Shown: positions 1-64,000 of the stretch, in pieces | How positions within the stretch are numbered: position 1 is the first letter of the stretch | Layout: each line of letters begins with the position of its first letter | Origin: Methanospirillum hungatei | GTDB lineage: Archaea; Halobacteriota; Methanomicrobia; Methanomicrobiales; Methanospirillaceae | Length of the DNA stretch: 64,000 nt | Direction: 5' to 3' | Assembly: GCF_019263745.1 (NCBI RefSeq) | Contig: NZ_CP077107.1 | Location: 2,914,001 to 2,978,000, forward strand | Position numbers and translations under genes: made by a program | The notes under the pieces: generated by a model | What the model saw: the letters and a program-made list of their open reading frames with translations, nothing else | Told to the model about the DNA's origin: nothing | Database searches by the model: none

Positions 1-1085
1 GACTGTACCAGGTCAGGGAGGATAAGGAGTTTCGGGTGGCATTCCTCCTTCCATTCGATGGACCGGTTCAGCAGCCTCATGAACCTGGGATCATAGGCAA
101 TCCTCTTTGATGCCTTTGACCCGCCTGGTGCATTTCCTTCTGCGAGGAGTTTGTTCAGGTAGGCTTTCAGGACCATACAACCCTGTGACTCTGCCAAACC
201 AATGGCATGCCTGAGTTTCATCAGTTCAGCATGGATACTGGCCGCAGCAAATCCTGAAGCATCCCGTTCTGCAATCCGTTGCTGGATAATTGCTGATATC
301 TCCTGGAGTGCCTTCATTGAAAGGGAAGACTGGTCGATAACTGGAAAACCTGCTTGTTTCAGCTGGTTAAGTCGATCACTGACGAGTGCTTTTAGATCTT
401 CAAGAGCGATTTTTAGTTCTGCCGGAAGATCGACATGGATGATCTCAACTTCTTTTTCGTGGACATATGGTTTCACATCCGGGTCGTTCTCGGTCCTTGT
501 TTCAATTGATTTGATATGCAGGTTCTCGACAATATCTGCGATCTTTTCCTTATTTCCCCCTGGAGATGCAGTCATTGCGAGGATGAGCGGTTCTTTTGCT
601 GTCTGTATGTATCGGTCTGCCAAAAAGACATAGGCATAATTTCCGACTGCACGATGTCCTTCGTCCACAATAAGGAGTGACACATCCGAGAGATCATACC
701 TGCCGGCTATGATGTCATTTTTAATAACCTGAGGGGTAGCCAGAATCACCGATGCAGCCATCCATTCTTGAGTTCTCTTATCCGGTGATGCTTCTCCGGT
801 GAACATCGCAAACTTTGTGTTATCATCTCCGGGGATGGCGAGATGAGTCTGAAAATAGCGAAGGTGCTGCTCGACCAGAGGTTTTGTCGGGGCCATCATC
901 AGCACCTTCCCCCCGTTCTGGTACAGACGGGAAGCTGCAACAATAAGTGCAATTGCTGTTTTTCCAAGGCCTGTCGGAATAACAACAAGTGTATTTCCCT
1001 CAAGAGCGTTCATGGAGATAGAGAACTGGTATGTCCTCTTTTGCATTGTCTCCGGAACAACAAAAGGATGGGAGATATAATCCAT
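1..1085 (-). CDS. hef: Hef-type DNA repair helicase, partial (N-terminal 361 codons)
   Basis: This is the helicase half of a Hef-like protein, which processes stalled replication forks; the C-terminal part, where Hef carries its XPF/ERCC4-type nuclease, lies beyond the window. I see Walker A PTGLGKT at residues 37-43, motif II DEGH at 141-144 and TASPG at 172-176, the usual order of SF2 motifs I, II and III. The ATG shares one base with the glyS stop (TGATG), so it is probably translated by coupling from glyS. Gene context alone cannot say whether the nuclease domain is present; a nuclease-less SF2 helicase remains possible. Confidence 0.85.
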   Translation of the reverse strand, partial: MDYISHPFVVPETMQKRTYQFSISMNALEGNTLVVIPTGLGKTAIALIVAASRLYQNGGKVLMMAPTKPLVEQHLRYFQTHLAIPGDDNTKFAMFTGEASPDKRTQEWMAASVILATPQVIKNDIIAGRYDLSDVSLLIVDEGHRAVGNYAYVFLADRYIQTAKEPLILAMTASPGGNKEKIADIVENLHIKSIETRTENDPDVKPYVHEKEVEIIHVDLPAELKIALEDLKALVSDRLNQLKQAGFPVIDQSSLSMKALQEISAIIQQRIAERDASGFAAASIHAELMKLRHAIGLAESQGCMVLKAYLNKLLAEGNAPGGSKASKRIAYDPRFMRLLNRSIEWKEECHPKLLILPDLVQ

Positions 1086-2803
1086 CAGATGAGTGAAGAG
1101 AATGAGCTTTTACCCCTGATAAGGGCTGGTATCAGATCAGCAAGCTGGTCTTTTGAAATTCGGATCTGTTCCATGCTGTCACGGTCACGAAGAGTTACGG
1201 TATTATCTTCAAGTGAGTCATAGTCAACCGTCACAGCAAATGGCGTTCCTATCTCGTCCTGTCTGCGATACCGACGCCCGATTGCCCCTGAGTCATCATA
1301 TTCAGCAAGAATACCCTGCATTTGAAGCGTTCTGGTAATTTCTTTTGCCATTTTATCCAGTCCGTCGCGTGACATAAGTGGGAATATTGCAACCTGAACG
1401 GGAGCGATTCTGCTCGGGAACCGCATCACTTTCCTGACTTCACCCTCGACTTCCTCTTCATGGTATGAGTGTTCAAGTACGGCATAGATCATCCGGTCTA
1501 TACCATAACTTGGTTCGATGACATGAGGTCTGACATCAACACCACGGACATCCACCTCTTCTTCTTTCACCTCGTAGAGTTCAGCCGGGACAAAGATCTC
1601 TTCCCCATCGATGACAACGGTTGCTCCATCCGGGCCGGGAGTGACCTCCTGCAGGGCATCTGATATAACCTTGGCTTTTCCCCGGTACTGTGGACCGAGC
1701 ACACCCATGTTAGCATTGATGACCCGTCTCATTTCCCGGCGTGGCTCCTCAAACTGGATATATGCGGTAAAAGAATCGCCACTCTGATCAGCATGGGCTT
1801 TCAGGTCATAATCTGTACGATCTGCAATTCCTACCGTCTCAACCCATCCAAACCGTTCGGAGAAAATCTCAGCATCCCAACAATCTTCTGCATAATGTGC
1901 ACGTTCATCTGGGAGGTGTTGACGGAATCTGAGACGTTCTGGAATTACCCCAATCGTGACGAGCAGTTCGTGGGTCAGGGCCAGATAGTAGGCGACGTAT
2001 TCGTTCGCAATAACTCCCTGTGCAACAGCATCTTTCATGGTGTAGGTTTTTGCCTCAAGTCCTCCAAGCTGTTGCTCTGATGAGAGAAGAGGAAATGCAT
2101 AATTTGCATACCGTTCAAAATTCGGGTGATCCTTCATCTCAGGGTGAACAAAGATCTCAGCCTCTGCTTGGGTGAATTCACGAAGCCGGATCATTCCCTG
2201 CCTGGGAGATATCTCATTCCGATATGAGCGCCCGATCTGCACGGTTCCAAAGGGAAGCTTATCACGGTAAAACCGGAGTAACCGACCAAAATCAACAAAG
2301 ATACCTTGAGCTGTCTCGGGCCGTAAATATCCTTTTCTCTGTGAACCAGGTCCAATGGTAGTCTGAAACATCAGGTTGAAGGTAAAAACATCTACTTTTC
2401 CAAGAACCTCATTACATGCAGGACAGGGGAGTGTACATATTTTTTCTGCAAGAGCCTCACAGGAGAGGGTTGCAGCGTTCGGGACATTGTGGGCTTCAGC
2501 TACATGGTCAGCCCGCAAGTATTCATTGCATGCCGGACACTGACACATCTTGTCAGAAAAACCCTTGACATGTCCGGATGCGATATACATGGCCTCCTGG
2601 CCGATGGTTGGGCATTCTATCTCGTAATATCCTTCCGAGATTACATAGAACTGGCGCCAGAGGTCTTCGATACGGCGTTTGACTAACGTTCCAAGAGGGC
2701 CGTAATCGATAAACCCTGCAACCGAGCCATAGCATTCTGTAGTTGGCCAGACAAACCCTCTGCGTTTTGCCAGATCCATCACATTATCAAAGACATCGCT
2801 CAT
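1085..2803 (-). CDS. glyS: Glycyl-tRNA synthetase, archaeal/eukaryotic alpha2 type
   Basis: Class II aminoacyl-tRNA synthetase that charges tRNA-Gly in the cytoplasm. The 572 residues match the normal archaeal length. Visible family marks are the N-terminal catalytic start RRGFVWP, motif 2 around RNEISPRQGM, motif 3 around PSYGIDRM, and a C-terminal anticodon-binding domain with PVQVAIFPL. Two Cys pairs of CPAC type flank an insertion at about residues 87-135 and probably hold zinc. It is the first gene of a two-gene unit with hef, whose start overlaps its stop by one base. Confidence 0.97.
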   Translation of the reverse strand: MSDVFDNVMDLAKRRGFVWPTTECYGSVAGFIDYGPLGTLVKRRIEDLWRQFYVISEGYYEIECPTIGQEAMYIASGHVKGFSDKMCQCPACNEYLRADHVAEAHNVPNAATLSCEALAEKICTLPCPACNEVLGKVDVFTFNLMFQTTIGPGSQRKGYLRPETAQGIFVDFGRLLRFYRDKLPFGTVQIGRSYRNEISPRQGMIRLREFTQAEAEIFVHPEMKDHPNFERYANYAFPLLSSEQQLGGLEAKTYTMKDAVAQGVIANEYVAYYLALTHELLVTIGVIPERLRFRQHLPDERAHYAEDCWDAEIFSERFGWVETVGIADRTDYDLKAHADQSGDSFTAYIQFEEPRREMRRVINANMGVLGPQYRGKAKVISDALQEVTPGPDGATVVIDGEEIFVPAELYEVKEEEVDVRGVDVRPHVIEPSYGIDRMIYAVLEHSYHEEEVEGEVRKVMRFPSRIAPVQVAIFPLMSRDGLDKMAKEITRTLQMQGILAEYDDSGAIGRRYRRQDEIGTPFAVTVDYDSLEDNTVTLRDRDSMEQIRISKDQLADLIPALIRGKSSFSSLI

Positions 2804-2952
2804 CTGGGATCACAAACCGGGTTACATATTGCTCTCAACTACAATGAAGATTTTCTTCTGAATCTGCCCTCCCACCTGCTGAACCAGATGGTGATGATAA
2901 ACCCTGTCCTACCATGAAGGGTGACTCTGTTGCACTTTTACGCCTCATTTGC

Positions 2953-2980
2953 TATGACCATATAATAGATTGTGGTCATA
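2953..2980. promoter_or_regulatory. Perfect inverted repeat around a TATA-like core
   Basis: Arms TATGACCA and TGGTCATA (8 bp each, no mismatch) are separated by 12 bp that include TATAATA. The repeat lies between divergent glyS and the HTH gene at 3056, about 22 bp upstream of a second TATA-like sequence, TTAAATAA, at 3003-3010. This geometry suits a dimeric regulator of one or both promoters. Which promoter uses which TATA is inferred. Confidence 0.45.
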
Positions 2981-3055
2981 TTTCGTAAAAATTCCAACAA
3001 ACTTAAATAATTTCAGCGGTATCTATATCGGTAACCCTAGCGTGTGTGAGTCCTA

Positions 3056-3667
3056 ATGCCTGAAGAGGTCGCGAAGAAAGAACAGCTGTTACAACTGTTC
3101 GCCAATATGACCGGTAACACAAAAATTGTGGAACCGATGAAGAAGATCCATGGTACGCTCCGTGATAGTGATGCTGTCGAGCGAGAAATTGCTCTCATAA
3201 TGAGAGAACTCCTCGACCAGGGCTTCTTTAAGACCAAGCTGAAACCTATTCAGCTTGCAAAGTTGATTTGTGCTTACTACGGTGGTAAAAACGATACGGA
3301 AATTGCGAGGGAACTTGGTGATGAAAAACTCTCCAAGACTGTTGCTCGTGCCCGGGTCAGGATGAAACTCTTCCGTGAACTTGACTTTAAGATGCCGTTT
3401 GATCGGAACCAGATGGAGCACCTGCTTGTTTCTGGTAAAACAATGAAGGAGATAAGTGAGGAATTGGGGATAAGTCCGTCAACCCTTCGTGAATACCGGC
3501 ATGTCCTTGAAGCCATGGTTGATCGGGAGATGGATCAGTATCTCGAACGTATCCGTGACGTGATGGAAGACCGTGATCTTACTGAGAGTATGACTTCCTC
3601 TGCAACGAAAGATGCCTTTGGTGAATCCATAGACATTACCGAAGCAGAGTTGATTGACATCACCTGA
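3056..3667 (+). CDS. HTH protein resembling conditioned-medium-induced protein 4
   Basis: A 203-residue soluble protein without signal peptide or membrane segment. Residues about 124-146 (KTMKEISEELGISPSTLREYRHV) read as a sigma-70-region-4/MarR-like helix-turn-helix; a second HTH-like stretch with NDTEIAREL lies near 78-105. The layout (acidic N-terminus, RGTL-like turn, tail ending in an ITEAELIDIT-like acidic segment) resembles the haloarchaeal family named conditioned medium-induced protein 4, from memory. The function is not established; a DNA-binding regulator is the natural inference. It stands nine bases before the hydrolase at 3677, so the two probably form one transcript. Confidence 0.6.
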   Translation: MPEEVAKKEQLLQLFANMTGNTKIVEPMKKIHGTLRDSDAVEREIALIMRELLDQGFFKTKLKPIQLAKLICAYYGGKNDTEIARELGDEKLSKTVARARVRMKLFRELDFKMPFDRNQMEHLLVSGKTMKEISEELGISPSTLREYRHVLEAMVDREMDQYLERIRDVMEDRDLTESMTSSATKDAFGESIDITEAELIDIT

Positions 3668-3676
3668 ACATTTTTT

Positions 3677-4336
3677 ATGAAAATTATTTATCCTGGCCAT
3701 TCCTGTATCGTACTGGAAGGTTCGAAATCCATCCTGATTGATCCCTCCGTTCCAGATAGTGATATCAGGATTAAACCTGATCTTGTTGCAGTGACCCATG
3801 CTCATGCAGATCATCTGGGTATTGCCGCATCATATTCGGTCCCGATAATTACCAATAATGAGATCGCTCATTACCTCCGGGGGAAGGGGTGCACTACTGA
3901 AGCAATGAATATCGGTGGGACTATTGTTGTGGATGATGTTTCATTTACCATGACGCAGGCATTGCATTCATCCTGGATAGAAGAGGCAGGAATAGGTATG
4001 TATGGTGGTAGTGCAGCTGGATTTATCATCCGGATGGATGGGGTGACTGTGTATCATGCAGGTGATACAGGTCTGTTTTCAGATATGCGTCTTATCGGTG
4101 AGTTATACCATCCTGATGTGGCTCTTATCCCGGTTGGAGGGAGATATACGATGGGTCCAGGAGAAGGGATGATGGCTGCAGAGTTTATCGGTGCTCCAAT
4201 TGTAATTCCAATACATTACAATACGTTTGAAAAGATACGTCAGGATGTTTCTGAGTTTGCCCGGGCGATTAATGAAACGACAGATATGACAGCAGTTATT
4301 CTTGAGCCCGGAATGGAGTATAAGATACCTGCATAA
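3677..4336 (+). CDS. UPF0173-type metal-dependent hydrolase (metallo-beta-lactamase fold)
   Basis: A 219-residue cytoplasmic hydrolase of the metallo-beta-lactamase superfamily. The signature HAHADH (H41, H43, D45, H46) binds two metal ions; later ligands are visible in GDTG (about residue 134) and HYNTF near the end. Length and the start MKIIYPGHS fit the UPF0173/YtkL-like group, whose substrate is not known. It follows the HTH gene by nine bases. Confidence 0.85.
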   Translation: MKIIYPGHSCIVLEGSKSILIDPSVPDSDIRIKPDLVAVTHAHADHLGIAASYSVPIITNNEIAHYLRGKGCTTEAMNIGGTIVVDDVSFTMTQALHSSWIEEAGIGMYGGSAAGFIIRMDGVTVYHAGDTGLFSDMRLIGELYHPDVALIPVGGRYTMGPGEGMMAAEFIGAPIVIPIHYNTFEKIRQDVSEFARAINETTDMTAVILEPGMEYKIPA

Positions 4337-4339
4337 TCA

Positions 4340-4353
4340 TATAATTTTTTTTA
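4340..4353 (+). terminator. U-tract terminator
   Basis: Directly after the hydrolase stop codon there is an AT-rich stretch with a run of eight T before the convergent gene's stop at 4391. Archaeal RNA polymerase stops at such U-tracts without needing a hairpin. Confidence 0.4.
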
Positions 4354-4390
4354 TGTATTCTTATTGATCAGAACAGAATGCAAATATGTG

Positions 4391-6166
4391 TTACACAAAT
4401 CGTCTGGGATCAGTGATTACATCAACGATCACAGGACAATCTTGACTGGTTGCCCAGATTACCGCTGACTCAAGTTCCTCAGGTTTTTCTACCCTGATAC
4501 CTTCACCTCCGCATGATTTGGCATATAAAAGAAAGTCCGGATTATGCAAGGCAGTTGCATAGTTAGGATATTTTTCTATCTGCTGTTCAACCTGGATCAT
4601 TCCGAGTTCATGGTTATTGAGGATAATTACTACCATGGGGAGATCATATTTAACAGCTGTAACAAAATCACCCATTGCCATTGCAAATCCGCCATCTCCG
4701 GTAATGCAAAACACTCGTTTTTCTGGATATGCGATTTTTCCCGCGATTGCTCCGGGAAATCCAAATCCCATAGTAGCAAGATATCCAGACATGACAAATT
4801 TCTGACCCTTCATTCGAAAATTTCTTCCAAACCACCAGCCATTTTCACCGACATCTACTGAAATTATGGCATCGGATGGAATAATTTTAGAGAGGATTTC
4901 CATGATATATGGAGGCCGTATAGGAGTGGAACGATCATCTGCTTCAGTTTTTCTGATCTCCTCCCATGGTTTTTTTACCTGTTCGACCCGATTTCTTGCA
5001 CTTGAATGAGAAGAGGATGGGATACCTTGAAGTATTTCTCTTAAGACTTCTCCGACATCTCCATACACCGGAAGAGTATCTTTTCCCCTGCCAAGACGAA
5101 TAGGATCATAATCGACTTGTATTATCCTGGTATGTTCTGGAACTCGGGTCATCTTAGAAAATCCAACTCCAAGAGTGATGAGCAGATCTGCCTGTTCAAC
5201 CATTGTTCGTGCTCCAGGAGATCCAACCGTTCCGAGAATACCTGCATACAGTGGATGTTCATCAGGAATTATTCCTTTTGCACGAAATGTTGAGAGGATT
5301 GGAGCATCTATTCTTTCTGCAAATGTTTCTACCTGAGATGGGTAGGAATGTGCTCCCCACCCAGCAAGGATTACCGGAGATGTAGATGAATGAATAAGGG
5401 TTATTGCTTTTTGTAGGGTTTCATTATCTGGACGAATCATCCGATTTGGAATAACTCCATGGACTGTAGCATACTCTGGATCAATCTCCTGTTTTTGAAT
5501 ATCGTTTGGAACTGATATCTGTGCAACACCATTTCTTACTACCGCATGTTGCACTGCCATGGTTAGAATTTTTATTGTCATTTTCTTATCATAAATGGTA
5601 TTATTGAAAACAGTCACCGGTCTGAAAAATGCGTCCTGATCTATCTCCTGAAAGCCTCCCGGACCAGCATATTGCATCTCTACCTGTCCGTTTATTGAAA
5701 GGACAGATGCTCTATCTTCCTTGGCATCATACAGGCCGGTGGTCAGGTTGGTAGCTCCCGGACCCGCAATAGTGACACATGCGGCTATTTTTCCGGTGAG
5801 TTTATTGTACGCTGATGCGGCCATTGCAGCATTTTCTTCATGACGAAAGAGAGTAAATCGTGCATTATCATTTTTTCGGATGGCGTCGATGATACCAAGA
5901 CTGCTTGTTCCGGGAACTCCGAAATACTCAATGATCCCAAAATGGACCAGGTTTTTTATTATTGCTTCAGAAACCGTAGGGAGATTAGCAGTAAAAGGAC
6001 TATTCTCTAATACTCGTTTGAATGCAGTTTTATCTGCATGACAGATGGGGCATCGCCAGGTATCCGGAATTGATGAAAAAGGGGTTCCTGGTGGAATATT
6101 GGTAGATTGATCTCCAGACATTTCATCGTACAGATATTCGCATATACTACACTTCCATACTGCCAT
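4391..6166 (-). CDS. ThDP-dependent enzyme with N-terminal rubredoxin domain
   Basis: A 591-residue fusion. Residues 1-50 are a rubredoxin module with C6-x2-C9 and C39-x2-C42, which hold one iron. The rest is a thiamine-diphosphate enzyme of the acetolactate synthase/pyruvate oxidase group: a Pyr domain with the likely catalytic Glu in RHEENAAM (about 108-115), a central Rossmann-like domain, and a C-terminal PP domain with GDGGFAM and NNHELGM for Mg-ThDP. Substrate cannot be read from sequence; an oxidative decarboxylase of a 2-oxoacid that passes electrons to the fused rubredoxin is my inference. The gene is alone, with a ~290-bp upstream gap. Confidence 0.85.
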   Translation of the reverse strand: MAVWKCSICEYLYDEMSGDQSTNIPPGTPFSSIPDTWRCPICHADKTAFKRVLENSPFTANLPTVSEAIIKNLVHFGIIEYFGVPGTSSLGIIDAIRKNDNARFTLFRHEENAAMAASAYNKLTGKIAACVTIAGPGATNLTTGLYDAKEDRASVLSINGQVEMQYAGPGGFQEIDQDAFFRPVTVFNNTIYDKKMTIKILTMAVQHAVVRNGVAQISVPNDIQKQEIDPEYATVHGVIPNRMIRPDNETLQKAITLIHSSTSPVILAGWGAHSYPSQVETFAERIDAPILSTFRAKGIIPDEHPLYAGILGTVGSPGARTMVEQADLLITLGVGFSKMTRVPEHTRIIQVDYDPIRLGRGKDTLPVYGDVGEVLREILQGIPSSSHSSARNRVEQVKKPWEEIRKTEADDRSTPIRPPYIMEILSKIIPSDAIISVDVGENGWWFGRNFRMKGQKFVMSGYLATMGFGFPGAIAGKIAYPEKRVFCITGDGGFAMAMGDFVTAVKYDLPMVVIILNNHELGMIQVEQQIEKYPNYATALHNPDFLLYAKSCGGEGIRVEKPEELESAVIWATSQDCPVIVDVITDPRRFV

Positions 6167-6454
6167 GATAAGTCAATTACTGATGCTGGAGTTTTAATGT
6201 TTGTCTCTGTATTGGATGATGAACAGTTATTGTTTATATATACCATTTTATGCTACATTGAATTATCAGGATTCTTATTGGTTGATCCAATTGTTCATGT
6301 GCTGATTGAGTTCACCTTTAGTTTTTCCCCTCTCTTGCTATTTGATTAGGATCAGATAGAAATCATATATACATAGCCCATTTAGAATGACTGGCCGAAA
6401 TTATTTTAAAAAATTGAAGGATGAAAATCTGAAATATTTAGTTTTTAAATTAAT

Positions 6455-7030
6455 ATGAACGAAACATTTTTTAGTATAAAAGAATATGTGCAGAGGATAT
6501 TGTATGAGCCTGGTTCTCATGGATTTGATCATACGTTGCGTGTGACAGATCTGTGTCACACCATCGGGATGAAAGAGCAGGCAAATCTGGATATATTGAT
6601 CCCTGCTGCACTGTTTCATGATATTGCCCGCCCGGTTGAAAAAAAGACTGGCATACCTCATGAAAAAGAAGGGGCAAGAATTGCCGGAGAATATCTCACA
6701 TCAATAGGGTATAATGATCCATATATCCCACTCATTCAACATGCAATTGAGGCTCACCGGTTTAGTTCTGATCCGGTACCTGTTACATTAGAAGCAAAAA
6801 TATTGTCTGATGCTGATAATCTTGATGCAATTGGTGCGGTAGGGATTGCCCGGACATTTATTTCCTCTGGAGAGCGAAATAGCGATATTCCTGATGCAGT
6901 GAGTCATGTATATGAGAAATTGTTGAAGTTAAAAGATCTTATGTACACTCAAACAGCAGAGGAAATTGCGATGAAAAGGCATAATTTCCTTCTTTATTTT
7001 ATGAGTGTACTTGAAAATGAGATAAAATAA
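6455..7030 (+). CDS. HD-domain phosphohydrolase
   Basis: A 191-residue soluble HD-superfamily protein. H26 in GFDHTLRV, the HD pair H55-D56 in LFHDIARP, H64 in PHEKEG and the later Asp in SDADNLDAIG form the expected metal site. This layout is that of small stand-alone HD hydrolases (YedJ-like), which act on phosphomonoesters or nucleotides; no specific substrate can be inferred. It converges on the secreted protein at 7039. Confidence 0.85.
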   Translation: MNETFFSIKEYVQRILYEPGSHGFDHTLRVTDLCHTIGMKEQANLDILIPAALFHDIARPVEKKTGIPHEKEGARIAGEYLTSIGYNDPYIPLIQHAIEAHRFSSDPVPVTLEAKILSDADNLDAIGAVGIARTFISSGERNSDIPDAVSHVYEKLLKLKDLMYTQTAEEIAMKRHNFLLYFMSVLENEIK

Positions 7031-7038
7031 GGGATATT

Positions 7039-8358
7039 TTATTCAAGAGAAAATGAGATTGCTTTTTTATATGTTGAAGCTACACCATCAGTATTCCAGA
7101 CGCAAAGATCCATTTTGCCTGAAGTAATCTCCTCAGATAATGGAGCATCAATTTTTACCCGTATTTTCATGGCATTGTGCATCACAACAGGCTTTGGATA
7201 GAATGAAAACCACTTAAGGTTATCTCCTGCCAATAAGACCTCACACGGTTCAATTAATTCTCGTCCGGTAATTGAAACGTCCTCTGCAGCGTCAGGTGTC
7301 AGGACTGGTGCATCTACTGACAGAATTACAGGTTCTATGAGTTTGGAGGTGACTTCAAATGGGATGGTTGCTTTTCCAGTCTTTGTTGTTATCACCAGAT
7401 TCCAGGTACCCAATTCAGCATCCACAGGGATGTCAATCATGACTACACCATACTTCTGGTTTTCGGCAAAACAGTAATTATATGCATCAATTACCATATT
7501 ATCCTTAACAAGGGTCACATACACCGGGGATGTGAAGTGATCCCCATATATTTTAATTCCCATGGTGTTGCCGGCCCCTCCTGTAAAGGGATAGATGCTG
7601 GTAACGTGAATTTCACGCTCGTTTATTATCTTACCGTTTATTGCACCTATCTGGAGATCTGATGTTTGATTTTCAGAATCAGATTTTACTGGTATTGTAA
7701 TCGCTAGTGAAGTAATTTCCAGTGTTTTACCTGGTTCTTCTAATACACTCGAATTATTGAATTCTGAAGTCGCAGAACCGTTTAATACTGTTAGGTTTAC
7801 CGAATTTGTCCGAAGGTCAGTTCCTTTTATAAATGCACGGATTGGATACACTCCCGGTTTTCCTGTTTCAGGAATGGAAACTGATTGTATTCTCTTCGTG
7901 CTACGAAGGATGAGATCAGGGACTGGTGATCCAATACCTACTCCGAGTAGTTCTGGATCAGGGATTGCCTGAAAATCAACCTGCTCTCCAAGGAGTTTTG
8001 TTGTGTCTAGTGACCATATCCGTTCTCCGGAGGCTTTTATTGTTGCACCACTTTTTCCTGTTATGGTCATCGCAGAAACATCGAGGTTTAAAGTAAACTC
8101 AACTGACTCACCAGCATTCACTGTATCTGGTAGAACAGACAAGGTTCCTTTCAATAAGAGTGTGCCACTTGGGGGTGGCATATCACCAGACCAGTTGGAA
8201 AACCCCTGTCCATAATTTTCAAAGAAAGGACCATTGAAAATAATTTTCTCATCAGAGACTGCTGCACTCGCAAAGCCAATACCTGTGGACAATGTCAGTA
8301 TGATCATTATCAACACTATTGGCAGACCTGAAAATGCTTGAGTCATATTATTACCCAT
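7039..8358 (-). CDS. Secreted DUF3821-like surface protein
   Basis: A 439-residue exported protein. An N-terminal hydrophobic segment (about residues 9-32) ending in ASAAVS looks like a Sec signal peptide. The first mature segment, FNGPFFENYGQGFSNWSG-like, resembles the DUF3821 domain seen in Methanomicrobiales surface proteins; several beta-sandwich repeats rich in Asn-x-Thr/Ser follow. No C-terminal membrane anchor is visible. Role unknown; probably part of the envelope or an extracellular adhesive layer. Start chosen at ATG; a later ATG (residue 5) is equally good for the signal peptide. Confidence 0.6.
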   Translation of the reverse strand: MGNNMTQAFSGLPIVLIMIILTLSTGIGFASAAVSDEKIIFNGPFFENYGQGFSNWSGDMPPPSGTLLLKGTLSVLPDTVNAGESVEFTLNLDVSAMTITGKSGATIKASGERIWSLDTTKLLGEQVDFQAIPDPELLGVGIGSPVPDLILRSTKRIQSVSIPETGKPGVYPIRAFIKGTDLRTNSVNLTVLNGSATSEFNNSSVLEEPGKTLEITSLAITIPVKSDSENQTSDLQIGAINGKIINEREIHVTSIYPFTGGAGNTMGIKIYGDHFTSPVYVTLVKDNMVIDAYNYCFAENQKYGVVMIDIPVDAELGTWNLVITTKTGKATIPFEVTSKLIEPVILSVDAPVLTPDAAEDVSITGRELIEPCEVLLAGDNLKWFSFYPKPVVMHNAMKIRVKIDAPLSEEITSGKMDLCVWNTDGVASTYKKAISFSLE

Positions 8359-8521
8359 GATGCCACCACATTTCTAAAAAGGAAATTATAAGTTTCGGAA
8401 TTTATTAGTTCCGAATATTATGGTATGTTCTTACATCTCTTCGGGTATTTCTATACATGATGCTGTGTATCAATTTATGAAAAATGATTGAATCAGAAGA
8501 ATTTAAATTAGTAAATGGATC

Positions 8522-8959
8522 TTATTCATACCTTTTGGCATAATTATCAATTGCTTCCATAGTTTTTGGAGTCTCGTTTGGTGATAATACAATATCATCA
8601 ACGTTGATATGAAAATAAGCAAGAGTTTCCTTAATCAACGGGATATCCATGAATCCCTCAATGTCCCCTGATGAAAGAGAATCGATTATCCGGGTCAGGG
8701 ATATGTCCACCATGGAAAAAATTGATCCTCCATCCTCACCATATGAGGTATCAATTCGGGTTTTTTCCAAAAGGTCAATCATCATCTCCATATCATTCGC
8801 TACCGGCATCCCTCCGGCTTCTGATCCATTGAATACTCCAGAATATTTATGTAGTGCAGATTCATCTTGAGTTCCAGCGAGAATACCATAATTCATACTT
8901 CCAATTGTTATTATAAGTGTCAGAAAAAGAACAGTTTTGAAATTAGTATGGAATATCAT
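8522..8959 (-). CDS. Small secreted protein of unknown function
   Basis: A 145-residue protein with an N-terminal hydrophobic stretch (about residues 9-28, TVLFLTLIITIGSMNYGIL) that may be a signal peptide or anchor. The rest is acidic and helical, without recognised motif. It is oriented like the DUF3821 gene 163 bp downstream but has its own AT-rich upstream region. I do not recognise a family. Confidence 0.5.
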   Translation of the reverse strand: MIFHTNFKTVLFLTLIITIGSMNYGILAGTQDESALHKYSGVFNGSEAGGMPVANDMEMMIDLLEKTRIDTSYGEDGGSIFSMVDISLTRIIDSLSSGDIEGFMDIPLIKETLAYFHINVDDIVLSPNETPKTMEAIDNYAKRYE

Positions 8960-9152
8960 TGATAGTTTGGTTCAATGGACAAATTTTTAATTTTACTAGG
9001 GGTGATTTCACATTTATCATGCAAGTATTCGATTGTATTCCTGTATTTTCTTACTTTTTATCTCTTATCATGAAAATGTTTTATTGTATGGCAGTAAGTA
9101 TCATACATGAGTCTGGTAGAACATCTATTATGGTTTAGGGTGGAAAAAGACT

Positions 9153-9617
9153 ATGAATATTGAACATTTTGTTTTATTATTGATGATAGTCGTTTCAACA
9201 ATATTAGTGAGTGGTTGTAGTTCAATTTTTCAGGAACCATCCGTTACAGTTGGATCCGTAGATCTAGCTCACATAAATGCCACTGATCTAAGTCTGAATA
9301 TAACACTGAATGTGGAAAATCCAAATCCCTTTGGGATCATGTTCAGGAAAATTACTGCAGATGTATCCTACCTGAATGGTAAGGAATGGAACCAGTTAAG
9401 CCATATTGAAAAGGAGGATATTGATATAATGGTTGGAGAGAGCACTGTATTGTTGCCAGTATCGGTCAGGAATGAAGATCTGATTAAAGCTGGGTTTCAC
9501 CTTTTGTTGTCCGGTGATATTTCTATACAGGTTACGGGTATTGCAGAGCCATCTTTCTTTGGATTTGAGCCACGAATCCCCTTTCAGGAGACAAGATCCA
9601 TTCCCCTAAAAATATGA
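9153..9617 (+). CDS. LEA-2/WHy-domain lipoprotein
   Basis: A 154-residue lipoprotein: a hydrophobic segment (7-20) runs into the lipobox VSGC with Cys at 22. Residues about 35-130 contain the WHy hallmark LNVENPNPFGI followed by a beta-sandwich typical of LEA-2 (LEA14-like) proteins. These are linked in other organisms to desiccation or stress tolerance; the function here is inferred only from the fold. The transcript appears monocistronic and is followed by a T-rich run at 9621-9632. Confidence 0.75.
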   Translation: MNIEHFVLLLMIVVSTILVSGCSSIFQEPSVTVGSVDLAHINATDLSLNITLNVENPNPFGIMFRKITADVSYLNGKEWNQLSHIEKEDIDIMVGESTVLLPVSVRNEDLIKAGFHLLLSGDISIQVTGIAEPSFFGFEPRIPFQETRSIPLKI

Positions 9618-9664
9618 ATTTCCCTTTTTTTAAATAAAATTGGATTTTATGGGTAGGCAATATC

Positions 9665-10021
9665 TTACTTGTTTTTACAGTTTTTTTCCGGAATTGATGA
9701 CCCGGTATGAAGGAGATATTCTGATCCCCATGAACAGAGTGATTCGAGAACTGGAATAACTGAAATCCCCAGAGGAGTAAGAGAATACTCAACTCGTGGC
9801 GGGACTTCCGGGTACATAACTCTCATTATTACACCGTCATCTTCAAGTTCCCGAAGTTGTTTCGTAAGCATCCGTGGAGATACCATGGGAAGGTGATCCA
9901 TAATCTGGGTAAATCGGAGTGTCCCTGATTTCAATTGCCAGATAATCAGAGCTTTCCATTTTCCTCCAATTACGGCTAGAGCAGCCTCTACTGGACAATG
10001 ATATTGATTTTTTTCATTCAT
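9665..10021 (-). CDS. HxlR-family transcriptional regulator
   Basis: A 118-residue winged-helix regulator. C9 in HCPVEAAL, the segment IGGKWKALIIWQL, the recognition helix SPRMLTKQLREL and the wing PPRVEYSLTPLG are all HxlR hallmarks; in several relatives the N-terminal Cys senses quinones, aldehydes or disulfide stress. I chose the ATG that gives the normal family length; an upstream in-frame ATG at 10120 would add 33 unlikely residues. It diverges from a tautomerase and a ferredoxin-nitroreductase, which are its likely targets. Confidence 0.88.
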   Translation of the reverse strand: MNEKNQYHCPVEAALAVIGGKWKALIIWQLKSGTLRFTQIMDHLPMVSPRMLTKQLRELEDDGVIMRVMYPEVPPRVEYSLTPLGISVIPVLESLCSWGSEYLLHTGSSIPEKNCKNK

Positions 10022-10174
10022 ACATATAGGATTTTTACTATCCGTTAGAATGCAATTATTAATAATATAGTTACTACCTAATGTATAGTATTGAAATATG
10101 ATGGAGCAATTCTTGGACAATCAATCCTCCAAATTTTTTGATCAAGGTTTCTCTGGATATTTCAGGAGAGGGTA
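10022..10174. promoter_or_regulatory. Divergent promoter region with possible HxlR operator
   Basis: The region is very AT-rich. It contains the palindrome TAGT-T-ACTA near 10072-10080 and a further TATAGTAT near 10085-10092. HxlR-type repressors often bind TACT/AGTA half-sites, so this is a plausible operator, but the assignment is inference. Confidence 0.3.
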
Positions 10175-10393
10175 ATGCCTGTCATATCATTAGAAATTGC
10201 ACCGGTTGGTACGGAAAAAAAAGAAGAACTTATTAAAAATCTCACGAAAATTGCAAGTGAAATAACAAACATTTCCGAATCGTCCTTTGTCGTGCTTATT
10301 AAAGAGTATCCTCTTGATGCGATTGGGGTGGGAGGTATCCCCCTGACTGATGTATTTGCACAAAGAGCGAAAAACCAGGGTAATTCTCAGTAA
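10175..10393 (+). CDS. 4-oxalocrotonate tautomerase family protein
   Basis: A 72-residue tautomerase-superfamily protein. The Met is followed directly by Pro, which becomes the catalytic N-terminal proline; the pattern PVISLEIAP...KEELIKNLT...V.I.E fits the family. It ends 15 bp before the ferredoxin-nitroreductase, so the two form an operon opposite the HxlR regulator. Substrate unknown; tautomerases of this kind act on enols and halogenated or aromatic breakdown products. Confidence 0.85.
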   Translation: MPVISLEIAPVGTEKKEELIKNLTKIASEITNISESSFVVLIKEYPLDAIGVGGIPLTDVFAQRAKNQGNSQ

Positions 10394-10408
10394 TTACTGG
10401 AAGATAAA

Positions 10409-11233
10409 ATGACCACCATTGCCATTGATTCATCAAAATGTTCGGGGTGCACATTATGTATGACACTCTGCCCGTACTGTATTATTGAAATGAAAGAAGG
10501 AGAAAGTATCGCATCTGTAAATCCAAATGGCGTTCAGTTTTGTAGTAAATGTGGCCATTGTGCTTCAATCTGTCCGGAAGGAGCAATAACTGTGGATTTT
10601 GAAGGTGCAGGGTCCATTCCTGATTATGTTGCAGATTCAAATCCCACCTTTGCACAACTCAGCAGACTCATCGCAATGCGACGTTCGGTCAGAAGTTATA
10701 AAAAGGAGCCGGTTCCCCGGGAAACTTTAGAGAAAATACTGGATATAATCAGGTATGCACCAACAGGTATGAATGGTCAGTCAGTCAGATGGCTGATTAT
10801 TTCAAACCCGAAAGAGGTTCAAAACCTCGTCGCTGGTGTTATTGAATGGGCTCGTCAATTGGTAAAGTCGGGCGCCGAGCATCCGTTAATGCCGATATTG
10901 CCTATGATTATTAATGCATGGGACCATGGGGAAGATCATATCTGCCATGGAGCGCCACATCTGGTAATTGCATATGCTCACAAGGATAATCCAGTAGGAT
11001 TTATTGATGCGACTATTGCACTGACTCATCTTGATATCGTCGCCCCTACTTTGGATCTGGGCACCTGTTGGGCAGGGATTGTTCAGATTGCTTGCCTCAG
11101 CTCACCAGATCTCATGGCAAGTCTGGGTCTCCCACCTGATCATGTCTCTATATATGGAATGATGATTGGATATCCGAAATATAAGTTCCATCAGATTCCT
11201 AAACGTAATGCTTTACAGGTTATATGGAAATGA
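10409..11233 (+). CDS. Nitroreductase with N-terminal 2[4Fe-4S] ferredoxin domain
   Basis: A 274-residue fusion. Residues 11-24 hold C11, C14, C17 and C21; residues 45-55 hold C45, C48, C51 and C55, giving two [4Fe-4S] clusters. From about residue 85 an FMN-binding nitroreductase domain starts (MRRSVRSYKKEPV, YAPTGMNGQ) and ends with a family-typical GYPKYKFH segment. Electrons likely go from reduced ferredoxin to FMN and then to a nitro, quinone or enone substrate. It is the second gene of the unit with the tautomerase. Confidence 0.92.
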   Translation: MTTIAIDSSKCSGCTLCMTLCPYCIIEMKEGESIASVNPNGVQFCSKCGHCASICPEGAITVDFEGAGSIPDYVADSNPTFAQLSRLIAMRRSVRSYKKEPVPRETLEKILDIIRYAPTGMNGQSVRWLIISNPKEVQNLVAGVIEWARQLVKSGAEHPLMPILPMIINAWDHGEDHICHGAPHLVIAYAHKDNPVGFIDATIALTHLDIVAPTLDLGTCWAGIVQIACLSSPDLMASLGLPPDHVSIYGMMIGYPKYKFHQIPKRNALQVIWK

Positions 11234-11372
11234 GATAAAATTGAAAATGAATAGTTACCTGGAATCAATCCATGTTTTTTTTAAATGCGTCTGTAATTCT
11301 CACTAGAAAATGAGTATGATTCCCTTTTTCAGATCAGTCAATTATTTAATTCTCACATCATCAAGGAAATAT

Positions 11373-12104
11373 CTACCTGCTCATTATATACCGGCGAAGA
11401 TCGACACCTTGTATACGGTATTCTGTTCCATCTCGTTCTGCTGGTAGAAATCCATCGCTAATATATTCAAGCAATACCGATTCACTTTCTCCGGCTATCG
11501 CAGCTGCTTCACGTACAGAATATTTTTTTTCTTCCCTGACGCCCCCAATGGAATCGCGAAGGGTTTGTTCCCCAACTCTTGCATGACCAGAATATTCTGA
11601 CGTTATGAGGTCATCTGACTCCATCCCTGTCTCTGTAGCATTATATTGGACATCTTCAAGGGATATCTGAGAGGGAAGGGTTGCATCAGAATTATCCTCC
11701 TCTTTTTCTTCTGTAGGATGAGACTGTTTTTTCTCATCTGGAATAAGTGGTTTTAGCACCCTTGTATCATCGCTGATGGCTGGATATTCATGCCTAATGA
11801 CATGAGTGGTTGGAGTCAATGTGGACAACCGTGCTATTTGCTCACGGAGCCAGGTAATTTCTCCATCCTGTCGTTGAATAATCTCCCGGAGAATTTCAGA
11901 ATCCGATGAACTAAAATGACCTTTTTGATCCATCTGGACAACACGAACAGGATCATGTTTTTTGATCTGGAGAGCTTGGTATATGAGGTCTGTCGCAACT
12001 TCTTCAATAGGAACATGATGTTCAGCGGCTAAAATACGCAGTCTACTTATTATTTGGGGTGAGATTGATAGAGTAATCGTCTGTTTAGAATGCACCATTT
12101 TCAA
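11373..12104 (-). CDS. Ribbon-helix-helix / coiled-coil / MerR-like HTH protein
   Basis: A 243-residue cytoplasmic protein with DNA-binding-type modules at both ends. Residues about 4-45 (TITLSISPQIISRLRILAAEH) look like a ribbon-helix-helix; residues about 70-95 can form a short coiled coil (LREIIQRQDGEITWLREQIARL); an acidic linker of about 90 residues follows; residues 195-243 (YSVREAAAIAGESESVLLEYISDGFLPA) are a MerR/excisionase-type winged HTH. The protein could bridge two DNA sites. No family name comes to mind. It is alone on the minus strand. Confidence 0.6.
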   Translation of the reverse strand: MKMVHSKQTITLSISPQIISRLRILAAEHHVPIEEVATDLIYQALQIKKHDPVRVVQMDQKGHFSSSDSEILREIIQRQDGEITWLREQIARLSTLTPTTHVIRHEYPAISDDTRVLKPLIPDEKKQSHPTEEKEEDNSDATLPSQISLEDVQYNATETGMESDDLITSEYSGHARVGEQTLRDSIGGVREEKKYSVREAAAIAGESESVLLEYISDGFLPAERDGTEYRIQGVDLRRYIMSR

Positions 12105-12191
12105 GGTGTAATATTGATTTCCGATCTGAAAAAAGGATCTCTTTATTATAGAGGATAACTCTCACGAAAAGATCATGTAAAAAAAGGGTAA

Positions 12192-13298
12192 TTACTTAAA
12201 AACCAGGATTCTCCAGGGATTATGATGGAGGAAAATTGAGGTCCAGTAAACCGGGTATTCAATATTGTCAATGCTCGATTCGGTTCCAAGCGTTATCATA
12301 TCATAACCTGCTGGATATGACGCAATCGGTAGGTTATCATTCATCGAAATATTTCGAGTCTGGTTTGTGTCAGCCGGAAATAATGTACCTGCTGCTAATC
12401 CAGCGTAACCGATAATTGTTCCGTCCGGCTGGATAACAAGGATTGAGTTTTCGTTATCATGAACTGAACGGAGTGCTTCTTCTACCAGAATATCTGGTTT
12501 ATATAATGCTGTGAGATACCCTGTAACTGACAGAGAAGAAGAGTACAATGGATGGACAATGAATATTGCATGTTCACCTTCAATTGTCTCAATATAATCA
12601 CTCATTCCCGGTACTGGATTTGTTTTCACGGATTTTATTGCCAACTGTGAACTTGCATCCTTTCCAACACTTTCCTGGTGGGAGTCTGGATAAATTGCAA
12701 TTATGGTTCCTGACCTGTCAATAATTGATGCAGCATAGACTCCATTATTTTTCTGAATCAGTTTTTCAAGATAAGAGTCCAGTTCACTTGTTTGCAGGTT
12801 CTTCCCTTTGAGCTCTAATGCAACCTTTGCTACTTCTGCATCATACTCATTCAAAGTGGTCATAAGAGATGATGATGACTTAAGCAATAGTGTTGTCATA
12901 CCCAACTTCTCATCTGGAGAAAGACCAGTTTCTTGTCCTTCATACCAGGTTTTTGATTCTGGCATATCACTACGTACAGATATCGAGTTAATCCTGAAAG
13001 GCTGACCCCACATTTGAATTGTCATGACATCCTGGTCAATTGTACCAGATACATCAACCTTCAGGCCATCTTTCCTGAACTCATCAGAAAGATCCAGGGG
13101 GAGATAGTTTGTCCCTTCAGAAGAAATAATTCCATAAAATCCTCCTTCAAGATCCATATACACAATTTCACCGGTAAATGAGATTTCCGGAGTTGTTTCC
13201 TGTGCAATACACCCACTTGCACAGATGAGTGATAATGTCAGAACAATTACACCCACCGATACTGCTGATTGTATCATACATTTTTTTCGGTGGATCAT
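12192..13298 (-). CDS. Cache-like sensor lipoprotein
   Basis: A 368-residue exported protein. The N-terminal hydrophobic segment ends in the lipobox ASGC (C30), so it is probably a lipid-anchored surface protein. Residues about 125-365 resemble an extracellular PDC/cache ligand-binding domain (ASIIDRSGTIIAIYPDS, YIETIEGEHAIFIVHPLY, SILVIQPDGTIIGYAG). No transmembrane helix or signalling domain follows, so it may be a stand-alone binding protein. Ligand unknown. An alternative start at residue 8 would give a shorter signal. Confidence 0.65.
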   Translation of the reverse strand: MIHRKKCMIQSAVSVGVIVLTLSLICASGCIAQETTPEISFTGEIVYMDLEGGFYGIISSEGTNYLPLDLSDEFRKDGLKVDVSGTIDQDVMTIQMWGQPFRINSISVRSDMPESKTWYEGQETGLSPDEKLGMTTLLLKSSSSLMTTLNEYDAEVAKVALELKGKNLQTSELDSYLEKLIQKNNGVYAASIIDRSGTIIAIYPDSHQESVGKDASSQLAIKSVKTNPVPGMSDYIETIEGEHAIFIVHPLYSSSLSVTGYLTALYKPDILVEEALRSVHDNENSILVIQPDGTIIGYAGLAAGTLFPADTNQTRNISMNDNLPIASYPAGYDMITLGTESSIDNIEYPVYWTSIFLHHNPWRILVFK

Positions 13299-13358
13299 GA
13301 GAAAAGAGTTCTGGTGTACTCCTTTTTATCTTTAAGAACCACCGATCTGATTCTTTCA

Positions 13359-13634
13359 TTAGAGGCTAACATATGCAGAGATAATGAGTACATAAATAGC
13401 AACATGTATGAGAATAAAAATAGGAACCAGAATTGAAAAGAGCGGTTTTCGAATTTTGTGTCTGAATATTCGCATTCCTCCATATGCTCCAAAAGGACCA
13501 AAGAGGGCAATAGTCAGGAGTGTTTTTTCTGATATCCGGTATTCTTCTTGCATTGCCCGTTGTTTATCGATTCCAAATAAGGCAAAAGCAATCCCATTGA
13601 TGATAAGGTATGGTATGAGCAGAAATTCGTTCAT
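13359..13634 (-). CDS. DUF1294 membrane protein
   Basis: A small integral membrane protein of 91 residues with about three hydrophobic segments. The core FGIDKQRA, followed by a loop and LLTIALFGPFGAYGGM, then RHKIRKPLF, is the DUF1294 signature. I placed the start at the ATG of MNEFLLIPYL; an upstream in-frame ATG (13706) would add 24 polar residues that overlap the neighbouring gene's end. Function unknown. Confidence 0.85.
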   Translation of the reverse strand: MNEFLLIPYLIINGIAFALFGIDKQRAMQEEYRISEKTLLTIALFGPFGAYGGMRIFRHKIRKPLFSILVPIFILIHVAIYVLIISAYVSL

Positions 13635-13695
13635 AGATGACTTATCTGGTTTCGCGCAATGTGCTAAAATATGTGAGTATTCTAATGCACATCTT

Positions 13696-14259
13696 TTATA
13701 TGCCACTCATGATCCCGGAAAGCAACTCTTCAGTCGAACATACTCTGGCATATAGTCCTGATAATGCACTCATGTACGCTGCATGGACCATGTTTGCAGG
13801 GATGATGGTACCCAGAAATGATAGTTCTCTTGTTGCACAAGCATCATGAATAAGGGTACAGGAAAATCCCTTATCTGCAGCTGCTCGAACTGTAGCATCA
13901 ATGCACATATGACTCATCATTCCGCAAATGATGAGATTTTCAACTCCTTTTTTTAAGAGAACATCCTTTAGATCGGTTTTTTGAAAACTATTTGGATAAT
14001 GTTTAATGATAACTTGTTCATCAGCTAAAGGCGCTACGAGATGATACAACTCAGATCCATATGTATGAGGTTTAAAAAAATTGGCATCAGGGCGTGTAGA
14101 GATGTGTCTTATATGGATTGGCATAAATCCTTGTTCTCTGGCGAATTTTAGAATATTTCCTGCGTTTTCTGCAGCACTGATACTGTTAAAACATTCCATC
14201 GCTCCACCAGGGAAGTAATCATTCTGAATATCAATGAGAACAAGTGCTGATTTGGTCAT
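13696..14259 (-). CDS. Isochorismatase-family cysteine hydrolase
   Basis: A 187-residue hydrolase. The catalytic triad can be read as D10 (LIDIQNDYF), K86 (VIIKHYPNSF) and C119 (GMMSHMCIDAT). The family includes nicotinamidases, N-carbamoylsarcosine amidases and true isochorismatases; substrate cannot be fixed here. The ATG sits seven bases after a strong ribosome site GGAGGAG and overlaps the stop of the upstream cupin-GNAT gene by four bases (ATGA), so the two are translationally coupled. Confidence 0.9.
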   Translation of the reverse strand: MTKSALVLIDIQNDYFPGGAMECFNSISAAENAGNILKFAREQGFMPIHIRHISTRPDANFFKPHTYGSELYHLVAPLADEQVIIKHYPNSFQKTDLKDVLLKKGVENLIICGMMSHMCIDATVRAAADKGFSCTLIHDACATRELSFLGTIIPANMVHAAYMSALSGLYARVCSTEELLSGIMSGI

Positions 14260-15122
14260 TTCTCCTCCGGGCAAGACAGTATATATTGCCGTGGGTGTAA
14301 TCCAAACTTTTTATAAAATCCAATAACATCTTCATTTCCAACCGTAACATGAACAAGGATATCTGTTCCGCCCTCTTCTTTCATCCAGGAAAGTGCCTGA
14401 GTCATAAGTTTAGTTCCGATACCCTGGTTTCTGGCTTCTTCACAAATAAAAATTGACTCAATTTCTCCATATGAGTCAGAAGCTACAGAACAGAGACAAT
14501 ATCCGATATTCTTATGGCTTATTTCGTCTGACGCAAAAAAGATCCGAAGGTTTCTTGAAGCATTTCTCTCAAGGATTTCCTGTTTTCGTTCATGAAATTT
14601 GACTTTATTCATTCTATCAACGAATAAATGGTTTTTGGATTGAATAAATCTCCTTAATTCCACCCAAAGGTCTTCTATCTGATCAATCTCTTCTGGTCCG
14701 GTTGCAAAAATGATAGTGCTTAAAATTGAAGGTTTCGCAATTTTCTGTATCTCGTAATCATTAATTACCATCTCACGATTGACGATATCAGGGGAAAATG
14801 CAGGAGTGCAAACCGCAATATATTCAGCTCCCTCAGGAGTACTATATCGCACTTTTATTCCTGATGGCATTATTACTGCTTGTCCTGCCTGAACCTGAAT
14901 ACAATGTCCCTCTGCTTCAACCTGAAGAATTCCGGAGAGAACAATGGTGTACTCTTCAAATTCCGGGATTTGATATGGCTCAGACCAACCAGGAGGGCTA
15001 ATCATTCTTGCAATACTCACATTGGAAGTTCCGGATATGATTCGTCCCACATATTCTTCTATTCTTTTGGGTGGTGTCCCTGCTGCCGGAACAATCCGGG
15101 GGAACTGTATGATCCGGACCAT
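14256..15122 (-). CDS. Cupin–GNAT acetyltransferase fusion
   Basis: A 288-residue two-domain protein. Residues about 1-110 form a cupin barrel (EEYTIVLSGILQVEAEG, QAGQAVIMPSG). Residues about 125-285 form a GNAT domain with the acetyl-CoA loop EEARNQGIGTKLM and the C-terminal GFYKKFGLHPRQ. A ligand-responsive acetyltransferase is a reasonable inference. The start ATG at 15122 gives a natural cupin N-terminus; a longer frame to 15230 would add a low-complexity Tyr/Ser-rich stretch. It is coupled to the isochorismatase-like gene. Confidence 0.8.
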   Translation of the reverse strand: MVRIIQFPRIVPAAGTPPKRIEEYVGRIISGTSNVSIARMISPPGWSEPYQIPEFEEYTIVLSGILQVEAEGHCIQVQAGQAVIMPSGIKVRYSTPEGAEYIAVCTPAFSPDIVNREMVINDYEIQKIAKPSILSTIIFATGPEEIDQIEDLWVELRRFIQSKNHLFVDRMNKVKFHERKQEILERNASRNLRIFFASDEISHKNIGYCLCSVASDSYGEIESIFICEEARNQGIGTKLMTQALSWMKEEGGTDILVHVTVGNEDVIGFYKKFGLHPRQYILSCPEEK

Positions 15123-15206
15123 ACTCACTGGTTTTTTTCTGCATCTATATGAGTATTCGGAGATGATTGAATATAGGTAAAAAGTATCTTTGTAGTATGA
15201 TATGGA

Positions 15207-15734
15207 ATGGTTTCTATGGTTACTTCTCATAATTTTTCTCGTTCTCCTGTTGAAGAAGTCATGTTCAGGTTTTGCTCAGAAAATGGACAGAGTGTTGAAG
15301 AAGTGTTTCCTTCTCCTTATCCTGGGTGGGAAAAAATACGGAACCAGATTATTCATTCATTAGAACTGACAGCAAATAATAAAATAACAACTGATTGTAT
15401 ACTCAAGTATACTGATGTGTTCCTTCTAACTACAGGAGATATCCCTGGAAATCTCATTTTAATTGCTCCGATGGTTCCCGTTGATATAAGATCCCTGATT
15501 GTACAGGGGCCTGTATCAGAGATAAACATCGCAGGAAGTATTGAGAATTTAGTAATTAACGTTCGCTATGAACAAAATAATGATAAAATGATTCTTGTTT
15601 TTAAAGCAAGTAATAAAGATCAATTTACGTTTTCAAGGGATGAAATGCTGGTATGGTTTGATACCGCAAGGGAAAATATTCATCGTATATTCGATGCAAT
15701 TGTAACTAGTAAACTAATAAATCGAATTTCCTAA
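15207..15734 (+). CDS. Hypothetical protein
   Basis: A 175-residue protein without signal peptide or membrane helix. The middle (about residues 55-150) alternates hydrophobic and polar residues in a way that suggests a beta-rich fold; no motif is recognisable. It diverges from the cupin-GNAT gene across about 85 bp. A second ATG at residue 4 is a possible start. I cannot assign it to a family. Confidence 0.5.
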   Translation: MVSMVTSHNFSRSPVEEVMFRFCSENGQSVEEVFPSPYPGWEKIRNQIIHSLELTANNKITTDCILKYTDVFLLTTGDIPGNLILIAPMVPVDIRSLIVQGPVSEINIAGSIENLVINVRYEQNNDKMILVFKASNKDQFTFSRDEMLVWFDTARENIHRIFDAIVTSKLINRIS

Positions 15735-15839
15735 TCCAAATCTTTTCGATTAGAGAATGAGAATGAGATGTGATAATAAAAAATGTTTACCCAATTTATC
15801 TATGTATGATAAAGACAAATGTAATAGTACTATTTGACC

Positions 15840-16121
15840 ATGCAGGAGAAAAGACCAAATAAGGTTCTTGGATATCGGACAGATATTCACGGAGAACCTA
15901 AACAGACTCTCATTGGTCCGGTTGCAGATGACCGGTGTATCATCTTTAATCTTGATTCAGGAGATACATCAATCATTACTCCAGGAGATCCGCTCCTTAC
16001 CGAGGAGCCTTTTATTCCCTGTGATGAAGTTACGAACGAAAAAATTTTCAAAATGATGAAGAAGCGACCGGATATCTATGTAAAATTTTATAAGTTGCTA
16101 AACGAGAGAATCCCACGGTAA
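15840..16121 (+). CDS. Small hypothetical protein
   Basis: A 93-residue soluble protein with mixed alpha/beta character and a basic C-terminal helix. No motif is recognised. The ATG at 15840 lacks a clear ribosome site; an in-frame TTG six bases upstream would add two residues. It sits between a hypothetical gene and the convergent msvR gene. Confidence 0.45.
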   Translation: MQEKRPNKVLGYRTDIHGEPKQTLIGPVADDRCIIFNLDSGDTSIITPGDPLLTEEPFIPCDEVTNEKIFKMMKKRPDIYVKFYKLLNERIPR

Positions 16122-16150
16122 TTTCTTTTCTCTCGTTATCGTTTTTCTGT

Positions 16151-16927
16151 TTATAGCTTTTTAATTAGGAATCTGCAATGAGTGTCACCTGCGGAATAAC
16201 ACTCTACTTCAGTTATCTGAACAGGGGCATTAAGATATTTTGTAAATATCGCTGAAAGAACGCCAATATCAAATGAACATGCTCCATGACCGGTTACAGG
16301 TAAATCTTCACATTCAAAACACCCATAGACGATAATAGCAATGGGATCAGATCCACTCAGTTCTACTGATCCAAGCCCATGTTCCTGCCAGAAATTATGG
16401 ATGTTCTGAACCATTTGGGATATATCTGGACTATAAATGAGGGGTGTAAGAATAGATCCAATTTTCCATCCGGTTCGTTCAAGCACCGGATCTATATTAA
16501 TCCCAAGAGCCATGGCTTCAGTTCGAAATGTGCGGATTCCAAACTTGAAAAAGGATGCAATATCTCTTGGATGAAATGGAAGTTCCTCATCACATGGCTC
16601 TTCTTTGAGAGAAATGTCACGATCACGGTTTGTCAGACGTCCAATTGGATCAGATGTAAGGGTGAGTATTTTTTTACGGTTATCATGAGGATCGGTCTGT
16701 GAGGAAATAAATCCTGCATGAATGAGATCATGGATATGCACTGATATCGTGGATTTTGCTTTGCCACAGGAACTTACCAGTTCATCAAACGAGCGATCAC
16801 GTTCTTGCAATAGATCAAGAATTTTTTTCTTGACTGAACTGTCTATTGCCATTACCCGATCTTTTGAAGAAAAAAGTCGTATATCTTCTGTCAGATCCTG
16901 ATCGGGCAACTCCTTGCTTTCTACCAC
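16151..16927 (-). CDS. msvR: MsvR: methanogen-specific redox regulator with V4R domain
   Basis: A 258-residue transcription factor. Residues about 30-95 form an ArsR/MarR-type winged HTH (KKKILDLLQERDRSFDELV, KSTISVHIHDL). Residues 115-258 are a V4R (4-vinyl reductase) domain with C203, C206, C217, C243 and C251. In Methanothermobacter, MsvR uses V4R cysteines to sense oxidation and regulates the divergent fpaA operon as well as itself. The same divergent arrangement is present here. The first codon is GTG; an ATG at 16852 would shorten the N-terminus by 25 residues and is also plausible. Confidence 0.92.
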   Translation of the reverse strand: MVESKELPDQDLTEDIRLFSSKDRVMAIDSSVKKKILDLLQERDRSFDELVSSCGKAKSTISVHIHDLIHAGFISSQTDPHDNRKKILTLTSDPIGRLTNRDRDISLKEEPCDEELPFHPRDIASFFKFGIRTFRTEAMALGINIDPVLERTGWKIGSILTPLIYSPDISQMVQNIHNFWQEHGLGSVELSGSDPIAIIVYGCFECEDLPVTGHGACSFDIGVLSAIFTKYLNAPVQITEVECYSAGDTHCRFLIKKL

Positions 16928-16939
16928 ATACAGATATTA

Positions 16940-16992
16940 TTCGGAAGGTTCATATTTGTTCGCACACAATAGAATGTTCGTACTAATACTAA
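16940..16992. promoter_or_regulatory. Putative MsvR operator: three TTCG repeats
   Basis: TTCG occurs at 16940, 16959 and 16977, spaced 19 and 18 bp. The last site, TTCGTA-CTAA-TACTAA (16977-16992), matches the MsvR box TTCGTA-N4-TACGAA reported for Methanothermobacter with a single mismatch; the middle site (16959-16974) keeps TTCG and GAA at the two ends of a 16-bp box. The sites fill the msvR-fpaA intergenic region. Confidence 0.7.
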
Positions 16993-17003
16993 CGAGTTGA
17001 ACC

Positions 17004-18221
17004 ATGAAAGCAAGTGCATATAAAATCGCAGATGGAGTATACTGGGTCGGAACACTGGACTGGGACCTGAGATCCTACCACGGATATACCCTTGATGGAA
17101 CGACATACAACGCATTCCTTCTCTTTGGTGAAAAGACAGTCCTGATTGATAATGTTTATCCTGGACAGTCTGCACAGATGTGGGGAAGAATCACTGATGC
17201 ATGTAACCAGGAGGGACGGGATCTTCATATCGATATCATCGTCCAGAACCATGTCGAAAAGGATCACTCTGGAGCCCTGCCAGAGATTCATAAAAAATTC
17301 CCAAAAGCACCCATCTATTGTACCGAGATTGCCGAGAAAGGGCTAATAAGACATTACCCTGCATTACAGGGTGCAACTTTCAGACACATCAAAACCGGGG
17401 ATACCCTTGACTATGGGAAAAAAACCCTGGCATTTGTTCAAGCCCCTCTTCTTCACTGGCCTGACTCAATGTTCACCCTCCTTGTAGAGGATGGAATCTT
17501 GTTCCCGAACGATGCATTCGGCCAGCATCTTTGTTTCTCGAAGCGTCTTGACAGCGAGATTTCTGAAACGGTTCTGATGGATGCAGCACAAAAATTTTAT
17601 GCCAACCTTATAGTCCCGCTTTCAGGACTTTTTATCAAAAAAGCATCTGAACTGGCAAATCTTGATCTCATCAGTAAAGTGAAGATGATTGCCCCCTCCC
17701 ATGGGCAGATTTGGACAGATCCATCAAAGATCATCAACGCATATGTTGGTTGGGCTACCGGAACTCTCATCAAACCAAAGGTTACAATCGTCTATGATAC
17801 CATGCATGGTTCGACCCGGATGCTTGCCCATGCTCTTGCAGAAGGAGTCATGACCGGTGGATGTGATGTGAAGATCTTTAACTTGCATGAGGATGAACGG
17901 TCGGAGATTGTAAAGCACATCCTGGAGTCAAAGGGTCTGATGATTGGTATTCCAACCATTAATGATATGCCCTATCCAAGCATCGGGGACCTTATCTATT
18001 ATCTGAAAGGACTGCATTTTGATCGCACCGGTGAACGTTATGCAATGACCTTCGGTTCTATGGGCGGGAAAGGCGGTGCTCCGGCTATGATTGCAGATGA
18101 ACTCAAAACAGCAGGATTCAATGTAACGAAGACAATGGAAGTCGTATTTGTTCCCGATGTCAATGAACTTGATCAGGCATTCGATGCCGGTCTTGAGATG
18201 GCAAAAGCAATAAAAGAATAA
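17004..18221 (+). CDS. fpaA: F420H2 oxidase (flavodiiron protein)
   Basis: A 405-residue cytoplasmic oxygen-detoxifying enzyme that reduces O2 to water with reduced coenzyme F420. The N-terminal metallo-beta-lactamase-like domain holds the diiron ligands H83-x-E85-x-D87-H88 (NHVEKDHSG) and later His residues near HWPDSM and PSHGQIW; the flavodoxin-like FMN domain starts at about residue 255 ([15 protein letters not shown]). Length and organisation match FprA/FpaA of methanogens. It diverges from msvR and is followed by a hairpin terminator, so it is probably transcribed alone. Confidence 0.95.
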
Positions 18222-18247
18222 AGGGATTCCAGCCTGATCCCTTTTTT
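18220..18247 (+). terminator. Hairpin plus T-run terminator after fpaA
   Basis: AAAGGGAT (18220-18227) pairs with ATCCCTTT (18237-18244) around a nine-base loop, and the T-run reaches 18247. It overlaps the fpaA stop codon and stands between two convergent genes. Confidence 0.6.
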
Positions 18248-19775
18248 ATTCTGCGGTGATATCCTCAAAGGTAAATGACGCATAGATCATCCCCAGCATC
18301 TCGAGATCAGAATCGGAGGATGTGCATACCACTGCCGGTTTCTGATGGACAAAAGTCATGAGAATATCAGGATTTGGCTCACCGCTAAATAACTCATCCA
18401 CATCGGTCTGAATAGTAAACCGGTATGGGTCCAGATTGCCAAAAAAGAAATCCTTGTACTCTGCTATCTGCTCCGGGGTTGCATTGTAGGCCCAGTCTGC
18501 TGCGTCTGCCACGGTCACATCAACAGGAATCCACCCATATTCGGGGAGATAAAACTCTGCCCAGAAATGCGTTCCCTGATGTCCTGGTACTATCTGATAC
18601 CCACCTGGAGCCCGTGCAGGGATTCCTACTGCCCGACAGAGAGCCGAAAAGTATACACTCTGGGTTCCACAATCTCCAAATCCTGTTTCATGTACAAAAT
18701 CTGATTCACTTATGTTCATTGCGGTAAGGTGACTATGTGGCACATTACTATAGGGAAGGGTGTTAAGGATATAATTATAAATCAATTTTGCTTTTTTATA
18801 TGGGTTTTTCTCATCACCAACTATCTCATGTGCCAATTCAACAATTTCAGGAGTTACGTTGATATTTGGCTGACTGTGAGTGTATCTCTGGTATAACATT
18901 GATGAGGTATCGTATCCGCTGATCAGATCCGGGTTTACGTTATTAATCCGTGGACTTGTCGTCACCGCCACCTCAACCGACGTGTTGACATATTCACTTG
19001 TCACCTCATCAAGTGGGATCTCAAAATAAACCTCCCCAATTGTGCCCGTTGTTACCGGACCAGAGATTACATCGTCCTCAGGTTCTAGTGAAAGGACTGA
19101 AATGTTCGTTTGGCTCTCTATTTCTACTGGTAAGGGCAGCCATATCTGCAATGTTCCATTATCTGGCAACAAATTGCGTGGAATGCTCATTTTACCGGTT
19201 CCAACAAAAGTGTGGTTTTGATAGAGCGGGTTTTTTTCATCACGGGGAGCGCTAATATAGGGCATAATCTGGTCAAAAAATGGGGATTCATTCAGTGACC
19301 TTGTCATATTCTGGCTCAATGTTTTGTTTTGGTACTGAACATTCCGTGCAATTCCTTCATAATAATACGTTTTTCCGTCAGATACGAACTGAATAGAGGC
19401 TCCAGGTTTTAAAAAGGCTGATCGTTCATCATGTGAGAATTGGGGAAATGTATGAGCAATGGTCTCATCCGCGCTGGTCTGGTTATAGATCATCTCGCTA
19501 AACATCCAACTTATCCGTTTTGCCTGTCGGAGAGCATCCAGTTTTTTTTCCTGATTCCCTTCTGCAGCATATTCCACCGAACTGTTCATAAAAAAGTAGT
19601 ATGCCTCTTCAAACCTTGAGTCATTCATAGCTTTTTCAGCCTGTTGAAATAGAATTTCTGGGGATTGTATTTCATCCGCTGTGATACTTGTTCCTGTAAT
19701 AAGAATCAGGAATAATATCATTCCTGTATATAACCGTCCAACCATTGTTCTTCTACCTGATTGAGTAGTACTCAT
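18246..19775 (-). CDS. Secreted transglutaminase-like protein
   Basis: A 509-residue exported protein. Residues about 13-33 are a hydrophobic signal or anchor. The C-terminal transglutaminase-like domain has the triad C369 (GFGDCGTQS), H403 (GTHFWAEF) and D419 (IPVDVTVAD). The middle (about 190-290) looks like beta-sandwich. Archaeal members probably act as peptidases or amidases rather than as cross-linkers; substrate unknown. A second ATG at residue 11 would also give a good signal peptide. Confidence 0.85.
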   Translation of the reverse strand: MSTTQSGRRTMVGRLYTGMILFLILITGTSITADEIQSPEILFQQAEKAMNDSRFEEAYYFFMNSSVEYAAEGNQEKKLDALRQAKRISWMFSEMIYNQTSADETIAHTFPQFSHDERSAFLKPGASIQFVSDGKTYYYEGIARNVQYQNKTLSQNMTRSLNESPFFDQIMPYISAPRDEKNPLYQNHTFVGTGKMSIPRNLLPDNGTLQIWLPLPVEIESQTNISVLSLEPEDDVISGPVTTGTIGEVYFEIPLDEVTSEYVNTSVEVAVTTSPRINNVNPDLISGYDTSSMLYQRYTHSQPNINVTPEIVELAHEIVGDEKNPYKKAKLIYNYILNTLPYSNVPHSHLTAMNISESDFVHETGFGDCGTQSVYFSALCRAVGIPARAPGGYQIVPGHQGTHFWAEFYLPEYGWIPVDVTVADAADWAYNATPEQIAEYKDFFFGNLDPYRFTIQTDVDELFSGEPNPDILMTFVHQKPAVVCTSSDSDLEMLGMIYASFTFEDITAE

Positions 19776-19908
19776 TTATAATAAAAAACCTCTTTGATCG
19801 TAGGAATTCTTTATAATCTGACTCTCTGAAAAAAGAACCTGAAAAAATTGACAATCGTTTTATTCTGGATGACACCAGGTTTATTACCCTGGTAGTCAAT
19901 TACTCACC

Positions 19909-20202
19909 ATGCTTACCTTTATTTTACTTGGAAGATTGACAAACCTGGCCCTGGAACAGGCACGGGAGTTTAAGGAACGAGATAGGAGAGCAGCTGATAT
20001 TATCAAAAAGGCCGGCGGTAATTTAGTTTCTCTTTATTATACCTTTGGACAATATGATTTTGTTGCTATTATCGAAGCACCATCACAAGATGTCATGACC
20101 ATGATTCTCTTTGAAATTGGAAGGTTTAGTACAGTAAGTTCAGAGACATTAATGGCGATGCCACCTGAACAACTCTATTCAGTAATTGATAAATACCATT
20201 AA
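19909..20202 (+). CDS. GYD-domain protein
   Basis: A 97-residue protein of the GYD family. The pattern of a first strand FILLGRLTN, a helix with RRAADIIKKAGG, and the segment YYTFGQYDFVAIIEAP is typical; the family has a dimeric alpha/beta-barrel-like fold. Function unknown. It stands alone, with an AT-rich upstream region. Confidence 0.85.
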   Translation: MLTFILLGRLTNLALEQAREFKERDRRAADIIKKAGGNLVSLYYTFGQYDFVAIIEAPSQDVMTMILFEIGRFSTVSSETLMAMPPEQLYSVIDKYH

Positions 20203-20231
20203 TCAAGATGAAATAACATTGAAGATATCGA

Positions 20232-22271
20232 TCAATCAGAGCCTGAATCATACCTATAGGCCCCTTTTGGGATTTTCATTTCAAATCTGGCCCCTTCCTG
20301 ATAGATACCGGTTTCATGAATTTCTATACCGGTAATAGATAATATTTCTCTGACCAGGAAAAGGCCTAGTCCTGAGCCTTGACCCGAACCATATCCCTTA
20401 TTGAATATTTTTTCTTTATTCTCCGGTTCTATTCCCTGTCCATTATCGGTGTAGGAAAGGAGCAAATCTTCACTTTCAGATTCTATTGATGCAGTCAAGG
20501 TTATTGTATCAACTGTTTTTCCATGAATTATTGAGTTTCTGATTAATTGTTCGAATCCCTGTTCCAGAAGAGGATCAGCATAGATTTCCAATGATCCAGT
20601 TGTGACAACATGAGCAATTGACCTTGATGATAAATGTGAAAATGCATAAATGGTAATTTCATTTACATTCTGCCATTTTGGATGACTCTGACCCAGCCCT
20701 TGATATGCTTGCAGATATTTTACAAGTTCTTCTACCTTTTTGAGCGATTCATGGCATTTGTTATGATAAAGAATACGCTCCTCATCTGATTGTGCTTCAC
20801 GAACAATCTCAAAGTATCCACCAAGAATGAAAATCTGGTTCATTATTTCATTACTGGTTATTGAATTGAGGATCCTGAGTTTTTCTCTTGCCTGATGAAG
20901 CATAAGATCAAGTGTTTTTTGTTCGGTAATGTCATTCATTACTATGAGGATCTTCTCTCCTCCACTTTGCCAACTTATTCTTTTTGAGAATACCTGAAAG
21001 TGATGATTTATTGTCTGTATAAAAAGCTCTTTTACTGTTTGTGTCTCTCCTGGAATAATGTCCTGTATTATGCACAATTTTGGACATGTTTCATCTTTTT
21101 TCAGGAATATGGTTTGGCAGGACTGTCCTAATACACTCTCTCCAAAATATTTTTTTGCAGTCGGATTCGCGTATATGATGTATTTATCATCTGGATCAAT
21201 TACAAACACGAGTGACTCCATACTTTCAAGGATTGATACTAACTGGGCCTTTTCCTGACCAATTGCACGTTCGATCGATACTTGAATCTGTTTTTCCTGT
21301 ATCTGTTTTCGTTGCCTGAATAAAAGCAAAATAAAGAAGGATACCATTACAAATATGCTGATGATTATCAATACAATACTCGTAAGGAAGGATTGCATAT
21401 CAGCTACAACCACTTTTCTGGGTGTAATAAAAAAAAGATCCCAATATGAATCTTCTAATGCGAGAGGTTTGTGTACTATATCATAGAGACCTGGTTCAAA
21501 TGGAAATGATCCATTGTTTGGTATTAAGAATGTATGTATGTCTGCCTGATGCGAATTGATTCCTTCAAATGATTTAGGAAATGAGGGAATCTCTTTGTAT
21601 TGTTCAAAAAAACTGGCTCCGTAATCACTTTTGAATGGTGAATGAAGAATTATTCCATCGCCTGATACAAGCCATGCTTTTCCTCCTTTTGTTAATTCTA
21701 CTTGAGATAATTTCTTTTCAAAGACTGTTGTAAATGGAATTAATATTGCGACGCTGCCATCAAATGTTCCATTGAGAAAAATCGGATAATGGTACGCAAG
21801 AGCGTTATATCCCTGAATTGATTGAAAAATATCAGACAATACTGGTTTTTGAGTTTGTTGGATCTTTTGTACATGTGACTGGTTTGAAATATTGGTTCCG
21901 ATCAGTTCAGGTCTTTCGGGATATGTATATACGACTTTACCATTTCTGTCAACACGTGATATCGCACTGATTTCGTCCTGATTTAATTCATAATAAAACT
22001 TTAAGATCCGTTTGCCCTGGTCGGTAGTTGTTATGATATCTTGTCTTGTACTTAATTTTTGCAATGCAGTGCGATATGCAGTGAATTGATCGAGAATTTC
22101 ATTGTCAACCTGATTTAAAATTGAAAATCCCTGATCATAAACTCTCTGAACCACTTCCTCTTCATATTCATAATAAAGAAGGCCTAAAAGAATACCCAGA
22201 ATAAGAAAAATTGCGACAAATAAAAGAGTATATGGAATATATGGGGGCAAACGGAATGAATAGTCTTTCAT
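20232..22271 (-). CDS. Sensor histidine kinase-like protein lacking the phospho-acceptor His
   Basis: A 679-residue membrane sensor: TM1 (14-33), an extracellular double-cache domain (about 40-285), TM2 (295-318), a PAS domain (about 345-450) and a C-terminal HATPase domain. The HATPase boxes are intact: N579 (RNSIIHG), DNGQGI (609-614) and GSGLGL (632-637). The dimerisation segment reads SITSNEIMNQ (470-479), whereas relatives in this order have SITRHDILNQ; the acceptor His is therefore N474. It may act as an ATP-binding sensor or heterodimer partner rather than as a classical kinase. Confidence 0.88.
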   Translation of the reverse strand: MKDYSFRLPPYIPYTLLFVAIFLILGILLGLLYYEYEEEVVQRVYDQGFSILNQVDNEILDQFTAYRTALQKLSTRQDIITTTDQGKRILKFYYELNQDEISAISRVDRNGKVVYTYPERPELIGTNISNQSHVQKIQQTQKPVLSDIFQSIQGYNALAYHYPIFLNGTFDGSVAILIPFTTVFEKKLSQVELTKGGKAWLVSGDGIILHSPFKSDYGASFFEQYKEIPSFPKSFEGINSHQADIHTFLIPNNGSFPFEPGLYDIVHKPLALEDSYWDLFFITPRKVVVADMQSFLTSIVLIIISIFVMVSFFILLLFRQRKQIQEKQIQVSIERAIGQEKAQLVSILESMESLVFVIDPDDKYIIYANPTAKKYFGESVLGQSCQTIFLKKDETCPKLCIIQDIIPGETQTVKELFIQTINHHFQVFSKRISWQSGGEKILIVMNDITEQKTLDLMLHQAREKLRILNSITSNEIMNQIFILGGYFEIVREAQSDEERILYHNKCHESLKKVEELVKYLQAYQGLGQSHPKWQNVNEITIYAFSHLSSRSIAHVVTTGSLEIYADPLLEQGFEQLIRNSIIHGKTVDTITLTASIESESEDLLLSYTDNGQGIEPENKEKIFNKGYGSGQGSGLGLFLVREILSITGIEIHETGIYQEGARFEMKIPKGAYRYDSGSD

Positions 22272-22444
22272 TTCATGTATCTCTCTTCTTCTCTTCGTTC
22301 TGGTTATGTTTAGAGCAAATATCGTTTTGTCTATTATATTTTACTTATCAAGGTGGATTATAATAATTTCCTACTGTAAATTTCTGGTAAGCCAATGTCA
22401 TATCTCAATAAAGCATGTTGACTAATACTATTAAGATAAATTTC

Positions 22445-23119
22445 ATGGTTTCAGATATCGGATATTTGGTCGGAGCAGTTGGAACATTTTTTGCAATCCT
22501 GGATCCATTTGGAAACCTTCCCTTTTTTATTGCATATACCAGTTCGCTCAGTTCACATGTCCGGAAAAAAACCGCTCTGTACCTGTCTGTATTTATTTTT
22601 TCAGCGATGGCAATATTTCTCTTTTCTGGTCAGATGGTTCTGAGTTTTTTCCATATATCGCTGCCTGCTTTCCAGATAGCAGGAGGCATAATTCTCTTCG
22701 GTGTTGCCCTGTCAATGATGAGCGGAACACATACCATAACCATGAACAAAGTTATCTCTGATACCGGAAAGGAGATGCTTCTTGAGAAGAACGAATCCAT
22801 TCTACCGACCATTATTGTCCCGCTTGGCATCCCGCTCTATGTTGGTCCGGGATCGATTGCTGCAGCCATTCTTTTTGGGAGTAATGCACCGACAGAAACA
22901 GCATTCCTCGGAGGACTGCTTGTCATCCTTCTTATTGTCATCTTCATTACTCTGCTTAATATGAGTTCGGATTTCATAGGCAAGGTGTTTGGAAACCAGG
23001 GAATTGAGATCCTGGTCCGTCTGATGGGGCTTGTCCTTGCAGCAATTGCTGTCCAATTGACTCTGGAGGGGATCACAGGAGCGATCACCACCATGATCCT
23101 CCCTTCCCTGTCCGGATAA
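22445..23119 (+). CDS. MarC-family membrane protein
   Basis: A 224-residue integral membrane protein with about six helices. The N-terminal FFAILDPFGNLPFF and the central LPTIIVPLGIPLYVGPGSIAA are the MarC/UPF0056 marks. Transport function is unproven in this family. The start chosen places DPFGN at residue 20, as in relatives; an ATG at 22415 would add ten residues. It converges on the metallo-hydrolase, one base apart. Confidence 0.88.
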   Translation: MVSDIGYLVGAVGTFFAILDPFGNLPFFIAYTSSLSSHVRKKTALYLSVFIFSAMAIFLFSGQMVLSFFHISLPAFQIAGGIILFGVALSMMSGTHTITMNKVISDTGKEMLLEKNESILPTIIVPLGIPLYVGPGSIAAAILFGSNAPTETAFLGGLLVILLIVIFITLLNMSSDFIGKVFGNQGIEILVRLMGLVLAAIAVQLTLEGITGAITTMILPSLSG

Positions 23120-23120
23120 A

Positions 23121-23867
23121 TTACATTTTGATGACCATATCATCCATGCCTATAATTACATCAGAAAACTGAGGGCCGATATTTTTTATTGCACTTCGCT
23201 GATCAAGTGATGCATAGAGATCTGCGGCAAAATGAACCAGTGCCAGTCGTTTTGCCCTTGCCTCAGTCGCAAGACGAACTGCTACTTCAGGGTTTAAATG
23301 AGGCCATCCGGGATTTTCCTGTCCGGGGAGATAGGCACATTCGGTAATAAGAAGATCTGCATCTGCTCCCAGGGTTAAAATACCCTCACATGGTCCGGTA
23401 TCTGTGCAGAACGTAATTGTTTTTGAAAGTTCAAACCGGTACCCGAAAACCGGCTGATTATGAACAAGGAATGCAGTCTGAACCGGAATCTGGAGATTAC
23501 ACCTGCCTTCTACTAGTTCCATTATCGTAACTGGGTAGGTCAGTTCACTCAGGGGGACGGTGTAGGGATACCCGATAAATTTGGATAACATATGAGCCCC
23601 CGGAGGACCATAGATGGACAGACCGCCTTCAAACTGACACCGAGCCAGAGTATGAAGGCCGGATATATGATCCAGGTGAAAATGAGAGAAGAACAAGAGG
23701 GCAGGTTTTTGTATGGATGGATATACATCCGGAATCTTTGTAAAACCCTCTCCAGCGTCGAGAATGATAAAACAGTCAGGAGTATCAATGGTGATGCAGG
23801 TGGTATACCCTGTTTTCGAGGTGTACCATCCGTTCGTTCCATGAAAAATTACTGTGATCTCTTCCAT
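23121..23867 (-). CDS. MBL-fold hydrolase (RNase Z-like subgroup)
   Basis: A 248-residue metallo-beta-lactamase-fold protein. The metal site is visible in FSHFHLDHISG (HxHxDH), in CTDTG (about residue 150) and in LVHFAADLY near the end. Overall order resembles the RNase Z/ElaC and phosphonate-PhnP relatives, but without the RNase Z exosite, so a small-molecule phosphodiesterase or lactonase is as likely as a tRNA nuclease. Confidence 0.8.
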   Translation of the reverse strand: MEEITVIFHGTNGWYTSKTGYTTCITIDTPDCFIILDAGEGFTKIPDVYPSIQKPALLFFSHFHLDHISGLHTLARCQFEGGLSIYGPPGAHMLSKFIGYPYTVPLSELTYPVTIMELVEGRCNLQIPVQTAFLVHNQPVFGYRFELSKTITFCTDTGPCEGILTLGADADLLITECAYLPGQENPGWPHLNPEVAVRLATEARAKRLALVHFAADLYASLDQRSAIKNIGPQFSDVIIGMDDMVIKM

Positions 23868-23956
23868 TATATCATGAATACATCGAACTCATAAACTGAT
23901 ATAAGGCGTGTTCCAGTCTCAACAAATGACATTAACTCTTAAAAAAAGAGATGAAA

Positions 23957-24460
23957 TCAATAGATATAGGTCTGCGATGATCTGCCTCTGATTACCCCAA
24001 TCACTCCATACGCAATCAGATAACACCCGATAAACACGACAAGGAGTTGCATCCCGTCCTGGGGATAAAGAATGAGATAAAACCCGACAAAAATGCTCAA
24101 CAACCCTCCGATAATCAGAAAAATCCAGGATATACGGTCCTGAACAAACCCAGACGAAAACCCGAGTTGCATGATACCCATCATGAGGATAATGACCCCC
24201 AGTAAGATCCCCATAAGCGAGACCGTCATATCAGGGTTGAATAGAGCATACAGACTAACACATACACCGATAATTCCAAGGAGCATAAACGGAACAGAAA
24301 ACCCTGATCCTCTCACTGAATAGCCAATACCCACAATAATCAGCGATATCAGGAATATTACTGCGGCAAGAAACACCCCGATGATGCCAGGGATAAAGGG
24401 GGAAAAGACGAGCATAAGAAGACCGATGAGTATGGCTACCACAGTAGTCTGTCTGGACAT
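23957..24460 (-). CDS. DUF308 (HdeD-like) membrane protein
   Basis: A 167-residue protein with six predicted membrane helices in three hairpins. Repeated patterns such as LYALFNPDMTVSLMGILLG and FYLILYPQDGMQLLVVFIG are DUF308 repeats, as in HdeD. The chosen ATG follows GGTGA by seven bases; upstream ATGs in the same frame lack such a site. It lies 88 bp downstream of the radical SAM gene on the same strand and may be its partner, though nothing in its sequence demands this. Confidence 0.8.
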   Translation of the reverse strand: MSRQTTVVAILIGLLMLVFSPFIPGIIGVFLAAVIFLISLIIVGIGYSVRGSGFSVPFMLLGIIGVCVSLYALFNPDMTVSLMGILLGVIILMMGIMQLGFSSGFVQDRISWIFLIIGGLLSIFVGFYLILYPQDGMQLLVVFIGCYLIAYGVIGVIRGRSSQTYIY

Positions 24461-24548
24461 ACCCGTGCTCACCCAGATCATGTTCATACAGGATGATTGT
24501 ACCACCATCCATAAATCCGAATTGATCCCTAATCAGATGGAGGGATGA

Positions 24549-25715
24549 TTATTGCATAGCAATCTTCTGCATGAGAGCCATTATTCCAGGTTTTTGTTTT
24601 CCCAAACCTGTGCCCGTCTGCCCAGGTCCGAATCCCCCGAACATCGGTGGTGCATCAAACATCTCGGTATTCATCCGATCGGTGATTTCATCAAATATCC
24701 GTTTATATGCAATACAATGAGGATCAACACCGGTGATCTCTCCACCGGACGGGGCAATTGCATTATACGGGCATCCTCCCCGGCAATACCGGATGTGGGA
24801 ACAGGATGAACAATGGGTATCCACGTAGGCTTTGAAATCATTCATAAGGCGGCCTGCCTTTGATTCATCAAGTTCTTTCTGTGTCGGCCGGTCACGGACA
24901 TTGCCCATGACATATTCTTCCATGCCGACAAACCGGTAACAAGGATAGATATTCCCATCCGGACCGATGGCATAGGTATTTCCCATACAGTCGGCAAAAG
25001 TGCAGACATTCCCCCTTCTCGTAAAGACACACCGGACCAGGTCATTGATGTTCATAATGTCAATCTCATGGTAGTGGTCAAGTGACTGATCCAGGAGATA
25101 GACTAGGAGAGCCCCAAATTTCTCCGGGGCCAGCGCCCACTCATTTGGGCTGTCACTTCGAAGTGAAGGAAGTGCCGGATGAAGTTTCATCGTAAAACCC
25201 TGGTCGATGAAAAACTGTACGATGGGCTCCCGCTGTTTTTCAGAATAGCCGGTAAATGTACAGATGAACCTGACATTCAGGCCATGCTCCCGTGCAACCC
25301 GGTACCCTTCCATCGTCTTTTGAAAATACCCGTCACCCCGCTGATAATCGGTTATATCCTCAGGACCATCGATACTAGATCCAATGGGAATATGGTATTC
25401 TGCAAAAATCTTCGCAAGTTCCGGAGTCATTCGCCATAGGTTTGTCTGAATCGCGAATGAGGGTTTATTTTTCGCTAGACCCTGTGCAAGAATGGGGAGA
25501 GCCGCACGATAAAAGGCAGATCCGGCAAGGAGAGGTTCACCGCCATGAAAGGTTATCGTGACCGGATCATCCCGAAAATCTGAAAGCCAGGATACGACAT
25601 CCCTTACAACCTGAATATTCATCACTGGAGATCCTTCTTCCGAGCTCCAGCAGTATTTACAATTGGATGGGCAGCCAAGAGTCGGGATTATCATAATATG
25701 AAAAGGGGTTTTCAT
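24549..25715 (-). CDS. Radical SAM/SPASM peptide-modifying enzyme
   Basis: A 388-residue radical SAM enzyme. The cluster motif is C15-x3-C19-x2-C22; FHGGEPLL follows as in anaerobic sulfatase-maturase relatives. A SPASM domain (about residues 235-345) holds CTFADC, YPCYRF, HCSSCSHIRYC and CPYNA cysteines for auxiliary clusters. From memory this matches a methanogen family of putative peptide-modifying enzymes named after a Methanospirillum protein. The tail (about 355-388) is Gly- and Pro-rich. I found no Cys-rich precursor peptide gene in the 410 bp upstream or the 88 bp downstream. Confidence 0.88.
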   Translation of the reverse strand: MKTPFHIMIIPTLGCPSNCKYCWSSEEGSPVMNIQVVRDVVSWLSDFRDDPVTITFHGGEPLLAGSAFYRAALPILAQGLAKNKPSFAIQTNLWRMTPELAKIFAEYHIPIGSSIDGPEDITDYQRGDGYFQKTMEGYRVAREHGLNVRFICTFTGYSEKQREPIVQFFIDQGFTMKLHPALPSLRSDSPNEWALAPEKFGALLVYLLDQSLDHYHEIDIMNINDLVRCVFTRRGNVCTFADCMGNTYAIGPDGNIYPCYRFVGMEEYVMGNVRDRPTQKELDESKAGRLMNDFKAYVDTHCSSCSHIRYCRGGCPYNAIAPSGGEITGVDPHCIAYKRIFDEITDRMNTEMFDAPPMFGGFGPGQTGTGLGKQKPGIMALMQKIAMQ

Positions 25716-26125
25716 CGGTCTACCACAATTCTCCTGAATAAGTACTCCTCCGAAGACTTATTAGATGCACCATTTGGTCTGTATCATGGATAAGAAATCA
25801 CTATATGTTGTATGAGCATGTTTTGTGATAGTCAGCGCACGCTGCCGTTTAACTCTCAATTAATGGATTACCATCAAGAATTCATATATCCGTCATGTCT
25901 GTCCTATTGAGGTAAATCCGCTCTTTTCCTCATGTATCGTTTATTTTTCAGTGAAAACACCCATTATAAAAAAGCCCACTGTTCTCTTGGTGAAGAGTTC
26001 AGGATAGATTCTAAGATCCCTTTGATCCGAAAGAGGACTATATTTCATATCACAATGAACAGGAGAGGATATGAACAAAATCTGGATTTCGAATATGTCA
26101 ATATGATGTGCTGTCAATTTCATAC
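25716..26125. other. 410-bp stretch without a convincing gene
   Basis: This region separates the radical SAM gene (leftward) from alkD (rightward). It is AT-rich and should contain both divergent promoters. Two short plus-strand frames (32 codons with ATG at 25813; 72 codons from 25932) have no ribosome site and no recognisable motif, and the longer one runs into alkD. I see no RNA gene or repeat. Confidence 0.5.
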
Positions 26126-26842
26126 ATGGATCCGATCATCCGGAAGATAAAAGAGGAATTGTCTACCTCCATCGACGAAAAGACTAAAACCAGTTATCAG
26201 CGGTTTTTCAAGCAAGAAGTGAAAGCGTACGGATGTAAATCTGCCGGGGTATCAAAGATTGCTAAAAAATACTGGAAAGAAGTGAATACCAGAAGTAAAC
26301 AAGAAATATTCTCTCTCTGCGAGGAACTTTTTCTGTCAGGATATCTGGAAGAGACGGGTATTGTTGCTTCCTGGGTCCCTAACCTCAAAGACCAGTTCGA
26401 GCCAGAAGACATGATCACCTTCAGACATTGGATTATGAACTATATCACCAACTGGGCTGCATGTGACAGTTTTTGTAACCACTCGATGGGTGACTTTATC
26501 GATAAGTATCCTGATTTTATCGGTGAATTAAAAACATGGACCCATTCTGAAAACCAGTGGATGAGGCGAGCAGCTGCTGTCTCTCTCATTATTCCGGCAA
26601 AGCGTGGAAAATACCTGGATGATGTTCTTGAGATAGCCGATGCTCTGCTTACTGATGAGGATGATCTGGTCAGGAAGGGATATGGCTGGCTATTAAAAGA
26701 AGCAAGCAGACAGCATGAGGATATTATTTTTGAGTATGTTCTTGCTCATAAAAAAGAGATGCCACGAACGTCACTCCGCTATGCAATTGAACTCATGCCA
26801 AAAGAGAGACGGGCAGAAGCGATGAAAAAGGACTGGAAATAG
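26126..26842 (+). CDS. AlkD-like DNA alkylation repair protein
   Basis: A 238-residue all-helical HEAT-repeat DNA glycosylase relative. Marks include the N-terminal MDPIIRKIKEEL, FKQEVKAYGCK, the central WAACDSFCNHSMG, and WMRRAAAVSLI. AlkD removes bulky or cationic alkylated bases without flipping them. I chose the ATG at 26126; an in-frame GTG at 26108 would add six residues. Confidence 0.88.
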   Translation: MDPIIRKIKEELSTSIDEKTKTSYQRFFKQEVKAYGCKSAGVSKIAKKYWKEVNTRSKQEIFSLCEELFLSGYLEETGIVASWVPNLKDQFEPEDMITFRHWIMNYITNWAACDSFCNHSMGDFIDKYPDFIGELKTWTHSENQWMRRAAAVSLIIPAKRGKYLDDVLEIADALLTDEDDLVRKGYGWLLKEASRQHEDIIFEYVLAHKKEMPRTSLRYAIELMPKERRAEAMKKDWK

Positions 26843-26866
26843 TATCATCCCATATTTTTATTCAGA

Positions 26867-27955
26867 TCAGAAAATAGTATTGTCTTCAATAAACCGTTCA
26901 ATGACCTCTATCTCCCGTTCCAGACTGTCGCTTAATTCAAGTGCTTTTGCCCGGCTGAGATACTTTCTGGCTTCAAAGAAATCACCATCCTGTTTGCATT
27001 CTTCTGCATACGAGACCATCAGTTCGATGATCTTCGGATTCGGACCATAGGGGATATTTCGTTCATCCAGAATCTCACGACCATGGGAGAGAATAGCAGG
27101 CACATCCGGCTCTTTGCCAGCCTTTTCCTTGATATATGCCAGTTCCCGAGCGGTCTCTGGTGAGTCCTCCCACGTGGTGGCCATTAGGTAGCAGGTGACT
27201 GCTCCGGTATAATCACCCATTTCTGTCAGGTAATATCCCATATTCCGGTAGGCATGGGCCAGGTCATCAGGTTTCCAGGCATACTCAAAACATTGGTTCG
27301 TAAGATTGCGAAATTCATTCAGGATTCTCCCTTCCCGACACATATCAGCACGGGCAAACAATATGGAATCATTGACCGGACTCAGTTCTGAAAGGAACCT
27401 GAAAATAGCTCTGGCTTGATTCTTTTCTCCTTTTAACAAGGCGAGTTGTCCTGACTGGAATAGGATATCGCAGTTTTGATAGGGATGAACCTTAAAAGTC
27501 TGCTCCGGTGAGAGCCAGGTTATATAATATGCATACTCGATAAAATCCCGAAATGACAGATATTTTTCCTCTCCCTCATTCGGATGCTCAGCATAGGGAA
27601 GGATGTATAACAAAGCTGACTCTGCAGCCATTCCATTTCGTTCGTTCAGGAGTGAACGGACAGATCCAAGGACCGCTTCTACAATTATATCCGGATTTTG
27701 AACCCGGGACATGAAGGTCTGAAATTCAACATGAGAGAATGACTGGATTGCCAGAGATGCAAAGAGGTCAGATATCTCCTTCTGACATGGGTGTCCTGCA
27801 TAATGATGCTCCATATCAGTGAGGTATTCCATAACCTGACTCTTATCACTGGGAACATGGTCTCGGATGTGCGTTAGAATTCCTGCACAACTCTGTGGTG
27901 ATGTCATTCTCATCTCCAGAATCTGGTACCTCTGATAGGATTGGACTTGAGCCAT
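26867..27955 (-). CDS. TPR-like helical repeat protein
   Basis: A 362-residue soluble protein, helical throughout. Residues about 205-300 contain TPR-like patterns (AYRNMGYYLTEMGDYTGAVTCYLMAT) and residues 320-345 another (GDFFEARKYLSRAKAL). No enzyme motif is visible. It probably mediates protein contacts. It diverges from the DUF99 gene across 60 bp. Confidence 0.65.
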   Translation of the reverse strand: MAQVQSYQRYQILEMRMTSPQSCAGILTHIRDHVPSDKSQVMEYLTDMEHHYAGHPCQKEISDLFASLAIQSFSHVEFQTFMSRVQNPDIIVEAVLGSVRSLLNERNGMAAESALLYILPYAEHPNEGEEKYLSFRDFIEYAYYITWLSPEQTFKVHPYQNCDILFQSGQLALLKGEKNQARAIFRFLSELSPVNDSILFARADMCREGRILNEFRNLTNQCFEYAWKPDDLAHAYRNMGYYLTEMGDYTGAVTCYLMATTWEDSPETARELAYIKEKAGKEPDVPAILSHGREILDERNIPYGPNPKIIELMVSYAEECKQDGDFFEARKYLSRAKALELSDSLEREIEVIERFIEDNTIF

Positions 27956-28015
27956 GATGATACATACTTTTCAGGTTCGCAAGAATTCTAGTACCTGAAC
28001 AGATGATCTATTGAT

Positions 28016-28609
28016 ATGCAGCTCCAAAAGCAGGGTATCCGGGTATTAGGGATCTCCGAGTCTTTTGCACACCATGACTGGTCGGTTCTCTGCGGAGTTG
28101 TTATGCGTCGGGACCTGCATATTGACGGCTTCTGCTTTGGAAAAGTCCGGGTGGGGGGGATGGATGCAACGGCAGAGATAATCCGGATGATAACGTCTCT
28201 TGGCCGTCAGGATGTGAATGCAATCCTTTTGAATGGGTGTGTCATCGCATGGTATAATGTGATTAATCCGGTGGAGATTATGGAAAAAACCGGGTTTCCT
28301 GTGATTTGTGTCTCATATAAGGATTCAAATGGCCTATCAGGCCATATCAGACATCATTTTCCTGGAGATGAGGAACGGATAAAAGCATACAAAGACCTTG
28401 GAGAGAGAATGGTTGTCCCCCTTAAAACAGGTTTGTTTTTGTATGCCAGGGGATATGGTTGTTCGGATAATGAAGTCATAAAGTTATGCAGAATATTTAC
28501 CCTTCATGGAAAAATTCCTGAACCTGTCAGGGTTGCCAGACTGTGTGCCCGAACCATCATGCATAATACCAATGCTGGGAAAATAATCGATAATCCTTCA
28601 TCTGGCTAA
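28016..28609 (+). CDS. DUF99 (UPF0215) protein
   Basis: A 197-residue archaeal conserved protein. GIRVLGISESF at the start, VRVGGMDATAEI, ILLNGCVIAWYNVI and the Cys-containing C-terminal helix are family marks. The fold is related to endonuclease V, but a nuclease role has not been shown to my knowledge. Its 3' end overlaps the end of the convergent pilin-like gene by 53 bp. Confidence 0.88.
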   Translation: MQLQKQGIRVLGISESFAHHDWSVLCGVVMRRDLHIDGFCFGKVRVGGMDATAEIIRMITSLGRQDVNAILLNGCVIAWYNVINPVEIMEKTGFPVICVSYKDSNGLSGHIRHHFPGDEERIKAYKDLGERMVVPLKTGLFLYARGYGCSDNEVIKLCRIFTLHGKIPEPVRVARLCARTIMHNTNAGKIIDNPSSG

Positions 28610-29285
28610 ATATAAACTCTTCCTCGTATTTTTCCATATATTCTGAATCAAGGAGGTTTCCTGGAGCCAAAGGAGAATGGCATCCGATTAATTTTCGATA
28701 TATCCGAAGTTCAACATTATCTCCTGGGTGAATAAAACCATTTTTCAGATCGATCACTATGGTCTCCTTCGGAGCGAAAAACTGCCCCCTGCACCCTGAA
28801 CCTCCAATGGTTTTCACACCATAATGTTTAGTTGGAATAAAATCATTTCCATCAAGCGTAGATATAAAGGCAAGAAGATATTCATCATTCACTTTTATTC
28901 TTGCCATCAGGTGACTGTTGTTGATTTCTTCATGGGAAAACGATCTGATTACCACCTGGCTTTCAAGCTTCTCACCATTATGATTCACCCCAACAATCTG
29001 AATGATAGCTGGCGCCAGGCAATTGTGAAAGGGAAGTTGTATAAATCCCAAGAAATATGCCAATATGAGAGCACCAATGATAATTGTTATCATTACCATT
29101 AGAATGATAGAATGAGTACTTGAATCCGCAACATCAAACCCCATAATGTGCCACATTGGTTCAATGAGAATGGATATGAAAATTATGAATTGGTTCTTTG
29201 ATGACTGACTACTCGTATGCGACGAGTGTGTTTGTGAATACATGATGTCTGATGAAGATGACTTCATGTCGATGTATGAATGCAA
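28557..29285 (-). CDS. Pilin-like membrane-anchored protein
   Basis: A 242-residue protein with one hydrophobic helix at about residues 59-82 (SIILMVMITIIIGALILAYFLG), which resembles the helix of archaeal type IV pilin-like proteins (LMVTIIIA-type). The following beta-rich domain (about 90-210) would face outwards. The polar leader of about 55 residues is longer than usual and the peptidase site is not obvious. Function is inferred only from this layout. The 3' end overlaps the DUF99 gene by 53 bp in convergent orientation. Confidence 0.5.
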   Translation of the reverse strand: MHSYIDMKSSSSDIMYSQTHSSHTSSQSSKNQFIIFISILIEPMWHIMGFDVADSSTHSIILMVMITIIIGALILAYFLGFIQLPFHNCLAPAIIQIVGVNHNGEKLESQVVIRSFSHEEINNSHLMARIKVNDEYLLAFISTLDGNDFIPTKHYGVKTIGGSGCRGQFFAPKETIVIDLKNGFIHPGDNVELRIYRKLIGCHSPLAPGNLLDSEYMEKYEEEFIFSQMKDYRLFSQHWYYA

Positions 29286-29401
29286 GACGTCAGAGTCTAC
29301 TTAAAGTTATACCGGTAATTATAGTGCAAGGTAAACCATTTGGGATAATTAGAACGAAATGCTGATTATTCCTCGACATGCACTCAAATAAAGGCAATAA
29401 T

Positions 29402-29950
29402 ATGAATCCAAAAAGGTTGTTTGTTGGGAACCTGACATATTCTGTTGATGAAAAGCAGTTATGGGGACTGTTTTCCAAATATGGTGAAGTTGTTGGTGTC
29501 AGGATAATTGAAGGGAAAGGATACGGATTTGTTGAGATGGAGAGTTATGAAGATGCACGAACGGCACGAAATGCCCTCAACGAAACGGAATTCATGGGAC
29601 GAAATCTTCTCATTGATGATGTAAGGCCTCCAAAAAGTAAGACCGGGTTTCAAAACAGGTCTGGTGGAAGATTCCAGGGTCAAAAACCAACATATGGAAA
29701 ATCAGCTAGTCCACGGGGAAAATCTGGGTCTGGAACACGAGGTAAATCATCCCAGAGATCTGGTAAAAATGCACCAACCAGACAGAGGGAATCTGATTAT
29801 TCAGAGCGAACTTTACGAAGTGCTCCTCGGCCAGATAAAAAGGATACTGCTCCTGCCGGGAAAAACAGACCGAGTAAAACTCCCCCTCGCGATGATAAAC
29901 CTGCTCAGAAAAAAACAAAGACACGGTTCTGGCCGGGTGGATCCAGATAA
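29402..29950 (+). CDS. RRM RNA-binding protein with basic tail (first copy)
   Basis: A 182-residue RNA-binding protein. Residues about 4-75 are one RRM with RNP2 LFVGNL and RNP1 KGYGFVEM, of the short bacterial/plant glycine-rich type. The remaining ~100 residues are disordered and strongly basic (many Gly-Lys-Ser, Arg-Pro and Lys-Lys), suited to non-specific RNA binding. RRM proteins are uncommon in archaea. I chose the second ATG; the one at 29378 would add eight residues before the normal RRM start. The role may be that of an RNA chaperone. Confidence 0.85.
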   Translation: MNPKRLFVGNLTYSVDEKQLWGLFSKYGEVVGVRIIEGKGYGFVEMESYEDARTARNALNETEFMGRNLLIDDVRPPKSKTGFQNRSGGRFQGQKPTYGKSASPRGKSGSGTRGKSSQRSGKNAPTRQRESDYSERTLRSAPRPDKKDTAPAGKNRPSKTPPRDDKPAQKKTKTRFWPGGSR

Positions 29951-29988
29951 TTCTTCTAATTTTCAGATTCTGATATTTTTTTATGATA

Positions 29989-30816
29989 TTAGTGGTGTTC
30001 TGGAAACTTTTCTGACGAGGGAATTGTTGGGTTTTCCACATATCTGATTACCAATCTGATAACTTCAGAATTTTTTGGCAGGAGAATGTGACAATACTGA
30101 TAGGGCTCATCCAACATTGTTTCTGGATTACACGGGATGAGATCAAACTCTGTCCCTGGAAGATATGAATCATAATGGGGAATGACACCATCTCCGAGCC
30201 AGGTTTTTCTCCAGGTCTCATCATGACCCAGTACCCAGGTTCTTCCTTCAAAACTTGGGAAAAAAGCCGGATCTCCTGTCCGGTTTGCTGAAAGAATATT
30301 CCTATATCTGATATCCGGACGGATACCTGCTTTTCTGAGCTGAAATGTCTCCCTACTTTTTATTCGAAGGCCCTGGACATTGACATCCTTTTCAGGTTCA
30401 TATTTTTTCGGGACAAATTCCCCTGACAGGATTTGGATAACATGAGGGCCATACTTTGGATCATTAAAGATCTCTGCCATTGAAGAGCCCTGGTTTGGAA
30501 CACCTATCTCTATGAGCTGCCTGACATTTTCTTCTCTTTTTCCTCCATCGATTACCTCGACATAATATCTGGTAACATACCCACCCATTGAATGGCAGAT
30601 AATATCAACCGGTCCGGTATATCCGGTCACTTTCCGTTTCTCATGAAGGAAGGATTTGAGTTGGTGGGCAATTTGTGAGATTGTCGATTCATGTAGATCA
30701 GAGTAATCAAAGAGCCAGATCTTTTCAGTGGGGATATTCACCCGTTCAATAAGTCTTCTCCAGATACCCGGATGACTCTTCCACCCATGAACCAAAACTA
30801 AAGGAATTGAATCCAT
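29989..30816 (-). CDS. Alpha/beta hydrolase, lipase-like
   Basis: A 275-residue alpha/beta hydrolase. PLVLVHGWKSHPG is the oxyanion-loop segment and CHSMGGYVTR gives the nucleophile elbow G-x-S-x-G-like pattern with Ser in HSMGG; D/H partners are likely in DGVIPHYDS and YQYCHIL. It looks like a small triacylglycerol-lipase or palmitoyl-thioesterase relative without a signal peptide. It follows the DUF2115 gene by two bases, so the two are co-transcribed. Confidence 0.82.
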   Translation of the reverse strand: MDSIPLVLVHGWKSHPGIWRRLIERVNIPTEKIWLFDYSDLHESTISQIAHQLKSFLHEKRKVTGYTGPVDIICHSMGGYVTRYYVEVIDGGKREENVRQLIEIGVPNQGSSMAEIFNDPKYGPHVIQILSGEFVPKKYEPEKDVNVQGLRIKSRETFQLRKAGIRPDIRYRNILSANRTGDPAFFPSFEGRTWVLGHDETWRKTWLGDGVIPHYDSYLPGTEFDLIPCNPETMLDEPYQYCHILLPKNSEVIRLVIRYVENPTIPSSEKFPEHH

Positions 30817-30818
30817 GA

Positions 30819-31400
30819 TTAATCTGTCTGCCTGGCTGGACAGAAGTTACAGATGGAGAAGAATACATCCTTTTCCTTATCACGAATCGGACAATAGTAC
30901 TCTTCACCCTGTTTCTCCACAACCTGACCTCCGGGAAATGGCATCCCGACCGGGTGACCAGGAAGATCTTCGACAAACATGGTATATGCTGCAATCAGAT
31001 AGTAAAAAAGCCGGTGCTTCGGGCTCCAGATCTCAGGGTTTTTCCATGTATCCTCATCCCATGCCATACACCCGTCAGGTATCATCTGGCAGTAGGAGAG
31101 AAAGAGTTCTGGGTCACGTAATGGGTCAGAACACTTCAGAAAGATCCCACTTCTATACCTGGAGAGGAGCAGATGGTGAGCCCCGAATATCTGGTCCCTG
31201 AAATAGGATCTGATTTTATGCCGGTAATTTGCTGGAAGTCGTTCTATCTCAAGATTTAATCTCCCTCCGATCACCTGTAGTTCTAATACAGAGTATTTCA
31301 GAATTTCTTCAGCAACAATGGTGCCAAGATCCCCTTTATGAGCCGCACCAGCCATTCGTGCTACAATTGATTCGATTTTTGATTGCTCTGGATCTGTCAT
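30819..31400 (-). CDS. DUF2115 (UPF0305) protein
   Basis: A 193-residue conserved protein seen mainly in methanogens. Family marks include ARMAGAAHKGDLG, the central YRSGIFLK and the C-terminal cysteine group YCPIRDKEKDVFFSICNFCP, which may bind a metal or cluster. Function unknown. I chose the ATG at 31400; a GTG at 31427 would add nine residues. The lipase-like gene follows two bases later. Confidence 0.82.
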   Translation of the reverse strand: MTDPEQSKIESIVARMAGAAHKGDLGTIVAEEILKYSVLELQVIGGRLNLEIERLPANYRHKIRSYFRDQIFGAHHLLLSRYRSGIFLKCSDPLRDPELFLSYCQMIPDGCMAWDEDTWKNPEIWSPKHRLFYYLIAAYTMFVEDLPGHPVGMPFPGGQVVEKQGEEYYCPIRDKEKDVFFSICNFCPARQTD

Positions 31401-31543
31401 CCCACAGCAGACCCGTTCGGTTATCACTTGTTATACATGAAACCGGAGATACAATATAGTTTCATGCAATGTACCCAATAGGAAGCAGAGACTGAAGGTC
31501 CATGTGTCCACTACTATTACCTTTCCAAGACGACATATAAGAG

Positions 31544-32578
31544 ATGGAACCTTCGAATATTTCCGCTTTATTTATCCTCATTAGTGGCATTATCGGCATT
31601 ATATTTATAATGGCAGTCGGAAATCTGCTTAGATCACGGGCAAAACGGACCGAAAGTGTCATCGATGATATCATCCTTTCATCTATCGGAAAACCCCTGA
31701 TCCTCTTCCTCGTCATCATCACTATCTATTCCTCTCTAGCAATAAGCACCCTCATTCCCGCTGAATACGCCTGGATCCTGGATAATAGGTACCTGATGGT
31801 CTGCATTACCATCCTTGCGACCTGGATCTTCTGGTCATTTGTGAAAAATGTAGCACACCAGTATGAAGAACATATACTCCAGTCTGCATCAAATGAAGCA
31901 GGAATCAGGTTCTATCACTTCTTCAGATCAACATTCAGTTATATTGTCTGGATTATTGCAGGACTCATTATTCTTAAAATACTCAATGTTGACATTACCC
32001 CCCTTCTTGCTGCCGGAGGTATTGTCGGAATAGCAGCTGGTTTTGCAGGGAAGGATATCCTGGGCAATTTCTTTTCAGGTGCACTGCTTGCAGCGGATCA
32101 ACCCTTCCTTATCGGTGATCGGATACAGGTGCAGGAATTCATCGGTGACGTGATCACTATCGGGCCCAGAAGTACGAGAATTAAAACCCTTGACAGTCAA
32201 CTCGTCACTATTCCGAATTCAATCCTCACCAATGATGTGGTAATCAATTACGCAGAACCAAATCAGGAGATCAAAGTCCGGATAAATCTTGGGGTAGCCT
32301 ACGGCAGTGATATTGTAAAAGTCAAGGCCCTTCTTTTAAAGATTGCAGGTGAGATCATTGATACCGGCCTCTGTCTTCATGAGCCGGAACCATCAGTATA
32401 TTTCCTTGATTTCGCAGAATCCAGTCTGAACCTGCAGATGATTATCTGGACAGATAAGTATACCATGACTTACGAGATCCGTGATTTCATAAACTGTCGC
32501 ATTCTGAAGGTATTTAAAAACGAGGGTATTGAGATACCATTTCCCCAGGTGGATGTGCACCTGAAAAAGGAAGGATAA
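31544..32578 (+). CDS. MscS-type mechanosensitive channel
   Basis: A 344-residue membrane channel. There are helices at about residues 8-26, 45-65, 75-97 and 118-140, and a pore helix TM3 with AAGGIVGIAAGFAGKDILGNFFSG (about 156-179), followed by the beta-domain FLIGDRIQVQEFIGDV and the alpha/beta C-terminal domain ending in PFPQVDVHL. It should release solutes on osmotic downshock. It stands alone; the next gene follows at about 50 bp. Confidence 0.93.
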   Translation: MEPSNISALFILISGIIGIIFIMAVGNLLRSRAKRTESVIDDIILSSIGKPLILFLVIITIYSSLAISTLIPAEYAWILDNRYLMVCITILATWIFWSFVKNVAHQYEEHILQSASNEAGIRFYHFFRSTFSYIVWIIAGLIILKILNVDITPLLAAGGIVGIAAGFAGKDILGNFFSGALLAADQPFLIGDRIQVQEFIGDVITIGPRSTRIKTLDSQLVTIPNSILTNDVVINYAEPNQEIKVRINLGVAYGSDIVKVKALLLKIAGEIIDTGLCLHEPEPSVYFLDFAESSLNLQMIIWTDKYTMTYEIRDFINCRILKVFKNEGIEIPFPQVDVHLKKEG

Positions 32579-32630
32579 ATTACAGAATTCCCTATACATC
32601 CTTCATAAGGCCAGGGGGTACATATTGTTT

Positions 32631-32939
32631 ATGGAACTTTCCCCCATGGAACTTTTTCAGAAAGAGGCCCCTGAGGCTGCAGCAGCGTTCAATGGTCTTA
32701 TCCAGGCACTTATCGCATCAGAAGGATTAGACCAGAAAACAAAGCAGCTCATCTATATCGCTATGAAAACTGCAATGGGAGATGAACGGGCGGTCCGGGC
32801 TCACCTTCCGATGGCGAAGGGACTTGGGGCAACAAGAGAGGAGATACTTGATGCGGTCCTCCTGACCCTCACCGTCAGCGGTATATCTGGTGTATTAAAG
32901 GTTCTCCCCCTTATAGTTGAGATGTATGATAAACAATGA
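32631..32939 (+). CDS. Carboxymuconolactone decarboxylase-like protein without redox Cys
   Basis: A 102-residue helical protein of the AhpD/CMD fold. The helix LDQKTKQLIYIAMKTAMG is typical, and HLPMAKGLGATREEI follows. Peroxidase members have C-x2-C-x3-H here; this one has no Cys but keeps the His, so it should not be an AhpD-type reductase. A TTG at 32625 sits nearer to the GGGGG ribosome site and would add two residues. The stop overlaps the nreA start (ATGA), showing translational coupling. Confidence 0.82.
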   Translation: MELSPMELFQKEAPEAAAAFNGLIQALIASEGLDQKTKQLIYIAMKTAMGDERAVRAHLPMAKGLGATREEILDAVLLTLTVSGISGVLKVLPLIVEMYDKQ

Positions 32940-34138
32940 GTATAGGAAAGGCTGAATATCTTCGGACCCTGACGGTCTCAACACTTCAGAGCAGGTCGGT
33001 ACCCATCGGTACTGAGCTGGATGGAAGTTCACCTCCATCCATCTTCATTGGAAGTGCCGGATACCCGAAAGTCTTTGCCGGACCCCTTATCACTCCCGAA
33101 CATGGAGATACAGGAGTATATGACACGCCTGAGTCATGGATCCCTGCAAAGAAGTCACAGGAGGAGATTATAGGATACCGGCTCGGTCTGGTGCGTGGAA
33201 AACGCCTTGTTGAGACCACCGATATACACAGCAGATTTGTCAGCCAGCTGCAGGAGATTGTGCTGTCAGACACATCGGTTGAGAGTGAGGCCGCATTTCT
33301 TGAGGTTCCTACTGGTTTTTCATTCAGTGAGGAGCATGCACCTTTTGGACCAAGTGCATCAATTGATAAACTCTCATGTGAACCGGTGAGATGGAATCAC
33401 CATCTTGAACTGGCCTTTGATGACACCGATCTGCTGGCAAGGGATGCAGTCATAAATCTCCATAAAGAGAAGGTTCCTTTTTCTTCTATTCAAAAGGCAT
33501 TTTCCGCAGGAACTATGGGGAACGGGAAAAAAAGGCATCTAGTACCTACCCGGTGGTCAATCACTGCGGTTGATAGTACGTTAGCAAATCATCTTTTTCA
33601 CCAGGTAAAAAAGTTTAGTCTGATGGATTCCTGGCGGGTTCATGAATTTAGCAGTCTGCATAATCGTTATGCTGTAATATTAACCCCCACCGGATGGCAG
33701 TACGAGTGGACAGAAGCATTTATCAGGGTACTCGGTGATGAAGAACTTATTTTTTCAGATAGTGAGATAAAAAGCCCGAAAACGGAATACTCAACCGTCG
33801 GTGGGTGTTATTACACATGTAAAATGGCAATTCTTGAAGCCCTTCTCCGTGAACAAAAGCAAGCTGGTGCTATTGTTCTCCGAGAAGCAACCGAAGGATA
33901 TGTGCCACTCGGGGTATTTAATGTCCGCGAGAATGTCAGAAATGCCATGCTGACCAAAGGGCTGGAGTTTGAAACATTTAAGGATGCATTCTCATATGCA
34001 TCCGGAAAAATGACCCTGAAACCAGAACAATTTATTACCTCAGGAAAATTGCTCAGGTCACTTATGAAAGAACAACAAACACGATTGTCTGATTTTTTCT
34101 CATCACAAAAACCTGATGTTGATGAGGCCGAAATATAA
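32936..34138 (+). CDS. nreA: NreA-type archaeal DNA repair protein with PIP box
   Basis: A 400-residue archaeal protein of the Nre family (DUF650/DUF651). The N-terminal SPPSIFIGSAGYPKVFAGPL and central segments with GSHHL-like NHHLELAFDDTD are family marks. The C-terminal QTRLSDFF (381-388) is a near-perfect PCNA-interacting motif Qxx[L]xxFF. In haloarchaea NreA takes part with PCNA in repair of alkylation and mitomycin damage. The start overlaps the upstream CMD-like stop by four bases. The zinc-binding N-terminus of NreB-type paralogues is absent. Confidence 0.9.
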   Translation: MSIGKAEYLRTLTVSTLQSRSVPIGTELDGSSPPSIFIGSAGYPKVFAGPLITPEHGDTGVYDTPESWIPAKKSQEEIIGYRLGLVRGKRLVETTDIHSRFVSQLQEIVLSDTSVESEAAFLEVPTGFSFSEEHAPFGPSASIDKLSCEPVRWNHHLELAFDDTDLLARDAVINLHKEKVPFSSIQKAFSAGTMGNGKKRHLVPTRWSITAVDSTLANHLFHQVKKFSLMDSWRVHEFSSLHNRYAVILTPTGWQYEWTEAFIRVLGDEELIFSDSEIKSPKTEYSTVGGCYYTCKMAILEALLREQKQAGAIVLREATEGYVPLGVFNVRENVRNAMLTKGLEFETFKDAFSYASGKMTLKPEQFITSGKLLRSLMKEQQTRLSDFFSSQKPDVDEAEI

Positions 34139-34310
34139 GTCAACAGAAGAGTGATGGTGGTTTTTGTGCCCTTTAGGATAATCGTGTGTATCGCTACCCT
34201 AACTTCTCATGGATTTATTTATGCATGCCCTGATGATATGGATAATGATGAATAAAAATAGGAGAAATGTCCCCTAATCCATGCAATTAGTATGGAAATT
34301 TTAAAAAAGT

Positions 34311-34646
34311 TTAGTATCTTCTGCGGTTACCGCCAAAGCCACCGCTTCCGCTACCGCCGCCATAGCCACGGTTTCCACCAAAGGAACTATTGCCACCGAA
34401 TTCACGGCGTGGCTGCATGGGACGGGCTTCGTCAATCCGCAGGGTTCTTCCACCAAATTCGGTCTGGTTTAGGGAATCCATTGCGTTTTGTGCCTCTTCG
34501 GAGGTGCTCATTTCTACAAATCCAAATCCTTTCTGCTCAATAAGCTTGACATTGTCAACTGTCCCAAAAGGAGCAAAAAGTTCTCTGATCTGGGTCTCAT
34601 TTGTAGAGTAGGGGAGGTTCCCAACGTATAATCTCTTTCCTTCCAT
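34311..34646 (-). CDS. RRM RNA-binding protein with Gly-rich tail (second copy)
   Basis: A 111-residue protein: one RRM (about 3-75) with RNP2 LYVGNL and RNP1 KGFGFVEM, then a Gly/Asn/Arg-rich tail (FGGN and GYGG repeats). The build is that of cyanobacterial and plant cold-inducible glycine-rich proteins and suggests acquisition from bacteria. The ATG at 34646 follows GTGAT by six bases; a TTG at 34652 is less likely. Its leader (34653-34800) can form two exclusive hairpins, which suggests RNA-level control. Confidence 0.9.
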   Translation of the reverse strand: MEGKRLYVGNLPYSTNETQIRELFAPFGTVDNVKLIEQKGFGFVEMSTSEEAQNAMDSLNQTEFGGRTLRIDEARPMQPRREFGGNSSFGGNRGYGGGSGSGGFGGNRRRY

Positions 34647-34667
34647 TATCAATCACTTATCTTTTGC

Positions 34668-34711
34668 ATCCGTGTAAATGGCAGTCACGGATCCTGGGAT
34701 CCTCCCTGCCA
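34668..34711 (-). promoter_or_regulatory. RRM gene leader with two mutually exclusive hairpins
   Basis: On the minus strand, hairpin A pairs ATCCGTG (34692-34686) with CACGGAT (34674-34668), 7 bp with an 11-base loop. Hairpin B pairs TGGCAG (34711-34706) with CTGCCA (34684-34679) and has an inner GGATCC/GGATCC. The B arm 34679-34684 lies in the loop of A, and the A arm 34686-34692 lies in the interior of B, so both cannot form. The start codon is 22 bases downstream of hairpin A. A temperature- or protein-responsive switch is inferred. Confidence 0.5.
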
Positions 34712-34872
34712 GAGACATAACCGAGAATAGCGTGACACAAAACACTTCAGACCGAAGGATGCTCAGGAACTATTTCAGAATTGCTCAAACGTCTGCTATA
34801 CAATAATAGACGCAAGAGTATTTGAATTATCACCATCATTTAAAAAATAAATGAGCATTATATAATCCTGTA

Positions 34873-35772
34873 TTAGATAATAACATCACATGCACCTGGT
34901 ATTGCATGATCATATTTTTCCTCGTAATAGGGATTCGTAATTACCAAGAGATGTAAATCCTGATCTGCAGTACTATTCATAACAGCACCTGGAGCAGCAA
35001 AAACAATATCTCCTGGATTAACCGGGTATTGAGTACATCCGACAGAGTAATTACCCGAACCTGATAAAATGGTTATGAGTTGATACCGATCATCAATATA
35101 ATGGTCTGGCATCTGGGAACCTTCAGACATCCAGACAGATCCAAGATCATATGATAGTTCAAGAGCGTCTTCTTCTGGATGTAATAACCGATAAAATCTA
35201 AATGTTTCATTGGATGTCTGATTTCCTATAATATGGGGAGAAATTGTCTCTTCTGTTCTGATCCGGACTGTTGTGTCATGATATCCTTCTTCTCCATCTT
35301 CATCTATAGAAGTAGCATTACTGTCCTGATTTGTCCAGTCAAGCAATGAAAAAAAGCGAAGTCTACCCTCATCTGCATTTTCATATCTGCGAAGTTTCAT
35401 TGGCGGAATATACACCGCGTCATTCGGCCCGGCCAGGATTTGTTCATCATCAGCGGTGATGTTGATTGTTCCTTCCAGTACATATATCACCTCTGGAACT
35501 GGGAGTATTGCATCAGGTGAGAGAACTGCACCAGGATCTGCATTATACAGTGTTAGAGACGTATTGGGAGAAAGAGTCATTCCTGACATGAGGTCTAGCC
35601 GGGAGAAAACATCGGTGACATTGAGCAGTTCATCGTGATGTACCCACTCGTAGTTATCTTCAGTCAGGACAATCCCTTCAGATTTTTCCCAAGAATTATC
35701 CGCGAATAAAACGCTACATGTTAACAGTGATAGAATAAAAGCAGTGGCAATAACCGGATATCTGAAATTCAT
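34873..35772 (-). CDS. Secreted bicupin protein
   Basis: A 299-residue exported protein. Residues 1-24 are a signal peptide ending near LFADN. Two cupin domains follow, at about residues 65-150 (EVIYVLEGTINITAD, PNDAVYIPP) and 205-295 (YQLITILSGSGNYSV, NPGDIVFAAPG). Neither has the usual HxH-E-H metal ligands, so a metal-independent ligand-binding role seems likelier than catalysis. It lies alone between the RRM and Yip1-type genes. Confidence 0.75.
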   Translation of the reverse strand: MNFRYPVIATAFILSLLTCSVLFADNSWEKSEGIVLTEDNYEWVHHDELLNVTDVFSRLDLMSGMTLSPNTSLTLYNADPGAVLSPDAILPVPEVIYVLEGTINITADDEQILAGPNDAVYIPPMKLRRYENADEGRLRFFSLLDWTNQDSNATSIDEDGEEGYHDTTVRIRTEETISPHIIGNQTSNETFRFYRLLHPEEDALELSYDLGSVWMSEGSQMPDHYIDDRYQLITILSGSGNYSVGCTQYPVNPGDIVFAAPGAVMNSTADQDLHLLVITNPYYEEKYDHAIPGACDVII

Positions 35773-35874
35773 ATACTCACGTTAGCACCACAAATATTAA
35801 GAGGGTTCTTGTATTGCCCTTATTCACTTCTAATCTCTATGTTAGATCTGGTTTTTTCTTACGCTTTTTTTAAC

Positions 35875-36540
35875 TTAAGTAAGCCAGTATATCGGATTGA
35901 GGAACATGGTGAAAGACTGAATTGTGATGATTATGATGAGAAAAAAACTTGCAAAAAGGAAAATTGGTACGATGACTGCCAGAACTGATCTGATCAATGA
36001 TAATCCTGCACACTCTTTTAAACCAACTACCATTATAATGCTGGACCAGACTATCCCAATAATTCCCATCACTGGAACCCAACCAAAGAGAAGTGTTGGT
36101 GTAGCGGCATACATCTGTACCTTCATTGTCTGACTAAAACCCTGTTCACCCCCTACCAGAAGAATAAATGGATGTATAAGAGCGCCTGCGATGAACACAA
36201 GATATATTCCTGCAAGAAACGTCCCTATTATTATAGCAACTCCAAATTCAGCAATGATTGGGCATATTTTTTCTGCAATATACGGACCATAATATGGGAC
36301 TATTTGTAACATCTCCCGAATTGCGTGGTCGTTGTCAAACATTCTGATCCACCCGGCAATTACTGAGAAAAATGCGAGCAGCACAATATATTGCCTGTAC
36401 GCATGAGGAAGGCCTGATTCACGAACATTTTGGAAGAATTTATTTGGGTGAAGGAGAACGCCGCGAATATCGTCAATCAGAATTTGAATCATAATTTGTA
36501 CTATACTATAATCAGGTATAGTTGTTCCCTGCTGGGTCAT
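35875..36540 (-). CDS. Yip1-domain membrane protein
   Basis: A 221-residue protein with about five membrane helices. The N-terminal LLHPNKFFQNVRESG, a first helix FFSVIAGW, and the helix run with KVQMYAATPTLLFGWVPVMGIIGIVW are hallmarks of prokaryotic Yip1 proteins. Function unknown. The upstream neighbour on the plus strand is the DUF4430 gene, across about 60 bp. Confidence 0.8.
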   Translation of the reverse strand: MTQQGTTIPDYSIVQIMIQILIDDIRGVLLHPNKFFQNVRESGLPHAYRQYIVLLAFFSVIAGWIRMFDNDHAIREMLQIVPYYGPYIAEKICPIIAEFGVAIIIGTFLAGIYLVFIAGALIHPFILLVGGEQGFSQTMKVQMYAATPTLLFGWVPVMGIIGIVWSSIIMVVGLKECAGLSLIRSVLAVIVPIFLFASFFLIIIITIQSFTMFLNPIYWLT

Positions 36541-36603
36541 CTTCTCATCTTATTAAATCCTACTCTTATGTACTGACACATCGTCAGATTCGAAGTGATT
36601 CAC

Positions 36604-37737
36604 ATGCAAAGACTCCAGAGATCATTATCCGTAATACATCTGCTTTTTATTGTGCTCTTATTTTGTTCCGGCATATCATTTGCAGAAGATACGGATGATG
36701 TCATGCCTGATACAGAGATAACTGACATAAAAGAAACGTCATCAGATATCGTTGGTCTCCTCTATAATGGAACTGTAGATACAAAAGGATCGCTTTCAGT
36801 CCTTTCATACTCTGGAACATCATATACGGTCCCAGGGAACACTCCGATTGGGATCCTTCAGATTCTTCAGGAAGCGGGAACAATAAACAAACTTTCCATT
36901 GGTGATGAATTGATGGAGAAGAAAGGAATCCTGCTTCTTGATGGAATAGGAAACCTGAGTTTTGGAGATGAAGCCGGTTGGTACGTCAAGGTAAATGGAG
37001 AGAGACTTGAGGATGTCGTTCTGTCAGAAACCATGGGGCTTAACCGGTATCTGCTGAATGAAGGTGACGTTGTCCTATTCATTCTTGGAGATCCGAAAGG
37101 GATGGTTTCAGAATCAAAGGCATATCTGACTGTAACGGTAGGGGAGATCCATGAAGTCCTGGCTGAACCAGTGAGTACTAACCAGGGGAATGAGACAGTC
37201 AAACCAGAACAGGATACCCTGAATGTCACTACCAATGAAGATTTACCTAAGCTAAATGAAAAAACTGTGGAAGAAATTGAAAAAGAAAGCTCCCCGGACG
37301 AATCAGACACAAAATCTTCAAACACTTCTTCTACTGGCGACCAGGAAATCCTATATAGTGGTTCGTTCTCACTCCCATCCGGGATAGTTAACATAACAAC
37401 AACCGGGGGAGATTATGAAATCGACGGTGACACTCCACTTGGACTCTTGAAAAAACTGATGGACGATGACAAAATTTCAGATGTAAGCGTGAGTGACAAA
37501 TCAATGAGAAAGGGTGGAATACTCTTTTTAGAAGGAATTAATGATTATCATTTTTCTGGTGATAAAACATGGTTTGTTCTAGTCAATAATATTCTTCTTA
37601 AGGACTATCTTTATCCAGATACCGACGGGTTGAATGTATATGGACTTAAGACAGGAGATGAAGTAGGGTTTTACTTTGGTGAACCTGCAAGGCCAGCGGA
37701 AGATGCGGAAGCGAAATTGATTATTACGATTGAATAG
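36604..37737 (+). CDS. Secreted protein with two DUF4430-like repeats
   Basis: A 377-residue exported protein. A signal peptide (about 1-27, FCSGISFAED) is followed by two repeats of about 125 residues, each ending in a segment of GLNRYLLNEGDVVLF or GLNVYGLKTGDEVGF type, as in DUF4430/transcobalamin-like C-terminal domains; an acidic Ser/Asp-rich linker separates them. Such domains bind cobamides or act as ubiquitin-like surface modules; no ligand can be inferred. I chose ATG over an in-frame GTG at 36595. Confidence 0.65.
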   Translation: MQRLQRSLSVIHLLFIVLLFCSGISFAEDTDDVMPDTEITDIKETSSDIVGLLYNGTVDTKGSLSVLSYSGTSYTVPGNTPIGILQILQEAGTINKLSIGDELMEKKGILLLDGIGNLSFGDEAGWYVKVNGERLEDVVLSETMGLNRYLLNEGDVVLFILGDPKGMVSESKAYLTVTVGEIHEVLAEPVSTNQGNETVKPEQDTLNVTTNEDLPKLNEKTVEEIEKESSPDESDTKSSNTSSTGDQEILYSGSFSLPSGIVNITTTGGDYEIDGDTPLGLLKKLMDDDKISDVSVSDKSMRKGGILFLEGINDYHFSGDKTWFVLVNNILLKDYLYPDTDGLNVYGLKTGDEVGFYFGEPARPAEDAEAKLIITIE

Positions 37738-37747
37738 CCCCAATCAT

Positions 37748-37764
37748 AAAAAAATCCATTTTTT
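37748..37764. terminator. Bidirectional A/T-tract terminator
   Basis: AAAAAAAT, two C, then ATTTTTT form a small symmetric element between the convergent DUF4430 and lipoprotein genes, giving U-tracts on both transcripts. Confidence 0.45.
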
Positions 37765-37820
37765 GTAATATATGGGTTCAGATCCTGTGTAAAAAGGGAA
37801 AACTGTTTAGATTGAAAAAA

Positions 37821-38462
37821 TTACAGGAGTTTTGGATGTTCATTGAGGAAGACCCGGATTTTCTTGTCCGAGATATCTGCCCTGTCCCCCGCCATAATTC
37901 CTGCAGAAACATAGGAATTAGATGAACCGCTCTCTCCCTTATTCCGTAATATGGCTGCCTGATCAAAATTGTCAGTAAACTGAATCATCCGATCAATAAA
38001 ATCATAATATTGTAACCGCACATAATCCATTTTCTTTGGAAATGTACTGGCATCATTATTGTTTCTGATTCTTTGACGAAGTTCATTAATATGTGTTTGA
38101 GCTGCTAAAGCATCTCCGGCATTCCAGGTATCAAGAACTGCTTTCTTTCCTTCCTGAATGAGATCAAGCTTTGTTATAACAAGTTCCTGAAAAGCCAAGT
38201 TTGGATCTGGTGTCGGTACCTGAACTGGAGTTGTGGGCTCTGGTGTGATTATTGGTGATGTTGTCGGTAATGGTGTATGACTTATTGTCTCATTTTTAGA
38301 CTCGTTCACAAGCTCTTCAGGGGAGATCTCTGACTCTTGAACTGGTTTGCTTGTTTCCTCCGGAGATACTACTGGATAAGACTGAATTTGCTCCTGTTGA
38401 ACACATCCTGCGAGTAGGATTGTAGCGAGGAGGATACAACCCACAATGAAATATTTAACCAT
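37821..38462 (-). CDS. Lipoprotein of unknown function
   Basis: A 213-residue lipoprotein: hydrophobic segment 5-17 and lipobox LAGC with Cys at 20. Residues 25-95 form a Pro/Thr/Ser/Glu-rich linker, and residues about 98-213 form a helical domain without recognised motif. This build (lipid anchor, flexible linker, small domain) is common in Methanomicrobiales. Upstream, ATCTCATATA occurs twice exactly 20 bp apart (38475 and 38495), probably in the promoter. Confidence 0.6.
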   Translation of the reverse strand: MVKYFIVGCILLATILLAGCVQQEQIQSYPVVSPEETSKPVQESEISPEELVNESKNETISHTPLPTTSPIITPEPTTPVQVPTPDPNLAFQELVITKLDLIQEGKKAVLDTWNAGDALAAQTHINELRQRIRNNNDASTFPKKMDYVRLQYYDFIDRMIQFTDNFDQAAILRNKGESGSSNSYVSAGIMAGDRADISDKKIRVFLNEHPKLL

Positions 38463-39000
38463 ACACTGTTGTTGATCTCATATACAAATATGCTATCTCA
38501 TATATCTCCTTTTAAAAAAACAGTCGGGTATTATTATAGTAAAAGATTGATAATCTGAATATTTCATATTGTCTGAATTATTCCGATAAAAATTCAGGAA
38601 AACTCTTTGAAATGATTATTCTTTTAAATATTATATCATAATGATTATAAATTGAATTATATGCTCACATAAAAATATTTTAAATCATAAAGTCAAGCAC
38701 GCACTCTGAATATTTGAACAAATTATTAATATTTACACGTTTCAATCGATATTTTTGAAAATCGTGATTATGAGAACTAAATTCCCGATTTTCAGTCATA
38801 TTTTTAAAAACCAATAGTTTCCGGATGTTCAATGTTCTTCTCCGGATTGTATTGTATGATTTCAGGATGCGGGGAATTCATGATAATCAGGCATTCTTTC
38901 GGGGTCAGAACGTAGATCACTATCTCTATGAAATTTATCGTATGATTTTTATTTCACGATTACAAGAAGTAACATTTAACTCTCCACCCGATGACCCATT
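38463..39000. other. AT-rich gene-free stretch
   Basis: About 540 bp with very low GC; by my count one 60-base line around 38600 has only about 20 per cent GC. It holds the promoter side of the lipoprotein gene. A 64-codon plus-strand frame at 38825-39019 has no ribosome site or motif and ends in the GC-rich island. I see no gene I would support here. Confidence 0.5.
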
Positions 39001-39360
39001 GGATCAGAGGTACTCGTGACGGATCCCCCGGAGCGGTGCCTCGCGGGACAGGGGCTGGTAACATCCGCTATAGCCCCCTATCATAATGGTATTCAGAGTT
39101 GGAATTCGGGTAATTTGATCCCTGCCGGCATATTGCCGGTGTGCCATTACAACTGTTGCAATGGAGTGGTACAATAGTGCCATCCGTCTGCACACATGGA
39201 TCACCTACCAGACACATCAACCCCACCAGACAGCACTAGGTAGACCCGGATAAACCCCCCAACAATGATGCCATTTCATCGGGCATAATCATCATTCACA
39301 TCCCCCCTGACAGCATCCCATCAGGGCACCCGCCAGCCTCTCCCGTTTTCATGGGAGATC
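39001..39360. ncRNA. GC-rich, hairpin-dense island; candidate structured RNA
   Basis: By my count this 360-bp segment has about 54 per cent GC against 20-30 per cent just before it. Perfect stems include GGGGCT/AGCCCC (39051-39077), CCGGCA/TGCCGG with a 3-base loop (39125-39139), CCATT/AATGG with inner CAA/TTG (39144-39164), CCCTGA/TCAGGG (39305-39326) and TCTCCC/GGGAGA (39339-39358). AGCGG (39032) can pair with CCGCT (39065), crossing the first stem as a pseudoknot. I recognise no known RNA class in either orientation; it could instead be remains of a mobile element. Strand undecided. Confidence 0.4.
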
Positions 39361-39477
39361 TGTTCATACGTTTTATCATTTTCTTCACCTCATTCAAGAG
39401 ACAATTCTGAATAATTGGGATATTATTTAATAATCTTATGCTTATACCAACTGTATGTGTCTTGAATGGGGAGAATC

Positions 39478-40179
39478 ATGGGATTTTGGAGTAGAAGAAA
39501 AGGAGTGACTGATGATATTAAAGAAACCCCGGACAATTGTTTAAATAAATATGAGGAGGGAAAACCTGTTTTACCTGTCGAAGAACCGGAAAAATCCACA
39601 AAGAAACTAAAAATACCTTTAAACAAAACTACATCTGATGTAAAATATATCCTTAAAACAATTTTCTTTCCCTGTCCTATTTGTAGTGAAATAAATACTG
39701 TTGATCTCTCCGAACTAGATCCCATAATGGGCGGTGAAACCATGTGTGTTCACTGTCAGGTGGTTCTGCATATTCCCGGAGGCTATCTGACTCACTCTGA
39801 AGTTCCGAAATTAAAGGTATATGCCGGCCTTCCTGTTGCAGTACGAAAATTCCCGTTATTTTATTGGAACCATCCGGTAATAAACGACCTGGAACAACAG
39901 GGTATCACCCGCATTATCATTCAATATGGATTATGGGGATTTTGTCAGCGATGTCATCACCAGTTCAGCCCTGCTGTTCTCATAAACCTCCCTCATACAT
40001 CAGGAGAGATTGTTGATTACCGTTCTTTATCATCCGAAGAGATGAATGAGATGAAATCACTCAGGGCTGGTTGTTGTCCATATTGCTCCCACCGAATTCT
40101 TCTGGTAATTATATCTGATGTTCCCCACTATGTCATATCAGCAAGCGAAAACCTGGCACATCGATGGGAGGAGGATTAA
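39478..40179 (+). CDS. Zinc-ribbon protein of unknown function
   Basis: A 233-residue soluble protein with four Cys pairs: CPIC and CVHC (about residues 66 and 90), then CQRC and CPYC (about 158 and 202). They suggest two zinc ribbons split over the chain. The N-terminus is basic and polar. No catalytic motif is recognised. I chose the ATG after GGGGAG; an ATG at 39466 would add four residues. The end overlaps that of the convergent nudC by four bases. Confidence 0.6.
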   Translation: MGFWSRRKGVTDDIKETPDNCLNKYEEGKPVLPVEEPEKSTKKLKIPLNKTTSDVKYILKTIFFPCPICSEINTVDLSELDPIMGGETMCVHCQVVLHIPGGYLTHSEVPKLKVYAGLPVAVRKFPLFYWNHPVINDLEQQGITRIIIQYGLWGFCQRCHHQFSPAVLINLPHTSGEIVDYRSLSSEEMNEMKSLRAGCCPYCSHRILLVIISDVPHYVISASENLAHRWEED

Positions 40180-41015
40180 TAGGGTGCTATCTGTTCTATC
40201 CAACTAAGAATTAAAGCACTTGCAATACTGTCCGGACCGGGGAGTTGTGGAAGATTTTCATGTGTATACCATCCAGCGTCCTCTATTTCAAATCCGTCTG
40301 GCATGATCTCTCCTCCTGCATATTCTGCAGTAAATCCTATCATGAGTGAGTCAGGAAAAGGCCAGGGCTGCGATCCGAAGTATTTGATGTTTGAGATTTC
40401 AATACCGATTTCCTCACGAACCTCTCTACATACTGCGGTCTCTAAGGACTCACCTGCTTCGACAAATCCTGCCTGTACACTGTACATATCTTTCGGAAAA
40501 TGAGGTGATCTGGAAAGGAGTATTCTGCTACCATCAGTAATACGGACGATAACCGCCGGTGATAGTTTTGGGAAAACGATTTTTTTGCAGGATGTACAAA
40601 TTTTTGCAACCTCGTCAGTTTTTATATATGTTCGACTGCCACAATACCCACAATATTTTGTCAATGTATCAAATCTAACCAGTTGAACAGCACGACATGC
40701 AATACCAGAAATCGGAGAGTTTGTCCCATTTGGAATTTCCCGAAGTGTCAATAAAGAATACGCTGTTTGGAGTGGAAGATCTAACCGAATACCGATTACC
40801 CACCAGGATATACCGTTCCAGGTTCCGAGAAAAATCCTGCAAGATTCAAACCTGGCAATATCTTCTGGAATGTCATGAAAGACAAATCCTTCTGTTCCCT
40901 TGATAAGATGCCCGTCTGACTGAGCTATGAGATAAGAATGGTGAGATGATAGATCCCCATGGATATTCATCCGGGGAATTGCAAATGATGGGTGGTACAT
41001 AAAATGGTTACACAT
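40176..41015 (-). CDS. nudC: NAD(P)H pyrophosphatase NudC
   Basis: A 279-residue Nudix hydrolase. It has the NudC order: an N-terminal domain, a zinc ribbon (YCGYCGSRT...ICTSCKK, about 140-162), the Nudix box GFVEAGESLETAVCREVREEIG-like at about 205-227, and the NudC signature SQPWPFPDS directly after it. It cleaves NAD(H) to NMN(H) and AMP and may remove NAD caps from RNA. It is the last gene of the eight-gene minus-strand run, 11 bp after the glutaminase gene. Confidence 0.93.
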   Translation of the reverse strand: MCNHFMYHPSFAIPRMNIHGDLSSHHSYLIAQSDGHLIKGTEGFVFHDIPEDIARFESCRIFLGTWNGISWWVIGIRLDLPLQTAYSLLTLREIPNGTNSPISGIACRAVQLVRFDTLTKYCGYCGSRTYIKTDEVAKICTSCKKIVFPKLSPAVIVRITDGSRILLSRSPHFPKDMYSVQAGFVEAGESLETAVCREVREEIGIEISNIKYFGSQPWPFPDSLMIGFTAEYAGGEIMPDGFEIEDAGWYTHENLPQLPGPDSIASALILSWIEQIAPY

Positions 41016-41026
41016 TCATCCTGATT

Positions 41027-41644
41027 TTATATGACTGTCTTGTCGAAGTCAACTTCTATTCCTGAAGAGTGTGTTTGTGAGAATTGATGAACGTATAATA
41101 TAAATCGCTCAAAAATCCATTCATTTCTGACTTCTGGATGAAATAAGACTCCAAACCATGGCTTATGCTGATGCATTACAATCTGTTCCCCGTCATCTGA
41201 TTCTGCAAGGGATATCCAGGGGTGGATTCTAGCAGCAGTGTATTGATGAAGAGAATAACCTGAAAAATCATCCTTCCCTTTCGTTAACTGATGTTCTCTC
41301 CCAATATCAGTCAGGTATACAGGAGTCATTCCAATCTCCAGAAATGGGTGTCTCTCGCCTCCGGTTCCAGTTAAAAGCATCTGCATTCCTGCGCAGATTC
41401 CAAGTATTGGACCATTCCATAGGTTCAATTGTGTTTCTATAGAATGGTTTACATACCAGTCATCAGCTAAAGCAGTTCCACAAATAATGATACCATTCAC
41501 TACTGGATCTACTCTTCCCCACTCTTCGAGGCGTATAACCCGCGTTTGCTGACCGACACTTAGGAAATATCGGGTGATTGGGGCCACGAACTCATCGCGG
41601 AGAATAGTTATCTCTGGATCGGTCAGATCAATAATTAAAATCAT
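41027..41644 (-). CDS. Class I glutamine amidotransferase, stand-alone
   Basis: A 205-residue class I glutaminase. The nucleophile is in GICAGMQM (Cys about residue 84) and the His-Glu pair in LFHPEV near the C-terminus. It is not the GMP synthase subunit, which is encoded separately at 44851. It starts three bases after the Dph6-like stop, so it is probably co-translated with that ATP-dependent amide-forming enzyme; delivering ammonia to it is an inference from context. Confidence 0.85.
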   Translation of the reverse strand: MILIIDLTDPEITILRDEFVAPITRYFLSVGQQTRVIRLEEWGRVDPVVNGIIICGTALADDWYVNHSIETQLNLWNGPILGICAGMQMLLTGTGGERHPFLEIGMTPVYLTDIGREHQLTKGKDDFSGYSLHQYTAARIHPWISLAESDDGEQIVMHQHKPWFGVLFHPEVRNEWIFERFILYVHQFSQTHSSGIEVDFDKTVI

Positions 41645-41647
41645 AGA

Positions 41648-42325
41648 TTACACCAACTGTGCACGGGAGATAACATAGCCTCCTGATCCATATGCGAACT
41701 TTGCTTCTGTTTCTAGGATCTCTATTCTTTTGTGGAAAAATGGGGCATAGCAGACAAAACTCTCATATTCTCCTCCCTCTCCGGCAAGTGATACATGGTA
41801 CTTCTGATGTATCTTTTTCATCCGGTTCAGAAATGACTCATCAATTCTCACTCCTAACCATGATTCGTCAAGAGGTTCAGCAAAAACACCCGCAATGATT
41901 ACTTCAAATCCTTCAGACACTAAGGAATTGATATATTGTTCCTGATCACAAAGCCAGAGTGGTGAAAAACACCATAATTTTTCATCATGGCAAATATGCT
42001 CAATCCGGGATGCCTGATATACTGATTGAATAGCTCCGGTAACAATACCATCAAGATGATAAGTACTTGCTGCCCGATGTATTGCTTCCCTGAGGTCAAC
42101 CAGTTCTTTCTCTTTAGCTCCATCTGTCTCCTGTATAAGGATCGGGATTTCTGCTGCCTCGGCCTGGAGTTTTGTCAAAGAAATATTTGGAGTATGAAAC
42201 ATGTAACTTTCCGGATTACGGGACTGAATAGTAATAAAACAAGAAATTTCATGTCCGGTTTGTATCATTCGCCATGCAGCATAAACCGAATCTTTTCCCC
42301 CGGATAATAGTGCCCCGATTCTCAT
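41648..42325 (-). CDS. dph6: Dph6-type diphthine–ammonia ligase (PP-loop ATPase)
   Basis: A 225-residue N-type ATP pyrophosphatase. The PP-loop LLSGGKDS stands at residues 7-14; IVTGAIQSVYQ and AGEGGEYESFVCYAP are Dph6/DUF71 hallmarks. In eukaryotes the enzyme makes the amide of diphthamide on EF-2 with ATP and ammonium; archaea also carry diphthamide. It is followed at three bases by a class I glutaminase. Confidence 0.9.
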   Translation of the reverse strand: MRIGALLSGGKDSVYAAWRMIQTGHEISCFITIQSRNPESYMFHTPNISLTKLQAEAAEIPILIQETDGAKEKELVDLREAIHRAASTYHLDGIVTGAIQSVYQASRIEHICHDEKLWCFSPLWLCDQEQYINSLVSEGFEVIIAGVFAEPLDESWLGVRIDESFLNRMKKIHQKYHVSLAGEGGEYESFVCYAPFFHKRIEILETEAKFAYGSGGYVISRAQLV

Positions 42326-42348
42326 ACGATCAACATAATACCCTGCCT

Positions 42349-43098
42349 TTATGCACAGTTTTGCATCAGGTAAAATACATATCCAAACATTCCCCGGTTC
42401 TCTTCAAAAATCTGAATTTCATCTTCAATTTCTTTCAATATTCTGTCTTCACTTAAAGAGAGTATTTCAGTTTTTCGCAACCTTGTTATTTTCTCTTTTT
42501 GTGGGGCATAGTAATCATCCCAGGCATGGTCTGGAAGAAGAATTGAACCTAGCCACCGGTATCCGCTTTTTTCAATGAGTAACTGATTTTTGTCGATCGT
42601 TGTCATTGCTGGATATTCACTGGCCCAAAATTCATGTACTGGATTTGGTGGATTTGAGGTCAGCCATGTCATTTCTGAAACAACCAGGTATCCGTCAGTT
42701 TTCAAATGTTTTTTCCACAATGTAAGTCCATTTTCAAATCCAATAATGTATATCGCACCCTCACTCCAAATGAGATCTACTGGCTCCTTTGATTCATACA
42801 TATCCATTGATGCATGAACAGGTACAATGAAATCTTCGAGTTTTTCCCTCTTTATTCGCCGGACTAGTCCATCAAGTATTGTCTGATGAAGATCAACAGC
42901 TGTCACGCGGCATCCACATTGTGCAAGAATAAGGGATTGTTTACCGCTTCCACATCCCATATCAAGGGCCTTTGGATGAGGGGGAAGGTCAATGAGCAGA
43001 CCTAGTATATGCTGGGTAAACTGGTCATTTCCCGGGCCCTGCCTGGGAAGGTCTGCGTAAAAATCCAGAAAAAATTGAAAAGATTGTTTGTCATCCAT
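42349..43098 (-). CDS. Class I SAM-dependent methyltransferase
   Basis: A 249-residue methyltransferase. Motif I ALDMGCGSGKQS (about residues 40-51) and the acidic end of strand 2, VTAVDLHQ, bind S-adenosylmethionine; LIWSEGAIYIIGF corresponds to motif IV. Substrate unknown; length and pattern suit small-molecule methylation. It stands between traB and dph6 in the run (15 and 23 bp gaps). A link with diphthine formation is not supported: Dph5 belongs to a different methyltransferase class. Confidence 0.88.
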   Translation of the reverse strand: MDDKQSFQFFLDFYADLPRQGPGNDQFTQHILGLLIDLPPHPKALDMGCGSGKQSLILAQCGCRVTAVDLHQTILDGLVRRIKREKLEDFIVPVHASMDMYESKEPVDLIWSEGAIYIIGFENGLTLWKKHLKTDGYLVVSEMTWLTSNPPNPVHEFWASEYPAMTTIDKNQLLIEKSGYRWLGSILLPDHAWDDYYAPQKEKITRLRKTEILSLSEDRILKEIEDEIQIFEENRGMFGYVFYLMQNCA

Positions 43099-43113
43099 TC
43101 AAGTCGTTACTCA

Positions 43114-44322
43114 TTAAAAAGGTAACATGTTTGTTATTGCAGCCCACATATTGGAAAATCCCTGACCCAATATTACATTTGGATCAATACCGAGAATCGG
43201 GAAGATAAATATGAAATATGCAAATGTTCCGATACTTGACCCTACATTTGCAAGTGCCGCTACAAGGACTACTTTGAATAATGGGATGTCTCGCATTTCC
43301 ATTATCGACTCTGCTTCCATGATTCTCTTAATATCAGAACCACGAGGTTTTCTGATCTTAGCTTCTGCGATTGCTGAAAACCATCCGGCGGCAATAAGAG
43401 GATGAAGTGATGATAGGGGACTTACCGCAAAACCGACAAGTCCGGATATCGGATGTCCTCCGGCAATCAACGTAAAGATAAATGTTAGAACACCATGAAT
43501 CAAAACCCAGTATACGAGAGCCTGAAGTAATACCTCTGTTCCGACTCCGGAGAATATGATGGCAAGGATGAGGAGGAGAAACACTGCAGTGACAATGACT
43601 CCGAAAATCAATCCCCATGGCCGGGTTTTTATCTGGGTGGTCAGGCTGTCTAATGGGGGAATCGTCTCCGGTCTTTGTAAGAATTTTTCAATACCTTTCC
43701 TATGTCCTGCACCAACTACTGCTAAAACACGTTCATGTGATGCAACCAATCTTACCAGATTATGAGACATGTATGCATCTCTCTCACCGATCAGTGCTTC
43801 TGCTCCACGTGGTGAATACTTATAAAACTCCTCCATCGCAAGAGTGACCACATCCTCTTTTGTGAGTTCATCTATATCGATGAGTTCGCCGCTCTTATCT
43901 GCGACAACAACCGAACCGATGAGTGCGTAAAACATCTTGAATTTTTCAATGATTGACATCGATGCCCAGAATCGGTGGAGGGTTATCCTGATATCACGGT
44001 CGATAAGGGCAATTTTTACCTGACGCTCTTCTGCTGCTGCAATTGCTGCTTTCATCTCTGCACCAGGTTCAACGCCGACATCCATTCCGATTTTTCTCTG
44101 GATGTATGCAAGAATCCACTGAATTAAGAGTTGTGTGAAATTCTTTGCCTGAAGGATATCTTCGATTTCCGGATTTTTTTGCTGCTGTTTCAGGCCCAGG
44201 TATCTGCCCTGGTCTAGTTCAATGGCAACCACATCAGGTTGCCACTCATCAATCGCTGTTTTTACTTCATCAACACTTTTTTGTGAGACATGTGCTGTCC
44301 CGATTATCCGGATTTCACCCAT
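43114..44322 (-). CDS. TraB/PrgY-family membrane protein
   Basis: A 402-residue protein. The N-terminal domain (about 1-215) carries the GTAHVS motif, VAIELDQGRY and VVGAGHRKGI typical of TraB, a putative metal-dependent protease domain. The C-terminal ~170 residues hold about five membrane helices (for example about 236-258, 267-290). The bacterial name comes from pheromone shut-down; the archaeal role is unknown. Its ATG overlaps the YkgJ-type stop by eight bases. Confidence 0.9.
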   Translation of the reverse strand: MGEIRIIGTAHVSQKSVDEVKTAIDEWQPDVVAIELDQGRYLGLKQQQKNPEIEDILQAKNFTQLLIQWILAYIQRKIGMDVGVEPGAEMKAAIAAAEERQVKIALIDRDIRITLHRFWASMSIIEKFKMFYALIGSVVVADKSGELIDIDELTKEDVVTLAMEEFYKYSPRGAEALIGERDAYMSHNLVRLVASHERVLAVVGAGHRKGIEKFLQRPETIPPLDSLTTQIKTRPWGLIFGVIVTAVFLLLILAIIFSGVGTEVLLQALVYWVLIHGVLTFIFTLIAGGHPISGLVGFAVSPLSSLHPLIAAGWFSAIAEAKIRKPRGSDIKRIMEAESIMEMRDIPLFKVVLVAALANVGSSIGTFAYFIFIFPILGIDPNVILGQGFSNMWAAITNMLPF

Positions 44323-44854
44323 GATATTCCTTTATTCCTTCTGCATCTATTACAACCGGCTTACCTGCCGGAATGGAGTGAGAAGATAAAATTTTCAGAA
44401 TTTTATCATCCTGATCTTGTTCATATTCGAGGCGTTTTTCCAGGTTCAACGCCATCTCTTGAGCATCTTCTGTATGGTTAACAGTCCTTATTCCTTCACA
44501 TGGATGGACTGATAGACCTGAATTGTCCAGCATAAATGGGTATGTCCGACAGATCCACGGTCGAACCTCATATATAATACACCGGTTTCTTTCAAGAAAC
44601 ATACATTGATCATTTTTTCGGCGAAGAACCCATCCAAAGGTATAGTCCTTTCCCCCTTCCTGAATTCTGTCTGGATAGGGTTCTACGATATCTTCAAATG
44701 AAAGACCGCTCCTCTCGATTATCCTGGATATTTCTTCGGGTCCTACCATAACAAGGTTGGATCCGGGTTCAGATTCCTTGCAACATGTTCCACACCGGGT
44801 ACATGAAAAACCTGTTTCTTTAATGGCACCCACGAGGGATAATGAATGAGTCAT
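44315..44854 (-). CDS. YkgJ-family cysteine-cluster protein
   Basis: A 179-residue protein with C18, C21, C24 and C25 (FSCTRCGTCC), followed by QCMFLERNRCIIYEVRPWICRTYP; together these cysteines form the CxxCxxCC...C...C set that binds zinc or an Fe-S cluster. Function unproven; some relatives are annotated as Fe-S oxidoreductases. It overlaps guaAA upstream by four bases (ATGA) and traB downstream by eight. Confidence 0.88.
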   Translation of the reverse strand: MTHSLSLVGAIKETGFSCTRCGTCCKESEPGSNLVMVGPEEISRIIERSGLSFEDIVEPYPDRIQEGGKDYTFGWVLRRKNDQCMFLERNRCIIYEVRPWICRTYPFMLDNSGLSVHPCEGIRTVNHTEDAQEMALNLEKRLEYEQDQDDKILKILSSHSIPAGKPVVIDAEGIKEYHG

Positions 44855-45417
44855 ACCTCTGTCTGGTCCTGACAGATATGATTGAAGTTTTCAAATATCC
44901 GGTACCCCTCAAAGGTATGGCTCACCTCCGGATGCCATTGAATACCAAATACTGGCAGTTCTTTATGTGCTATCGCCTCGTTTCCACAGATAGAAGAGGT
45001 AGCAAGCCGGTTAAATCCAACAGGGAGGACAATTACCTCATCTGCATGGGACGCCCATACCTGCATCTTCTCTGGATACCCGGTAAGAATTGTATCATGA
45101 TCTGTAATGGTTACCTCAACTGCTCCATACCCTCCTTTCTGCCCTGACTGAACTGTTCCGCCAAATGTTTGTGCAATAACATGCAAACCAAGACAGATCC
45201 CAAGAACCGGTTTTTTAAGATGAATATATTGATCTGACATTCCGGCACGAGATATATCCGGGCCACCACCAAGTATGATACCACGGCATCCGGCTATTAC
45301 ATCTTCAATCGGTGTGGTATTTGGGATAAGTTTTGCATCAATATCCAGGTCACGAAGAGCCCGAAGAATGAGATGGTTGAACTGGCCATAATTATTGACC
45401 ACAAATAAAGGAAGCAT
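44851..45417 (-). CDS. guaAA: GMP synthase glutaminase subunit (GuaAA)
   Basis: A 188-residue class I glutaminase. The nucleophile is in GICLGLHV (Cys about 75); FGIQWHPEVSHT carries the His-Glu pair. Archaea split GMP synthase into this subunit and an ATP pyrophosphatase, and the length and ILGGGPDISRAG segment fit. The second subunit is not in the window. It begins a chain of overlapping genes (ykgJ, traB). Confidence 0.92.
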   Translation of the reverse strand: MLPLFVVNNYGQFNHLILRALRDLDIDAKLIPNTTPIEDVIAGCRGIILGGGPDISRAGMSDQYIHLKKPVLGICLGLHVIAQTFGGTVQSGQKGGYGAVEVTITDHDTILTGYPEKMQVWASHADEVIVLPVGFNRLATSSICGNEAIAHKELPVFGIQWHPEVSHTFEGYRIFENFNHICQDQTEV

Positions 45418-45453
45418 CTTCCTTATATGTTATACCGGGCAGTAGATATGCAT

Positions 45454-46461
45454 TCAGGGACTATACCCAGTCACAAATGAGACAATGGACTTGGTAATTT
45501 CCTCCGGATTATATCCAAGAAGGTTCCCAAGCATCATTGCTCCACCACATCCCATCCCTTCCTTGACCTCCCCAATACAGTACCTGACTAGACCTGAATG
45601 ACCCAAATCCCCAAATCCGGGATCGACATAGGTTATCGGAACATCGATCTCCTGTGCTGTTTTATCACAGCTAGCATGTGGATCATCACGAACATAGGTA
45701 GTTGTTACAACTTCTGGCATGGGGTTTCCTAAAGCCTGGATCACTGCTGCAACGGCAAGCATTTGTGTCCCCCCTGCAAGGAAGACTTTTCCTGGAAAGC
45801 CCTTTGATAATCCGACACACACTGCTATCATAGGATCTCCGGTTTCTTTGATGATTTCGAGAGGATGCGATATACGTTTCCCAATCCGGTTTACTACTTC
45901 GTTGTAGACTTCTTCTTTCATTGATTCCGGATTTTTTACCGACGCGCTGCTTACTCTTGCATCATACCCTAACATTCTGAGGACACACAGAGCCGTTGTC
46001 GTACCTCCCGGAACACATTCACCAATTACCAGAAGATCATATGCCGATAAAAGCTTTCCAACCCTGATTCCTTCTTCATATAATCGTACTGCATCTGGAA
46101 CAGCCGGTCTGTACCGAGGATCCTCCCCTGCTTTTCCCTGGAGATCCAGCACTGGAACGGTTGGTCGATGAACCAGTCCGGCATTTATGAATAAAGGTGA
46201 TAATCCAGCCAGATTAAGAACTGCTCGTGTTATTGATGCAGGTGTCGGGCATCCAGTAGGGGTGTTTGGTGTTGCATCTGAACTTGTAATAACACCCTGC
46301 CAGATTAGTTCCGCATCCAGAACCGGCACAAGCAGAGAACCCATTGGATTCGGCCCAGCTCCTGAGAGGCCAGGAACTGTGGATAACATGGTGTTCGCCA
46401 GAATTCCTACAAACAACGGTCTTTTTGGCTGTAATAAATTTGGTCGGGATAGAAAAACCAT
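45454..46461 (-). CDS. CobT-like nicotinate-nucleotide phosphoribosyltransferase family (UPF0284)
   Basis: A 335-residue protein of the archaeal CobT-like family. AGPNPMGSLLVPV, CPTPASITRA and VIGECVPGGTTTAL are recognisable. CobT activates the lower-ligand base of cobamides; in archaea this paralogue is thought to prepare lower-ligand nucleotides, but that is less firmly proven. It diverges from cobS across about 85 bp, which supports a cobamide role, and leads the eight-gene run. Confidence 0.88.
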   Translation of the reverse strand: MVFLSRPNLLQPKRPLFVGILANTMLSTVPGLSGAGPNPMGSLLVPVLDAELIWQGVITSSDATPNTPTGCPTPASITRAVLNLAGLSPLFINAGLVHRPTVPVLDLQGKAGEDPRYRPAVPDAVRLYEEGIRVGKLLSAYDLLVIGECVPGGTTTALCVLRMLGYDARVSSASVKNPESMKEEVYNEVVNRIGKRISHPLEIIKETGDPMIAVCVGLSKGFPGKVFLAGGTQMLAVAAVIQALGNPMPEVVTTTYVRDDPHASCDKTAQEIDVPITYVDPGFGDLGHSGLVRYCIGEVKEGMGCGGAMMLGNLLGYNPEEITKSIVSFVTGYSP

Positions 46462-46546
46462 TCGTAATCGATTGCTCTGAATGAACCATCAATCTCTCGC
46501 TTCACCAAAGCCCATATCTGTCAGGTGTGAAAACTCATGAGGAATC

Positions 46547-47290
46547 ATGATACACGCCATCCTGGCACTTCTCCAGTTCACCACGATTCTGCCTCTTGGA
46601 AAAATAGTCCCTTTTGAGGCATTTGCACGCAATACATGGCTGTATCCATTGGCCGGATATGTTATCGGTGGGTTTGGTGGTTTCCTCTTAATTTTCATAC
46701 CTGCACCCTCATTTGTCGGGGCGGTGCTTGCTATTGGTCTGGTTCTGTTTATGTCTGGGGCAAACCATCTTGATGGTTTATTGGACTTTGGTGATGGGCT
46801 TATGGCGCATGGTTCACAACAAAAACGGATTCATGCCCTTACTGACCGGCAAATAGGCTCCGGAGCCCTTGCTCTTGGGATGATGGTAACCCTGCTCTCT
46901 GTGGTATCTTTAGGTTCAGTTCAAACTGGGGTGATTGCAGCATCAGTGCTAATTATTGCTGAAACAGGGGGGAAATGGAGCATGGCATTCCTTACTGTGT
47001 TTGGCAAACCATTTCATGACGGTCTGCATGCAACGTTACATTCCTATTCAAAAACCTGGTTTGTAATACCAGCCACCCTGCTTCTCGTGCCCGCATTTCT
47101 GTTACCTATCCCCCTTTTTGTAAAAATTTATGCCGGGATTATACTAATTATAATTCCGCTGTGTACCCGGTTTCTGGCCTATAAATTGTTTGGAGGTGTA
47201 AATGGTGATGTCACTGGAGCAACGGGGGAGATAACCCGGTGCGCTCTCCTCACTATCTGTGCCTGTAGTCTTGCCACGATGAACGTTTGA
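46547..47290 (+). CDS. cobS: Adenosylcobinamide-GDP ribazoletransferase CobS
   Basis: A 247-residue integral membrane enzyme that joins adenosylcobinamide-GDP to the alpha-ribazole nucleotide in the last steps of cobamide synthesis. The N-terminal LLQFTTILPLG and the site GANHLDGLLDFGDGLMA are diagnostic, followed by about five membrane helices. It diverges from the CobT-like gene, so a shared promoter region of 85 bp controls both. Confidence 0.93.
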   Translation: MIHAILALLQFTTILPLGKIVPFEAFARNTWLYPLAGYVIGGFGGFLLIFIPAPSFVGAVLAIGLVLFMSGANHLDGLLDFGDGLMAHGSQQKRIHALTDRQIGSGALALGMMVTLLSVVSLGSVQTGVIAASVLIIAETGGKWSMAFLTVFGKPFHDGLHATLHSYSKTWFVIPATLLLVPAFLLPIPLFVKIYAGIILIIIPLCTRFLAYKLFGGVNGDVTGATGEITRCALLTICACSLATMNV

Positions 47291-47310
47291 TAATTATTAG
47301 AAAACCTGTG

Positions 47311-47619
47311 TCAGAGCCGTGATCTAAAACGTGGGGTGTATCCTTGTTCTTTTTCATCATCACACGCAATTGCAGAGCCATCGCGGACCAAACTGTTGAA
47401 TTGCATGGCAGCTTCCATAAGGATCTCAGGGGGTACGTTCGCCCCTCTTATCTGAGAAAAGGCATTCTCATAAGGAGAAGGCATAACCCGCGCCCCTACC
47501 TGAATTCCTTTACAATTCATGCAATATGAGCACCTGGTGTGCACTGGCAGTTTTCCAGAGGCACATTCCACATATGCTTTATCTGAGCCTTGCTCACGGA
47601 GAATTGGAATTGACTTCAT
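47311..47619 (-). CDS. Small Cys-containing hypothetical protein
   Basis: A 102-residue soluble protein with C19 and the compact C30-x2-C33-x2-C36 (RCSYCMNCKG), enough for a zinc or Fe-S site. The C-terminal half is helical. I recognise no family. It converges on cobS and stands back to back with the EF-1A promoter. Confidence 0.5.
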   Translation of the reverse strand: MKSIPILREQGSDKAYVECASGKLPVHTRCSYCMNCKGIQVGARVMPSPYENAFSQIRGANVPPEILMEAAMQFNSLVRDGSAIACDDEKEQGYTPRFRSRL

Positions 47620-47715
47620 ATGTATTCAGATCATTCCTCTGAAACCCTCTTAATTACTTCGTTTTCTCCTGATATCCAATAATCTGGTTTACGCCGGCTC
47701 CAGGGTCATAGTGAA

Positions 47716-47725
47716 AAATATTAAA
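47716..47725 (+). promoter_or_regulatory. EF-1A promoter (TATA box)
   Basis: AAATATTAAA stands about 90 bp before the EF-1A start, with a purine-rich BRE-like GTGAA just upstream. This predicts a leader of about 65 bases that ends in two GGAGG ribosome sites (47791 and 47800). Confidence 0.5.
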
Positions 47726-47814
47726 AGGACTTCTATCAAATATGTAATACTCGCATAACCGGGCTGTGCTTTGCAGTTCTGATATCGTGCGGAGGTATTG
47801 GAGGATTTGTATAT

Positions 47815-49092
47815 ATGGCAACTGAGAAGCCCCACATTAACCTCGCTGTTATTGGTCACATTGACCATGGTAAGTCAACTACCGTCGGCAGACTGATGTA
47901 CGAAGCCGGAGCTGTTCCGGCACACATCGTTGAACAGTATAAGAAAGAAGCAGAATCAAAAGGTAAGGGTTCATTCGCTTTTGCATGGGTTATGGACAGC
48001 CTGAAAGAAGAGCGTGAACGTGGTATTACCATTGATATTGCCCACAAGCGGTTCGACACTGACAAGTACTACTTTACTGTCGTGGACTGTCCGGGACACA
48101 GAGACTTCGTCAAGAACATGATCACTGGTGCTTCCCAGGCGGATGCAGCAGTCATCGTCGTTGCAGCACCTGATGGTGTTATGGAACAGACCAAGGAGCA
48201 CGTTTTCCTGTCCAAGACCCTTGGTATCAAGCAGCTCATTGTTGCAGTCAACAAGATGGATGCATCCAACTATGACGAAGCTCGGTTCAACCAGGTCAAG
48301 ACCGATGTTGGAAACCTTCTGAAAATGGTTGGAACCAACCCAGACAGTGTCAAGTTTATCCCAATCAGTGCATTTGAGGGTGACAACATAATCAAGAACT
48401 CTGACAAGATGCCTTGGTACAAAGGAAAAACACTCTTCGGATTACTTGATGAACTCGAAGTTCCTGACAAGCCAACCGAAAAACCACTTCGTGTCCCAAT
48501 TCAGGATGCATATTCAATCTCCGGCATTGGAACTGTTCCGGTCGGACGTGTTGAAACCGGTATTCTCAAGAAAGGTATGAATGTTACCTTCATGCCAGCC
48601 AACAAGACTGGTGAATGCAAGTCTATTGAGATGCACCACGAAGAAATTCCACAGGCACTTCCAGGCGATAACATCGGATTTAACGTCCGTGGTATCGGAA
48701 AGGATGATGTTCGTCGTGGTGACGTTTGTGGGGCCGCTGACAATCCGCCAGCAGTTGCAGAAGAATTCTCTGCACAGATTGTCGTTCTTCAGCACCCAAG
48801 TGCTATCACTATTGGATACACCCCGGTCTTCCACTGTCACACAGCGCAGACCGCTTGTACCTTTACTGAACTTGTAAAGAAACTTGATCCACGTACCGGT
48901 CAGACCCTTGAGGAGAACCCAACCTTCCTGAAAGCAGGAGATGCAGCAATCATCAAGTGTCATCCAACCAAGCCACTCTGTATCGAGAGTGCAAAGGAAT
49001 TCCCACAGCTTGGACGGTTCGCAATCCGTGATATGGGCCAGACCATCGCTGCCGGCATGTGTATTGAAGTTGCCAGAAAGCAGATGCGCTGA
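47815..49092 (+). CDS. tuf: Translation elongation factor EF-1A
   Basis: A 425-residue GTPase that brings aminoacyl-tRNA to the ribosome. G1 is GHIDHGKST (14-22), G3 DCPGHRDF, and G4 NKMD; the three-domain length is normal for archaea. A strong ribosome site GGAGG lies ten bases upstream. Its codon use is tighter than that of neighbours (many ATC, AAG, GGT), as expected for a highly expressed gene. S10 follows by 16 bases. Confidence 0.98.
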
Positions 49093-49108
49093 TCGAATCG
49101 GTGTTATC

Positions 49109-49417
49109 ATGCAGAAGGCCAGAATCCGACTCACCGGAACCGATTATCAGAAAGTAGAAGAAGTGTGCGAAAAGATTAAAGAGATCGCTGAGCGGACCGG
49201 TGTAAATCTGGCCGGTCCGATTCCCCTGCCAACCAGGAAGCTTGTGGTACCTATCCGGAAAAGTCCGGATGGAGAAGGGACAGCTACCTGGGACCGCTGG
49301 CAGATGAGAGTTCACAAGCGTCTCATTGATCTCGACGCTGATGAGCGTGCTCTTCGTCAGCTTATGCGTACCCAGGTACCAAAGGACATTGGAATTGAGA
49401 TTGTCCTTGAAAGCTGA
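49109..49417 (+). CDS. rpsJ: Ribosomal protein S10 (uS10)
   Basis: A 102-residue protein of the small subunit. [18 protein letters not shown], the loop [20 protein letters not shown] and the C-terminal [13 protein letters not shown] are diagnostic. I placed the start at the ATG 16 bases after EF-1A; a longer in-frame extension back into EF-1A is not real. EF-1A and S10 together are the tail end of the archaeal str-type operon. Confidence 0.97.
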
Positions 49418-49426
49418 TGAATATGG

Positions 49427-49447
49427 GCGGCTTTTCAGATAAGCCGC
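49427..49447 (+). terminator. Hairpin after rpsJ
   Basis: GCGGCTT (49427-49433) and AAGCCGC (49441-49447) form a perfect 7-bp stem with a 7-base loop, ten bases after the S10 stop. There is no strong T-run, so it may stabilise the 3' end rather than terminate on its own. Confidence 0.5.
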
Positions 49448-49607
49448 AATAATCCCAATATCATCCACAGTACCTCCCAAGGGAGATACCTTCTTTTCAT
49501 TTTATAATGATTAACGGGGGACAGAGGGAAATATCCACCGACCGCATTTTTTCACCAAAGATTGCCTTTTAGTGATGAACCGTTCTACTTACTGAGGCAG
49601 AAAACCA

Positions 49608-51161
49608 ATGAATGTTCAGATGTTACGGGAACGATACACGAACTGTTCTGTCGAAAAAATATTTACTGTTATTTTCCTGTTTGGATTATTTCTCCGGACA
49701 ATTCTACCGAATCTTAAGTTATTACATCATGACGAAGCTATTCATGCATGGTTTAGTTATGAACTTCTGACAAAAGGAGTATACCAATATGATCCCATGT
49801 ACCATGGCCCATTTTTATACTATCTCATGGCCGGATTCTTTCGAATATTCGGAGATTCGGATCTCATTGCGCGATTTGTTCCGGCAATCTTTGGTACTCT
49901 CATAATCCTTCTGATATACGGAATTTATAAAACCGGTTGGTTATCAAGAAATCATTCTATCTGGGCAGCACTCTTTTTTGCATGCTCACCTGACATGGTG
50001 TATTTTTCCCGGTTTCTACGTCATGATATCTTTCAATTATTTTTCTCGATTTTGCTTTTGGTAGCAATTCTTGGATATATAGAATATAAAAAATCAGGAT
50101 GGGCTTATCTTGCAGGAGTTGCAGCAGCATGTGGATTGTGCCTGAAAGAGGATATGCCAGTGGTAATTTTAGTTTTTGGATCCTTTTTTATTTCTCTGAT
50201 TATTTTCAAAAAAATATCCCTCCCTATAACTTGGAAGCGGGATTTGATTGGTTCAATCATTATTGCCGCAGTTATTGGCTTTATCTTTTACACTTCATTC
50301 TTCCAGCATCCTCAGATGTTCTTTGAAGCACCGCTTAAAGCAATAGAACACTGGACTTCAATGCATGATCAATGTCGATTATGTGGACCTCCATACTGGT
50401 ATTTGCTCATGTTTCTTCTGTATGAAATCCCTCTGCTTATTCTTGTATGGTATGCTATCTGGCAATGTGGATGGAAAGATAATGGTATCAATTATATTCG
50501 AAATACCCATACGGCAGAGGAATTGTCTAACGATGCTAAAATATCTCTATTCATTCTTCTCATGGTAATTTGGACCGCTAGCACCCTGGTCTTTTATGGA
50601 TGGGTTGGGGAAAAAGTTCCCTGGCTTTTGATTCATCAATTATTTCCTGTCATTCTCCTTGCATCATACCGCATTGAAAAGAAAAAAATTATTGCAGGAA
50701 TCATAACCGTGGCATTTCTGATAGGTATGACCGTTCATGTATGCTTTACCCCGACCGACATCAATGAGCCTATTGTACAGGTTCAGAATTCGGAAGATAT
50801 GCGGGAAGTCATGAAAATTATTGATTCTGCAAAAAATGTGGTGGTTGCCTCAGATTCCTACTGGCCTCTACCCTGGTATTACCGGGGAGGAGAATGGGAG
50901 AAAATTTTATTTTATGGAAAAAAGGTTGATCCCATTGTCTGGATGGGAAAAAATCCAGATGTTATCATAACACACGATATTGATAGTTATGAATCATTAC
51001 CTGATTTTGAAAAAAGAACCTATCATCTTAGCTATTGGTATTCCTGGTTTGATAATAAAGAAAGGATTCTACAGTGGTATTTTCTTCGGGATGGAAAAAT
51101 GGGCACTGTTAACCTTGATGTGTTTACCCGTATTGACCAGGCTGGTATGTTAAAGGAATAA
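49608..51161 (+). CDS. Agl23-like GT-C membrane protein (TIGR03663 type)
   Basis: A 517-residue integral membrane protein with about ten helices. The first outer loop LLHHDEAIHAWFSYELL carries the acidic HDE motif of GT-C glycosyltransferases, and YHGPFLYYL and FSRFLRHD follow. From memory this is the flippase-activity-associated family of protein-N-glycosylation loci. Probable role: transfer of lipid-linked sugar at the outer face of the membrane. It stands alone before the cetZ pair. Confidence 0.82.
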   Translation: MNVQMLRERYTNCSVEKIFTVIFLFGLFLRTILPNLKLLHHDEAIHAWFSYELLTKGVYQYDPMYHGPFLYYLMAGFFRIFGDSDLIARFVPAIFGTLIILLIYGIYKTGWLSRNHSIWAALFFACSPDMVYFSRFLRHDIFQLFFSILLLVAILGYIEYKKSGWAYLAGVAAACGLCLKEDMPVVILVFGSFFISLIIFKKISLPITWKRDLIGSIIIAAVIGFIFYTSFFQHPQMFFEAPLKAIEHWTSMHDQCRLCGPPYWYLLMFLLYEIPLLILVWYAIWQCGWKDNGINYIRNTHTAEELSNDAKISLFILLMVIWTASTLVFYGWVGEKVPWLLIHQLFPVILLASYRIEKKKIIAGIITVAFLIGMTVHVCFTPTDINEPIVQVQNSEDMREVMKIIDSAKNVVVASDSYWPLPWYYRGGEWEKILFYGKKVDPIVWMGKNPDVIITHDIDSYESLPDFEKRTYHLSYWYSWFDNKERILQWYFLRDGKMGTVNLDVFTRIDQAGMLKE

Positions 51162-51400
51162 TTGTAATTTTCATTTTTTGTTCCCCTCTTTTCGTCTCAA
51201 CAAATGCCCGAGTGATTATAAGAAGAACAGTTACAGATACGAATAGATGAATTCTATTTGGTTTTTTATTCACACAGTTTATCAAGCCTAACATATGTTC
51301 GCAGAGTAAACTGGTTCTTTTCATATTCTTCTACTCCGAAAAGTATAACGTAACTCTGGGAAAAAAGAGTGGTTAGTGACGAAAAATTCGAATAAAAATA

Positions 51401-52600
51401 TTAGAAGAGCTCATCATATTGATGAACTGTAGATTTTTTCCGTGGCTTGTCACGGGATCCGAAGCTGCCTCCGCCTCCTCCTCCCTTGCCTCCACCTTTT
51501 CCTCCACGATTCTTCATAACCCGGTAGAGAATAAAACCAACTATTGCGACAACAATAATTCCAACGATATATGGGATTATTCCGGAAATATCTGGTAGTT
51601 CAGGTCCTTTTGGAGCGGATTCAACTTCAGTCTGGAGTTCCTGGGTAGCTTCAAACACTTCGTTTGCTTTCTGGTATGCTTCTTCAGCTTTCTTTCGTGC
51701 GTCGGTATACTTACCAGCATCAAAAAGCTCTTTTGCATCACTTGCATCTTCAGCGGCGAATTCACGTTTGGTAATAATTGGAGCGAGACGTGGATCACTT
51801 CCCATCTCCTTTTCTGTCTTAAAGTAGTTTATCCATTCATCTGTTTTATCAATTGCCTCTTTTACTTCATTGATAGCTTTTTGGGAAACGCCCATGTCAA
51901 GCATGGAATATGCATCTTTGATGAAGGTGTTTGCGTTTTTTATGTAAACCTGAGCATTCGAATAGCTTGCACCAGCTGCAGAATTTAAGGAATTCAATGC
52001 TTCCTTTGCTTTTGCTTCAGCCTTGGAAACATCAATTCCATCAGCTTTATTCTGTGCGATATCCTTTTCCAGTTTTGAATAAGATTCCTTAACTGATGTG
52101 ATGTCTCCTTTTAGCTCTCCAGGATTTGTGACAAAAGCCGTCACATTCTTGACGGTCTCCTTCACTCTTCCACCTGGTGTTGCAACATTGACAGAAACAA
52201 CTTCGATTTGGCGCGAACTGTCCACTTTTGGGGCCATTCCTTTCAGGTTGACTTTGACACTCTCGTCAACATTTTCATACGAAAGTTCCCATCCTGAAAG
52301 GTCTAACTGCTTTTTACTAACAGCCGGGCGAGGATTTTCAACACCATCCAGAATGATAGAATAGGTCCATACAGGATTTTCAAGTTCTGTCTTAAGTGAA
52401 ATACTTTCATCACTTGGGAAGGTTTCTCCGCCAACTGAGATGAAACTCATCTGCAAATCTGCAGTAACATTGGATTTGCCAGATTCAAGATCTCCTGAAG
52501 GCTTAATGTTAACATGTCCAACTTCAACACTGGCCATTGCCGGGATAGCAATGAAACAAAAAATGATACTTAGAAAGATGATTAGTGATCCGGTCTTCAT
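51401..52600 (-). CDS. Membrane-anchored coiled-coil protein, cetZ partner
   Basis: A 399-residue exported protein. Signal peptide 1-24 (ending AMASVE); a beta-rich domain 25-160; a long helical, coiled-coil-prone part 165-330; one membrane helix 338-360; and a cytoplasmic tail of about 38 residues that is Gly/Lys-rich (GGKGGG runs) and ends in an acidic-aromatic HQYDELF. The ATG follows GAGG by about five bases and the cetZ stop by seven, so it is in one operon with cetZ. No named family is recognised. A link between envelope and cytoskeleton is inferred. Confidence 0.75.
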   Translation of the reverse strand: MKTGSLIIFLSIIFCFIAIPAMASVEVGHVNIKPSGDLESGKSNVTADLQMSFISVGGETFPSDESISLKTELENPVWTYSIILDGVENPRPAVSKKQLDLSGWELSYENVDESVKVNLKGMAPKVDSSRQIEVVSVNVATPGGRVKETVKNVTAFVTNPGELKGDITSVKESYSKLEKDIAQNKADGIDVSKAEAKAKEALNSLNSAAGASYSNAQVYIKNANTFIKDAYSMLDMGVSQKAINEVKEAIDKTDEWINYFKTEKEMGSDPRLAPIITKREFAAEDASDAKELFDAGKYTDARKKAEEAYQKANEVFEATQELQTEVESAPKGPELPDISGIIPYIVGIIVVAIVGFILYRVMKNRGGKGGGKGGGGGGSFGSRDKPRKKSTVHQYDELF

Positions 52601-52607
52601 AACTTCC

Positions 52608-53789
52608 TCACTCAAAGAGTGGTTCAATACTCTCATCCAGTTTCAGAACATTCTCTTCATCAATCCGTTCTGATGTAGCTTTCGTCTCTTTAGCTATTTC
52701 AAGCAGATTGGTCACCCGTGGGGCATCTGCAATGGATGCTAAAAGAACGATTGCTGCTACATACCTGCTCTGGGCTGGATAATCTCCACCACGCACCTCC
52801 ACACCGGCAATGTTCTCCTCTACCCAGCTCTTTGCTTTTTCAATTCCTTTCCTGTCAAGATCGTCTGGTGGTCCGGCAACCAGAACCAGTGCACGGCTTG
52901 TGGTGGAATACTCACATGGGAGAGTCAGCCTCCCAAGCATTGCACGCCTGACCAGCGATAAAATCCGGGAGGTTTTATCCTCTCCCATCAGTTTTTCCTC
53001 CGGACGGCGTTCCTCTATCTGTTTTCTCCCGATAATGCGATCAAAAAATCCCCTATCTTTTTCCACTGGTCCGGAGTCAATGACTTCGCTGATGGCATAT
53101 CCAACTGAACTTATACCCCCACCCCGGAGGGTATTGATAATCTCGCTGGAGTCTACAACCATTTCGCCAATACCTAGTTGTCCAACCTCTCCAGCACGGA
53201 ACAATAATCCAAATCTACGGACGATCTCATCATTCAACCGGTCAAATGCACCCTTTATACTTTCTCCCTCATTCTTCCATGCACTATTATCGAAGAGGAT
53301 TACGTTGTCTGCTTCCTTTACCAGGGTTGCTAGACTTCGTGCAGCATTATATGAGTATAAGCGTCCCTCTTCGGGAGCCGGAAGAATGCCAAGGACATAG
53401 ACCGGCTCTTTGTATATCTTTTTAAGGTGACGGGCGAGAACGGGTGAACCACCTGATCCAGTTCCGCCACCAAGACCAGACACAATAATAAATGCCTCCG
53501 TTTCACCGATTCCTTTTCGGTCGATGGCATTCATAATGATGTCAATTTCGTCAAAGGTTATCTGGGCGCCGGTATCATTATCGGTACCAACGCCATGGCC
53601 TTTCACGCTCGTCTGACCAATCAGGACTCGGTCCTCAAAATCGAGGTGCTGAAGTCCCATCAGATCAGTTCTGGCTGTATTTACCGCAATAGCACGAAAA
53701 CTGTTGCCATTGGTTCTATTGTCAAACTCAATGAACCGGTCAACAATTTTGCCACCAGCCTGACCAAATCCTATAAAAAACACTTTCAT
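52608..53789 (-). CDS. CetZ-type tubulin/FtsZ-superfamily GTPase
   Basis: A 393-residue cytoskeletal GTPase. The N-terminal FIGFGQAGGKI, the tubulin signature GGGTGSG (107-113), and an Asp/Glu catalytic T7-like loop around VVDSSE (211-216) are present; helix H7 and the C-terminal domain follow as in archaeal CetZ. The C-terminal 30 residues are acidic. CetZ1 in haloarchaea controls cell shape. The gene is the first of a two-gene operon with the membrane-anchored coiled-coil protein. Confidence 0.9.
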   Translation of the reverse strand: MKVFFIGFGQAGGKIVDRFIEFDNRTNGNSFRAIAVNTARTDLMGLQHLDFEDRVLIGQTSVKGHGVGTDNDTGAQITFDEIDIIMNAIDRKGIGETEAFIIVSGLGGGTGSGGSPVLARHLKKIYKEPVYVLGILPAPEEGRLYSYNAARSLATLVKEADNVILFDNSAWKNEGESIKGAFDRLNDEIVRRFGLLFRAGEVGQLGIGEMVVDSSEIINTLRGGGISSVGYAISEVIDSGPVEKDRGFFDRIIGRKQIEERRPEEKLMGEDKTSRILSLVRRAMLGRLTLPCEYSTTSRALVLVAGPPDDLDRKGIEKAKSWVEENIAGVEVRGGDYPAQSRYVAAIVLLASIADAPRVTNLLEIAKETKATSERIDEENVLKLDESIEPLFE

Positions 53790-53909
53790 GGAGGTACACC
53801 AGTTGTATGAAATATCGGGATTCTTAATATTTGGTACATCTTTCCTTTATACATTCAAAAAGCTTCTTCAATGAGCAGGATGGGAATATCTAAGGGATTA
53901 TAACAGAAT

Positions 53910-55151
53910 ATGCGGATTGCAATAATTGGAGGGGGCCTCAGCGGGCTTGTATCGGCATATAGGCTTTCCCCGGACCATGAAATTACTATTTACGAAAAGT
54001 CAGCCGAATTAGGTGGCTTGCTCTCTTCCTATCATCGAGGAACCTATTCTATAGAACGATATTATCATCATTTTTTCACCGGTGACGAGAGTTTTTTACA
54101 CCTTTTGGATGAATTGCGTCTAACAGAGGATATTTTATGGCTGAAAGGATCAACGGGAACATACCTTAACGGGGTCATATATCCTCTTACAACTCCCATT
54201 GAAATCCTCAGGTATCCGTACCTGACCATTCCTGATAAAATTAAACTTGGGTTGTTTACGAAAAAAGTCAGAACATTTGATCTCTCTGAATTAGATGCCA
54301 TCAGCGCAGAAAAATTTCTACATGAACAGGTTGGGGACAAAATTTACCAATCCTTTTTCAGACCACTCCTGAAATCTAAGTTTGGAATGAATGCAGAGAA
54401 GGTATCTGCAGCCTGGTTAGTGAGCAGGGTTGCAATCCGATCAGACAGAAGTCTTGCGGGAGAACGATTGGGATACCTGAATAAAGGATTTTCAAGGTTC
54501 ATTAATACAATATCTGGACAGATCACCGAGCGGGGTGGTGAGATAAGAATATCTTCACCGGTTACTTCTCTCATACGGCAAGAGAAAACATGGTTTGTAA
54601 ATGATGAGCCATACGAAGGCATAATTGCTACCATCGCACCAGGACTTCTTCGTGAAATTGGAGTTCCCATCTCTGATGTTCCTTACCAGGGGGCTGCCTG
54701 TCTGACCATGGGCCTGAAGCGAGCAGTTACCAATGGGATTTATTGGATAAATCTGTATGATAACGCACCCTATGGTGCCGTAATTGGTCATACTTGTTTT
54801 GCGCCATTTTCATGGTATGGGGAGCATATCATCTATCTTGCTTCGTATTTTACCGGAAATCCTGTTCCGGATTTAAAAGAGCAAATGATCCGGGATTTCT
54901 GTAAAAAATTTGGTGTACAAAAAAGTGACATATTATGGACCGAACTCTCACTTGATCCATTCGCAGGACCGCTCTATCTGGCTGGGTATAAGCCACGAAT
55001 GGAAGAACTAACAGTTCCTGGTATGAGCCTTGCTGGTATGTTTTCAGCAGAGAATTATCCTGAACGAAGTATTGAAGGCTCTGTCCGGGCAGGAGAACGG
55101 GCAGCGAAGGAGATAATTTCCTTTTCGCAGCTGGAGGGACGTCCTCTTTGA
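53910..55151 (+). CDS. FAD-dependent oxidoreductase (UDP-GalP mutase/PPOX-like)
   Basis: A 413-residue flavoprotein. MRIAIIGGGLSGLVSAY binds the FAD dinucleotide, and ELGGLLSSY follows. The overall chain resembles amine-oxidase/protoporphyrinogen-oxidase-like proteins that occur in glycan loci. It begins a four-gene operon with a GT2, a flippase-like and a YYY protein, so sugar-lipid modification is likelier than haem synthesis. The GT2 start overlaps its stop by four bases. Confidence 0.82.
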   Translation: MRIAIIGGGLSGLVSAYRLSPDHEITIYEKSAELGGLLSSYHRGTYSIERYYHHFFTGDESFLHLLDELRLTEDILWLKGSTGTYLNGVIYPLTTPIEILRYPYLTIPDKIKLGLFTKKVRTFDLSELDAISAEKFLHEQVGDKIYQSFFRPLLKSKFGMNAEKVSAAWLVSRVAIRSDRSLAGERLGYLNKGFSRFINTISGQITERGGEIRISSPVTSLIRQEKTWFVNDEPYEGIIATIAPGLLREIGVPISDVPYQGAACLTMGLKRAVTNGIYWINLYDNAPYGAVIGHTCFAPFSWYGEHIIYLASYFTGNPVPDLKEQMIRDFCKKFGVQKSDILWTELSLDPFAGPLYLAGYKPRMEELTVPGMSLAGMFSAENYPERSIEGSVRAGERAAKEIISFSQLEGRPL

Positions 55152-55861
55152 TTAATTTTGATTCGGTAACTGTTGTAATACCGGTATATAATGATGTTCA
55201 GGCACTCAAAGATGCGGTGCCAAAAGTAATCCCTATTCTTTCATCTCTCACTTCGCAGTATGAACTCATTATAGCAGAAGATGCCAGCACTGATGGATCA
55301 GCAGAATGTGCGGCTGATTATGCACGAAATAATCCGAATATAATTCACCTCCACCGGAATGAACGGCTTGGAAGAGGATCAGCGCTTACTCTGGCCGCAT
55401 CCAAAGCACGAGGTGAGATTTTTTGTTACTTCGACGTTGATATGGCAACAGATATTTCACACCTTGAAGAACTTCTTAAACATATTAGAGAAGGATTTGA
55501 TATCGCAACAGGGTCTCGGTTGTTGCCTGAATCCAGGATTATAAGGAGCACCGGCCGTGAAATAAAAAGCAGAGGATACAACTTTCTGGTTCGGCTCTTT
55601 CTTCGAAGCACTCTCTCTGATCATCAATGCGGATTTAAAGCTTTTAGTATCTCTTCTATCCGCATGCTCCTGAAAGAAACAACAGATACTCATTGGTTCT
55701 GGGATACAGAAATTCTTGTCCGTGCACAAAAGAAGGGACTAAAAATTGCCGAGATTCCTGTTGTGTGGACAGAAGGTCAGGGGACAACGGTCAGATCTGG
55801 TGATATTTGGAAGATGGGGCGGGCAATTCTCCGGCTCTGGTGGCAACTTTATGTATCGTAA
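55148..55861 (+). CDS. Family 2 glycosyltransferase (dolichyl-phosphate sugar synthase type)
   Basis: A 237-residue GT2 enzyme. VVIPVYND, IIAEDASTDGS, and the DxD-type FDVDMATD (about residues 97-104) for metal and nucleotide-sugar binding are clear; there are no membrane helices in the C-terminus. It likely makes a polyprenyl-phosphate sugar. The start is a TTG within a TTGA overlap with the upstream stop; no ATG occurs until well inside the conserved fold. Confidence 0.9.
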   Translation: MINFDSVTVVIPVYNDVQALKDAVPKVIPILSSLTSQYELIIAEDASTDGSAECAADYARNNPNIIHLHRNERLGRGSALTLAASKARGEIFCYFDVDMATDISHLEELLKHIREGFDIATGSRLLPESRIIRSTGREIKSRGYNFLVRLFLRSTLSDHQCGFKAFSISSIRMLLKETTDTHWFWDTEILVRAQKKGLKIAEIPVVWTEGQGTTVRSGDIWKMGRAILRLWWQLYVS

Positions 55862-56807
55862 ATTCATCGCCATCTGTCTATCAGTTCTTCTGGCGGCAGC
55901 AATTCTGATCGTCATGGTAGTCCGTGTTTGGGATGACCTGGCTAATGCACTTGCCTATGTTCAGCCCCTCTTTCTCATTCCGGCATGTTTCATATGTCTT
56001 TTTGCCTGGGGTGTGCGGGGAAGTCGATATCAGGCGATACTAACACGGATGCAGGTCAGAATATCGTTCATCTTTGGTGTTGCCTGCATTTTCATATCAC
56101 AGACAGTAAATCTCATCGTACCTGCCCGTCTCGGAGATTTAATACGGGTTGTCCTTCTCAAACATGATTACGATGCGACCATATCGCAGGGGCTTTCTTC
56201 TATCGTGGTAGAGAGGGTATTTGATATCATATCAGTTGCGATTCTGGGGCTATGTGCCGTGGTGTTTGTGTTGAATGTTCCACCATGGATTCGAATGCTG
56301 CTCATCATCCCCTTGGTTCTTGGAGGGATTTTCTTCCTTGTTCTTCTCATAACGGGGACAGTCCGTACAAAGAATAAATACGTACAATATATTCTGACCA
56401 TGCTCGATGAGATGAGAAAAGCCTCTCTCACTCCCCGTTCTGCACTCATACTTGGTGCAACATCAATTCTTATCTGGATCCTTGACACTCTCATCTGTTA
56501 TCTGGTTGCGGTCATGTTCAGGCAGGAGATCCCCTTTGAAGTTGTCTTGCTTGCAGTGGTGGCCGGAAATCTTGTCAAAGCTGTCCCACTCACTCCTGGA
56601 GGGGTTGGAACCTATGAATTTGCTCTTGCTGTAATCTTTGAGCTTGCAGGAACCGCTCCTGCGGTTTCAACCCTTATTGCAGTCATTGATCACCTGATAA
56701 AAAACGGAATAACTCTGATAGGAGGAGCTCTCTCAATCCTGTATTTAGGAGACTGGGTGATACCTGAACTCAGTGCCAGTATCAAAAAGCGATTACGAGA
56801 TGAGTGA
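55851..56807 (+). CDS. Lysylphosphatidylglycerol synthase TM-type (UPF0104) flippase-like protein
   Basis: A 318-residue membrane protein with about eight helices. The segment VNLIVPARLGDLIRVVLL, SSIVVERVFDIIS and the later PLTPGGVGTYEFAL are the UPF0104/AglD-C-terminal marks. Such proteins are implicated in lipid-sugar flipping or in transfer. I chose the ATG that overlaps the GT2 gene by 11 bases; the longer open frame upstream runs through the GT2 coding region. Confidence 0.88.
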   Translation: MYRKFIAICLSVLLAAAILIVMVVRVWDDLANALAYVQPLFLIPACFICLFAWGVRGSRYQAILTRMQVRISFIFGVACIFISQTVNLIVPARLGDLIRVVLLKHDYDATISQGLSSIVVERVFDIISVAILGLCAVVFVLNVPPWIRMLLIIPLVLGGIFFLVLLITGTVRTKNKYVQYILTMLDEMRKASLTPRSALILGATSILIWILDTLICYLVAVMFRQEIPFEVVLLAVVAGNLVKAVPLTPGGVGTYEFALAVIFELAGTAPAVSTLIAVIDHLIKNGITLIGGALSILYLGDWVIPELSASIKKRLRDE

Positions 56808-56813
56808 TATCAA

Positions 56814-58907
56814 ATGATAGAATCCAGTCAGATCGTTGCTGTAATATCCTGGGTACTTCTGCTAATTTTTTTTCATCTTGCGCTTTATCCCTGGATTAAG
56901 GATTATCTTCCTGAAATAGCGGTTCCAGTTTCATGGACTGGAGGATTTATCCTCACAACTCTTGCTACCTGGTATGCGGTACTGAGTGGCCTTCCTGCTG
57001 GTATAGGAATCATTCCGGTTCTTATCATCTGCATCTGTACCTGTTATTATAAGAAAACTGGATTTTATCGCCAAATTCCTTTGGAATGGAGATATTACCT
57101 CCTCTTTTCTCTCGTTTTTGGAGCAATGCTCATTGTCCGGGCGTATAATCCGGATATTAATGGGGCCGAAAAGTTCATGGATCATGGATTTCTTGCTTCA
57201 ATCCTCCGGTCTCCTCTGGTCCCTCCACTCGATCCCTGGTTTGCAGGTGGTTTTTTGAATGTGTATTATTATCTGGGTCACTGGATGATAGCTACACCCG
57301 CCCTGATGGCAGGGATTCCTTCATATATTCTTTTCAATCTGGCGCTTCCGACTGTTGCTGCCCTTTCGGCGATAAATATTTACGGGGTTGGACACCTTGT
57401 ATTAAAAAGAACACGGCTTCTCCCCGTTCTTGCCTTTTTTATAGTAAATCCCTATTTTATTTACCTGGCTTTGTCTGGAACACGCTCGTTTACTCTTCTT
57501 TGGGATAGCAGCAGAGTCATTGAGAACACAATAAATGAATATCCTCTCTTTTCATTTTTATTCGGCGATGTACACGCTCATGTTTTGGGAATATTACCAC
57601 AGACATTTTTAGTCCTGATGGTGACTGCTGCACTTACCTATTGGACCAACAGTAACAAAAGCAGATTAACCATCCTGTTATTCACAGCACTTGGTCTGTC
57701 AATCGTGCCTGCAGTGAACAGTTGGGATGTTTTTATCTGGGCGCCGATGATTCTTGGAACCGGACTGTGGTTGATTTCAAAAGAATATCACATCTTCTAT
57801 CATTTAACACATCCAAAAGCCATTATTTTGAGATTGCTGACTGTTATTAAAGAAAGAGATTTTTCTCAAGCACTAGATCCTTGCCCTGTTGCCTTCTTTT
57901 ATCTGTTATTGGTTCCGGCAGCAAGTCTGATTCTCATCAGTCCACTCCTGTTTGGGATGCAATCCCCCGGTATTGAAGGGTTTGGTTTTGTGCATGCACC
58001 CTCAACTCTTCAACAATTTTTACTGGTCAATGGCTGGTTTTTCATCGGGTTTATTTTTTCACTCAGGACTCAAATGATGAAAGTTCCCTGGATTATTGTG
58101 GCAATAATCCCCTTTTTTTTGACCGGGTACATCTCTGCTGGTCTGGCAGGTCTGTTCCTGGTATTAGTTCTTCATCGCAGATCTGGTCCTGCTGATCTTC
58201 TTGCAGCTGGTGGTTTGGCCATTCTCCTCTTTTGTGAACTAATCTACTTGGTAGACAATATGGGAGAGGTATATTACCGGATGAACACGGTATTTAAACT
58301 CTATATTGGAGCATGGATTCTTTGTGGAACTGCAGCAGCTCTCATGGTGGGACGAGAGTGTGATATTTATTTTTCTGTTCACCCCGGATTAAAAAGCCGG
58401 ATTCTTCAATATACTGTAGTTATCATGCTCATCCTCTGCTTGATCATACCTCCTGTTATTGTCTCCACTATCCATGGTTCTCATACTCCTACTCTGGACG
58501 GGATGGCATGGTTGAAAGGAACTCACCAGGGAGATGCTGAGGCAATTACCTTCCTGCGAACACTTCCTGGATCCCATATTCTTGTGGAAGCAACCGGAGA
58601 TGATTACCAATATACCTCCCGGGTGTCTTCTTTTACAGGAGTTCCCACAATAATCGGATGGCAATTTCATGAATATATGTGGAGAGGTGACAATCCGAAA
58701 GGATGGTATGGTCAGCGGAGTAAAGATATACAGACCATCTATGAAGATCCTGATCAGACCATCAGGCTCATGAACCAATATAAAGCTGATCTGCTCTATG
58801 TCGGTCCGGTGGAACATGAGAAGTATGCAGTCTTACTTCCTCTGGAGGGTCTGCAGGAACTGTACAGGAACCGCGATGTTACCATCTATCATCACACACT
58901 TTCCTGA
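56814..58907 (+). CDS. YYY/DUF2298-domain GT-C-like membrane protein
   Basis: A 697-residue protein with about thirteen membrane helices. The segment GFLNVYYYLGHW holds the YYY motif that names this Chloroflexi/archaea domain; DPWFAGG precedes it and FLFGDVHAHVLG follows. A C-terminal soluble part (about 560-697) lies outside. It resembles GT-C transferases, and the last place in the glycan operon supports a role in moving a sugar to lipid or protein. It begins six bases after the flippase-like gene. Confidence 0.88.
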   Translation: MIESSQIVAVISWVLLLIFFHLALYPWIKDYLPEIAVPVSWTGGFILTTLATWYAVLSGLPAGIGIIPVLIICICTCYYKKTGFYRQIPLEWRYYLLFSLVFGAMLIVRAYNPDINGAEKFMDHGFLASILRSPLVPPLDPWFAGGFLNVYYYLGHWMIATPALMAGIPSYILFNLALPTVAALSAINIYGVGHLVLKRTRLLPVLAFFIVNPYFIYLALSGTRSFTLLWDSSRVIENTINEYPLFSFLFGDVHAHVLGILPQTFLVLMVTAALTYWTNSNKSRLTILLFTALGLSIVPAVNSWDVFIWAPMILGTGLWLISKEYHIFYHLTHPKAIILRLLTVIKERDFSQALDPCPVAFFYLLLVPAASLILISPLLFGMQSPGIEGFGFVHAPSTLQQFLLVNGWFFIGFIFSLRTQMMKVPWIIVAIIPFFLTGYISAGLAGLFLVLVLHRRSGPADLLAAGGLAILLFCELIYLVDNMGEVYYRMNTVFKLYIGAWILCGTAAALMVGRECDIYFSVHPGLKSRILQYTVVIMLILCLIIPPVIVSTIHGSHTPTLDGMAWLKGTHQGDAEAITFLRTLPGSHILVEATGDDYQYTSRVSSFTGVPTIIGWQFHEYMWRGDNPKGWYGQRSKDIQTIYEDPDQTIRLMNQYKADLLYVGPVEHEKYAVLLPLEGLQELYRNRDVTIYHHTLS

Positions 58908-58962
58908 AATCTGTCTACTTTTGGGGCATTTCACCCAAAAAACAGGGCCTGGTTTACGAACC

Positions 58963-58968
58963 TTTAAA
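58963..58968 (+). promoter_or_regulatory. L7Ae operon promoter (TATA box)
   Basis: TTTAAA stands about 94 bases before the L7Ae start. Transcription should begin near 58990-58995, which puts both leader hairpins (58999-59040) within the transcript. Confidence 0.5.
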
Positions 58969-58998
58969 CGCCCACAACCGTAACTTATATGGCACATT

Positions 58999-59043
58999 CG
59001 TCATCTGCTGATGAGTGATGACGGAGGGTCATGCCCCTCCTGA
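58999..59043 (+). promoter_or_regulatory. L7Ae leader with C/D-like elements (candidate K-turn)
   Basis: CGTCATC (58999-59005) pairs with GATGACG (59017-59023), and GGAGGG (59023-59028) pairs with CCCTCC (59035-59040). TGATGA occurs at 59009 and 59016 and CTGA at 59040, the box C and box D elements that form a kink-turn, the RNA motif bound by L7Ae. L7Ae is reported to bind a K-turn in its own mRNA leader in other archaea, so feedback control is plausible here. Confidence 0.5.
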
Positions 59044-59056
59044 ATGAGGTGAATTC

Positions 59057-59425
59057 ATGGCAAACTACGTTACCTTTGAAGTCTCTGAAGAGATCCAGAA
59101 TAAGGCTCTTGAAGCCGTCGAAGCCGCACGTGAAAGCGGAAAAATCAAAAAGGGCTCCAACGAAGCCACCAAGGCCATCGAGCGCGGCATCGCACAGTTG
59201 GTCCTTATTGGCGGAGATGTTGAACCTGCAGAGATCGTCATGCATCTTGGACCACTCTGCGATGAAAAGAAGATTCCGTACCTCTATATCAGCAAGCAGA
59301 ATGATATCGGCGCTGCTTGCGGACTGGAAGTCGGCTCTGCTGCTGCAGCTATCGTAAAGTCCGGAAAAGCAAAAGAGACCATCGATGAAATTGCTGCACA
59401 GATAGCAGCTCTCAAAGCTGAGTGA
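59057..59425 (+). CDS. rpl7ae: Ribosomal protein L7Ae (eL8), K-turn-binding
   Basis: A 122-residue RNA-binding protein of the large subunit, C/D and H/ACA sRNPs and RNase [28 protein letters not shown] and the helix with [14 protein letters not shown] are diagnostic. The ATG follows GAGGTGA. It leads the operon rpl7ae-rps28e-rpl24e-ndk. Confidence 0.97.
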
Positions 59426-59430
59426 ATACC

Positions 59431-59634
59431 ATGGACGGAACGCCCGCTGAAGTAATCGAGGTTATCGGGTCAACCGGTATGCATGGAGAAGCCATGCAGG
59501 TTAAAGCCCGTATCCTTGATGGCCCGAACAAGGGGCGGATTATCACCCGCAACACGGTAGGACCGATCCGTGAAGGTGATGTTCTGATGCTCCTTGAGAC
59601 CGAACGTGAAGCAAAGAAACTTTCCCGGAGGTAA
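59431..59634 (+). CDS. rps28e: Ribosomal protein S28e (eS28)
   Basis: A 67-residue small-subunit protein with the typical [23 protein letters not shown]-type start, [18 protein letters not shown] centre and [10 protein letters not shown] end. The ATG at 59431 gives the normal N-terminus; an in-frame GTG at 59422 is not needed. It lies five bases after the L7Ae stop. Confidence 0.96.
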
Positions 59635-59639
59635 GAACT

Positions 59640-59831
59640 ATGATTGATACGCATATCTGTTCTTTCTGCGGTCTGCAGATGGAGCCTGGAACCGGGAAGA
59701 TGTATGTCAAGAAAGACGGACAGATTTTCTATTACTGCAGCACCAAGTGCCAGAAGAACCATAAGCTCGGACGTATCCCACGCCGTGTCAGATGGACCAC
59801 CGCTGGCCGGAAAGCTCTTGGCAAGGTATAA
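59640..59831 (+). CDS. rpl24e: Ribosomal protein L24e (eL24)
   Basis: A 63-residue large-subunit protein with a zinc finger built from CSFCG (8-12) and CSTKC (33-37); the basic tail [13 protein letters not shown] follows. Length and spacing are typical. It follows S28e by five bases. Confidence 0.97.
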
Positions 59832-59833
59832 CA

Positions 59834-60283
59834 ATGGAACGGACATTTCTGATGGTAAAGCCTGACGGAGTTCAGCGCGGACTTATCGGTGAAGTTATCA
59901 CCCGGTTTGAACGCCGTGGATTCAAGATGGTTGCCTCACGATTTGAACGGCTTCCAGATGCACGGGTTATGGAACACTATGCAGAACACGTGCAGAAACC
60001 TTTCTTCCCAGGTCTGAAGGCATACATCACTTCAGGACCCTGTTTCCTGATGGTATGGGAAGGAAAAGATATCGTGAAGATAAGCAGGGACATGATCGGA
60101 GCAACAAACCCTGCCGGTGCAGCACCTGGCACGATTCGTGGAGACTTTGCCCTTGAGATAGGGATGAACGTCATCCATGGCTCTGACTCTGTAGAAACTG
60201 CAAATCGCGAGATTGCTATTCATTTCAAACCGGAAGAACTTGTTTCATATACCCGGATTGATGAACAGTACCTCTACGAATAA
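59834..60283 (+). CDS. ndk: Nucleoside diphosphate kinase
   Basis: A 149-residue enzyme that balances NTP pools. KPDGVQRGL starts the fold, [18 protein letters not shown] holds the catalytic His (VIHGSDS), and the C-terminus is typical. It begins two bases after rpl24e, the usual archaeal order. In many relatives infB (aIF5B) follows; here a TPR lipoprotein does. A T-run follows the stop at 60287. Confidence 0.97.
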
Positions 60284-60385
60284 ATTTTTTTGATTGGCTT
60301 TTACCATTTTTTCCGGTACCTGAGATTTATCCCGGATATTTCAATACAAAAGAGAAGAATAGTAGTACCCGACTGGTGACCTGGG

Positions 60386-61144
60386 ATGACTGCACATAAA
60401 CCGATGATCATGAAGATGAGAGTCTGTCTGCTTGTATTTCTTCTGATAGCCGGATTAATTGCAGCCGGGTGTACCGAATCCGACCGCATCAGGGATCAGG
60501 CACGTTCTGCCTTTGAAGATGGGCGATATGCTGAATCTGTATCTCTGTATGATCAGGCGATCAGGATCTCCGGAACCGACAGTGAACTCTACTATCTGAA
60601 GGGTCTGGCTCTTTTTGAACTTGTCAGATATAAAGATGCCATCGATGCTTTTACTGCTGCAATTAGGGTCAAAGCGGATTATCCTGCAGCATGGTATTGG
60701 AAAGGTCGTGCCAGTTACATGATGGGCGATTATGATGAGGCAGTCAGATCTTTTTACAAGGCCATTGAACTTGATGAAGCAAATACAGAATACTGGTATT
60801 ATCGTGGTCTTGCTTTAAGTGGACGAGGCCAGTACGATCTTGCAGTTGCTCACTTTGATAAAATTCTCCTCATGGATCCGTCAATGGAAAAAGCCTGGAG
60901 TTCCCGGGGGTACGCTTTTGTCATGGAAAAGAATTATACAAATGCACTCGCTTCCTTTGAAAAGGCACTTACATTAAACTCAGCCAACGCAGAGAACTGG
61001 ATAAACAAAGCGTCTGTTCTCCGGGTTCTCGGTCGAAATGATGAAGCGGAAGTCGCAATAAATCAGGCAAACCTGCTTTATAAAAAACAGGGAGAAGATA
61101 TTGCACGTAAGATCCCAAAGACTCCCATCTCTGTTGTTCCCTGA
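60386..61144 (+). CDS. TPR lipoprotein (first of pair)
   Basis: A 252-residue lipoprotein: hydrophobic segment 13-26 and lipobox AAGC with Cys at 29. Residues about 35-235 are five to six TPR repeats (AESVSLYDQAI, YKDAIDAFTAAI, YDEAVRSFYKAI, YDLAVAHFDKIL, YTNALASFEKAL). It should work as a surface scaffold. The first ATG follows GGTGA by six bases; internal ATGs at 60404 and 60410 are alternatives. A similar gene follows after about 80 bp. Confidence 0.82.
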   Translation: MTAHKPMIMKMRVCLLVFLLIAGLIAAGCTESDRIRDQARSAFEDGRYAESVSLYDQAIRISGTDSELYYLKGLALFELVRYKDAIDAFTAAIRVKADYPAAWYWKGRASYMMGDYDEAVRSFYKAIELDEANTEYWYYRGLALSGRGQYDLAVAHFDKILLMDPSMEKAWSSRGYAFVMEKNYTNALASFEKALTLNSANAENWINKASVLRVLGRNDEAEVAINQANLLYKKQGEDIARKIPKTPISVVP

Positions 61145-61223
61145 CCAGAGAGGAAGACATTTCTTATTTCTCTGATAATGAATAAAAAGAATTGTGTATT
61201 CTGGCACCTGGAATGATATCGTC

Positions 61224-61934
61224 ATGAAGTTCGGTTCAACTGTTTTAATATCCCTGTCAGTATTGATGCTGATTCTCCTATGTGGATGTCTGGGATCAGA
61301 AGGATGGAGTGCGCAGGACTGGATTGAACAAGGGAACCGGTTCGCAAAAGACGGACTCTATATTGAAGCAGTTGATGCATACAGCAATTCCATTCGGCTT
61401 GATCCGGTAAATCCGAAAGTATGGACCTGGAGAGGTATTGCTCTTCAGCATCTGGAAAGGCAGCAGGAAGCCATGAATGACTTTGATGAAGCTATAAGGC
61501 TGAATCCGGATGAAAGTGGTGCCTGGCAGGGGAAAGCCTCTTCATACATTGAAGATGGCCAGTATAAACTGGCTATCAAAGCTGCAGAACGTTCATTGGA
61601 ACTTGCCGGGCCAGATGACAAAAAAGAGAATTCATACCTGCTCCTCGGTTTTGCCTATAATCGTCTTGAGAATTACGAGGATGCACTACTTAAGTTTGAT
61701 AAGGCTATTGAGATTGATCCTAAACGCATTGATCTATGGCAACATAAGGCATACACTCTGACAAAACTAGGCAGATTCATGGAAGTCCTCAAATGCTATG
61801 AGGTCATGACGGGAATTGATCCTGAAAACCCGGAGATATGGAATAAAAAAGGTGAGATTCACCTAGCACTTGGTCAGATAAATGAAGCAAATGAAGCTTT
61901 TACCTATGCGAAAAGCCTTATTGAAAGAAATTAA
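61224..61934 (+). CDS. TPR lipoprotein (second of pair)
   Basis: A 236-residue lipoprotein of the same type as its upstream neighbour: hydrophobic segment 6-20 with lipobox LCGC (Cys at 22), then TPR repeats from about 35 (YIEAVDAYSNSIRLDP, QEAMNDFDEAIRLNP, YKLAIKAAERSL, YEDALLKFDKAIEIDP). I chose ATG at 61224; an in-frame GTG at 61194 gives a poor signal. The pair likely came from tandem duplication. Confidence 0.82.
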   Translation: MKFGSTVLISLSVLMLILLCGCLGSEGWSAQDWIEQGNRFAKDGLYIEAVDAYSNSIRLDPVNPKVWTWRGIALQHLERQQEAMNDFDEAIRLNPDESGAWQGKASSYIEDGQYKLAIKAAERSLELAGPDDKKENSYLLLGFAYNRLENYEDALLKFDKAIEIDPKRIDLWQHKAYTLTKLGRFMEVLKCYEVMTGIDPENPEIWNKKGEIHLALGQINEANEAFTYAKSLIERN

Positions 61935-61935
61935 T

Positions 61936-61951
61936 AAAAAAACTGTTTTTT
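61936..61951 (+). terminator. A/T-tract terminator between convergent genes
   Basis: Seven A, CTG, then six T follow directly after the second TPR gene and reach the stop codon of the response regulator gene. Confidence 0.4.
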
Positions 61952-62513
61952 ATAGTCTGGATTCACCAAACAGGTTCAGAAGATCCTTTATATGTGCACC
62001 TGATTCCTGGAGAAGCGGTTCCTGTCCTGGGGTTAGCTCTGTTGCCTGAAGTTGACTAACGAGATCTTTGATCGCATGAAGATGAGTGATGACTTTTGTC
62101 CTGACATGGTCATGTTCTGCCGGAGGTGGAATATCCTTCTTTTTCCTGACTGATTCGCGAATTTTATAGGCAAGCTCAGTAAACTGTGCACGCGGATCAC
62201 CCCCTTTCTGTATGTAATAATCTGCCCCAGCGTTAAGAGCTTCAATTACCACATCTTCACGACCTCGTCCGGTGAAGATGATAAAAGGAATATGATTCCC
62301 ATTTTCACGGATCGCCCGTAAAAAGGCAAGTCCATTCATGACCGGCATTTCATAATCTGACACAACCGCATCAAAACTTTGCTCCTGAAGCATGGTAAGC
62401 CCTTCCTGGGCTGATAACACTGTGGTTACTGAAAACTCTCCATGACGCTCGAGAAAAGCACGGGCGATATCCAGTATTACCGGTTCATCATCAACAAGCA
62501 GGACAGATATCAT
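61950..62513 (-). CDS. Response regulator receiver protein
   Basis: A 187-residue protein. The receiver domain (about 1-120) has the acidic pair VDDEP, the phospho-acceptor Asp in VVSDYEMP (about residue 52), Thr in IFTGRG and Lys in YYIQKGG. The C-terminal ~60 residues are helical with no HTH, so it should signal by protein contact. No kinase gene is adjacent. An ATG at 62537 would add eight residues. Confidence 0.88.
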   Translation of the reverse strand: MISVLLVDDEPVILDIARAFLERHGEFSVTTVLSAQEGLTMLQEQSFDAVVSDYEMPVMNGLAFLRAIRENGNHIPFIIFTGRGREDVVIEALNAGADYYIQKGGDPRAQFTELAYKIRESVRKKKDIPPPAEHDHVRTKVITHLHAIKDLVSQLQATELTPGQEPLLQESGAHIKDLLNLFGESRL

Positions 62514-62594
62514 AGACAGACACTTATTGCCGCTCATGGTCTTTAATCATGGCGATTGTTCTAAAAAAAAAGAACCCGAAGGTCAGGGTGAGAT

Positions 62595-63383
62595 TTATGT
62601 ATAGATGAAATGGAGCAATGCAAATGTTGCAAGGATAACAATAACCAGCACTGCACAAATAACATCGCCTGCTCCAAAGATAAGTTTATGAAGCGGAAGT
62701 TTTTTTCTTGCCCTATATCCTCGCATATCAAGAGTCAAACCCAGAACCTGTGTTTTTGCAAGAGAATTTGCCACCAATGGGATCATGATAGGTTTCATAC
62801 TCCTGATCTTTCCTGATACTCCTGTCCCTGGATTATATCCTCTACATAATTGGGCTTCATGAATTCGTTTGGCCTCAAGCTGAAGGCTCGGGATGAACCG
62901 GAGAGCAATAAGCAGCATTAGTACGTAATCAACTGGCAGGCGGAATGCAAGCAGTCCGGTAACCAGGTCACTAGGTTTTGTGGCTATGACAAAAAGCTGG
63001 AATGCAGTTATCATCACGATAAACCGGAGCGATAAAATGACACCAAAAAGCAGTCCGCCAAGGGTTATCCCAAATCCTGCCACCGATGGTTCTGTTGAAG
63101 GAAGGATGGTAAAAAGCATATCGCCTTCTTGAACTGTCAGACTTGTCAGAAGGACGAGGAAAAATGACAACAGGATCAGAAACGGAACCTGGGAGATTAC
63201 TTCCTTGATTAATCCGGAGAATAATGCCCCAAACACCAAAACAACGATGAGGAAACAGAGAAAGGGAATCTGTGAAGACATAACACAGAGACCAACAATC
63301 AGGATTACCAGCAGAAGTTTCGTCACCGGATTGAGATGATGAAGCGGACTGTTCCCAGGAATATACTGAAGAATTTCACTCAT
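62595..63383 (-). CDS. ecfT: ECF transporter T component (EcfT/CbiQ)
   Basis: A 262-residue membrane protein with about six helices. The cytoplasmic coupling-helix motifs appear as RRIHEAQLCRGY-like (EAKRIHEAQLCRGY) and TLDMRGYRARKK, the two Ala/Gly-Arg-Gly-type sites that contact EcfA. It carries the vitamin or metal uptake module's scaffold role. Its ATG overlaps the upstream ecfA stop by four bases. Confidence 0.92.
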   Translation of the reverse strand: MSEILQYIPGNSPLHHLNPVTKLLLVILIVGLCVMSSQIPFLCFLIVVLVFGALFSGLIKEVISQVPFLILLSFFLVLLTSLTVQEGDMLFTILPSTEPSVAGFGITLGGLLFGVILSLRFIVMITAFQLFVIATKPSDLVTGLLAFRLPVDYVLMLLIALRFIPSLQLEAKRIHEAQLCRGYNPGTGVSGKIRSMKPIMIPLVANSLAKTQVLGLTLDMRGYRARKKLPLHKLIFGAGDVICAVLVIVILATFALLHFIYT

Positions 63384-64000
63384 GCTGCCCGCCCCTTCAG
63401 GTTATGATAATCACCAATGATGTGACCGCTCTCCATCGCAATGATCCGGCTCGCATACTCTTCTGCTATCCTCATGTTATGAGTAACCATGATGATTGTG
63501 TGTCCTCTCTTTTGAAGAGTGAGCATAAGATCCATCATCCGGTCTGATTCTATCTCATCAAGGCCGGTAGTTGGTTCATCCAGAATTATGATTCCCGGTT
63601 TCATGGCAAGGATGCATGCAACAGCCAGGCGTTGTCGCTCGCCACGTGAGAGATGACGGGGATAGGTTGATTCAGAACCGGAGAGACCTACCATGTTCAG
63701 GACATCACTGATTACCTGGTCTGGATTAGCTGATCCAATGTTCTCTAGACCGAACATAATCTCATCCTTCACACTATCGGCAAAGAGCATGGTATCAGGA
63801 TTCTGAAACACAAGCCCCGCTTCTTTAACCAACTCAATTACTGGTGCGGTTACCGCATTATGGCTCCGTACAAAAATTGTTCCACCATCAGGCCTAAGCA
63901 GACCATTCAAGTGTTTTACGAGTGTCGTCTTTCCTGATCCATTTTCACCCAGAATTGCAATAAACTCTCCTTCATAGAGAGTAACTGATACTCCACTGAG
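63380..64000 (-). CDS. ecfA: ECF transporter ATPase (EcfA/CbiO), partial
   Basis: The N-terminus is cut off by the window end. 206 codons remain: Walker A GENGSGKTT just inside the edge, Q-loop FQNPDTML, signature LSRGERQRL (about two thirds in), Walker B GIIILDEPT and the switch VTHN. It drives uptake with EcfT. The substrate-binding S component is not in the window, so the cargo (cobalt, biotin or other) is unknown. Confidence 0.94.
   Translation of the reverse strand, partial: LSGVSVTLYEGEFIAILGENGSGKTTLVKHLNGLLRPDGGTIFVRSHNAVTAPVIELVKEAGLVFQNPDTMLFADSVKDEIMFGLENIGSANPDQVISDVLNMVGLSGSESTYPRHLSRGERQRLAVACILAMKPGIIILDEPTTGLDEIESDRMMDLMLTLQKRGHTIIMVTHNMRIAEEYASRIIAMESGHIIGDYHNLKGRAA

Follow-up and report, generated by a model that had tools for sequence, protein, structure and literature searches.

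A GC-rich island in a gene-free gap of the M. hungatei GP1 genome

The genome of Methanospirillum hungatei GP1 is a single contig of 3,393,136 bases, of which we analyzed a stretch of 64,000 nucleotides, positions 2914001-2978000, hereafter called the window. The open reading frames 37821-38462 (-) and 39466-40179 (+) bound a gap (38462-39466) in which the window's ORF list holds small ORFs alone, all of them spurious. Inside this gap lies an island with a GC content of 0.54 at 39000-39199 versus 0.205-0.225 at 38500-38799, and an initial description from sequence alone, that of a GC-rich island in a gene-free, AT-rich gap, was thus borne out. The segment 38500-38799, between a lipoprotein-like gene and the island, is itself strikingly AT-rich (GC of about 0.21). 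On the other side, 39466-40179 (+) encodes a protein of 237 amino acids with CxxC pairs like those of zinc ribbons and no Pfam match. It is conserved in the M. hungatei clade (eight species, clade A) and absent at the same place in the other clade (three species, clade B).

No part of the window reached the gathering score of an Rfam 15 family, and at permissive thresholds the matches were at chance level alone (best E value of 0.86 at the locus). The archaeal RNase P RNA (RF00373) and the archaeal SRP RNA (RF01857) have no match at the locus; each has its own full-length gene elsewhere on the contig (140338-140636 and 2299921-2300233, respectively), in agreement with the earlier remark that the island bears no marks of either. 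The GP1 genome paper counts 70 RNA genes, two of which are ncRNAs (PMC8359780). Those two are presumably the RNase P and SRP RNAs, so that the locus at 39000-39345 would be unannotated. In one of the rRNA operons of this genome, two 5S rRNA genes lie in tandem (L066, 4981-5299), consistent with the five 5S genes for four operons reported for GP1 (PMC8359780).

Extent and putative promoter of the predicted RNA gene

Position-by-position comparison of the two clades delimited a conservation island at 38960-39330 with a sharp 3' edge. Between-clade conservation sets in at a TATA-like box around 38970 and drops at 39327, directly after a terminal hairpin. From this island, the homologues, the stability of the fold and the covariation described below, we predict an ncRNA gene at 39000-39345 on the plus strand. 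Its 5' end, at about 39000, was placed from the promoter-like box, and its 3' end just beyond the terminal hairpin, in a pyrimidine-rich tract.

The putative promoter box (38966-38979, plus strand) reads GAAGTAACATTTAA, or GAAGTAAACTTTAA in most relatives, and resembles the archaeal BRE/TATA consensus in the alignment. It stands about 25 bases 5' of the conserved RNA start, and an AT-rich box precedes the RNase P gene of the same genome by a similar distance. With an archaeal promoter box around 38970, the 5' end would be expected near 39000. Upstream of the promoter, TGAAAT...ATTTCA half-sites at 38929-38956 (plus strand) form a possible operator. They are kept in clade A only, and in two of its eight species they make up a perfect CTGAAATTTATTTCAG; their pattern occurs nowhere else in the window, where 0.07 occurrences would be expected. 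These elements suggest that the RNA is transcribed from its own promoter and that, in the M. hungatei clade, it may be regulated. The pyrimidine-rich stretch 3' of the terminal hairpin contains T-runs and would resemble archaeal terminators.

Conservation of the RNA fold

For 38990-39370, the folding energy of the plus strand is -134.8 kcal/mol versus -113.5 (SD, 5.0) for dinucleotide shuffles, a z score of -4.28 with none of 100 shuffles as low, whereas the minus strand gives a z score of -1.04 against such shuffles. Over the 11 homologues, cut to 330 nucleotides, the mean z scores are -2.04 (plus) and -0.71 (minus). We predict with high confidence that the RNA is encoded on the plus strand. 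Four G-runs had been pointed out on the minus strand; they are present, but none of the homologues shows a quadruplex pattern, even when loops as long as 12 nucleotides are allowed.

The proposed consensus structure comprises 49 pairs on the alignment of the 11 sequences. Standard pairs fill 96.6% of its cells versus 33 to 44% in controls in which one side was slid. Changes on both sides of a pair affect 11 pairs versus 4.4 (SD, 1.4) in shuffles and 22 cells versus 6.4 (SD, 2.3), counts that are uncorrected for relatedness among species falling into two main clades. Base changes in the homologues thus preserve pairing beyond chance, as expected of a structured ncRNA, and several of the stem-loops seen at first in one sequence are real and conserved among homologues.

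The predicted fold shown by the alignment has one hairpin on its 5' side and another, the terminal hairpin, on its 3' side; between them, the long-range helix P3 closes a domain that contains variable hairpins and a 39-nucleotide invariant block. Hairpin P1 (GAGGUAC.UCG.../...GCGGUGCCUC; 39007-39042, plus strand, as are all elements below) has two pairs changed on both sides and 97.7% of its cells paired, and 7 of 20,000 permutations of its arms among species did as well. Long-range helix P3 would join 39088-39109 to 39246-39272. Its mean duplex energy is -27.6 kcal/mol with native arms versus -21.4 kcal/mol when the 3' arms are swapped among species; none of 20,000 permutations equaled the native arrangement. 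Eight pairs of helices 3 to 5 are changed on both sides, and the predicted P3 is supported by such compensatory changes. Hairpin P4 (39125-39139) varies in sequence among species while its folding is constant, none of 20,000 arm permutations equaling the native one. Hairpin P5 (UGUUGCA.../...UGCACACA; 39154-39196) has 97 to 100% of its cells paired across the alignment, one pair exchanging GC, AU and UA.

Next to P5 lies the invariant block, CATGGATCACCTACCAGACACATCAACCCCACCAGACAG (39195-39233), identical in all 11 species, while many stretches of the RNA around it show differences of 20 to 60%. Helix P6 (CUACC/GGUAG, 39205-39243) would close a loop with the second half of this block; as read from the alignment, clade B replaces this clade A helix with a register-shifted GACAC/GUGUC. 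Further 3', the segment UCAUCAUUCACAUCCC (39289-39304) is near invariant and predicted to be unpaired. The terminal hairpin (CCCUGA/UCAGGG, 39305-39326) has a stem invariant in the 11 species, and conservation ends there.

An H-type pseudoknot (AGCGG/CCGCT crossing GGGGCT/AGCCCC) had also been proposed, and the alignment does not establish it. It is 80% paired across species versus 97% for the main structure, and its stem GGGGCT/AGCCCC is paired in 72% of cells. Its columns overlap those of the better-supported P1, its pairing breaks in clade B, and for the region of its second stem 1,236 of 20,000 permutations were as good. A pseudoknot in clade A is possible, if weakly supported.

Distribution in Methanospirillum and synteny

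Of 12 species genomes of Methanospirillum, 11 gave one match each in DNA searches, among them all seven that are near complete; another 29 genomes from the family and order gave none. An exact 35-nucleotide part of the core occurs on seven contigs among 84,980 species genomes, all of them of the Methanospirillum lineage. Covariance searching, which had been proposed together with a search for copies within the genome, found no convincing match outside the genus, none being better than an E value of 0.01 among the 199 genomes searched in the order and the 232 in the class; the model spans the 110-nucleotide core only, so that a divergent relative could escape it, and filters were stricter in searches of more than 40 genomes. 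Within the GP1 genome, the copy search showed the island to be single copy.

The neighborhood is conserved as well, with Dph6-like, glutamine amidotransferase and TraB-like genes following on the opposite strand. Scanning the place that flanks the Dph6 and amidotransferase genes in other genera revealed no core motifs. On present evidence, the RNA is confined to Methanospirillum, where each genome that has it carries a single copy at a conserved position. The frame 34311-34652 (-), some 4 kb upstream of the predicted gene, encodes a short, glycine-rich RRM-like protein. Several relatives have kept this protein, which from its sequence is a candidate for binding the RNA.

The sequence-only reading had suggested an undescribed ncRNA. 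This suggestion draws support from conservation across the genus, from compensatory base changes, from the correctly placed promoter-like box, from the sharp boundary at the 3' hairpin and from the lack of an Rfam match. We conclude that a previously undescribed, structured RNA gene restricted to Methanospirillum is very likely real.

Possible functions

The RNA might regulate mRNAs in trans by antisense pairing. It would display its invariant, C-rich unpaired segments at 39195-39233 and 39289-39304, which would pair with the G-rich ribosome-binding and start-codon regions of mRNAs; this pairing would block or alter their translation. P1, P3 and the 3' hairpin would serve as scaffold and protection. 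We hold this function tentatively, well aware that it is uncertain, and favor it over a structural or catalytic role because the unpaired invariant segments are C-rich, like antisense of translation start sites.

Taking the reverse complement of the 3' segment, written as UCAUCAUUCACAUCCC(CCC), gives a Shine-Dalgarno-like G-run followed by a spacer and AUG-AUG. Among the 64 crudely called genes of the window, to which this test was confined, the core prefers upstream regions over coding interiors by -0.59 kcal/mol versus +0.71 (SD, 0.48) for shuffled cores, 1 of 100 of which was as low. The strongest preference for start regions came from 20-mers at 39283-39307, overlapping UCAUCAUUCACAUCCC, in a scan over the whole RNA that was uncorrected for the number of windows. 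Searching for complements of 39289-39305 with up to two mismatches gave no exact target except the RNA itself. Complement matches of the 3' C-rich segment outnumbered those of a reversed-pattern control; of the 20 that we inspected, most fall within coding frames, and a clear position at a start codon was seen for none, so that we read the excess as codon usage. Moreover, the unchanged 39-nucleotide block is longer than usual regulatory seeds, and a core that binds protein or is catalytic would be compatible with such a block too.

That last feature leads to an alternative that we regard as quite possible, if rather doubtful, namely, that the P3-closed domain and the 39-nucleotide block form the binding or active core of a ribonucleoprotein, with no antisense pairing. 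A long invariant block in a helix-closed domain amid variable hairpins has the look of large functional RNAs. The 24-nucleotide center of the block matches the gene itself alone, with no second or antisense copy in the genus when up to three mismatches and, in part, wobble pairs were allowed, and the rRNA genes contain no complementarity to the RNA of 10 nucleotides or more. Against this alternative stand the unusual C-richness of the unpaired segments and their start-site-like character; there is no known protein partner or reaction, and no homologue beyond the genus is available for comparison.

It is improbable, in our view, that the RNA acts on the translation machinery, its block mimicking the 16S rRNA tail or serving as a decoy for the factors or mRNAs that read it. 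This idea comes from the presence in the core of UGGAUCACCU, a 10-base string that also occurs close to the 3' end of the M. hungatei 16S rRNA; the match may be due to chance and is weak evidence. If the idea were true, Methanospirillum would have a genus-specific, ribosome-directed RNA.

We think it very unlikely that the RNA is a cis-acting leader or riboswitch of the zinc-ribbon-like gene at 39466-40179. This gene lies on the same strand, 120 bases downstream of the RNA, and is kept there throughout the eight-species clade, but the three clade B genomes keep the RNA without it. In one of them, the next plausible gene is the glutamine amidotransferase gene on the opposite strand, which ends about 235 bases beyond the start of the core. 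Conservation also stops at the terminal hairpin, well short of the start codon. The constant 5' UTR position before homologous genes that marks riboswitches and leaders is not seen, the downstream gene being absent in clade B.

A short protein is likewise hardly to be expected. An ATG in the block opens a frame of 14 to 15 codons in the eight-species clade (MDHLPDTSTPPDSTR in five of the eight), with start and stop kept across that clade in the alignment. However, the block does not vary even at its synonymous positions, clade B has not kept the stop, and the ATG is not preceded by a Shine-Dalgarno-like string. Between species, the longest stop-free frame varies in phase and length, and the 11-species alignment holds no reading frame common to all. 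Since synonymous positions are fixed, the frame is unclosed in clade B and none is common to all species, selection appears to act on the RNA (or the DNA) and not on a peptide alone.

Finally, the earlier suggestion of mobile-element remains, which has the GC contrast with the surroundings alone in its favor, is for practical purposes refuted by the single syntenic copy under strong selection in each genome, by the lack of a homologue in phages and plasmids, and by the lack of an exact core in viral contigs.

A trans-acting regulator is our tentative choice. Whichever function applies, the RNA is present in every near-complete genome of a model genus of syntrophic methanogens with 39 unvarying bases, and it probably has an important role. 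Its clear covariance model makes it testable, and the invariance of its core and its retention across the genus make it worth an experiment.

Comparison with known RNAs

To our knowledge, few structured noncoding RNAs are known from the Methanomicrobiales. The archaeal RNase P RNA (RF00373) and SRP RNA (RF01857) are, like the RNA described here, single-copy structured archaeal RNAs of similar length. Another parallel is sRNA162 of Methanosarcina mazei, which, with similar small RNAs of methanoarchaea, is likewise a methanogen ncRNA and is proposed to base pair with mRNAs in its published description (PMC3510493). Set against that description, on which alone the comparison draws, the Methanospirillum RNA differs in being about 340 nucleotides long and highly structured, with a 39-nucleotide invariant block and no known target. 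A third parallel is with orphan structured RNAs from comparative genomics, for instance the 104 motifs of one survey (PMC2864571), which similarly combine conserved structure with compensatory changes, restriction to a lineage, unknown function and probable action in trans. The main text of that survey names no Methanospirillum, and the RNA is not among the Rfam families. As a kind, it belongs with the other orphan structured RNAs.
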